Source: an uncultured Pelagibacteraceae bacterium (lineage in GTDB: Bacteria > Pseudomonadota > Alphaproteobacteria > Pelagibacterales > AG-422-B15). Taken from it: a stretch of 36,719 nt of DNA. A program made the translations under genes and the position numbers. Below, in pieces: positions 1 to 36,719 of this stretch (within the stretch, counting starts at the first letter, position 1; every line of letters begins with the position of its first letter). The stretch is from positions 1 to 36,719 of the forward strand of contig CACKXV010000006.1 in NCBI GenBank assembly GCA_902604225.1, read 5' to 3'. The notes beneath the pieces were generated by a model. The model did no database searches. It had not been told where the DNA came from and saw only the letters and a program-made list of their open reading frames with translations.

Positions 1-1127
1 GAGAAATGATTATTATGTCTTCTACAAAGGTGAATAAAGTTTACGCAATGATAAAACTTAATAATTTTGATAATTATTACTTGTATGCTGGTAGATCAAT
101 GGATGGTAATGTTATTAGCGCATTAAATGATACAGTCTCAGCAAAAAATGAATATACATTTTTAGAAATAAGCAGAGATAAAATAAGTCTTATATTTATA
201 TTACTATATGTAATAGTATCTCTAATTTTGATTTTAATTTCTATTATTATAGGAATAAACTTTGCAGACAGGATTGTAAAACCTATATCAAGCATTATAA
301 CTGCGACTAACAATATAAGTAAAGGGTTCTATGATGATAAAATTAAAAAAAATAACGACTATATAGAATTAAATAGACTAGCAGATTCATTTAATCAAAT
401 GAGTGGGGACATAATCAAGCAAAGAAATCAAATTATCGTTTCAAAAAAACATGAAACTTGGTCAGATATTGCAAGAAGGATAGCGCACGAAATAAAGAAT
501 CCTTTAACTCCAATTCAGTTATCTGCAGAACGACTTGAAAAGAAAACTATAGGATTAAATATCAAAAATAATGAAATAAATGAGTGCATTGAAACAATAC
601 GCCGTCAAGTTAATGAGATAGGGTACTTAGTGGATGAGTTTTCAAGTTTTGCTAGATTACCTGATCCAGATTTAAAAAATAACAATATATCTACTATTAT
701 TTCTGAGGTAGTGTCTGATTATGAAAATAACAACACTAAAATTAAATTTATAAACAAACTTCATTCTAATCAGATTAGTTTAAATATAGATAATTCTCAA
801 ATATCAAGGGTCTTTCAAAATTTAATTGTTAATTCTATCCACTCAATTGGTGAGAGCAAAAATAATGGTGGTGAAATAATTTATTCATCATATGAGAATG
901 ATGACAATGTGGTAATATCATTAATTGATAATGGCGAAGGACTTAAATATGAAAAAGAAGAGCTAATAAAGCCATATTTTACAACAAAGAAAAAAGTTGG
1001 TGGATCAGGACTAGGCTTGGCAATCGTAGAAAAAATCTTATTTGATCATCATGCTGATTTTATTTTAGCGAACAGAAATGATGGACTTATTGGAGCTGAA
1101 GTAAAAATTATTTTTGAAAAAATATAA
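1..1127 (+). CDS. ntrY: NtrY-type sensor histidine kinase, 5'-truncated by window edge
   Basis: This is the C-terminal half of a membrane histidine kinase of the nitrogen/redox-responsive NtrY family, partner of the NtrX regulator encoded next. The frame is open to the window edge, so the first listed Met is probably internal; full NtrY is usually about 700 residues or more. Numbered from the track Met, there is a membrane helix at about 61-85, a HAMP region (about 86-140, with IVKPISSI), a HisKA domain with phospho-acceptor H161 in RRIAHEIKNPLTP, and an HATPase domain with an N-box (QNLIVNSI), a G1 box (DNGEGL) and a G2 box (GGSGLGLAIV). The PAS domain usually found between HAMP and HisKA is missing: only a short linker separates them. 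It ends one base before the likely ntrX ATG, implying co-transcription. Confidence 0.93.
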   Translation, partial: EMIIMSSTKVNKVYAMIKLNNFDNYYLYAGRSMDGNVISALNDTVSAKNEYTFLEISRDKISLIFILLYVIVSLILILISIIIGINFADRIVKPISSIITATNNISKGFYDDKIKKNNDYIELNRLADSFNQMSGDIIKQRNQIIVSKKHETWSDIARRIAHEIKNPLTPIQLSAERLEKKTIGLNIKNNEINECIETIRRQVNEIGYLVDEFSSFARLPDPDLKNNNISTIISEVVSDYENNNTKIKFINKLHSNQISLNIDNSQISRVFQNLIVNSIHSIGESKNNGGEIIYSSYENDDNVVISLIDNGEGLKYEKEELIKPYFTTKKKVGGSGLGLAIVEKILFDHHADFILANRNDGLIGAEVKIIFEKI

Positions 1128-1128
1128 T

Positions 1129-2460
1129 ATGAAAAACATTCTAGTAATTGACGATGAAATTGATATTTGTAATAATATTAAAGCTATCCTTGCGGATGAA
1201 GGTTTTAATATACAAATTGCACATAATTCAGATGATGCTTTTAAATGCATAAATAACAATACATACAACCTCATAATCTTAGATGTATGGTTGGATAATT
1301 CTAAGTATGACGGTTTAGAAATTCTTAAGCAGATAAGGGAAAATGAAACTGTACCGATAATAATCATATCAGGACACGGAAATATAGATATGGCTGTTTC
1401 GGCCATAAAAGATGGTGCAAATGAATTCATTGAAAAGCCCTTTAATACTGAAAGACTATTACTCTCAGTTAATCGATCTATAGAACTACATGAAGTCAAA
1501 TATGAAAATCGAATTTTAAAAGAAGGAAATATTTTTGATTATAAATTTATTGGTATCTCACCATCGATTACTAAGATAAAACAACAAATTATTAAGATTG
1601 CACCTACTTTAAGCAGAGTTATGATTTACGGAGAGTCTGGCACAGGAAAAGATATTATAGCAAAAGAAATACATAAAAATTCAATCAACAAAAATGGTCC
1701 ATTTATAATCTTAAATGCTGCTTTGATGGATCCAGATAATTTAGAAAGTGAACTCTTTGGAATACAAGATAATAATTCAAATAAGGTTGGACATTTAGAA
1801 AAAGCTGAGAACGGAACGTTATTTATTGATGAAGTGGGAGAAATGCCCCTCCAAACACAAGCTAAAATATTAAGAGTACTTACAGATAAAAATTTTACGA
1901 AGAGAGGAGGCAATGAATTAATAAAATTAAACTGCAGAATCGTATGCTCAACCACCAAAAATCTAGAACAATTAATTAATGAAGGCTCTTTTAGAAAAGA
2001 CTTGTTTCATAGACTTAATGTTGTGACTATAAAGTTACCCACCTTAATTGAAAGGTCTAATGATATCGATTTATTAATAGATTATTTTACTGAAATATTC
2101 TCCAAGGAAAATAATCAAAAAAATACCGATCTAAAACCAATAATTAAAACTAAGTATATTAATTACGATTGGCCAGGCAACATAAGAGAATTGAGAAACG
2201 TCATTGAAAGATATTCAATTTTAGGTGAAAAGTATGACGATAATAATGAAACTGAAAAACTTGAAGACTTTCAGAATAAAAATGTTATTTCATTGCCATT
2301 AAGAAATGCACGTAAACTATTTGAAAAGAACTATCTTCAATCTCAAATTAATAGATTTGATGGTAATATATCAAAAACAGCAGCATTTATTGGAATGGAA
2401 AGATCTGCTTTACATAGAAAATTAAAGCAATTAGGCATTACAGAAGAAGATAAACAATGA
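1129..2460 (+). CDS. ntrX: NtrX-type response regulator, sigma-54 AAA+ family
   Basis: Response regulator of the NtrC superfamily, phosphorylated by NtrY. It has an N-terminal receiver domain (about 1-120; acidic pocket DDE, acceptor Asp in LILDVWLDN, conserved Lys in EKPF), an AAA+ domain with Walker A GESGTGKD and Walker B LFIDEVGEM, and a C-terminal Fis-type helix-turn-helix (ISKTAAFIGMERSALHRKLKQLGI). The sigma-54-contacting GAFTGA loop is absent (ELFGIQDNNSNKVGHLEKA occupies its place). This is usual for alphaproteobacterial NtrX and suggests action without classical sigma-54 activation. I prefer the ATG at 1129 (MKNILVIDDE) over the track's upstream TTG because it starts at the first receiver strand. 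The last bases overlap the trkA start (ATGA). Confidence 0.94.
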   Translation: MKNILVIDDEIDICNNIKAILADEGFNIQIAHNSDDAFKCINNNTYNLIILDVWLDNSKYDGLEILKQIRENETVPIIIISGHGNIDMAVSAIKDGANEFIEKPFNTERLLLSVNRSIELHEVKYENRILKEGNIFDYKFIGISPSITKIKQQIIKIAPTLSRVMIYGESGTGKDIIAKEIHKNSINKNGPFIILNAALMDPDNLESELFGIQDNNSNKVGHLEKAENGTLFIDEVGEMPLQTQAKILRVLTDKNFTKRGGNELIKLNCRIVCSTTKNLEQLINEGSFRKDLFHRLNVVTIKLPTLIERSNDIDLLIDYFTEIFSKENNQKNTDLKPIIKTKYINYDWPGNIRELRNVIERYSILGEKYDDNNETEKLEDFQNKNVISLPLRNARKLFEKNYLQSQINRFDGNISKTAAFIGMERSALHRKLKQLGITEEDKQ

Positions 2461-3848
2461 AGATAATCATTTGTGGCGCAGGAAAAGTTGGAACAAGCAT
2501 AGCAAGACATCTTGTTGAGCAGGGTAGTGATGTTACGGTAATTGATAGTTCGCAAAAACTTATAGATGATCTAAGAGAGAAAGTTGACCTTAAGACAATT
2601 ATTGGATCAGCTTCAAACCCATCAGTATTAAAAAATGCAGGAGCTGAAGAATCTGATATGATTATAGCTGTTACCCTACAAGATGAAATTAACATGGTTG
2701 CATGTCAAATGGCTCATACTTTTTTTAGAATTCCAAGAAAAATAGCACGTTTAAGAACAGAAGACTTTCTAAATCCAATTTGGCGTGATTTGTACAATGC
2801 TGATAATATGCCTATAGATCTCATAATAAGTCCAGAATTAGAAGTAGCTAGGTCAATAGAAAGACAATTAAAGGCTCCAGGCGCTTATGATGTTGTTCCT
2901 TTTTTAAATGATGAAATTGAGTTGCTAAGTTTGGTAATTAGCGAAAAATGCCCACTAGTAGATACTAGTCTCATTAATATACATGAACTTTTTCAAGAAA
3001 ATAATGATACTAAAAAAAACCTTAGAGCTTCAATATTAGGAATTAGTAGAGACGAAAAGCTTTTTATACCAAAAAAACAAGATACATTAACGCAAGGGGA
3101 CCATGTGTATATATTAGTTGATAAGAATCATGTGAAAAGAGCAATGAGTGCATTCGGATATGATGAAAAACCAATTAAGAAAATAATTATTATAGGCGGT
3201 GGAAATATTGGTTTTAATTTAGCTAAAGATTTAGAAAAGTATCAGTCGGATATATCTGTAAGTATAGTCGAAAATGATGAAGACAGGTCAAAATATATTG
3301 CCGACCAGTTATCTAATACGTTAGTTTTAAATGGTGATGGTTTAGATCAGGATTTATTAGATGAGGCAAATATTAAAGATGCAGATTTATTATTAGCCCT
3401 CACAAACGATGATGAAACAAACATAATCATTTCGGCGGTAGCTAGAAAAAATAAGTGTGAATCAATAATTATTGTTAATAATTCTGAATATAACAAGCTA
3501 AAAGATGTATTAGGCATCAGTAAAGTTGTTGACCCTAGAAAAATTACAGTATCTAAAATACTTAAACATATACATAAAGGAAAAATTGAGTCAGTATTTG
3601 CGATAGATAATAACCAGGCTGAAATAATCCATGCACAGGTACTTAAAAGTTCAAAGTTAATTAACAAAACTATTGAGGATGCAGAATTTCCAAATGGTTT
3701 AAGAGTAGGTCTTATAAAAAAAGATGATAATATAATAATTCCTGATAAAGAAACAAAGATTGAGATTCATGATGAAATATTATTTTTATGCATGTCCGAT
3801 GATATAAAAAAAGCAGAGGAATTATTCCAAGTAAGAAATGAGTATTAA
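2457..3848 (+). CDS. trkA: Trk potassium uptake NAD-binding subunit TrkA
   Basis: Cytosolic regulatory subunit of the Trk K+ uptake system; it binds NAD(H) and gates the membrane subunit TrkH/TrkG, which is not in this window. The 463 residues match the full bacterial length and show the duplicated architecture: two Rossmann-type RCK-N domains, the first beginning IIICGAGKVGTSIARHL and the second IIIIGGGNIGFNLAKDL, each followed by an RCK-C segment. ATGA overlap with ntrX and TAATG overlap with dat indicate translational coupling. The position after ntrYX is the usual alphaproteobacterial arrangement. Confidence 0.96.
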   Translation: MKIIICGAGKVGTSIARHLVEQGSDVTVIDSSQKLIDDLREKVDLKTIIGSASNPSVLKNAGAEESDMIIAVTLQDEINMVACQMAHTFFRIPRKIARLRTEDFLNPIWRDLYNADNMPIDLIISPELEVARSIERQLKAPGAYDVVPFLNDEIELLSLVISEKCPLVDTSLINIHELFQENNDTKKNLRASILGISRDEKLFIPKKQDTLTQGDHVYILVDKNHVKRAMSAFGYDEKPIKKIIIIGGGNIGFNLAKDLEKYQSDISVSIVENDEDRSKYIADQLSNTLVLNGDGLDQDLLDEANIKDADLLLALTNDDETNIIISAVARKNKCESIIIVNNSEYNKLKDVLGISKVVDPRKITVSKILKHIHKGKIESVFAIDNNQAEIIHAQVLKSSKLINKTIEDAEFPNGLRVGLIKKDDNIIIPDKETKIEIHDEILFLCMSDDIKKAEELFQVRNEY

Positions 3849-4699
3849 TGAGTAGAGAGGCATTTGTAAATGGTGAGTATAAAGAATATATTAATTCGCA
3901 AGTTCATATAGAAGATAGAGGTTATCAATTTGCAGACGGTGTCTATGAAGTATTTGCAGTTTTAAACAGTAAAATAGTAGATTATGAAGGTCATATTAAA
4001 AGACTATATAGATCACTTAAAGAATTAAATATTGCATCACCAATTCAAAGAAAGTCTTATAAATTTCACGTTAATGAAATTATAAAACGTAATATAATAC
4101 AAGATGGCCTTGTTTATTTACAAGTTACACGTGGCGTTGCTAGCAGAGACTTTAAATTTCCAAAAAATTCAAAAAGTTCAATTGTTATTATTGGAAAAAA
4201 TACTCCATCAAATTATTATCGTAATAATTTCAATAAAGGAATTAAAGTCAAAACAACTAAAGATTTAAGATGGAAAAGAGTAGATATTAAATCATTAAAT
4301 TTACTTCCACCTGTTTTAGCTAAGCAATATGCCGCTGATAATGGTTGTGAAGAGGCATGGCTCTTAGACGATGATGGATATATTACAGAAGGAAGTTCAA
4401 GTAATGCGTGGATAGTAAAAGATAAAACTGTAATTACGAGGCCAGTTTCCAGTTCTATACTTAACGGAATAACTCGTTCAACACTTATCAAATCACTATC
4501 GAATGTTGGATACAAACTTATCGAAAGAAGGTTTAACATAAATGATGTTAAAGATGCGGATGAAGCCTTTATTACTAGCGCTACGCAGTTTGTTATGCCT
4601 GTCATTGCAGTAAATAATATTAAAATAGGTAATGGTCGTGTAGGAGAATTTACGCAAATATTTAAAGAAGTTTATTTTAAGTATATCAGCTTATCTTGA
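3848..4699 (+). CDS. dat: D-amino-acid aminotransferase (class IV, PLP-dependent)
   Basis: Fold-type IV PLP aminotransferase, most like D-alanine aminotransferase, which interconverts D-alanine and D-glutamate with 2-oxo acids and so supplies D-amino acids for peptidoglycan. Family features are the N-terminal FVNGEY...IEDRGYQFADGVYE, the PLP lysine in KRVDIKSLN, and EGSSSNAWIV before the cofactor phosphate site. Length of 283 residues is typical. The start codon overlaps the trkA stop (TAATG), and its stop overlaps the TTG start of hflX. Branched-chain aminotransferase is the main alternative, but the DRGYQFADGVYE form and the ntrX/trkA context favour D-amino-acid specificity. Confidence 0.9.
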   Translation: MSREAFVNGEYKEYINSQVHIEDRGYQFADGVYEVFAVLNSKIVDYEGHIKRLYRSLKELNIASPIQRKSYKFHVNEIIKRNIIQDGLVYLQVTRGVASRDFKFPKNSKSSIVIIGKNTPSNYYRNNFNKGIKVKTTKDLRWKRVDIKSLNLLPPVLAKQYAADNGCEEAWLLDDDGYITEGSSSNAWIVKDKTVITRPVSSSILNGITRSTLIKSLSNVGYKLIERRFNINDVKDADEAFITSATQFVMPVIAVNNIKIGNGRVGEFTQIFKEVYFKYISLS

Positions 4700-5769
4700 A
4701 CAAAACGATCTCGCATATTGTTCATCTTAATCTAGATGCTGAGCCTAAATTTATTTCAGAAGAAATGCTTTCAGAAATCGAAAATTTGGTAACAAATCTT
4801 GATATAATCATTAAAAAAAAAGAAATCATAAAAATAAAAAGAATAAATCCATCAACGCTAATTGGGGAGGGCAACTTAGTAAATATTGAAAGGGATATTA
4901 GGAAAAAAAATATAGATTTATTAGTAGTGAATAATAACTTGACACCTGCTCAGCAAAAAAATTTGGAAAACAGGCTCAAGATAAAAGTAACTGATAGAAC
5001 CGGAATCATATTAGAGGTCTTCGCTAGAAGAGCGAAATCTAATGAAGGAAAAATGCAGGTACAACTTGCTGAATTAATTTATAGAAAATCAAGGCTTGTT
5101 CGGGCTTGGACGCATTTAGAACGACAGAGAGGTGGTACAACCTTTATTGGAGGACCTGGTGAACTTCAAATTGAATTAGATCGACGCTTAATACAAGAAA
5201 AAATTTTAAATATCAAAAAAAGGCTTGTTAAAGTAAAGCATAGAAGACATGTACAGAGGAATTTAAGGAAAAATAATAATTTCAAAACAGCTGCCTTAAT
5301 AGGATATACAAATGCAGGAAAAACATTGCTCTTTAATAAATTAACCAAAAAAAAGCAATCAAGTAGACAAAGATTGTTTGAAACTTTAGATACAAAAATT
5401 AGTAGGGTATATTTAGGAGCGAACAAATACATCGGACTTATAGATACTGTTGGTTTTATAAACAACATTCCAACGTCATTAATAGAATCATTCAAAGCAA
5501 CACTAGAGGAAGTTAATAAGGCAGATATTTTACTAAATATTGTCGATGTAAATGATATAAATGCAAAGCAGAAAATTAGAGTAACAAAAAATATACTTAA
5601 AGAAACGGGAATTGAAAAAAATAAAATTTCAGAGATGATAACTATTTATAATAAAATTGACTTAAAAGGATTTGAAGCGTCGTATCAGCATAAGAAAAAT
5701 TATATTAGCGCCTTAACAGGTGATGGAGTTACTGATTTGAAGAAAACCTTAGCTAAATCTCTTATTTAA
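4696..5769 (+). CDS. hflX: Ribosome-associated GTPase HflX
   Basis: HflX GTPase, which splits or rescues stalled ribosomes. The N-terminal HflX domain (about 1-190) contains the conserved GGTTFIGGPGELQIELDRR segment. The G domain has G1 GYTNAGKT (203-210), G3 DTVGF (250-254), G4 YNKID and G5 SALTGDG. At 357 residues it is short: the protein stops soon after G5, so the C-terminal domain of E. coli-type HflX is essentially missing. Translation probably starts at a TTG inside the dat stop (TTGA), since no ATG precedes the conserved N-terminal strand. In many Alphaproteobacteria hfq lies just upstream; here it is absent. The 3' end overlaps the convergent DUF3108 gene by 8 bases. Confidence 0.93.
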   Translation: MNKTISHIVHLNLDAEPKFISEEMLSEIENLVTNLDIIIKKKEIIKIKRINPSTLIGEGNLVNIERDIRKKNIDLLVVNNNLTPAQQKNLENRLKIKVTDRTGIILEVFARRAKSNEGKMQVQLAELIYRKSRLVRAWTHLERQRGGTTFIGGPGELQIELDRRLIQEKILNIKKRLVKVKHRRHVQRNLRKNNNFKTAALIGYTNAGKTLLFNKLTKKKQSSRQRLFETLDTKISRVYLGANKYIGLIDTVGFINNIPTSLIESFKATLEEVNKADILLNIVDVNDINAKQKIRVTKNILKETGIEKNKISEMITIYNKIDLKGFEASYQHKKNYISALTGDGVTDLKKTLAKSLI

Positions 5770-6505
5770 CTTCATTAATATATATAGTAATGGCGCCGTT
5801 GTTTGCTTCATAACCATAAAAGTCTTTTACATCATTATCATTGTATATCACTTTAATATAATCAGATGACGCAAAAACATCTTCATCTTCGTCAATTTTA
5901 TAACCACCTAGTTTTATTTGATTTGCCTTACAATATATAAGGTTATTTGAAATTGTTTTGTCAGCTTTTGTGAACAAAACATCATATCTACGCTTGCCAT
6001 CAAAGATCCTAAAAGTCTTTTCACAATCGTTAATATATTTATAGTTTAATATATTTAAGAAGAAACTAGAAGGATCAATTGTATTAATAAGCATATCGTC
6101 TTCAATTTTAGTTAATTTATTTTTGTCAGGTTCTGGAATTAAATTGAGTTCAGAAATTAATGTGTCATTGTACTTAATCTCAACAAATTTTTCCTTTTCT
6201 TTTCTTGTGTATTTATACTTGTAATGGAGTGGTTTATAAAACTCATCAATGACACCTATAATGCTTCCATCTCCATTAACTTTATTAATAAATTCAACTA
6301 TATTACTGGTTCTAATGCTAAATTTGTATTCATAGTTATTATTTTCAATCGCGAGAATTGTATCAATATTCATAACAGGTATTTTAGGCAGAATAGATAA
6401 TTTTGCCTCAACAACAAAATTTCTTTCTTCGATAAAAGTATCTGCTAGAGTATTTGCTGAAGTAAATAATGATAATACAATAAAAATATATTTAGTTAGT
6501 TGCAT
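5762..6505 (-). CDS. Exported DUF3108-family protein
   Basis: Predicted secreted protein of 247 residues with an N-terminal signal peptide (MQLTKYIFIVLSLFTSANTLA, likely cleavage after TLA). The rest resembles the DUF3108 family found in many proteobacteria: alternating beta strands, a YKYTRKEKEKFVEIKY segment, DPSSFFLNIL, and the FDGKRRYDVLF motif near residue 170. The family is of unknown molecular function; a periplasmic or outer-membrane-facing beta-rich fold is inferred. Its start codon lies only four bases from that of the divergent glycosyltransferase gene, and its stop overlaps hflX, so it is packed between two plus-strand genes with no free intergenic DNA. Confidence 0.8.
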   Translation of the reverse strand: MQLTKYIFIVLSLFTSANTLADTFIEERNFVVEAKLSILPKIPVMNIDTILAIENNNYEYKFSIRTSNIVEFINKVNGDGSIIGVIDEFYKPLHYKYKYTRKEKEKFVEIKYNDTLISELNLIPEPDKNKLTKIEDDMLINTIDPSSFFLNILNYKYINDCEKTFRIFDGKRRYDVLFTKADKTISNNLIYCKANQIKLGGYKIDEDEDVFASSDYIKVIYNDNDVKDFYGYEANNGAITIYINEVK

Positions 6506-6509
6506 AAAA

Positions 6510-7565
6510 ATGAAAATACTTCATATATCAAATTTTGTCCAAAAACAAAATGGAAGATTACAGTGGAATCATTGTTTTAAAATAAATAATGGCTTCATCA
6601 GAAACGGACACAATGTTTGTTCATTTAGCGATCGAGACATGAGCCGTATGAATTTAATAAATAAATTAAATAATAACAAAAATCTAAATAATTCATTAAT
6701 TAAGACATTTAAAAATTTTTCACCGGATCTTGTCGTTCTTGGACACGCAGATAAAGTCCATAATGAAACATTAGAAGCATTCAGGTCTATTAACAAAAAA
6801 GTAAAAATTATTGAGTGGAATGTAGATAATTATCATTTAGATAATACAAAAAATAAATTTACAAAAAGAACCGATTTAATTGATGCTTTTTTTATTACCA
6901 ATGCTGATGAGTCAATTAAATCATGCCTAAATGATAATAATTCAATTTCATTTTTTCCAAATATATTTGATTCATCTATTGAGCAGTTAAAGATCTTTGA
7001 AAATAATTCTTTTGAATACGACGTATTTTATGCGCTAAGTTATGGAGTCGGTTCTGGTAAAATAAGAACAAACAAATCAGATTACGATAGAGAGGTATAT
7101 TTAGATTTTATTAAAAATGAATATCCAGAAATTAAAACAAATTTTTTTGGTTATGACAATATTCAACCTGTCTGGGGAGTTGAATTTGAAAAGGAAATCA
7201 GCAAATCACTAATTAGTTTAAACCTAAGCCGAAAGCCTCATCTTAAATATTATAGCTCAGATAGAATATCACAATATCTTGGAAATGGATCTTGTATATT
7301 TGTAGATAAAAATTCACAATTAGAAGATCTCTTTACAAATGATGAGGTTATTTTTTTTGAAAGCGATGACTTAGAAAACTTTGGTAAAAAAATTTCTTAT
7401 TATATTTCAAATAAAGATGAAACAAAAAGAATTGCTAAAAATGGATGGGAGAGGGGTCACAAATTCTATAATGAAAAAATCGTAACAAAATATTTTTTAG
7501 AAATTGCATTTAAAAATAAACCTGAAAGTGATTATGGCTGGCCGATTCATCAGTATTTTAAATAA
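6510..7565 (+). CDS. Glycosyltransferase-like protein (GT-B, CgeB/group 1 type)
   Basis: A 351-residue cytosolic protein resembling two-domain GT-B glycosyltransferases of the CgeB/Glyco_trans_1_2 type. It starts MKILHISNF, a typical first Rossmann strand, and its C-terminal part has the acceptor/donor-domain pattern KYYSSDRISQYLGNGSCIF ... LEDLF ... EVIFFES, followed by a helix ending NGWERGHKFYNEKI, as in group 1 enzymes. Substrate and linkage cannot be told from sequence. It opens the glycan island and is the partner of a tight divergent pair with the DUF3108 gene. No convincing Shine-Dalgarno is visible in the four-base gap. It is followed by a perfect hairpin at 7562-7600. Confidence 0.75.
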   Translation: MKILHISNFVQKQNGRLQWNHCFKINNGFIRNGHNVCSFSDRDMSRMNLINKLNNNKNLNNSLIKTFKNFSPDLVVLGHADKVHNETLEAFRSINKKVKIIEWNVDNYHLDNTKNKFTKRTDLIDAFFITNADESIKSCLNDNNSISFFPNIFDSSIEQLKIFENNSFEYDVFYALSYGVGSGKIRTNKSDYDREVYLDFIKNEYPEIKTNFFGYDNIQPVWGVEFEKEISKSLISLNLSRKPHLKYYSSDRISQYLGNGSCIFVDKNSQLEDLFTNDEVIFFESDDLENFGKKISYYISNKDETKRIAKNGWERGHKFYNEKIVTKYFLEIAFKNKPESDYGWPIHQYFK

Positions 7566-7600
7566 TACTTTAGCAAACTAATTGAAAGCTAAAGTATTAT
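7562..7600. terminator. 13-bp perfect hairpin between convergent genes, probable terminator
   Basis: ATAATACTTTAGC at 7562-7574 and its exact reverse complement GCTAAAGTATTAT at 7588-7600 form a 13-bp stem with a 13-base loop. The left arm begins at the stop codon of the plus-strand glycosyltransferase gene. The right arm is followed by CTTTATTTATAATTTATTTTT. It lies between two convergent genes and could end transcription from one or both sides. It lacks a pure T run, so intrinsic termination is inferred rather than certain. Confidence 0.55.
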
Positions 7601-7613
7601 CTTTATTTATAAT

Positions 7614-8039
7614 TTATTTTTGCTTTGGATACCAAATAATTGCTGCATACATTATCGCTACAATAACTAAGAAAGCCATACCAAGAGGTGTTGGTGTGAA
7701 TGTAGCTTCGGTAGTACCAACATAATTAATCCAACCTTCAGCAACTGGAGATATTTCTGTTCCAGTTTCTTTTAGCTGTTCAAATGCAAAAGCTGAAGCA
7801 ATATAATTGCCTACTGCCTCTGTAAATTGTATCCATGTACCAAGAACTATAATAGCGCAAAAAATTGATGATATTATTTTGCCAAACATAGTAGGTTCTT
7901 CGCCTGATGCTGGCACGCGCGTACCTACAGCTATTCTAAAACCCAGCCATATAAATATTGCTGATGCAACGAATGCTAATGCGCTTCCAATTCTAAATGA
8001 ATTAAAAATAGACCATATTTGAAATTCTTCAGGACTCAT
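7614..8039 (-). CDS. Small integral membrane protein of unknown function, about three helices
   Basis: I do not recognise the family. The 141 residues contain about three membrane helices (about 17-38 GSALAFVASAIFIWLGF, about 53-73 GKIISSIFCAIIVLGTW, about 118-136 GMAFLVIVAIMYAAIIWY) and a longer loop rich in Thr and Glu between the last two. The start is well supported: AGGAG lies eight bases upstream of the ATG, one of the clearest ribosome binding sites in this window. Its G+C also looks higher than that of the neighbouring glycan genes. It stands alone, convergent with one glycosyltransferase gene and divergent from the other, with 226 bases of upstream DNA, so it is probably a separate and well-expressed unit. 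Confidence 0.7.
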   Translation of the reverse strand: MSPEEFQIWSIFNSFRIGSALAFVASAIFIWLGFRIAVGTRVPASGEEPTMFGKIISSIFCAIIVLGTWIQFTEAVGNYIASAFAFEQLKETGTEISPVAEGWINYVGTTEATFTPTPLGMAFLVIVAIMYAAIIWYPKQK

Positions 8040-8052
8040 AATTTATTCTCCT
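8028..8052 (-). promoter_or_regulatory. Strong Shine-Dalgarno of the 141-aa membrane protein
   Basis: Read on the minus strand, AGGAG is followed by an eight-base A/T spacer and then the ATG at 8039. This near-consensus site stands out against the weak or absent Shine-Dalgarno sequences of most genes here and fixes the start codon. Confidence 0.7.
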
Positions 8053-8265
8053 AATATTAATTAAATAGAAAAGGGTATACTGCTTGATTAAAATAAATAT
8101 ATTAGAGTTTAGTTATATATTCTAATATTCGTATAATATATATTATGTTAAATAAATATAATCTATCAAAAACAATGACTTGTAATATAAATGTGATTTA
8201 TAGCTTTAGCGATAAAAATTTATGCAACATTTACAGTAGTTTATAACATATAATTAAGGTAAAAT
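8040..8265. promoter_or_regulatory. Divergent intergenic region with 8-bp inverted repeat
   Basis: This 226-base gap separates two divergent genes and should hold promoters for both. It is almost pure A/T. I see an inverted repeat ATATTAGA (8099-8106) / TCTAATAT (8121-8128) with a 14-base loop, which could be an operator or chance in AT-rich DNA. I could not assign convincing -35/-10 boxes. A weak AAGGT sits 5 bases before the ATG at 8266. No ORF here looks coding. Confidence 0.35.
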
Positions 8266-9351
8266 ATGAATAATATTATATGGTTTAGAACTGATAAATT
8301 AGGAGATTTTCTAATACATTCACATCTAATCAGGGATACCTCACTTTCAATTCCAAATCCTTATACTATTGTAGTTTGCTCTCCTTATAATGAAAAAATT
8401 ATTAAAGAATATGATTTTATCGATGAAACCATCCCCTATCACAAAGATTTTAGCATCTATCAAAAAATAAAGATATTATCTAAAATATTGAGGCTTAAAT
8501 ATCACACGTCTATAGCAATCGATGGAAAAAAGTTTTCCTATTTTTGCTCACTCTTGGCAAAATCCAAAAATAAAGTTGGGCTAGTTTATAGAGTTAAATC
8601 AAGTTTTTTTAGTCTTTTTAAATACACTAGATATAGGCCATTTACCTTCAGTTTTGTTAGTAAATTTCTAATATTTGATCATATTAAAATTATGACTGGA
8701 AGAAGCTCTTTGCAGCAAGTTGAGCATCTTCCATCTATTTATATAAATTTATTAGAAAGTGTTCACGCAAGAACTAAAAATACTGACCAATACATTTTTC
8801 CAGTAAGTCAGCAATCTGATAGATACATTTCAAAATTACTAAATAAAATAAATTACAAAGAATTTCTTTTAATACATTTAGATGAAAAATGGATTGATGT
8901 TCACAATTTTAATGAGGAATGCAATAAGCTTATAGAAGAGATACAAAAATCAACAAATATGAAAGTTATTATCACTTCCTATAATAATACTTTTAATTAT
9001 ATGAAAATAATCAAGAAAAACTTTGATACCTATGATCATAATATTGATAATCTTTCAATATTAGATAATTTTAACAAAAACATCATTCACTTGGAAAATA
9101 TACCTATATTTGATTTTGAAAGACTCATTTTTAAATCAAAGCATGTTCTGAGTTGCCATTCTGGTTTTGTTGTTCAAGTTTGTGGAGCGAATTCATCGAG
9201 TGTCATAGATTTACTTAATGATACCGATTGCATGTGGTACGATTGTTGGGTGCCATATAATACTAAATACAGCAGAGTGCTTAAATCAAAAAATAAAATA
9301 AAATATTCTTATTCTGAAATAGCTGATCAAATAAAAAACATATTATTTTAG
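8266..9351 (+). CDS. Glycosyltransferase family 9 (heptosyltransferase-like)
   Basis: A 361-residue GT-B enzyme resembling ADP-heptose:LPS heptosyltransferases. The N terminus IIWFRTDKLGDFLIHSHLIRD matches the GT9 pattern (strand, R-x-D-x-x-G-D, helix). The C-terminal half has the typical nucleotide-sugar site in KHVLSCHSGFVVQVCGANSSSVIDL. Family members act at the cytoplasmic face of the inner membrane in LPS core assembly; here the sugar may differ from heptose because the island makes a GDP-deoxyhexose. It is preceded by a weak AAGGT site and overlaps the convergent gmd gene by four bases at its 3' end. Confidence 0.78.
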   Translation: MNNIIWFRTDKLGDFLIHSHLIRDTSLSIPNPYTIVVCSPYNEKIIKEYDFIDETIPYHKDFSIYQKIKILSKILRLKYHTSIAIDGKKFSYFCSLLAKSKNKVGLVYRVKSSFFSLFKYTRYRPFTFSFVSKFLIFDHIKIMTGRSSLQQVEHLPSIYINLLESVHARTKNTDQYIFPVSQQSDRYISKLLNKINYKEFLLIHLDEKWIDVHNFNEECNKLIEEIQKSTNMKVIITSYNNTFNYMKIIKKNFDTYDHNIDNLSILDNFNKNIIHLENIPIFDFERLIFKSKHVLSCHSGFVVQVCGANSSSVIDLLNDTDCMWYDCWVPYNTKYSRVLKSKNKIKYSYSEIADQIKNILF

Positions 9352-10373
9352 CTATATTCTAGATCGTGATCTAACATAATTTTCACCAACTCTTTTAATT
9401 TCGTCCTAGGTTTCCATTTTAAGTTTCTTCTAGCTTTCATCGGGTTTCCAATCAAAAGATCAACTTCAGCTGGTCTAAAAAAACTTTTATTAATACTAAC
9501 GATTGTTTTTTTACTGTTGATATCTATTACTCTAGTATTTAGCCCCTTTCCTGCCCATTTGTATTGAATTTTTAAATATTTAAGTGATAAATCAATAAAT
9601 TCTTTTACACTGTGAGTTTTTCCAGTGGCTATTACATAGTCATCAGGATTTTTTTGTTGGAGCATTCTATACATAGCGTCAACGTAATCACCAGCAAATC
9701 CCCAATCCCTTTTTGCTAGTACATTCCCAACTTCTAAAACTTCATTTGAGCCTTTTTTTATGCGTGCAAGTGTCGATGTAACTTTTTTTGTGACAAATTC
9801 TCTTCCTCTTAGAGGAGACTCATGATTAAACAATATTCCAGACGATGCATGAATGCCGTATGATTCTCTATAATTGATTGTAATCCAATGAGAGTAGAGT
9901 TTAGCAACCCCGTATGGACTTCTAGGATAAAAAGGTGTCTTTTCGGTTTGGGGAATCTGAGTTACCTTGCCGAACATTTCAGATGTAGATGCTTGATAAA
10001 ACTTAATGTTTTTTTTACTTATTCTTATTGCTTCTAAAATTCTTAATGCTCCCAGTGAATTTATATCTGTAGTTACTATTGGGACATTAAATGATGTAGG
10101 TACAAAGCTCTGAGCTGCAAGGTTATATATTTCTGTCGGATTGATTTTATCTATTGTCTCCAAGATATTGCTAAATTCTAATAAATCAAAATCACAGTAT
10201 GATATCTTCTTATCAATATTTAAATGCTTTAGACTCGTAAACTTCTCTGAGGTACTTCTTCTACACGTTCCATAAACTTTATAATTTTTTTTTAATAGTA
10301 ATTGTGCTAGGTAAGCACCATCTTGACCAGTTATGCCCGTAATTAATGCAACTTTTCTTTTCATAGTCATCAT
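9348..10373 (-). CDS. gmd: GDP-mannose 4,6-dehydratase
   Basis: Short-chain dehydrogenase/reductase that converts GDP-D-mannose to GDP-4-keto-6-deoxy-D-mannose, the entry step to GDP-fucose, perosamine, rhamnose and colitose. The 341 residues show the NADP-binding GITGQDGAYLA, the catalytic Thr/Glu region STSEMFG (T130, E132), the YxxxK pair in SPYGVAK (Y154, K158), and the GMD-typical NHESPLRGREFVTRK-like segment and KRDWGFAGDYVDAM. The first codons offer three Met (MMTMKRK); the ATG at 10373 overlaps the stop of the upstream ColD-like gene (TAATG), so coupling favours it. The product is the direct substrate of a ColD-type enzyme. Confidence 0.95.
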   Translation of the reverse strand: MMTMKRKVALITGITGQDGAYLAQLLLKKNYKVYGTCRRSTSEKFTSLKHLNIDKKISYCDFDLLEFSNILETIDKINPTEIYNLAAQSFVPTSFNVPIVTTDINSLGALRILEAIRISKKNIKFYQASTSEMFGKVTQIPQTEKTPFYPRSPYGVAKLYSHWITINYRESYGIHASSGILFNHESPLRGREFVTKKVTSTLARIKKGSNEVLEVGNVLAKRDWGFAGDYVDAMYRMLQQKNPDDYVIATGKTHSVKEFIDLSLKYLKIQYKWAGKGLNTRVIDINSKKTIVSINKSFFRPAEVDLLIGNPMKARRNLKWKPRTKLKELVKIMLDHDLEYS

Positions 10374-11557
10374 TAAACACCTTTTTCAAATTTTTTATAC
10401 ACATCATAGAGATGATTTAGTTCATTAGATAGATCTCGATGGTCATTCCCAACAAAAAAGCCATTTTTATCAATTATTTCTGAATTTTCTAAATTTCCAC
10501 TTATGGTGTGATCAAGGTAGTCTATAACTGGATTTTGGGTAAAATCCCCAGCTACAATGGGTCTTGACTCAATCATATTTTCATCAAGTACTTTAATAAA
10601 TCTGTCTCTTTGGTTTGCCATTTTATTTATCAATATAATTGAAAAGCCAAACCATGATGATTCATGCACTTCTTTCTGAACTATTACATTATCCTCATTT
10701 AAGAAAAGTTTTTTATATAATTCAGCATTTGCTTTACGCTGACTAATGAAATTATCAATTTTTTTTAACTGCTCAATTCCAATCGCACCACTCATCTCAA
10801 GAGGTCGTACACCATAACCTGGCAATACAAATTTAAAAGAATCTTCAAAATCATTTCCAGATTTATTTAAAATTAAGTTATTTGCAGGTAAATCTCTTAT
10901 CCATCCATGGGCTCTTAAAGATGTAGCGATTTGAAGCAACGATTGATCATCTGTCAATATCATGCCTCCTTCCATAGTTTGCATATGGTGAGAGAAGAAA
11001 AAACTAAACGATCCCATATTTCCCAAAGTTCCAGTATAAGCATTATTATATTTTGCGCCTAAACTTTCACAATTATCTTCAATTAATAGTAAATTATATT
11101 TTGAGCACAATTCTTGAATTTTGGCAAAGTTACATGGGTTACCAAGCAAATTAACTGCCATAATAGCTTTAGTTTTATGAGATATTGCATTTTCTAATTG
11201 ATTGGTGTCAATGTTTAAAGTTTCTAAATCCACATCAACAAACTTTAACTTTAGCCCATATTGAGATAATGGATAATAAGTAGTACTCCAGCTTACACTG
11301 GGTACTATTACTTCATCACCGCGATTTAAGTTATGATCATTTGATAGAACTAGACTAGCAATCATTAATAAGTTTGCAGTAGAGCCTGAATTTACCATTA
11401 AAGCATATTTAGAGTTAAAATATTCAGCAAATTGAAATTCAAATTCTTTTACTTTTGGCCCCATCGTATACCTATTAGATTTAATTACCTGCTGAATTGC
11501 ATCAATTTCTTCGTTCCCCCAAGACTCTGACGCTAAATTATATTTAATATTTTTCAT
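10373..11557 (-). CDS. colD: DegT-fold sugar 3-dehydratase, ColD-like (GDP-4-keto-6-deoxymannose 3-dehydratase)
   Basis: PLP-dependent enzyme of the DegT/DnrJ/EryC1/StrS family, 394 residues. The family's Schiff-base lysine is replaced by histidine: the segment reads SFSFFFSHHMQTMEGG (H190/H191). This is the hallmark of ColD and of the related RfbH-type 3-dehydratases, which remove a hydroxyl instead of transaminating. The following RAHGWIRDLP is also ColD-like. With gmd directly downstream, the likely reaction is GDP-4-keto-6-deoxy-D-mannose to GDP-4-keto-3,6-dideoxy-D-mannose, the precursor of colitose. The final epimerase/reductase (ColC) is not in the window. Other conserved sites are NSGSTANLL and the cofactor Asp in LLIEDNCESLGAKY. 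The start overlaps the DUF6165 end by 14 bases. Confidence 0.85.
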   Translation of the reverse strand: MKNIKYNLASESWGNEEIDAIQQVIKSNRYTMGPKVKEFEFQFAEYFNSKYALMVNSGSTANLLMIASLVLSNDHNLNRGDEVIVPSVSWSTTYYPLSQYGLKLKFVDVDLETLNIDTNQLENAISHKTKAIMAVNLLGNPCNFAKIQELCSKYNLLLIEDNCESLGAKYNNAYTGTLGNMGSFSFFFSHHMQTMEGGMILTDDQSLLQIATSLRAHGWIRDLPANNLILNKSGNDFEDSFKFVLPGYGVRPLEMSGAIGIEQLKKIDNFISQRKANAELYKKLFLNEDNVIVQKEVHESSWFGFSIILINKMANQRDRFIKVLDENMIESRPIVAGDFTQNPVIDYLDHTISGNLENSEIIDKNGFFVGNDHRDLSNELNHLYDVYKKFEKGV

Positions 11558-11933
11558 ATGACTTTACTTCATTAATATGAGATTTAGTGTGTAGATTGAT
11601 TTCATTTTTTAATTTTGCTCTTTTATCATTCATAAAATACACCTTACGAGCTAAAGCAATAAATTCTGATTTGAATGACTTATTTTTTTCATAAACTCTC
11701 AACTTATCCTCAACATTCCACAGTCTAATATTAATATTTTTAAGTTGATCGATAATTTTTGTTATATTTTTCTTGTTTATGTTTTTCTTACGAACTATGT
11801 TTTTCAAAAGCTTCAATTCATTTTTAACGTGAATCAATTTATTTTTATCCTTTATCTTTGCATTTTTAATTTCAAGTATAGTTATTTTATCAAATAACTC
11901 TCCGACTGATATTGGTGTATTTATCTTTTTCAT
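11544..11933 (-). CDS. DUF6165-family protein
   Basis: A 129-residue soluble, highly charged, mostly helical protein. The N-terminal TPISVGELFDKITILEIKNAKI, the central IRLWNVEDKLRVYE and the C-terminal ARKVYFMNDKRAKLKNEIN match the DUF6165 pattern, known mainly from bacteria with glycan loci and of unknown function. The start ATG directly follows the tatD stop (TAAATG), so it is read as a continuation of the tatD operon, and its end overlaps the ColD-like gene by 14 bases. This makes it the physical link between the housekeeping operon and the sugar genes. A coiled-coil scaffold or regulatory role in glycan assembly is only a guess. Confidence 0.8.
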   Translation of the reverse strand: MKKINTPISVGELFDKITILEIKNAKIKDKNKLIHVKNELKLLKNIVRKKNINKKNITKIIDQLKNINIRLWNVEDKLRVYEKNKSFKSEFIALARKVYFMNDKRAKLKNEINLHTKSHINEVKSYEKY

Positions 11934-12707
11934 TTATTTAGCTTTATTAAATAAGTTAAAAAAATTTTGAGTCGTTTTTTCTGACAATTCCTCAAAACTT
12001 ACATTAAGCATATTAGCTATATATTCAACTGTATGGATTATATTTGAGGGTTCATTAGTCTTCCCTCTCATTGGCTCTGGTGCTAAATATGGACTATCTG
12101 TTTCTACAAGCATATTATTTATTGGTATTGACATTGCAGAATTTCTAAGAAACGTAGAATTTTTAAAAGTAATAATTCCACTTAAAGAAAAATAGAAATC
12201 ATAAGGTAATAGTTTATTTACAATATCACTGGATCCAGTAAAGCAATGAATTAATCCCTTAAAAGGCTTTATTTTATATTGCTCATCAACAATTTTATAG
12301 ACTTCATCTTCAGCTTCTCTCATATGAATTATAACAGGTAAATTCGTTTCTTGTGATATTTCAATATGCTTTATGAAACTAGAAATTTGAGATTTTTTAT
12401 CTGAGTGATCATAATAAAAATCTAGACCAGTTTCGCCTATTCCAATTACTTCACTGAATTTAGATAACTCTAAGATTTTAGTAAAAGTGCTTTCGCGTGC
12501 AGACAATGCTTCATTTGGATGAACACCTAATGAACAATAAATGTTATCATATTCTTTTGATAGATTTATTACTTTTTCGAATTCATCTTCTTTTGTACTT
12601 ATGTTGAGTAATTTATCAACTCCATTATCGTATGCTTTGTTTACTAATGTGCTTACACCTTCTTCGTTCTTATGATGTAATAAATGACAATGACTATCTA
12701 CTATCAT
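11934..12707 (-). CDS. tatD: TatD family metal-dependent hydrolase
   Basis: TIM-barrel metal-dependent hydrolase/DNase of the TatD family, cytosolic, 257 residues. The metal ligands are all visible: DSHCHL at the N terminus, Glu in IGIGETGLDFYYD, His in PVIIHMREA, His in GLIHCFTGS, and Asp in LVETDSPYLAPEPMRGK. Homologues act as 3'-5' exonucleases on DNA/RNA or in D-Tyr-tRNA editing. It overlaps metG by four bases (ATGA) and abuts DUF6165. The metG-tatD pairing is the standard alphaproteobacterial order. Confidence 0.95.
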   Translation of the reverse strand: MIVDSHCHLLHHKNEEGVSTLVNKAYDNGVDKLLNISTKEDEFEKVINLSKEYDNIYCSLGVHPNEALSARESTFTKILELSKFSEVIGIGETGLDFYYDHSDKKSQISSFIKHIEISQETNLPVIIHMREAEDEVYKIVDEQYKIKPFKGLIHCFTGSSDIVNKLLPYDFYFSLSGIITFKNSTFLRNSAMSIPINNMLVETDSPYLAPEPMRGKTNEPSNIIHTVEYIANMLNVSFEELSEKTTQNFFNLFNKAK

Positions 12708-14233
12708 TCTTGCACTCTACTGAATAAATGACTAACATTGGACAATTTATTGCCGAACACATTAACCCGCATCATCTCATCGAACGTCAAATCAACATAA
12801 TCTATTCCAATTATTTTTAGTAATTCTCTGGATTTGTTTGGCATTATTGGATTAATAAAGTAAGCTATATTTTTAATTTGCTCTGTTGTTGCCGCTAATA
12901 CATTCAAAAACATTTCTTTATTTTCTTTTTCTAATTCCCAAGGTTTGTAGTCATTAAAATATTTGTTCACTTTTCCAATATGCGCCCATACAAGTTTTAT
13001 ATAATCATGAATTTTAAAATCTTCTATCAGTTCAAAGCTTTTATTTAAAATCATTTCAGTTGATTCTTGTAACATAATCTCATCGTTGCCATTATTGGTA
13101 ATATTTGGGATAATTGAATCAAGTTTTTTCTCTATCATTGTTAATGATCTTTGACATAGATTGCCTAGATCATTAACGAGATCACTGTTTATCCTGTTTA
13201 TAAGAGCTATTTTTGAAAAATCTCCATCATTTCCAAAAGGCACTTCTCTTAATAAAAAATACCTAAATTGATCAAGACCATATTTGTCTATAATTTCAAT
13301 GGGATCAATAACATTTCCTAGCGATTTAGAAATTTTATTACCTTCATTTGTCCACCATCCATGTGCAAATATCTTTTTTGGCAGATCTAATTCAGCTGCC
13401 ATTAAAAATGTTGGCCAATACACCGCATGATGTCTTAAGATATCTTTACCTACTATATGAACCACGTTATTCCAGTAGTCACTTAGCTCATTTTTTGAGT
13501 CATTTAGATAACTCACCCCGTTGGCATAACAAGTTAAAGCATCGAGCCACACATACATAATATGGTCATTATCTGTTGGAGTTTTAATCCCCCAGTTAAA
13601 TGATGTTCTAGATACTGACAAATCATTTAAACCAGACTCAACAAATTTAATAACCTCATTTCTTTTAGATCTTGGACTTATAAAATCTGGGTTTTTTTTG
13701 TATAAATCTAATAACTTATCAGACCATTCTGATAGCTTAAAAAAATATGACTTTTCTGTAATCCAGTCAACGGGTCCACCTGTAACAGTTCTAAAGCTTC
13801 CGTCACTTTGTTTTACTAAATCTTTTTCATTATAAAAAGTTTCATCATTAATTGAATACCATCCTGTATATTCACCTAAATATATTTGATTTCTTTCATG
13901 CAGCCTTTTCCATAAAAAAGATGCACCGTCAATATGTCTTTGTTCAGTAGTTCTAATAAAATCATCATTCGACAAATCTAATGTAGTTGTAAGGTCTCTA
14001 AAAATTCGTGAGTTTTCGTCGCACAACTCTAATGGTTCTTTTCCCTTACTTTCTGCAGCTTTCTGTATTTTGAGACCATGTTCATCTGTTCCTGTTTGAA
14101 ATCTTACATCATGCCCTTTAAGACGCATGAATCTTGCAATAAAGTCTGTTGCAACTGAAGTGTATGCATGGCCTATATGTGGCTTATCATTAACATAATA
14201 TATTGGTGTTGTGATATAATATTTATCAGTCAT
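12704..14233 (-). CDS. metG: Methionyl-tRNA synthetase
   Basis: Class I aminoacyl-tRNA synthetase charging tRNA-Met, 509 residues. The HIGH signature appears as KPHIGHAYTSVATD near residue 18. The KMSKS loop appears as GNKISKSLGNVIDP around residue 300. The length, without the C-terminal dimerisation extension, fits the short alphaproteobacterial form. An anticodon-binding helical domain (about 350-500) includes DYKPWELEK. The start overlaps the holB stop by eight bases and the end overlaps tatD by four, so it is embedded in the operon. Confidence 0.97.
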   Translation of the reverse strand: MTDKYYITTPIYYVNDKPHIGHAYTSVATDFIARFMRLKGHDVRFQTGTDEHGLKIQKAAESKGKEPLELCDENSRIFRDLTTTLDLSNDDFIRTTEQRHIDGASFLWKRLHERNQIYLGEYTGWYSINDETFYNEKDLVKQSDGSFRTVTGGPVDWITEKSYFFKLSEWSDKLLDLYKKNPDFISPRSKRNEVIKFVESGLNDLSVSRTSFNWGIKTPTDNDHIMYVWLDALTCYANGVSYLNDSKNELSDYWNNVVHIVGKDILRHHAVYWPTFLMAAELDLPKKIFAHGWWTNEGNKISKSLGNVIDPIEIIDKYGLDQFRYFLLREVPFGNDGDFSKIALINRINSDLVNDLGNLCQRSLTMIEKKLDSIIPNITNNGNDEIMLQESTEMILNKSFELIEDFKIHDYIKLVWAHIGKVNKYFNDYKPWELEKENKEMFLNVLAATTEQIKNIAYFINPIMPNKSRELLKIIGIDYVDLTFDEMMRVNVFGNKLSNVSHLFSRVQE

Positions 14234-15176
14234 ATTTTAATCTATAAAATAATGAAATAATCAAATTTTCAAAGTCAAGATTGAAAGTAATGTTCTTTTT
14301 ATTTAAAGAATCTATCAATTTATATATATTTAATAATTTTATAACTAAATTACTTTCATTTGTTTTACAAAGTTTTTTTATTTCATCATTAATCAATAGT
14401 TGTAAATAGTTAAAAAAAACTGGAACTGCCTGATCTACGTTTTTAAAATTATGTAAGTAATCAATATAATGATTTGCAGTGTTTGCCTTTACTTTTTTTT
14501 TATTAGTCAAGAGTGTTTTGAAATGATCGGTAATTTCATAAAAATTGTATTCTATAAACTGTTTAGTTAAATATGAAGAACCATTTGTTATTTGATATAA
14601 GTAATTTAAATACTCTTCATTTTCAGAGCCTTTATAATAATTAACAAAATTATCATAGTTTAACTTTCCAAAAAAAATTCTATTTGATCTTGATACAATT
14701 GTTTTTAAGCACTTACTCTTATTTTGATTTACTATAATAAAATGATTATTTCTATTGGGTTCTTCAATTATTTTTAAAACTGAATTAGCAGCATCTAAAG
14801 AGAGATCATCTATCAAATTTATAATACAAACTCTTTTTTGATAATTTTCATCTCTAGTTGAAAAAAAATTATTAACATATTTAACATCTTCTCTATAAAG
14901 TTTCTTTTTAAATCGTTGTTTATCTTCAAGAAATATAGGCTCAATTTTTAAAATAAAATTAGAATTCTCATGAACAGGGTTTAATAAGTAATCTTCAAAG
15001 TTGTGAAAATTATTAATTAATTTTTTTGATACTATTAATGAAGCAAGATTTTTTGCAATGTTTGAAATAATATCAGTATCTTGTCCTGTAAGTATTATTG
15101 AATTAGGTAATTGCGATTTAAATATTTTATATAAAGCCCTTACTTCACTTGAATATAGATTTCTATTATTTTGCAT
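14226..15176 (-). CDS. holB: DNA polymerase III delta' subunit
   Basis: Clamp-loader delta' subunit, 316 residues, recognised by position between tmk and metG and by LSLDAANSVLKIIEEPNRNNHFIIV, the conserved delta'/DnaX sensor region. The nucleotide-binding P-loop is degenerate (GQDTDIISNIAKNLA instead of G-x-x-G-x-G-K), and the arginine-finger motif SRC appears as SRSNR, so ATP binding by this subunit is unlikely, as for the E. coli delta'. The gene is very AT-rich: one 60-base line (14281-14340) has only 7 G/C. It overlaps tmk by 11 bases and metG by eight. Confidence 0.88.
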   Translation of the reverse strand: MQNNRNLYSSEVRALYKIFKSQLPNSIILTGQDTDIISNIAKNLASLIVSKKLINNFHNFEDYLLNPVHENSNFILKIEPIFLEDKQRFKKKLYREDVKYVNNFFSTRDENYQKRVCIINLIDDLSLDAANSVLKIIEEPNRNNHFIIVNQNKSKCLKTIVSRSNRIFFGKLNYDNFVNYYKGSENEEYLNYLYQITNGSSYLTKQFIEYNFYEITDHFKTLLTNKKKVKANTANHYIDYLHNFKNVDQAVPVFFNYLQLLINDEIKKLCKTNESNLVIKLLNIYKLIDSLNKKNITFNLDFENLIISLFYRLKYD

Positions 15177-15795
15177 TTATTCTTTTTAATACTTCATTCC
15201 AGATAATGTCTTGTATTAAATTAATATCTTGATTTGCATTAATTAGTATAAATTTCTTTTTATTTGATTTAGCTATAGTTCTAAATGCTTTACGAATGTT
15301 ATTATGAAATCTTAAAGACATATTCTCATAACGTGTCTCAGTATTTGATTTTCTTTTAGACCTTTTTAAGCCAATTATGGGATCTATATCTAAAATAAAA
15401 GTTAAACCAGGCGTTAAATTATTAGTTATTATTTTATCAAGCTTTTTAATAAGTTCTATGTCAACATTTTTCCCATATCCTTGATAAACTAAAGTAGACT
15501 CTTTAAATCTATCACACAAAACCCATTTATTTTTTTTTAAGTTTGGAGCAATCACCTTATCTATATGATCTTTGCGGGCTGCGTATAAAAGTAAAGTTTC
15601 TACTACCCCACTCCATTTATTCTTTTTGCCTTTAACAAGTAATTTTCTGATTATCTCAGCTTCAATTGTACCGCCAGGTTCCCTTGTTGTGATAACATCT
15701 CCATATTTAGCAAGTCTTTTTGCTAGTAGTTTAATTTGTGTCGACTTTCCTGATCCTTCACCACCTTCAAATGATATAAATCGTGGCTTGATCAC
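15166..15795 (-). CDS. tmk: Thymidylate kinase
   Basis: dTMP kinase producing dTDP for DNA synthesis, 209 residues. The P-loop FEGGEGSGKST, the DR motif in WVLCDRFKESTLVYQGYG and TREPGGT for nucleotide binding are all present. The lid region near residues 145-160 carries KRSKRKSNTETRYE. The start is a GTG (read as Met; MIKPRFISFEGGEG), three bases after the stop of the D-Ala-D-Ala carboxypeptidase gene. The dac-tmk-holB-metG order is characteristic of Alphaproteobacteria. Confidence 0.96.
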   Translation of the reverse strand: MIKPRFISFEGGEGSGKSTQIKLLAKRLAKYGDVITTREPGGTIEAEIIRKLLVKGKKNKWSGVVETLLLYAARKDHIDKVIAPNLKKNKWVLCDRFKESTLVYQGYGKNVDIELIKKLDKIITNNLTPGLTFILDIDPIIGLKRSKRKSNTETRYENMSLRFHNNIRKAFRTIAKSNKKKFILINANQDINLIQDIIWNEVLKRINAK

Positions 15796-15798
15796 AAA

Positions 15799-16935
15799 TT
15801 AAATAAATAGATTTACCACTGAGATGTAGATATAGGAGAAGAACCTTGAAAATATATTGCTTCTATTTACATCATTTACCGACACTACATCAAAATATTC
15901 GGGGTCTTCATTTGGAATATCAACTTTTATTTTTCCAATAATATCACCTGAGGTTATTGGAAATTTGATGTTTTCAAATAACTCAATTTCATACTGTAAT
16001 TCTTTTTCTTTTGTTCTTGGAACTGTCAGCACTATATCTTTAACTGCACCAATTAAAGAGCTGCTTTCATTAGAGCCTGGAATATTTATACTTGCAAATT
16101 TTGTAAAATCTTCAAAAAGCCTAATATTCTCGAACTCTCTAAACGACCATGTAATAAGTCTAGAAGAGCCTTGAGATCTTTTTTGTGTACTGCTAAATCC
16201 GTTTGTTACAGATATTACGCGTCTATTACCATCTATTGCAGATGCTGCAAGTCCATAACCCGAAACAGATAAGTGACCTGTTTTTAATCCATCAACACCC
16301 ATATTTTTATACAAAAGAGGATTCCTATTTTTTTGCTTTATATTTGACCATTCAAATTCAGTTTCAGCGAACATGTGATAATATTCAGGGTAATTATTAA
16401 TTAAATATTGCGATAAGATTGCAAGGTCATACGCAGTAGAGAAATTATTTTTGTCATGCATGCCTGTAGAATTTGTAAACTTTGTGTTGGTCATCCCTAT
16501 ATCCCTAGCCTTTTCAGTCATCATTTTGGCAAAAGATTCTTCTGTTCCAGCAATATTTTCTGCAACAACTATACATGCGTCATTACCAGACTGAACAATA
16601 ATACCACGCAAGAGATCTTCTACTCTTATGTTTTTGTCCACTTCAACAAACATTGATGAGCCTTCTCTTTCTTTCCAAGCTCTTTCTGAGACTAAAAAAG
16701 TATCATCAAGTGATAATGTGCCGTTAGACAATTTTTCAAAAACTATTAATGTCGTCATAATTTTTGTCATTGATGCTGGATAGGTTTTTTTGTCTTTATT
16801 TTTTTCAAATAGTACTTTTCCAGTAGTTGCATCAATAACTACTGCTGTTTCAGCATCGGTATCTATGTAAGAAGCAAACGCTAATACTGAATTTAGTAAG
16901 AAAATTGATAAGACTGTTAAAATGAATCTATGCAT
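15799..16935 (-). CDS. dacA: D-alanyl-D-alanine carboxypeptidase (PBP5/6 type)
   Basis: Periplasmic low-molecular-mass penicillin-binding protein that trims the terminal D-Ala from peptidoglycan stem peptides. A signal peptide (MHRFILTVLSIFLLNSVLAFA) precedes the S11 peptidase domain with SxxK (ASMTK, about residue 55), SGN (QSGNDA) and KTG (GLKTGH). The C-terminal PBP5 domain follows and the protein ends in an amphipathic helix (IFSRFFSYIYISVVNLFI) that would anchor it to the outer leaflet of the inner membrane. Length of 378 is typical. It lies nine bases after rlpA, in an operon of cell-wall genes. Confidence 0.95.
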   Translation of the reverse strand: MHRFILTVLSIFLLNSVLAFASYIDTDAETAVVIDATTGKVLFEKNKDKKTYPASMTKIMTTLIVFEKLSNGTLSLDDTFLVSERAWKEREGSSMFVEVDKNIRVEDLLRGIIVQSGNDACIVVAENIAGTEESFAKMMTEKARDIGMTNTKFTNSTGMHDKNNFSTAYDLAILSQYLINNYPEYYHMFAETEFEWSNIKQKNRNPLLYKNMGVDGLKTGHLSVSGYGLAASAIDGNRRVISVTNGFSSTQKRSQGSSRLITWSFREFENIRLFEDFTKFASINIPGSNESSSLIGAVKDIVLTVPRTKEKELQYEIELFENIKFPITSGDIIGKIKVDIPNEDPEYFDVVSVNDVNRSNIFSRFFSYIYISVVNLFI

Positions 16936-16944
16936 AGAATATTA

Positions 16945-17781
16945 TTATATTAAATATATTGATAAATCTTCATATTTTTTAAATGTGTCATCATTAAGAT
17001 CTATTAACAATGACTCTACATCGCTATAGGGTCCAATTAATACCTTGTATTCCGTATTGCCTGACAAGTTTTGGCTTTCAAAAATCCTAACATCATAGGT
17101 TGATAGATCTCTTTTAATTTTTTGAGCACTTTCTTTGAATGCAAAGCTCGCTATATTAATAAAAATCTTATTATATAAATTTTTATTATTAATATTATTA
17201 TCAGTAGATAATTCATTTTTTTCTTTTTCAATTACAACAACACTTGATACTGGAGCTTCCAAAACTTTTTTTTCTTCATCGTAAGTATATGCTTTAGAAA
17301 GAACAAAACTTTCATTAGAGTCTATAAGAGATATTTTGACTAAATCACCATTCTGATTCATTTCTAGTTCTTTAAAAACAGCTTCAGATAAATTGACTAC
17401 TTTAATCGAAGAAAATGCTTCTCGATGATTTACTCTTACTAATGCAGATTTACCATTATTAAGGTTTGTAACTTCAATAATTGATGGCAATGGCAATGAT
17501 CTATGAGCTCCTGATAATGTATCATTATGATAGTATTCTCCATTTTTAGTTTTACTTCCATTTTTTAAACTTGTTTCCAATTGTGCTAAGCCAATTTCCT
17601 CAAATTTTTTATAATCATAAGGGTAAAACCACTTGCCATTAACCTGATATGGCTCTTCAATTAGCTTTTCAATTAATTTAATATTATTTTTGTTATTACT
17701 GTCTTCAATTACGAGTGGGACAACGTTTGCGATAGTGCAATTAGTAAGAATTAAAAAAATTATTAGTAAAAATATTCTCAT
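16945..17781 (-). CDS. rlpA: RlpA-like lipoprotein with SPOR domain, degenerate active site
   Basis: Predicted lipoprotein (LILTNC lipobox, Cys15) with a double-psi beta-barrel RlpA domain (about 62-140) and a C-terminal SPOR domain (about 200-278) that would bind denuded septal glycan. Recognisable RlpA elements are YQVNGKWFYP, TKNGEYYHNDTLSGAHRSLPLPS and VTNLNNGKSALVRVN. From memory of the P. aeruginosa enzyme, lytic activity needs a Glu-x-x-Asp pair, a His and an Asp in the VNDRGPF motif. Here Glu82 and His93 remain, but both Asp positions are His (H85 in GEYYH, H119 in VNHREAF), and the usual GIASWYG is GLAQLETS. It may therefore be a septal binding protein rather than a transglycosylase. 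It overlaps the mltB stop (TAATG). Confidence 0.85.
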   Translation of the reverse strand: MRIFLLIIFLILTNCTIANVVPLVIEDSNNKNNIKLIEKLIEEPYQVNGKWFYPYDYKKFEEIGLAQLETSLKNGSKTKNGEYYHNDTLSGAHRSLPLPSIIEVTNLNNGKSALVRVNHREAFSSIKVVNLSEAVFKELEMNQNGDLVKISLIDSNESFVLSKAYTYDEEKKVLEAPVSSVVVIEKEKNELSTDNNINNKNLYNKIFINIASFAFKESAQKIKRDLSTYDVRIFESQNLSGNTEYKVLIGPYSDVESLLIDLNDDTFKKYEDLSIYLI

Positions 17782-18776
17782 TAATAATATTCAATCATAT
17801 CAGACAATATACCAACTGATAATCCGAAGAAGAGAGATCTGTTCCATTTCATAATAACTTTAAAATTTTCGTAAACTAAAAATTTTCGGCCTTCTTCACC
17901 TTCTGGATAAACTAAGTATGCCTGAATATCCCGAAGTGGTAATTTTTCCCCGTTCTTTTTTAATATACCTAATGCAGCCCATTCACTAAGTGATTTTGAT
18001 ATATTAATTTCTTTAGCAGACGTTGTAATAAAATCATCTGGAATAGATTTTGAAGTCATTACCTCTCTGCCCCACGTTAAATCATCATTCCAGCCAGATT
18101 CTTTTAAATAATTTGATGATGAAGCAAATACATCCGGCAAGGTAGACCAAATATCTTTTTTACCATCTTTATCAAAATCTGTTGCGTAATTTAAAAAGCT
18201 AGACGGCATAAATTGATTTTGCCCCATGGCTCCTGCCCATGAACCCATCATTTCATTAGCTGTAATGTGACCTTGGTCAATGATTGCTAATGCGTTTATG
18301 AGTTCATCTGTAAAAAACTCCCTTCTTCTTAGATCGTGCGATAACGTCGATAAAGAACGTATTACATTAAATGATCCTGTATAAGTTCCAAAACTTGTTT
18401 CTATGCCCCATAGGGCTAATATAAAGCGGGGTTGCACACCATACTTGTTATATATTCTCAACAATAAATCCTTGTGTTCACTGTATAACTTTTTGCCTTT
18501 AAGCATTCTACTTTTCGGAGTCGTATTATTTAGATATTCATCTAGAGTAAGTGTAAATTCTGGTTGAGATCTATCAAGTTCTAGAACCCTTTCATTAATA
18601 GCGATATCTCTAAATGATAAATCGATAGTTTCCTCAGATATCCCCTCTTTAGTGGCAATATTTTTAATATTTTCAAGCCATTCGACAAAGCTATAGTCTT
18701 CATCTGCTTGCAATGAAGAGAGATTAATTATAGTAAATATAGTTATAATTGATGATATTTTAAATTTTAAATTCAT
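17781..18776 (-). CDS. mltB: Membrane-bound lytic murein transglycosylase B family
   Basis: Periplasmic lytic transglycosylase of the SLT/MltB family, which cleaves the MurNAc-GlcNAc bond to give 1,6-anhydro ends. A signal peptide (MNLKFKISSIITIFTIINLSSLQA) without a lipobox suggests a soluble periplasmic form. The catalytic Glu is in ALWGIETSFGTYTG, and the signature AGAMGQNQFMPSSFLNYATDFDKDGKKDIW is intact, including the Ca-binding-like DFDKDGKKD loop. Length of 331 residues is normal, without an extra peptidoglycan-binding domain. It is first in the minus-strand mltB-rlpA-dac-tmk-holB-metG-tatD run, and its start is 25 bases from the divergent cystathionine beta-synthase gene. Confidence 0.95.
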   Translation of the reverse strand: MNLKFKISSIITIFTIINLSSLQADEDYSFVEWLENIKNIATKEGISEETIDLSFRDIAINERVLELDRSQPEFTLTLDEYLNNTTPKSRMLKGKKLYSEHKDLLLRIYNKYGVQPRFILALWGIETSFGTYTGSFNVIRSLSTLSHDLRRREFFTDELINALAIIDQGHITANEMMGSWAGAMGQNQFMPSSFLNYATDFDKDGKKDIWSTLPDVFASSSNYLKESGWNDDLTWGREVMTSKSIPDDFITTSAKEINISKSLSEWAALGILKKNGEKLPLRDIQAYLVYPEGEEGRKFLVYENFKVIMKWNRSLFFGLSVGILSDMIEYY

Positions 18777-18801
18777 ACTTACCTATAAATAGCATAATTT
18801 T

Positions 18802-19773
18802 ATGAAAGATATAAAATCACTTGTAGATTTAATTGGTAATACGCCAATAGTTCAAGCTAAAAATATAGATGCAGGTAAATGTAATCTCTTCTTAAAGATG
18901 GAAAATATGAATCCTGGCTCATCTATAAAAGACCGCGTTGCACTCCAAATAATAAATGACGCTGAAAAGAACGGAGATTTGGTAAAGGGATCAACGGTTG
19001 TCGAGGCTACAGCTGGCAATACAGGCCTTGGATTAGCACTAATAGCTTTATTAAAAGGTTATAAAGCAAAAGTTATAATATTAGATAAAATGAATCAAAA
19101 TAAGATTTTTCATTTAAAATCACTTGGTGCTGAAGTAATGCTTGCAAAAAGTGATGTGGGCCCCGATAGTCCTGAACATTATGTAAATATGGCTAAAAGA
19201 GTTGCCGCTGAAACTGACAACTCATTTATGGCCAATCAGTTTACTAATAAATCAAATCCTCTAGCCCATGAATTGACCACCGCACCAGAGATTTATAACC
19301 AAATGGATGGAGATGTTGATGCAATTGTCTGTGGCGTTGGCACTGGCGGGACTATTTCCGGTATTGGTAAATTTTTTGAGAAGAATAACCCAAAAACTGA
19401 AATGGTACTTGCCGATCCTGAGGGCTCAATTGTAAAAGACGCTGTTGAAAAAAAACCTTTAAAAGAAGCTGATTACAAGTGGTTAGTTGAAGGTATTGGA
19501 GAAGACTTTCTTCCCGATACACTAGATCTTAAATATATTAAAAAAGCTTATTCAGTGAGCAATGAAGAAGCTTTTCAAACAATTCGTACTCTTGCGTTAA
19601 AAGAGGGGATATTAGGCGGATCATCTAGCGGAACATTAATTTGTGCCGCATTAAAGTATTGCCATGAACAAAAAGAAAAGAAAAATGTTGTCACATTTGT
19701 TTGTGATAATGGTGAAAAATATTTAAATACAGCGTATAATAGTGAATGGCTAAAAGAAAAAAATCTGATTTAA
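18802..19773 (+). CDS. Cystathionine beta-synthase, catalytic core only
   Basis: Fold-type II PLP enzyme of 323 residues. It has the PLP lysine K43 in GSSIKDRVA, the substrate loop EATAGNTG and the phosphate-binding loop GVGTGGTISG. It resembles cystathionine beta-synthase more than CysK: VGPDSPEHYVNMAKRVA, NQFTNKSNPLAHELTTAPEI, DPEGS and EGIGEDFLPDTLD are CBS-like. The expected reaction is serine plus homocysteine to cystathionine. The C-terminal CBS (Bateman) regulatory domains of eukaryotic enzymes are absent, as in many bacterial forms. It overlaps the next gene by 28 bases, and the pairing supports reverse transsulfuration. O-acetylserine-dependent cysteine synthase is the alternative. 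Confidence 0.85.
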   Translation: MKDIKSLVDLIGNTPIVQAKNIDAGKCNLFLKMENMNPGSSIKDRVALQIINDAEKNGDLVKGSTVVEATAGNTGLGLALIALLKGYKAKVIILDKMNQNKIFHLKSLGAEVMLAKSDVGPDSPEHYVNMAKRVAAETDNSFMANQFTNKSNPLAHELTTAPEIYNQMDGDVDAIVCGVGTGGTISGIGKFFEKNNPKTEMVLADPEGSIVKDAVEKKPLKEADYKWLVEGIGEDFLPDTLDLKYIKKAYSVSNEEAFQTIRTLALKEGILGGSSSGTLICAALKYCHEQKEKKNVVTFVCDNGEKYLNTAYNSEWLKEKNLI

Positions 19774-20912
19774 GAAAAATCAATCAATTTGATACATTGT
19801 CTGTGCATGCAGGCATTAAAAGTGATCCGCTTACTGGCGCTGTTATGACTCCTATCTACGCAACATCTACATTTGCACAAGATACGCCAGGTAAAGATAA
19901 GGGGTATGAATATTCAAGATCTCAAAATCCGACACGTGAAGTTTTAGAAGCTTCACTCGCTGAATTAGAAAACGGACATAGGGCTTTTGCTTTTGCGTCA
20001 GGAGTTGCAGCTCAAACAGCAGTTATAGATCTCCTAAAACCTGGAGATCATGTTATTGCATTTGATGATTTATATGGTGGAACCTTTCGACTGTTTAATG
20101 AAATTAAAGCTAAATCATCAAATATAGATTTCACTTTTGTGGATCTAAACACAAATTTTAGCAAACATATTCGAAAGAATACAAAGATGATTTGGGTAGA
20201 AACTCCTACGAATCCACTTTTAAAAATTGCCGACCTAAAACGAATTTCTCGCATAGCAAAGAAACATAAGATTATAACTGTTTGTGATAATACTTTTGCA
20301 ACGCCAATAAATCAAAGACCATTAGATTTCGGTATTGATATAGTAAATCATTCAACTACCAAGTACATAAATGGGCACTCTGATATTATTGGTGGTTCAC
20401 TTGTCATTGGTAAAAATAAAACATTAGAAAAGAAACTAGCATTAATACAAAACTCTACAGGAGCAGTACCAAGCCCGTTTGATTGTTTTTTAATTCTAAG
20501 AGGGATTAAGACTCTTTCACTTAGAATAAAAAAACATAATGAAAATGGGATCAAAATTGCGAGGTTTTTAAAAGGTCATAAAAAACTCTCTGATGTTACC
20601 TACCCCGGCCTAACAAATCATAAGCAAAGCGATATAGCTAAAAAACAAATGAATGGATTCGGTGGAATGATTACGTTTATTCACAGAGGTACAATGTCAG
20701 ATATCTCAAAGTTTATGAAGAAACTTAAGATATTCACTATTGCAGAAAGCCTCGGCGGAGTTGAGTCACTTATAGAATCTCCTGCATTAATGACACATGC
20801 TTATTTAGAAGATAAGTCATACAATCAAGTGCCTAAAAAACTAGTTAGACTCTCTGTTGGAATAGAAGATTCAGAAGATTTAATTAATGATCTCATGCAA
20901 GCTTTAAAATAA
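19746..20912 (+). CDS. Cystathionine gamma-lyase / synthase family enzyme
   Basis: Fold-type I PLP enzyme of the Cys/Met metabolism family, 388 residues. Family signatures are TGAVMTPIYATSTFAQ, YEYSRSQNPTREVLEASLAELE, DDLYGGTFRLF and the PLP lysine K206 in NHSTTKYINGHSDIIGG. Paired with the CBS gene, the most likely role is cleavage of cystathionine to cysteine, 2-oxobutyrate and ammonia; cystathionine gamma-synthase cannot be ruled out from sequence. The ATG lies 28 bases inside the upstream gene, and no later ATG precedes the conserved SVHAG segment, so the overlap is real and implies translational coupling. Its TAA abuts the stop of the convergent phosphate acyltransferase gene (TAATTA). 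Confidence 0.9.
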   Translation: MAKRKKSDLRKINQFDTLSVHAGIKSDPLTGAVMTPIYATSTFAQDTPGKDKGYEYSRSQNPTREVLEASLAELENGHRAFAFASGVAAQTAVIDLLKPGDHVIAFDDLYGGTFRLFNEIKAKSSNIDFTFVDLNTNFSKHIRKNTKMIWVETPTNPLLKIADLKRISRIAKKHKIITVCDNTFATPINQRPLDFGIDIVNHSTTKYINGHSDIIGGSLVIGKNKTLEKKLALIQNSTGAVPSPFDCFLILRGIKTLSLRIKKHNENGIKIARFLKGHKKLSDVTYPGLTNHKQSDIAKKQMNGFGGMITFIHRGTMSDISKFMKKLKIFTIAESLGGVESLIESPALMTHAYLEDKSYNQVPKKLVRLSVGIEDSEDLINDLMQALK

Positions 20913-21806
20913 TTAAAGTGTACTCAAAACAGCATTTACAATTGAAGACAGTCGTGAATTTGATGTATCGGACCTACTAGTTATGACAACAGGAGATATA
21001 CCTCCTGTAACAAAACCTCCTGCTGTACAGTTCATAAAATTAACCATAATCTTCACTAATGAATTACCTGTTTCAACATTGGGAACGACAATTACATTTG
21101 CATTTCCAGCAACACTGTTATGAATTCCTTTAATTTTAGCCGCTTCAGATGATATTGCGTTATCAAATGCAAATGGCCCATTAATGTCTGTAGTTGGATG
21201 CTCTATTCTAGACCAATCAACTAGATCTTTCGCGTCAACTGAACTCTGCATTTGAGATAAAACTTCTTCGGTTGCAGATAGTATAGCTATTTTTGGTTCG
21301 AAATTTGGAAGTTTTGAAGTAAATTCAATAACGTTATTTATAATGTGTTTTTTCGTTTCTACATTAGGATTTATATTCAATGCGCCATCCGTGATAATTA
21401 AAGGAGTTCTGACATTATCTGGAAAAGTCATGAACCATATATGACTCAGCCGCCTTCCTTTCACTAGGAGTTTATGTTCAGATCTAATATACTCTGACAT
21501 CAAAACATCTGTATGCAAATGACCCTTAACGATTAAATAAGGATCTTCTATGCGATCACTAGCTAATCTGCATGCGATCTTTGAGGACTCTTCTTCAGTA
21601 GATGAATTAATAATTTCAGGTTGCAAATGCCAGTTTAAATCATCCAATAATGCCGCAATAATGTCTTTGTTTCCTATTAGAAGGGGTTCTAAGATTCCCA
21701 TCTCAAAAGACTCTTTAATTGGTTCGAGCGATAATTTGTTAATAGGATTTACAATTAATGAGACTTTTTTTATATTTTTGTCAATAAAATCAATGTTTTG
21801 TATCAT
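20913..21806 (-). CDS. Phosphate acetyl/butyryltransferase family protein
   Basis: Member of the Pta/Ptb family, which transfers acyl groups between CoA and phosphate, 297 residues. Diagnostic segments are LIVKGHLHTDVLMSEYI, GRRLSHIWFM, TDGALNINPN, INGPFAFDNAISSEAAKIKGI, VPNVETGNSLVKIMVNF and SPVVITSRSDTSNSRLSSI. It resembles phosphate butyryltransferase and the C-terminal half of MaoC-Pta fusions more than the long Pta enzymes. An acetate/butyrate kinase partner usually sits next to it but is not in the window. It is monocistronic here, convergent with the gamma-lyase gene. Confidence 0.88.
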   Translation of the reverse strand: MIQNIDFIDKNIKKVSLIVNPINKLSLEPIKESFEMGILEPLLIGNKDIIAALLDDLNWHLQPEIINSSTEEESSKIACRLASDRIEDPYLIVKGHLHTDVLMSEYIRSEHKLLVKGRRLSHIWFMTFPDNVRTPLIITDGALNINPNVETKKHIINNVIEFTSKLPNFEPKIAILSATEEVLSQMQSSVDAKDLVDWSRIEHPTTDINGPFAFDNAISSEAAKIKGIHNSVAGNANVIVVPNVETGNSLVKIMVNFMNCTAGGFVTGGISPVVITSRSDTSNSRLSSIVNAVLSTL

Positions 21807-21869
21807 TTGTTTAAAGTATATATTTTAAATTAAAGCAATACTTAAAAATAAATGTCTTAAGTACTGATA

Positions 21870-22078
21870 TTATTTCATATTTTTAAAATAATTTAATAAA
21901 TAGGCACCAATTATTACTATTAATAAAATTGCAGAAAATGAATAAAAAATCATTGATAGATCTTGGAATAATGTAACAAAAAAACTAACCATGATATCTA
22001 AAATATCAAAGTTAATGCCCAGTAAAGCAAATAAAAGAATGAAACAGTAACCAGGCCGCCTATTATCCAGTCTAACAT
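21870..22078 (-). pseudogene. Possible small two-helix membrane protein with broken start
   Basis: This lies in the 313-base gap 21807-22119 and is below the ORF-track cut-off. On the minus strand one frame is open from 22082 to the TAA at 21870-21872 and encodes 70 codons with two hydrophobic segments (CFILLFALLGINFDILDIMVSFFVTLF and IFYSFSAILLIVIIGAYLL) and a basic end (NYFKNMK). It has no ATG before residue 31 (ATG at 21992, which would give a 40-residue one-helix peptide). An ATG at 22078 is out of frame by one base; inserting a single G after it would give MVRLDNRRPGYC followed by the rest. This could be a fresh frameshift, a sequence error, or a genuine 40-residue ORF. The rest of the gap is AT-rich with nothing else visible. 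Confidence 0.35.
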
Positions 22079-22119
22079 AGTGCTATACTTAACATATAAA
22101 GGATTATATTTATACATTT

Positions 22120-23325
22120 ATGCAAAAAGACTATGATTTAATCATATATGGCGCCACAGGTTTTACTGGCCGTTTGGTGGTAGAGTATTTGGACAAAAAT
22201 TATTCTGAAATCAATTGGGCAATCGCTGGCAGAAATGAAAAAAAACTAGATAAAATATCGAGCAATACCGCCTATAAACCTAAATATTTCATTGCTGATA
22301 GTGAAGATATTGCAGGTTTAAATAAAATTGCTGCTCAAGCAAATGTCATAGCTTCGTTGGCAGGACCTTTTAATCGATACAGCGATAAATTGGTAGGATG
22401 TTGTGTGACAAATAATACCCATTACGTAGATATTACTGGTGAAAATATATGGGTTAGAGATTTAATAGATAAACATCATGAAGAAGCAGAAAAAAAAGGA
22501 ATTAAGATCATTCCTTCATGTGGGTATGATTCAATTCCATCAGATATGGGATGTTTTTATTTGCAAAGATCTCTTGGTGAAAACTTGTTGTCTGTTGATG
22601 GTTATCATCGAGGAGGTGGTGGTGTAAGCGGTGGAACAATTGAAAGTGCTTTTACAATGAAAAATTATAAAACAAACTACTCAATCGGACACCCTTTCCT
22701 ATTAAATAGTAAAGATTTCATAGAAAAACAAAATAAAGAAGCTAGTAAAGACACATTTAAAATAAAGTACATAGACAGCATTAAATCATGGTCTGCACCT
22801 TTTGTTATGTCTATTGCTAATACAAGGGTTGTCAGAAGAAGTGTTGAATTACATGAGCTTAATCAGTCAGGTTATGGATCGGAATTTACTTATAAAGAGT
22901 TTATGAATGTTAAAAAATACTCATCTGCCCTAATGGTATCAATTGGATTAGCAATATTAGGATTAATGATTGTAAGTCCAATAAGTTCTTTGTTTAGAAA
23001 ATTATTTACAAAGCCGGGCAATGGACCTGATAAAAAAACGCGTGATAATGGATGGTTTGAAAGTATATTTATTGGCGAAAATACTAATAATGAATTTTAT
23101 AAGTTGAGAATTTATGGAGATGGAGACCCAGGCTATAAAACTACAGCTAAATTCATATGTGAGTCTGCATTATGCTTAGTTAAATCTGATGGATATTTAG
23201 AAAATACAAACAAAGGAGGCGTCTTAACTACTGCAACTGGACTTGGTGACCATCTTATAAAAAGACTTAAAAACGCAGATATCCTATTTGAGGGACCAGA
23301 AAAGATAGCAAAAACAATTACTTAA
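22120..23325 (+). CDS. Saccharopine dehydrogenase-like oxidoreductase (trans-acting enoyl reductase type)
   Basis: A 401-residue NAD(P)-dependent protein of the saccharopine dehydrogenase-like superfamily. The Rossmann fold starts at residue 7 with IIYGATGFTGRLVVEYL, followed by WAIAGRNEKKLD and the long substrate domain with IIPSCGYDSIPSDMGCFYL and GGGVSGGTIESAF. A hydrophobic segment at about 270-290 (SALMVSIGLAILGLMIVSPISSLF) may be membrane-associated, as in mycobacterial trans-acting enoyl reductases. The substrate is unknown; lipid or polyketide reduction is a family-level inference, and this is not lysine metabolism. It is probably a single transcription unit with its own upstream region. 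Confidence 0.85.
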   Translation: MQKDYDLIIYGATGFTGRLVVEYLDKNYSEINWAIAGRNEKKLDKISSNTAYKPKYFIADSEDIAGLNKIAAQANVIASLAGPFNRYSDKLVGCCVTNNTHYVDITGENIWVRDLIDKHHEEAEKKGIKIIPSCGYDSIPSDMGCFYLQRSLGENLLSVDGYHRGGGGVSGGTIESAFTMKNYKTNYSIGHPFLLNSKDFIEKQNKEASKDTFKIKYIDSIKSWSAPFVMSIANTRVVRRSVELHELNQSGYGSEFTYKEFMNVKKYSSALMVSIGLAILGLMIVSPISSLFRKLFTKPGNGPDKKTRDNGWFESIFIGENTNNEFYKLRIYGDGDPGYKTTAKFICESALCLVKSDGYLENTNKGGVLTTATGLGDHLIKRLKNADILFEGPEKIAKTIT

Positions 23326-23436
23326 TTTGTAACCCAAAATGGGTGCACAGAATCGTACAAAAATAAAATTATAGTGCATAACAATTCATTATATTTTATG
23401 ATTTTACAGAAAATAAACGCTGGAGTTTTCAACAAT

Positions 23437-23727
23437 ATGGTTCAAGATGAAACCGGTACCTTTGTTATGAATAAAAATCAACCTTCTCATGTAAGCAGTG
23501 AAATTGACAACGACACTGTGAAGAAGGTCAGAGAGCTGTCTAAATTAAGAAAAAGTATTGAACTCGATTTAAAAGCAATCGCAACAAAGACAAAGATCTC
23601 AACAAATCAATTAAAAAATATAGAATCATTCAAATTTGAAAAATTACCCCCCAACCCAATGAGAACGTCATTTATTGATCAATATTGTTCAGTAATCGAA
23701 AAAGCAAATAAAATTAATACTATTTAA
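23437..23727 (+). CDS. RodZ-type helix-turn-helix (HTH_25) protein, stand-alone
   Basis: Small protein whose C-terminal two thirds match the N-terminal cytoplasmic HTH of RodZ: KLRKSIELDLKAIATKTKISTNQLKNIESFKFEKLPPNPMRTSFIDQYCSVI (compare the usual LRxxRGLSLEEVAxxTxIxxxYLxAIExGxFxxLPxxxYxRGFLRxYA pattern). RodZ continues into a membrane helix and a periplasmic domain; here the protein ends about ten residues after the HTH, so it cannot be anchored in the same way. I chose the ATG at 23437 because GGAG lies 11 bases upstream; the track starts at a GTG at 23374, with another ATG at 23398. It may be a transcription factor or a reduced cytoskeletal adaptor for MreB. It overlaps the convergent HPP gene by four bases. 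Confidence 0.65.
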   Translation: MVQDETGTFVMNKNQPSHVSSEIDNDTVKKVRELSKLRKSIELDLKAIATKTKISTNQLKNIESFKFEKLPPNPMRTSFIDQYCSVIEKANKINTI

Positions 23728-24179
23728 GGATAATTTCTTTTCAAAAGCTTATTATATAAATAAGCGAATAAAACTAACATCAACGCACCAACGGCCACTG
23801 GAAACAAAACAAAAGATATTCCCTGACCTGTTAGAATAACAATAATTGGATTAGCACCTGCTGGTGGATGTATAGTATTAGTAACGATCATCACAAAGAT
23901 TGCTAATCCTACAGCTAGTCCCAGAGCAATAAAATGATCGCCTATTAAATACAAAACGATAACACCTGATAAAGCTGATAATACATGACCAAGTAAAATA
24001 TTGGTTGGTTTCGCTAATGGACTCTCATGCACAGCCATCACTAAAACCACAGAAGCACCGAATGGCGGAATCAGCCAAATTGTTCCCTCAAATGAATTTT
24101 CTAGAAAAGCTAAAAAACTTATGAAAATTAATGCTCCAAGCGCACTCAATAATGCATTGATTATTTTGTTATTATTCAT
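23724..24179 (-). CDS. HPP-family integral membrane protein
   Basis: A 151-residue membrane protein with four to five helices and the family signature TNTIHPPAGANPIIV around residue 105. A second conserved element, IPPFGASVVLVMAVHESPLAKP, precedes it. HPP proteins are small permeases; cyanobacterial and plant members have been linked to nitrite transport, but the substrate here is unknown. The start ATG is separated by only two bases from the first ATG of the divergent DUF2177 gene (CATTAATG, itself palindromic). Confidence 0.88.
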   Translation of the reverse strand: MNNNKIINALLSALGALIFISFLAFLENSFEGTIWLIPPFGASVVLVMAVHESPLAKPTNILLGHVLSALSGVIVLYLIGDHFIALGLAVGLAIFVMIVTNTIHPPAGANPIIVILTGQGISFVLFPVAVGALMLVLFAYLYNKLLKRNYP

Positions 24180-24181
24180 TA

Positions 24182-24592
24182 ATGATAACTATGATGATTA
24201 AGCTATACATTACAACATTTATATATTTTATTATTATTGATTTAATAGGTATCAGTTTATTTGTTAGAAAAGTTTATGAAAACAACTTGCCGAAAGACGT
24301 TAAATTAGATTTTAATTTGCCAGTTGCATTGATTTTTTATTTTATTTTTGTATTTGGTTTAGTTTATTTTGTCATAGCTCCAAACAAAGATAACGGCGTT
24401 TCATCAATTATAATGCCTTCTATTATTTATGGCCTTGTTACTTACGCTACTTATGCGCTAACTGTAAAAGCTGTATTTAATACACTTAATACACAAATAA
24501 TTGTGTTTGATATAATATGGGGAATGTTATTGTGCCTATCGATATCAGTCCTCACTATTTATACTGTTTCTAAATTTGAGTTTCTGAATTAA
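24182..24592 (+). CDS. DUF2177-family membrane protein
   Basis: A 136-residue protein with about four membrane helices. The pattern LYITTFIYFIIIDLIGISLF, PVALIFYFIFVFGLVYFVIAP, IYGLVTYATYALT and VFDIIWGMLL matches DUF2177, a widespread family of unknown function. The start may be the first ATG at 24182 or the later ones (MITMMIK; 24191, 24194). If the first is used, the ribosome would have no room for a Shine-Dalgarno outside the divergent HPP gene. It is followed after 41 bases by tRNA-Ser on the same strand. Confidence 0.85.
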   Translation: MITMMIKLYITTFIYFIIIDLIGISLFVRKVYENNLPKDVKLDFNLPVALIFYFIFVFGLVYFVIAPNKDNGVSSIIMPSIIYGLVTYATYALTVKAVFNTLNTQIIVFDIIWGMLLCLSISVLTIYTVSKFEFLN

Positions 24593-24595
24593 AGA

Positions 24596-24623
24596 TTGTC
24601 ATATATTTTAATTCTAATAAATT
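24596..24623 (+). promoter_or_regulatory. Possible sigma-70 promoter of tRNA-Ser
   Basis: TTGTCA (24596-24601) and TAAATT (24618-24623) are separated by 16 bases and would start transcription about 4-6 bases before the tRNA. The -35 matches the consensus at five of six positions and the -10 at four of six. In such AT-rich DNA the -10 match is weak evidence. Confidence 0.35.
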
Positions 24624-24633
24624 AAAAATTCGT

Positions 24634-24723
24634 GGAGAGGTGGCTGAGTGGTCGAAAGCATCAGTCTTGAAAACTGACGAGGGAGCAATTCCTCCGTGGG
24701 TTCGAATCCCACCCTCTCCGCCA
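24634..24723 (+). tRNA. tRNA-Ser (anticodon UGA)
   Basis: A 90-base class II tRNA. The acceptor stem GGAGAGG pairs with CCTCTCC. The anticodon stem TCAGT/ACTGA encloses the loop CTTGAAA, with anticodon TGA reading UCA-type serine codons. There is a long variable arm (CGAGGGAGCAATTCCTCCG), the T-arm GTGGGTTCGAATCCCAC, discriminator G and an encoded CCA. The long variable arm confirms a serine rather than a phenylalanine tRNA. Confidence 0.97.
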
Positions 24724-24758
24724 TAAACTTCAAATAAATTTGATTTAGTAATATTTAT

Positions 24759-26429
24759 TTACCGCTGATCAATCTGATAATTTGGGCTTTGCCACGTTTG
24801 CAACTCTATGCGCGTTAAAGGTTTAGAACCTAATATTTCATCACTAATTTTCTCAGCAATCATTATTGTAGGCGCGTTTGTATTGCCATTTGGAGCAAAA
24901 GGCATAATAGAAGCGTCAACAATTCTAAGACTAGTGATACCGTGAACTTTACCTGAATTATCTACTACTGCATATTTGTCTGTTTTTAAACCCATACGCG
25001 CAGTGCAAGCTAAATGCCATTGGCTAGTCGTGTGCGAATTCAGTTTGGCATCAAGGTCAGCATCTGATTTACAATTATCCCCAGGAAAAATTTCTTCCCC
25101 CTTTAAATCAGAAAATGACGGTTGATCTAATAATTCACGAACTAAATGAATTCCTTTACGCATTAATTCCCTATCACGTTTATCTTTTAGATAATTAACT
25201 AAGATACGAGGTGGATCAGCAGGGTTATTTGAGCGCAATTCAATCTTACCGCGACTATGCGTTCGCATTAAACCAACATGCACCTGAAACGCATGCTCCT
25301 TTAACGGTTGCCATGAATTATTTTCCATCGCAATAGGTGAAATACATAATTGCAGATCTGGATATTCAACTCCTGGCCCAGACCTAATACATGCAACAGA
25401 ATCAAAATGATTAGATGCGCACATCCCTTCTTTAGTTAAAAGCCATTGAATGCCTGCGCCTATGCTGTTTAGTCTTTTTGTCTTTGGCCATAATGTAACA
25501 GGCTTTAAGCATTTATATTTTATCATAAAATCAGGATGATCCTGAAGGTTTTGCCCAACACCAGGTATGTCAGCTATAAGATTAATGCCCATTGATTTCA
25601 GATGATCTTTCGGACCAATTCCTGAAAGCATTAGTATGTGTGGAGATCCAACCGCACCAGCACAAAGAATGACTTCTTTATTTGATTTTACATTAAATAT
25701 TTTATTTTTATTATCTTTAAAGCAAACTCCTGTTGCCTTATTATTTTCAAGAATTAATTTGCACACAAGTGCTTTTGTAATAATGGTTAAATTTTTTCTA
25801 TCACGCACTGGGTCAAGATATCCTCGTGTTGTACTCCATCTTTCTCCTTTAAATACAGTCCGATCAAAAATGCCAAAACCTTCCTGGCAATATCCACTAA
25901 TGTCATCTGTTTCTTTGTATCCTGCTTCTTTTCCTGCATTAATAAAGGCAATGGAAAGTGGATCTTTGGGTACACTTCTATGCACTCTTAAAGGTCCAGA
26001 ATCGCCTCTAAAATCATCTCCACCGCCACTATAGGATTCCATTTTTTTAAAATAAGGCAAGACATCAGCGTAACCCCAGCCGTCACAACCCATTTGTCTC
26101 CAGCCTTCATAGTCTAATGAATTTCCCCGAATAAATACCATGCCATTTATTGATGAAGATCCACCAAGAGTTTTGCCGCGATCATGTTGCAGCTGTCTCC
26201 CTGCAAGCTCAGGTTCTGGTTCACCTTTAAATGCCCAATTATGCTTTGTACTTTTAAGGTTTAATAAGACGGCACCGGGCATTTTCAATGTTATAGATTT
26301 ATCTTCCCTGCCAGCCTCAAGAAGAAGAACACGGTTTTTTGGATTTTTTGACAGTCTATTTGCTAATACACACCCAGCTGAGCCAGCGCCAACTATGATA
26401 TAATCATATTCAGTGTCTATATTTTTCAT
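24759..26429 (-). CDS. GMC-family FAD oxidoreductase, choline-dehydrogenase-like
   Basis: FAD-dependent alcohol oxidoreductase of the GMC family, 556 residues, resembling BetA, which oxidises choline to betaine aldehyde. It has the FAD-binding GAGSAGCVLANRL (13-25), the second GMC signature GKTLGGSSSINGMVFIRGN, CAGAVGSPHILMLSGIGP, the active-site His region SQWHLACTARMG and the C-terminal VDASIMPFAPNGNTNAPTIMIAEKISDEI (His-Asn catalytic pair). Other alcohols are possible substrates; betB, betI and choline transporters are not adjacent. The gene is visibly richer in G+C than its neighbours (28 of 60 bases in 25981-26040), hinting at a different origin or strong expression. Confidence 0.88.
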   Translation of the reverse strand: MKNIDTEYDYIIVGAGSAGCVLANRLSKNPKNRVLLLEAGREDKSITLKMPGAVLLNLKSTKHNWAFKGEPEPELAGRQLQHDRGKTLGGSSSINGMVFIRGNSLDYEGWRQMGCDGWGYADVLPYFKKMESYSGGGDDFRGDSGPLRVHRSVPKDPLSIAFINAGKEAGYKETDDISGYCQEGFGIFDRTVFKGERWSTTRGYLDPVRDRKNLTIITKALVCKLILENNKATGVCFKDNKNKIFNVKSNKEVILCAGAVGSPHILMLSGIGPKDHLKSMGINLIADIPGVGQNLQDHPDFMIKYKCLKPVTLWPKTKRLNSIGAGIQWLLTKEGMCASNHFDSVACIRSGPGVEYPDLQLCISPIAMENNSWQPLKEHAFQVHVGLMRTHSRGKIELRSNNPADPPRILVNYLKDKRDRELMRKGIHLVRELLDQPSFSDLKGEEIFPGDNCKSDADLDAKLNSHTTSQWHLACTARMGLKTDKYAVVDNSGKVHGITSLRIVDASIMPFAPNGNTNAPTIMIAEKISDEILGSKPLTRIELQTWQSPNYQIDQR

Positions 26430-26509
26430 TGTAAATTGGTTTTTTTAGTGTTCATCAATGCTTTTTAACTAGTGCATAGTAAGCTATTATTCAAATAAAA
26501 ATCTACTAA

Positions 26510-27454
26510 ATGAAAGAAAATAATCTTCTTGCAATAACATATATCATGCTTGGCATGACAGCATTTGCATTGCAGGATACTGTCATAAGATTGCTTGCAG
26601 TTGATATTTCAATTCTGCAGGTAATGTTTGCTCGTAGTGTTGTTGCATTAATTCTCTTAACTCTCTTTTTAAAAATTTCTAAAAAAGACATTATATTAAA
26701 AACCGAGTTTCCTAAATTATCAATCTTTAGAACAGTAATGTTTATTTTAGCTTTTGTTTTCTATTATATAGGTCTTCATTATTTAACTTTTGCTGAAGCT
26801 ACTGCACTATTTTTTACAGCGCCATTTTTCATTACGATATTTTCAGGAATATTTTTGAGAGAAAAGATAGGGTTAATAAGGTGGGCAATCATTGTGTATG
26901 GATTTATTGGCGTATTGTTCATTGTCTCACCCGACATTAACTCATTCAATATATATATGATCTACCCTATTCTTTGCGCTGCTGGTTATTCTGCAAATAT
27001 GATAATTATCAAATACACATCTGAAAAAGATAATGTTTATACTCAAACATTACATGTTTATATCGCTACGATAATTATTTGTCCTATAATTACATTTTCA
27101 GGAATATTTTTAGACTTTGGTAATTCGAATAGTGAAGTTTTAAATTTTCTTTTTAGAGATTGGTTTTTTAATGATCCGAAGTCCTTATTCATGATATTTG
27201 TCGTGGGAGTGTCTGTAATATTTGGATTTATTTTTCTCTTTAATGCATATAGACATGGAAGGCCTTACATTATAGCACCGTTTGAATATATATTTTTGAT
27301 ATGGGCTGTTATATTGGGTTGGTTTATATGGAGTGAAACAGTAGACCTTAAAACTTGGGCTGGTATTGCAATAATTGTTTCTGCCGGAATATTTATTTTA
27401 TATAGAGAAAAAGTAAAAGATCAAAATATTACTACTGATCAACCAATCAGATAA
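26510..27454 (+). CDS. DMT-superfamily transporter (two EamA domains)
   Basis: A 314-residue inner-membrane exporter/importer of the drug/metabolite transporter superfamily with about ten helices arranged as two EamA repeats: the first from MLGMTAFALQDTVIRLLA, with the typical LTFAEATALFFTAPFFITIFSGIFLREKI, the second from IYPILCAAGYSANMIIIKY to PYIIAPFEYIFLIWAVILGWFIWSE. The substrate is not predictable; relatives move amino acids, S-adenosylmethionine or purines. It is divergent from the GMC gene across 80 bases and convergent with yajQ, the stop codons abutting in TAATTA. Confidence 0.9.
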   Translation: MKENNLLAITYIMLGMTAFALQDTVIRLLAVDISILQVMFARSVVALILLTLFLKISKKDIILKTEFPKLSIFRTVMFILAFVFYYIGLHYLTFAEATALFFTAPFFITIFSGIFLREKIGLIRWAIIVYGFIGVLFIVSPDINSFNIYMIYPILCAAGYSANMIIIKYTSEKDNVYTQTLHVYIATIIICPIITFSGIFLDFGNSNSEVLNFLFRDWFFNDPKSLFMIFVVGVSVIFGFIFLFNAYRHGRPYIIAPFEYIFLIWAVILGWFIWSETVDLKTWAGIAIIVSAGIFILYREKVKDQNITTDQPIR

Positions 27455-27940
27455 TTAGTCTCTAAAATTTACAAATTGTAAAGGTAGCTCTAGTTTCAAT
27501 TCATTAATCTTAGACATCACATCTTGTAAATTATCTTTTTTAGCACCGCTAATTCTCAACTCATTGCCTTGAATTTTTGCCTGGACCTTCAATTTTGTAT
27601 CTTTAATCATTTTGGTAATCTTCTTTCCCATTTCTTGATCAATTCCTTCCAGTAAATCGTACTTCTGTCTAATGGTATTACCAGAAGCGTTTTCCGAAGA
27701 TTTAAATTTTACTGCTTTTGGGTCAATTTTTCTTTTTATTAAATGCGATGTAAGTATTTCTATTACTTGTTTTGCCTTCATATCATCTTCTGTTAAGAGA
27801 GTTACGATATTGTCTGAGCGCTCTAATTTAGATATGGATCCTTTAAAATCATATCTTTGAGTTATTTCTTTCATTGCATTAGATACTGCATTGTCAATTT
27901 CTTGCATTTCTATGCGACTAACGACATCAAAACTTGGCAT
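27455..27940 (-). CDS. yajQ: YajQ-family nucleotide (c-di-GMP)-binding protein
   Basis: A 161-residue YajQ protein consisting of two ferredoxin-like domains. The N terminus PSFDVVSRIEMQEIDNAVSNAMKEITQRYDFKGS and the C-terminal IQGNELRISGAKKDNLQDVM are close to the family consensus. YajQ from several bacteria binds c-di-GMP and interacts with transcription factors or RNA. The product is cytosolic. It starts two bases after the stop of the CoA-transferase/racemase gene and is probably co-transcribed with it. Confidence 0.96.
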   Translation of the reverse strand: MPSFDVVSRIEMQEIDNAVSNAMKEITQRYDFKGSISKLERSDNIVTLLTEDDMKAKQVIEILTSHLIKRKIDPKAVKFKSSENASGNTIRQKYDLLEGIDQEMGKKITKMIKDTKLKVQAKIQGNELRISGAKKDNLQDVMSKINELKLELPLQFVNFRD

Positions 27941-27942
27941 GA

Positions 27943-29073
27943 TTATATAACCTCATCTTCATAAAATTTTTTTATTTCTTCATCACTGTAGCCAATTTCT
28001 CTCATAATATCATTATTATCTTGACCAATTTCAGGTGCCTTTTTAATTTCAGCTTTATTATCAGAGCTAAATCTAGGTGCAGGTGCTGGCTGAATTACTC
28101 CATCCACATCAATAAAGTTGTTTCTATCAATCATGTGAGGATGGTCTTTAGCTTCATTTATTGACAATACAGGCGCGTAACATACATCAGAACCCTCAAA
28201 AAATTCATTCCATTCACTTATATTTTTAGTTTTAAATATAGTTTCTAATTTTTCTTTTAACTTCGGCCACTCGTTCATGTCCAATTGATTACTAAATTCA
28301 CTCTGAAGCTCTAATTTTTCAATTAGTAGCTGGTAAAATTGAGGCTCAAGTGAGCCTAGAGATATAAATTTATGGTCTTTTGTTTCATAGACTTGATAAA
28401 ATGGAGCTCCCCCATCAAGCAAATTCATTCCTCTCTTATTAACATCCCAAAGACCTGATTGTGATAAGCTATAAAAAATTGACGTGAGAGTTGAAACACC
28501 GTCTATCATAGCCGCATCAACTACCTGCCCTTTGCCAGTTTTTGAAGCTGATAATAATGCAGCACAAACTCCAAAAGCTAAAAACATAGTACCCCCGCCA
28601 TAATCACCAATAAGATTTAAAGGCACTGTTGGTTTCTCAATAATTCCTATTGAATGTAGCGCGCCAGCCAGTGCAATGTAATTAATATCATGACCAGCAG
28701 CTTTGGATAGCGGACCCGTTTGCCCCCAGCCAGTAACCCTCCCGTATACCAATTTTGGATTTATTTTCATACAGTCACTAGGTCCCACACCAAGTTTTTC
28801 AGTAACGCCTGGCCTAAAACCTTCTATTAATGCATCAGCGCTTTTAATAAGGCTATTAAATATATCGAGTGATTCTTTATTTTTAAGATTCAAACTAAAA
28901 GACTTTTTATTTCTTCCTGTAATATCATATTTTGGCTTTGTATGAGGTAATGCTGTTTTTTTTCGATCTATTCTTATGACCTCAGCGCCTAGATCTGCAA
29001 ATAACATTCCACATAATGGACCTGGGCCTATTCCAGATAATTCAATTATTCTATATCCACTAAGTACACCCAT
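27943..29073 (-). CDS. Alpha-methylacyl-CoA racemase / CaiB-BaiF family
   Basis: A 376-residue class III CoA-transferase fold enzyme, closest in motif to alpha-methylacyl-CoA racemase: GYRIIELSGIGPGPLCGMLFADLGAEVIRIDR at the N terminus, GRVTGWGQTGPLSKAAGHDINYIALAGALHSIG around the active-site Asp (GHDINY), and LIGDYGGGTMFLAFGVCAALL. AMACR epimerises 2-methyl-branched acyl-CoAs; with few biochemical exceptions, CoA transfer in this superfamily uses the same Asp. It lies downstream of mfd by eight bases and upstream of yajQ by two, so it is likely read from the mfd operon. Confidence 0.88.
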   Translation of the reverse strand: MGVLSGYRIIELSGIGPGPLCGMLFADLGAEVIRIDRKKTALPHTKPKYDITGRNKKSFSLNLKNKESLDIFNSLIKSADALIEGFRPGVTEKLGVGPSDCMKINPKLVYGRVTGWGQTGPLSKAAGHDINYIALAGALHSIGIIEKPTVPLNLIGDYGGGTMFLAFGVCAALLSASKTGKGQVVDAAMIDGVSTLTSIFYSLSQSGLWDVNKRGMNLLDGGAPFYQVYETKDHKFISLGSLEPQFYQLLIEKLELQSEFSNQLDMNEWPKLKEKLETIFKTKNISEWNEFFEGSDVCYAPVLSINEAKDHPHMIDRNNFIDVDGVIQPAPAPRFSSDNKAEIKKAPEIGQDNNDIMREIGYSDEEIKKFYEDEVI

Positions 29074-29081
29074 ACAATTGA

Positions 29082-31451
29082 TTATAGCGAGGCCAATTCT
29101 TTTGCAAAGCTAAAACCTTTATATATTCTCTGTTTATCAGAGATTTTACTAAAATTATAAACAAGTGTTTGATCAGTTCTTAATTTAATATCAAATTTAT
29201 TAAGATTTATAAAATCAATCAATTTGTCGCTCTTATCAAATTTATTATTTCTAAATTTAATGGTTAGACCTTTCTTCCCAAGATCAAATTTTTCTATACT
29301 TAATTGTTTACACAAAATTCTTAATTCAGTGATTTTGAATAAGTGATTAACTTCATTAGGCATTAATCCAAATCTTTCTTCCATTTCTTTCTTAACTTCA
29401 GTCAGTTCACTATTAGTATTTAAATATGCTAATTTTCTATAAAAGAATAATCGTGTATTTAAGTTTGGTATGTATTTTTCAGGAATTAAAACACTTAAAC
29501 CTAAATTGAGCTGTGGAGACCAGTCATTATCAATTGAATCGCTATCATTTTTCAGTTCAATTATTTTGTCTTTTAAAAGACGATGATATAACTCTAATCC
29601 AATTTCTTTTATATGACCTGATTGTGCGTCACCAATTATATTACCAGAACCTCTCATATCAAGATCATGACTTGCTAAATTAAAGCTAGACCCCCTACTA
29701 TTGAATTTTTTTAGTAAAGAAAGTCTTTTAAATGAATTTTCAGTAATACCGTTAATATCTTTCACGGTATAATAGCAGAAAGCCTCAATATTTGACCGTC
29801 CAATCCTCCCTCTTAATTGATAAAGTTGTGATAATCCAAACTTATCTGCATTATGAATAATCATAGTATTAGTTTTTTGCAAATCTAAACCCGACTCAAC
29901 AATCGTCGTGCATAACAATAATTGAAATTCATTATTGTAAAAATCAATCATGGTATTCTTAAGTTTTTTGGGCGGCATTTGTCCATGAGCAATCTTATAT
30001 TTTAACTCAGGCATTGCTTTTTTTAGAAAATCATCAATTTCTTTCAGTTCTTTAATTCGAGGACATACGTAATAAATTTGTCCATTTCTATTTAGTTCTT
30101 TTTGAATGGCATCTTTAAGATCTTGTTCATTAAAATTTATTACTTCTGTCGCTATTGATTGTCTATTTAAAGGTGCAGTAGAGATAATGGATAAATCTCT
30201 TAATCCCACCAAAGACATTTGAAGAGTTCTTGGAATCGGTGTTGCAGTAAGGGATAATACGTGAATATCTGACCGCAAATTCTTAATTTTTTCTTTTTGA
30301 GAGACACCAAAATGTTGCTCTTCATCAATAATCAGCATGCCCAAATTTTTAAATTTAATTTTATTACCTAGTAGTGCATGTGTGCCAACAACTATATCAA
30401 GCTCGCCATTATTTATTTTTTCTAAAGTTGAACGAGTTTCTGAGGCTGAAACTAATCTTGATAACTGACCTATTTTAATTGGAAAATTTTTAAATCTTTT
30501 AATAAAGTTTTCGTAATGTTGCTGACACAGAAGTGTCGTTGGAACAATGATTGCTACTTGAGCACCATTTAGTGCTACATTGAACGCACCTCTAAGTGCA
30601 ACCTCTGTTTTGCCAAAACCCACATCGCCACATATCAATCGGTCCATAGGAGCGCCATGACTTAGATCTGCTAAAATATCTGAAGTAGCGTTAACTTGAT
30701 CTTCTGTATCTTGGAACTCAAATTCATTTATAAAATTAGAATAGTAAGGTTCTTGTATCCTATATTTTTTTCCTTTTTTTAATGATCTTTTAGCTGCAAT
30801 GACTATTAATTCCTCAGCTATTTCCTTAATTTTATTTTTTGCACTAGCCTTTCTAAATTGCCAATGTGAATTGCCTAACTTATCAACTTGTACATATTCA
30901 TTGTTGCCACCGTATTTACTCAATAATTCTATATTTTCTACGGGAACATAAAGTTTATCATCATTAAAATAATTTAACTCAATACAATCATGACTATTCC
31001 CAAGAACTTCTAATTTCTTTAAACCTCGAAATTTACCAATTCCATGGTTAGCGTGTACTATTAAGTCATTGTCCTCAAAACTACTTAGGTCTGATAAAAA
31101 AGTGTCGGCTTTAATTGATCTCTTTCCTTGATTAAAAGCAAATTCATTAAATGGCCGAATAACTGCTCTGCTAATTTTTTGTACAGTTTTTTGAGTCTTT
31201 AAATCAAATTCTTCAAACCTATCTATGTCGTTTCCAAATAAATTTATTCTTATTGGCTTTGCAAATTCTGATGGAAAGATATCAATAACATCTCCTTTAA
31301 CAGAAAATTCGCCAGGTTCACGTATTGAACTTACCCTGACATATCCATTGGTTGATAAATAATTGAGTGTTAATTCGTAATCGAATTTATTATCTAAATT
31401 AATATTTAAGTTTGACAGTTTAGATGGTGTAACTAGTGCTTCAGATGGCAT
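29082..31451 (-). CDS. mfd: Transcription-repair coupling factor Mfd, unusually short
   Basis: SF2 translocase that removes stalled RNA polymerase and recruits UvrA. Length is 789 residues against about 1150 in E. coli. By motif comparison from memory, about 20-105 matches E. coli D2, the UvrA-binding domain (GYVRVSSIREPGEFSVKGDVIDIFPS). Then, after FNEFAFNQGK, the sequence jumps to the region just before the RNAP-interaction domain (RSIKADTFLSDLSSFEDNDLIVHANHGIGKF, about 111-200). The motor follows intact: Walker A GDVGFGKT (275-282), DEEQHFG, TATPIPRTL, GRIGRS. D7 ends the protein (YIPNLNTRLFFYRKLA). Domains D1a, D1b and D3 appear absent. The start overlaps the sdhE stop (TAATG), so no upstream extension is possible. 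No frameshift is visible. Confidence 0.95.
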   Translation of the reverse strand: MPSEALVTPSKLSNLNINLDNKFDYELTLNYLSTNGYVRVSSIREPGEFSVKGDVIDIFPSEFAKPIRINLFGNDIDRFEEFDLKTQKTVQKISRAVIRPFNEFAFNQGKRSIKADTFLSDLSSFEDNDLIVHANHGIGKFRGLKKLEVLGNSHDCIELNYFNDDKLYVPVENIELLSKYGGNNEYVQVDKLGNSHWQFRKASAKNKIKEIAEELIVIAAKRSLKKGKKYRIQEPYYSNFINEFEFQDTEDQVNATSDILADLSHGAPMDRLICGDVGFGKTEVALRGAFNVALNGAQVAIIVPTTLLCQQHYENFIKRFKNFPIKIGQLSRLVSASETRSTLEKINNGELDIVVGTHALLGNKIKFKNLGMLIIDEEQHFGVSQKEKIKNLRSDIHVLSLTATPIPRTLQMSLVGLRDLSIISTAPLNRQSIATEVINFNEQDLKDAIQKELNRNGQIYYVCPRIKELKEIDDFLKKAMPELKYKIAHGQMPPKKLKNTMIDFYNNEFQLLLCTTIVESGLDLQKTNTMIIHNADKFGLSQLYQLRGRIGRSNIEAFCYYTVKDINGITENSFKRLSLLKKFNSRGSSFNLASHDLDMRGSGNIIGDAQSGHIKEIGLELYHRLLKDKIIELKNDSDSIDNDWSPQLNLGLSVLIPEKYIPNLNTRLFFYRKLAYLNTNSELTEVKKEMEERFGLMPNEVNHLFKITELRILCKQLSIEKFDLGKKGLTIKFRNNKFDKSDKLIDFINLNKFDIKLRTDQTLVYNFSKISDKQRIYKGFSFAKELASL

Positions 31452-31708
31452 TACAGTAAAGTATAATCCTTAAGAAGAGTGAATACTCTATTGTTTAAAG
31501 ACTCTGGAATTTCTTTTTTATTTAATGCATATTGATAAATATCGTTATCATCCATTTCAAGTATTGTTTCAAGCATTACAAGCTCATCTTCATTAAATAA
31601 AGATAGGTACTTATGTGCAAATTTTCCCAAAATAAGATCCATTTCCTTGGATCCACGATGAGTGGACTTGTATAATAGTTTTTTTTGAAATGTTGATAAA
31701 TCTTCCAT
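31451..31708 (-). CDS. sdhE: Succinate dehydrogenase flavinylation factor SdhE
   Basis: An 85-residue antitoxin-CptB/SdhE-fold protein that helps attach FAD covalently to SdhA. The RGxxE motif is present as THRGSKEMDLIL, followed by the five-helix pattern with LNEDEL-like FNEDELVMLETILEMDDNDIYQYALNKKEIP. Positions between recG (divergent, 30 bases) and mfd (overlap TAATG) are typical for Alphaproteobacteria. No sdh genes are present in the window. Confidence 0.93.
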   Translation of the reverse strand: MEDLSTFQKKLLYKSTHRGSKEMDLILGKFAHKYLSLFNEDELVMLETILEMDDNDIYQYALNKKEIPESLNNRVFTLLKDYTLL

Positions 31709-31738
31709 ATTTTTTAATTTATTTGATACATTAGATAT

Positions 31739-33796
31739 ATGAGGCCTAAAATCTTATACAAGCTTTTTTCAAATATAATATCACTTAAAGGCATTGGACC
31801 AAAAAATGCTAAGGTTATAGAAAGGTTATGTGGCAAATATGTTATAGATCTCTTATTTCATAAGCCATCTACATACATTGATAGAAGAAACAGTCCAAAA
31901 ATAATTGATCTTGAAGAAGGTAAAATTGCAACTATCATAGTCACGATAGATAGTCATTCACCATCATTCAATAAAAGGATGCCCTATCGCATTAATTGCA
32001 CAGACAATACTGGAGCTATTTCAATCGTATATTTTAACTTGCGAGGCCCCTATCTAAAAAAAATATTTCCGGTAGGAAGGCAGAAAGTAATTAGTGGTAA
32101 ATTTGAAAAATTTAATGAAAACTTCCAGATAACGCATCCCCAACATGTAGTAGACTTAGAAAATTTAGATAGTGTCAAAAAAATTGAGTGTATTTATCCA
32201 CTTACTGCTGGATTGACATCAAAAACTATACAAAAATCTATAAATTCGGCATTAATTAATCTTGATCCTCTTCCAGAATGGATACCTGACGATAAAATTA
32301 AAATAAATAATTGGCCGAATTGGAATGAAGCCATTAAAAAAATACACAACCCTGTTAATACATCAGACTCGGTTAATTCTCTTTTTCTTGAAAGATTAGT
32401 TTTTGATGAGCTATTAGCTCAGCAACTAACGATACGTCTTATAAAAAACAAAATAAGCCATACCCAGGGCATAGCTATAAGAAGAAATAATAAATTAATA
32501 AAAAAATTGGAAGAAAATCTTGATTTTAGTCTCACTAGCGATCAATTGAAAACTATAGAGGAAATATCAAACGATCAGTCAAAGCCAAACAAAATGCTTA
32601 GACTGTTACAAGGAGATGTTGGGAGCGGAAAAACAATTGTTGCTTTGTTTGCTATGATGCAATGTTTAGAAAATAACAAAAGATCTATACTCATGGCACC
32701 AACAGAGATACTTGCTGAGCAACATTTCAATACAATAGTAAAGATCGTTAACTCAATGGATCTAACATGTTCATTGATAACCTCGTCAACAAAAGATAAT
32801 CATAATTTTGACGCAGATATTTTGATTGGTACTCATGCTCTATTTCAAGAAAAGGTATCTTTTGTTAATATTGGCTTAGTTGTGATTGATGAGCAGCACA
32901 AATTTGGTGTTCACCAAAGAATCTTACTTAATGAAAAAGCAGGAAACGAATGTGATGTATTGCTCATGACAGCAACTCCTATTCCAAGAACGTTAGAACT
33001 TGCCGCTTATGGAGACACTGATATTTCTAAAATTATGGAAAAACCAAAAAATAGGAAAGAAATTAATACTAAGTCAATAAATATAAATAAAGTCGAAGAT
33101 CTGAAGAACAGTCTTAATAAAATAATTAATAAAGGTGAAAAAATCTATTGGGTTTGTCCTTTAGTCGATGAGTCTGAAAAACTTCAATTGCAATCTGTAA
33201 ATGAAAGATTAAAAGATCTCAGAAATTATTATAGCGATTATTCGGTCGAAATTGTGCACGGACAAATGCAGCAAGAAGATAAGAATTCAGTTATGCAAAA
33301 ATTCAAATCTGGAAAAGTTAATATATTAGTCGCTACTTCAGTAATAGAAGTTGGCATAGACGACCCTGATGCTACTGTAATTATAATTGAAAATGCAGAA
33401 AGATTTGGACTTTCACAGCTTCATCAATTACGAGGGAGAGTTGGAAGAGGTGAGAAGACCTCAACCTGCATTTTATTGTTTAACGGTCCTCTTACTGAAA
33501 ATGCTAAAAGAAGAATAAAAATTATGAAAGAAACCAACGATGGATTCAAAATTGCTGAGGAAGACCTGGATATTAGAGGTGCAGGAGAAATTCTTGGATC
33601 CAAGCAAAGCGGCGTGCCAAATTTTAAACTATCAAACCTTGATAAACATAAACACCTATTAGAAGAAGCGAGGGAAACAGCAATCAAGACCATTAAGAAT
33701 GATCCTGAATTAAAAACACCGCTTGGAAAAGCGCAAAGAGTATTGCTTCATTTGTTTAGAAATGATGTCGCAATTGATTATCTTAAAACGGGATAA
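31739..33796 (+). CDS. recG: ATP-dependent DNA helicase RecG
   Basis: RecG branch-migrating helicase, 685 residues, full length. The N-terminal helical part includes LKGIGPKNAKVIERL. The wedge/OB domain lies at about 60-150 (IATIIVTIDSH ... ISIVYFNLRGPYLKKIF). The helicase core has Walker A LQGDVGSGKTIVA, DEQHKFGVHQR, TATPIPRTLELAAYGD and the motif VI region LRGRVGRGE. It reverses stalled replication forks and processes Holliday junctions. The start ATG (MRPKILYKLF) is 30 bases from the divergent sdhE. Its TAA abuts the TAA of the convergent DUF502 gene in a TAATTA palindrome. Confidence 0.97.
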   Translation: MRPKILYKLFSNIISLKGIGPKNAKVIERLCGKYVIDLLFHKPSTYIDRRNSPKIIDLEEGKIATIIVTIDSHSPSFNKRMPYRINCTDNTGAISIVYFNLRGPYLKKIFPVGRQKVISGKFEKFNENFQITHPQHVVDLENLDSVKKIECIYPLTAGLTSKTIQKSINSALINLDPLPEWIPDDKIKINNWPNWNEAIKKIHNPVNTSDSVNSLFLERLVFDELLAQQLTIRLIKNKISHTQGIAIRRNNKLIKKLEENLDFSLTSDQLKTIEEISNDQSKPNKMLRLLQGDVGSGKTIVALFAMMQCLENNKRSILMAPTEILAEQHFNTIVKIVNSMDLTCSLITSSTKDNHNFDADILIGTHALFQEKVSFVNIGLVVIDEQHKFGVHQRILLNEKAGNECDVLLMTATPIPRTLELAAYGDTDISKIMEKPKNRKEINTKSININKVEDLKNSLNKIINKGEKIYWVCPLVDESEKLQLQSVNERLKDLRNYYSDYSVEIVHGQMQQEDKNSVMQKFKSGKVNILVATSVIEVGIDDPDATVIIIENAERFGLSQLHQLRGRVGRGEKTSTCILLFNGPLTENAKRRIKIMKETNDGFKIAEEDLDIRGAGEILGSKQSGVPNFKLSNLDKHKHLLEEARETAIKTIKNDPELKTPLGKAQRVLLHLFRNDVAIDYLKTG

Positions 33797-34435
33797 TTAT
33801 TTTGTTGGAGGTACAACCATACCTGCAGAAACAACTAATTTTATCGCATCTTCAACAGACATATCAAGTTCTACAGCATCTTCCTTGGGTATAAAGAGCA
33901 AAAAACCTGATGTTGGATTTGGCGTTGTCGGAACGAATACATTGACCATATCGATCTTTTTACGATCTTTTATTTCACCCTTAGTTTCACCAGTCATGAA
34001 ACCTATCGCATAGATGTCTTTCCTTGGATATTCAATTAAAACAACTTTTTGATAAGCTGCATCTGCATTAGAAAATGTTTCAGTGATTTGCTTGATCGCT
34101 TTGTAAACATTTCCTGCAAATGGTATTCTGGTAATAAGGTTATCAAAGTAACCTAGTATTGCTTTTCCAAATAAGGTTGAAAAAATCAATCCAATTAAAA
34201 TAAAAGATAAAAAAGCAATAATTAGTTCTAATCCAGGTATTTCGTACCCAATTATTTCTGGAAGCAGCCCATTGGGATTAAATCTTTGAGGTACTAATCC
34301 TGCAATAAATTCAACTATAAATATAGTTATGTATATTGTAGCCCCAATTGGCGCTGAGATTAATAATCCGGTAAAGAAATACCTTTTTATAAAATTTACG
34401 AAGCTATTTCCTTTTTTCTTATCTAATTCTGACAT
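33797..34435 (-). CDS. DUF502-family membrane protein
   Basis: Membrane protein of about 212 residues. The first segment YFFTGLLISAPIGATIYITIFIVEFIAGLVP and the second IIAFLSFILIGLIFSTLFGKAILGYFDNLITRIPFAGNVYKAIKQI give two transmembrane helices and the conserved family core. A cytoplasmic C-terminal domain includes FVPTTPNPTSGFLLFIPKEDAVELDMSVEDAIKLVVSAG. DUF502 proteins are widespread with unknown function and often follow recG in Alphaproteobacteria, as here. I chose the ATG at 34435 (MSELDKKKG) instead of the track's upstream GTG at 34465, because the extra ten residues match nothing expected; neither start has a good Shine-Dalgarno. Confidence 0.88.
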   Translation of the reverse strand: MSELDKKKGNSFVNFIKRYFFTGLLISAPIGATIYITIFIVEFIAGLVPQRFNPNGLLPEIIGYEIPGLELIIAFLSFILIGLIFSTLFGKAILGYFDNLITRIPFAGNVYKAIKQITETFSNADAAYQKVVLIEYPRKDIYAIGFMTGETKGEIKDRKKIDMVNVFVPTTPNPTSGFLLFIPKEDAVELDMSVEDAIKLVVSAGMVVPPTK

Positions 34436-34490
34436 AAGCTTATTCTTGGAATAATAGAATATCACAGTTTTTTAATTAGGGTAATTAATA

Positions 34491-35993
34491 ATGGCTATAT
34501 TTGCAGAGTATGCGAATTATGACGGCGTTGGATTAAGTGAGTTAATAAAGAAAAAAGAGATTTCTCCTATCGACCCCTTAGACTCAGCAATTGACCTCAT
34601 TGAAAGATTAAATCCAAAGCTAAATGCTGTTCACAGGACCATGTATCACTATGCATTTGAATCTATAAATAGGAATAGTGATCTCAAAGGACAATTTGCA
34701 GGTGTACCAATGCTATTAAAAGATATGGACAGTTCACTTGCTAATTACAACATGATGCAAGGAAGCAAATACCTAAAAAATACCAAAATGAACTATGATA
34801 ATGAATTAACCAGACAGTTTCGAAACACTGGGGCATTAATTTGCGGCAAATCAGCAACGCCAGAGTACGGATTAATGATTACTACCGAGCCACTTGAATT
34901 TGGACCAACAAGAAACCCTTGGAACCCAAATTTAACTACTGGAGGTTCCTCTGGTGGAGCGGCTTCAGGTGTAGCAGCAAGAATGGTTCCTTTTGCACAC
35001 GCGAGTGACGGAGGAGGATCAATTAGAATTCCTGCAGCATCATGTGGATTAATTGGATTAAAGCCAAATAGAGCACGAACTTCATTTGGACCTTCACATG
35101 GTGACAAATGGGGAGGATTAACTCATTCAGGCGTTGTATCAAGAACAGTACGTGATACTGCTCACATGTACGATGCAATTTTTGAAAACAGTGTGGGAGA
35201 CCCCTACTCAGTTCATTATGAAAAGGGATCATTAATTAAATCTTTGGATGATAGGAAAAAATTAAAAATTGGATTCAATCTAAAAAGTCCAGTAGGCATA
35301 GATCCATCAAAAGATGCTGTAGAGGCCATAAAATATAATGCAAAACTCTGTGAAGATTTAGGGCATGATGTTGAAGAAATGAATTTTACTTATGATGGCC
35401 GTTTAGCTTCAAGGGCATTTACAGTAATTATAACATCTCATGTGAGTCAAATGTTCAATGAGTTAAAAGATGTTGTGGGCAGAAAATATAGATCGCATGA
35501 AGTTGAAACCGCTACAAGATTATTTGATTATTTAGGTAAAAGTTTTAGAGCAAGTGATTATACTTGGGCCCGATATACAATGCAGTCAATCGCACGTTTC
35601 GTAATGCAAGCGACTGATAAATATGATGTTGTTTTAACCCCTATTATTTCACAGTATCCACCTGAAATTGGAAAAATTAGACCTGACAGACAATCAAAAA
35701 TAATTAGTGAAATTATAATGAAGTTAAAACTCGGTTTTGTGTTCAGAATTAAACCGATACGCGATGCTATTTTGAATGGTCTTGCGCCTCAAAGTCTTTG
35801 GTATGCGCCAGATGCACTTCTTCAAAATATCACCGGCCAACCATCAATTTCTATTCCAACCTATTGGTCGAAAGATAATATTCCCCTAGGAGTTCAATTT
35901 GCTTCGAGATATGCTGATGAACATACCCTTATATCTTTAGCGGCTCAACTTGAAGAAGCGGCGCCATGGATACAGAGAATACCAAATCTATAA
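34491..35993 (+). CDS. Amidase-signature family hydrolase
   Basis: A 500-residue cytosolic amidase of the AS family. The Ser-cisSer-Lys triad is visible: K77 in PMLLKDMD, cis-Ser153 in TTGGSSGGAASG and nucleophile Ser177 in DGGGSIRIPAASCGLIGLKPNR. The substrate cannot be assigned; relatives hydrolyse carboxamides, aryl amides or 6-aminohexanoate dimers. There are no GatB/GatC neighbours, and the CGLIGLKPNRAR form plus the C-terminal ITGQPSISIP are those of stand-alone amidases rather than GatA. A short AGGG precedes the start. The end overlaps the convergent membrane protein gene by six bases (CTATAA). Confidence 0.92.
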   Translation: MAIFAEYANYDGVGLSELIKKKEISPIDPLDSAIDLIERLNPKLNAVHRTMYHYAFESINRNSDLKGQFAGVPMLLKDMDSSLANYNMMQGSKYLKNTKMNYDNELTRQFRNTGALICGKSATPEYGLMITTEPLEFGPTRNPWNPNLTTGGSSGGAASGVAARMVPFAHASDGGGSIRIPAASCGLIGLKPNRARTSFGPSHGDKWGGLTHSGVVSRTVRDTAHMYDAIFENSVGDPYSVHYEKGSLIKSLDDRKKLKIGFNLKSPVGIDPSKDAVEAIKYNAKLCEDLGHDVEEMNFTYDGRLASRAFTVIITSHVSQMFNELKDVVGRKYRSHEVETATRLFDYLGKSFRASDYTWARYTMQSIARFVMQATDKYDVVLTPIISQYPPEIGKIRPDRQSKIISEIIMKLKLGFVFRIKPIRDAILNGLAPQSLWYAPDALLQNITGQPSISIPTYWSKDNIPLGVQFASRYADEHTLISLAAQLEEAAPWIQRIPNL

Positions 35994-36665
35994 ATTTTTT
36001 CTTTTGATCTGATCATTAAAGCAAAATGTTAACGAAAAGATGCTAATAACATGTATGCTCACAATAGCTTTTTGCATTAATACATTTTGAACCAAAAGCT
36101 CTTCATTGAGCCGTGGACTGCCAGCGTTTAATTGATAAATCACGTATATTGCCGTGGAAATAAGAAAAATAATATTAACTATAGTATATTTATTATCTGC
36201 ATCACTTAAGAAAAAGGCAATAACAAAGAAAGCTGATGCTGGGATGAGCCATCTAAATGCATTAATAGCAAAAAATGCGTGTGCTTCTCTGTATAGATCG
36301 TGTGGTGTAAGCGCTACACCAGCGAAGAAAACCATTCCTATAAAAAATAATACAGCCGCGATGTATGCACATACATATGACGTTTTATTTTCTCTAAACA
36401 AAGATGGAATAAAAAAACTTGATATACCCACCAACAAGAAGCAAAAAAGAGCTGTATTAAAGAAAAAAGATGAAATGCTATTAATGTCTCCCGCAAATGT
36501 AATATACCCGCCTAATTCACTTAAAAAATTATGACTAAATGAGTACCCAACTTGATTAGGATTATGAATATTGCCACCAGGAAAAAAGAAAGAAGCAATT
36601 ATTACTGATGTAACAAAAAAAATTGATACGAAGCGAATAACATAAACTGTCCAAAATTTTGTCAT
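35988..36665 (-). CDS. DUF998-like membrane protein
   Basis: A 225-residue polytopic membrane protein with about six helices. The first loop carries FSHNFLSELGGY, resembling the conserved xNxxSELG segment of DUF998 proteins, and GVALTPHDLYREAHAFFAINAF later resembles the family's DxxxxxH region. The function is unknown. The start ATG directly follows the stop of another minus-strand frame (TAAATG), so it is probably the second gene of an operon coming from beyond the window. Confidence 0.72.
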   Translation of the reverse strand: MTKFWTVYVIRFVSIFFVTSVIIASFFFPGGNIHNPNQVGYSFSHNFLSELGGYITFAGDINSISSFFFNTALFCFLLVGISSFFIPSLFRENKTSYVCAYIAAVLFFIGMVFFAGVALTPHDLYREAHAFFAINAFRWLIPASAFFVIAFFLSDADNKYTIVNIIFLISTAIYVIYQLNAGSPRLNEELLVQNVLMQKAIVSIHVISIFSLTFCFNDQIKRKNL

Positions 36666-36719
36666 TTATTGACCGTCCTTAATGAGTTTGTTGAGTCCAA
36701 AAGTAAATATAATTATTGT
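36666..36719 (-). CDS. C-terminal end of an unidentified CDS cut by the window edge
   Basis: The minus-strand frame from the window edge is open and ends with TAA at 36666-36668, encoding the 17-residue tail TIIIFTFGLNKLIKDGQ. Its stop is immediately followed by the ATG of the DUF998-like gene, a spacing seen throughout this window (for example tatD/DUF6165). Too little is present to name it; it is below the ORF-track cut-off. Confidence 0.4.
   Translation of the reverse strand, partial: TIIIFTFGLNKLIKDGQ

Follow-up and report, generated by a model that had tools for sequence, protein, structure and literature searches.

A compact Mfd that keeps D2 and lacks D1 and D3 in a family of Pelagibacterales

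In a 36,719-nucleotide stretch of DNA from an uncultured Pelagibacteraceae bacterium (GenBank assembly GCA_902604225.1, contig CACKXV010000006.1; hereafter the window), we find a 789-residue Mfd without D1a, D1b and D3. Judged by its sequence, this protein is probably a genuine, working and streamlined coupling factor made up of a recruiter, an RNA polymerase (RNAP) hook, a motor and D7, in which the lock between D2 and D7 is weakened. Most work on the regulation of Mfd, a textbook machine of many domains, has relied on artificial deletions in E. coli; here the deletion has been made in nature, in a lineage whose Mfd has shed D1 and D3 and retains D2, the RNAP-interacting domain (RID), the motor and D7. 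The Mfd of this lineage, family f1, would separate the UvrA recruiter (D2 alone) from parts that are mere scaffold or lock, and leads us to predict a compact, possibly unlocked transcription-repair coupling factor (TRCF) suited to structural work. Set beside sister family f2, which is apparently Mfd-free, f1 forms part of a graded natural loss series inside a single order of bacteria that abound in the ocean.

Domain architecture of the 789-residue protein

The window belongs to a 0.8-Mb assembly of 41 contigs that is 56% complete. As the initial annotation had proposed, positions 29082-31451 encode a 789-residue Mfd, which we place on the minus strand (the annotation gave none), and its start lies inside the sdhE stop, the ATG sharing one base with that codon (TAATG). 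Upstream of the ATG, the frame is closed by a stop at a distance of six codons (stop-to-stop frame, 795 aa); the N-terminus therefore cannot be extended, and a longer protein from an alternative start is ruled out. A tRNA at window positions 24634-24720 is the sole Rfam match in the window.

Pfam domains occur in the order UvrB_inter (D2), RID, DEAD (residues 254-411), Helicase_C (448-553) and TRCF (D7). Against E. coli Mfd, phmmer aligns query residues 30-108 with residues 143-221 and query residues 109-738 with residues 461-1094. We also aligned the family Mfd proteins by MAFFT with E. coli Mfd and eight full-length Mfd proteins of alphaproteobacteria; the window protein lacks E. coli residues 1-113 and exactly 222-460, which correspond to D1a, D1b and D3. 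Alignment to full-length Mfd, a check that the initial annotation had recommended, upholds its reading that D2 is retained while D1a, D1b and D3 are gone, reproduces the junction it described (FNEFAFNQ followed by GK), and puts the loss at about 350 residues, close to its estimate of about 360. The annotation had also raised the case of a D1 or D3 present in diverged form; because only ~20 residues separate D2 from RID and no D1a stands ahead of D2, the frame has no room for either, and this case is ruled out.

The motor is a RecG-like SF2 translocase with Walker A, DEEQ/DEEH and TRG-region arginines, and residues K281, E377, R576 and R600 are conserved in the alignment. The protein passes the Mfd equivalog model TIGR00580 (919 bits; cut-off, 800) and, as expected from its missing N-terminus, falls below the cut-off of the full-length Mfd model NF007966 (661.9 versus 1329). 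Although it does not carry the complete UvrB-homology module D1a-D2-D1b, we class it with Mfd because both its descent and its equivalog score are those of an Mfd: on these sequence comparisons, it is an Mfd orthologue and an architectural variant with an incomplete module. In an AF2 model, the D2 block has a pLDDT mostly of 73-88; the pTM of the whole model is 0.58, which leaves the position of D2 relative to D7 unfixed.

Table 1. Features of the short mfd gene, its neighbours and its product, and the two parts of a split Mfd in genome G389. Positions are those of the window unless a locus is named.
Feature	Position	Strand	Description and basis
mfd	29082..31451	minus	789 aa, transcription-repair coupling factor without D1a, D1b, D3; TIGR00580, Pfam, phmmer, alignment
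sdhE	31451..31708	minus	directly upstream of mfd, one-base overlap; Pfam Sdh5
recG	31739..33796	plus	divergent neighbour of mfd; source of secondary RecG matches
D2 / UvrB_inter, UvrA-binding module	31140..31409	minus	aa 15-104; PF17757, 73.9 bits; aligned to E. coli D2; folded in AF2 model
Flexible linker with deletion junction	31083..31148	minus	aa 102-123; AF2 pLDDT < 50
Deletion junction Q108/G109 (E. coli 221/461)	between 31128 and 31127	minus	alignment
D4, RNAP-interacting domain (RID, CarD/TRCF)	30912..31079	minus	aa 125-180; PF02559, 70 bits; L147 = E. coli L499
Relay-helix equivalent	30783..30869	minus	aa 195-223, one long predicted helix; DSSP of AF2 model
D5/TD1 motor domain	30177..30776	minus	approx. 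aa 226-425; Walker A and DEEQ box; Pfam, alignment
D6/TD2 motor domain	29532..30176	minus	approx. aa 426-640; TRG-region R576 and R600; Pfam, alignment
D7 / TRCF domain	29223..29501	minus	aa 651-743; PF03461, 91.3 bits
K52 (E. coli R165, UvrA contact)	31296..31298	minus	K replaces R in every f1 protein aligned
R68 (E. coli R181, UvrA contact)	31248..31250	minus	invariant; alignment
F72 (E. coli F185, UvrA contact)	31236..31238	minus	F or Y in f1; alignment
E689-E692-R693 (E. coli E1045-D1048-R1049)	29373..29387	minus	D7 autoinhibition cluster; alignment, triad census
G389 D1a-D2-D1b	L205:3204-4172	plus	322 aa; adjoins homoserine O-acetyltransferase-like gene
G389 D3-D7	L186:3358-5685	plus	775 aa; separate contig from the 322-aa part

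Spread in family f1 and age of the deletion

Family f1 comprises genera g1, g7, g8 and g9, represented by SAGs and MAGs, and belongs to the same order as f2. Surveying Mfd length in relatives, as the initial annotation had advised, we found Mfd in 38 of 53 f1 genomes, with open frames of 788-804 aa in 35 of the 38 genes across the four genera; the survey is a sample of genomes, and its figures rest on the matches listed. Among the remaining three, one is 891 aa because its stop-to-stop frame extends further upstream, one (G005) lies at a contig end, and one (G027) contains stops. This last gene (L029; G027:C14:2228-4556) is a broken mfd, its N-terminal match interrupted by five stops, in a genus where the gene is otherwise intact; it is either a pseudogene or a SAG error.

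The f1 proteins are 61-99% identical to the window protein, their genes are located on contigs of up to 445 kb, and all the genera aligned share the alignment column in which the junction falls. In a tree of alphaproteobacterial Mfd, the f1 proteins are monophyletic (100/100). Because sdhE lies just upstream of mfd both in f1 and in alphaproteobacteria with full-length mfd, the deletion arose in place in the orthologous gene. We think it likely that this happened once, as one step in the streamlining of SAR11 genomes, before f1 split into its four genera. Outside f1, intact Mfd frames are mostly 1125-1350 aa among the matches listed, and the combination of D2 kept with D1 and D3 gone was seen only in f1 among the genomes surveyed.

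UvrA, UvrC and UvrB-like matches occur across both f1 and f2, so that the check for uvrA, uvrB and uvrC called for at the outset finds all three in family f1. The window's own assembly contains uvrB and uvrC; uvrA gave no match above cut-off there, which 56% completeness can explain. The f2 genomes (1.0-1.5 Mb, many complete), which we take, from their size and their order, to be Pelagibacter and relatives, keep UvrA and UvrC. Mfd (PF03461) was found in none of 194 f2 genomes, about 137 of which are at least 90% complete, and Mfd-based transcription-coupled repair seems absent from this family.

Conservation of D2 and alternative readings of the short Mfd

E. coli D2 contacts UvrA through R165, R181 and F185 (PMC3025350). 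At these positions, window D2 has two identical residues and one conservative R->K change (Table 1). In diverged pairs within the genus, dN/dS is 0.07-0.09 for D2, about 0.012-0.02 for RID, 0.014-0.03 for the motor and 0.04-0.05 for D7, so that D2 ranks above all other folded domains; the pair L002-L003, the closest, has very few changes, and its D2 value is not below 1. By these substitution rates, D2 is under purifying selection. Further, the ratio of D2 to TD1 divergence is 1.69x in f1 versus 1.61x in full-length alphaproteobacterial Mfd, and this similarity implies that constraint on D2 is not detectably relaxed. In a tree of D2 sequences, f1 D2 clusters with Mfd apart from UvrB (99/96), which rules out a D2 borrowed from UvrB. 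Because the contact residues are conserved, D2 is under selection and uvrABC is present, we infer that the lone D2, on its ~20-residue tether to RID, would still recruit UvrA while no longer embedded in a UvrB-like D1 fold and D3.

A rival reading is that the short Mfd is an RNAP-displacing translocase only, its D2 having lost UvrA recruitment and persisting as a vestige or a regulatory plug for D7. Two points that we weighed against a working coupling factor would fit this reading, namely the R165->K change in all f1 members and the dN/dS of D2; so would the sufficiency of RID and motor for RNAP displacement, and two other reduced Mfd proteins (G453 and G740) keep exactly D4-D7. However, R181 is invariant, F185 is kept as F or Y, and K is a conservative replacement; D2 has diverged relative to TD1 as in full-length Mfd; uvrABC is retained; and it is D7, the partner of the supposed plug, that is eroding, and not D2. 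We therefore regard a translocase-only Mfd as unlikely.

It is very unlikely that the short mfd is a decaying gene heading for loss, as in f2. The 0/194 count in that family, the erosion of the D7 cluster and the one broken copy with five stops (G027) are what decay would produce, but frames are intact in 35 of 38 genomes, the deletion is older than four genera, all checked motor and RID motifs are kept, and dN/dS is low in every folded domain in diverged pairs; this purifying selection strongly disfavours decay.

Supply of D1 and D3 in trans by a separate gene is more improbable again, even though a true split Mfd exists in the unrelated alphaproteobacterium G389, where both parts lie away from contig ends. 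There D2 goes with D1, whereas in the window Mfd it is fused to D4, so that a split would require the folding of D1a, D1b and D3 in the absence of D2. A D1b-D3 profile, which misses strongly compacted D1b/D3 such as those of G276, G526 and G560, yielded nothing credible in the 53 f1 genomes, and tblastn of the window and its flanks found D2 only. An assembly or binning artefact, the initial annotation's other case against its own reading, is practically excluded despite the fragmented, 56%-complete assembly, because the short form and an identical junction recur in independently assembled SAGs and MAGs of four genera.

The D7 lock, proposed mechanism and relation to other Mfd proteins

E. coli D7 docks on D2 through E1045, D1048 and R1049, and breaking the D2:D7 interface derepresses the ATPase and translocase while leaving strand-specific repair (TCR) intact; by contrast, this repair is lost, and RNAP displacement persists, when D2 is mutated or D1a-D2-D1b deleted (PMC3025350). 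This triad is EDR in 83 of 85 unique non-f1 Mfd sequences, one of the two exceptions being G453, which has lost D2. Among 34 f1 sequences, it is EDR in 2, EER in 25, DNQ in 3, DER in 2, EDT in 1 and EVT in 1, counts that represent related sequences and not independent events. The window has E-E-R, in which E692 is a conservative D->E change, and the clamp at this residue may still work; non-conservative changes occur in g7 and g8 only. Because most f1 changes are conservative D->E substitutions, we describe the altered cluster, as read from sequence, as a relaxation that is strongest in g7 and g8 and falls short of proven loss. This erosion of the D2-docking face of D7 lends support to the initial annotation's suggestion that regulation may be changed.

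If the short Mfd is a working coupling factor, its RID would hook the RNAP beta protrusion and hold stalled RNAP, and its TD1-TD2 motor, with the expected motifs, would walk along and torque DNA to push RNAP off. Because the rigid D1-D3 clamp is gone and the D7 docking cluster is altered, D2:D7 autoinhibition has probably weakened relative to E. coli, with D2 exposed more readily and the motor partly derepressed. In E. coli Mfd, D2 is exposed only late. For loading to proceed there, the block of D1-D3 has to move away (PMC7864632, PMC12424862); a tethered lone D2 would remove that obstacle, which may speed up loading and loosen the timing of UvrA recruitment. The E. coli relay helix (residues 548-577) wraps DNA, the proposed basis of processivity, with D1 and D3 uninvolved (PMC7864632). 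Because these domains are not needed for wrapping, it is probably kept in the window Mfd, whose single predicted helix (aa 195-223) could still unfold and wrap DNA.

A bolder, tentative proposal is that the short Mfd is a naturally unlocked factor, in which the tethered D2 is exposed without RNAP-triggered remodelling and recruits UvrA constitutively; such a factor may scan DNA, or already bear UvrA, ahead of its encounter with a stalled polymerase. If true, constitutive recruitment would be a form of transcription-coupled repair that E. coli has not shown.

The best structural match of the window Mfd is 2EYQ. Full-length Mfd (E. coli b1114; PDB 2EYQ, 6X26) has in common with it D2, RID, the RecG-like SF2 motor with its TRG region, and D7; the window protein differs in lacking D1a, D1b and D3, in tethering D2 directly to D4, in its changed D7 lock residues and in its length (789 versus roughly 1130-1350 aa). 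Engineered E. coli variants (delta-BHM, delta-D7 and E1045A D1048A R1049A) are derepressed and retain RNAP displacement, with strand-specific repair also intact in the D7 variants, but none of the constructs in that study removes D1 and D3 and leaves D2 (PMC3025350). The known shorter Mfd of Thermus thermophilus (978-981 aa chains, PDB 6M6A) has ~300 residues before RID, which gave no phmmer match to E. coli D1-D2 or window D2, whereas the window Mfd has only ~110 residues there and a clear D2. UvrB domain 2 is homologous to window D2, but the rest of the protein is not UvrB (TIGR00631, 57.7 bits; cut-off, 750).

D3 has been described as non-conserved and lineage-specific (PMC7864632), and its loss alone is therefore ordinary. 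What is new, to our knowledge, is the loss of both D1 halves with D2 kept, an arrangement undescribed in our survey and in a partial literature search; that search returned no relevant work linking Mfd to SAR11 or Pelagibacter and nothing useful on Mfd truncation in Buchnera.

Other reduced forms occur in the survey. The D4-D7-only Mfd proteins of G453 (L188, 701 aa) and G740 (L207, 717 aa) resemble f1 in convergent loss of N-terminal modules in genomes of about 1 Mb, but both have lost D2, and G740, a complete 0.98-Mb genome, also lacks UvrA, whereas f1 kept D2 and UvrA. The UvrA of G453 is 862 aa and lacks about model positions 287-400, a gap also present in its relative G619. In G365, a second apparent split probably reflects a break between contigs, since each piece lies at a contig end. 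Short frames in G318, G336, G437 and G828 were excluded as evidence, being probably due to contig ends, frameshifts or the fragmentation of MAGs. G487, a relative of G389, has a similar short C-terminal half of Mfd. Finally, G276 (L189), G580 (L190) and G503 (L198) encode compact Mfd proteins of 1011-1017 aa, in which D1b/D3 is shortened and strongly diverged and D1a and D2 are kept.
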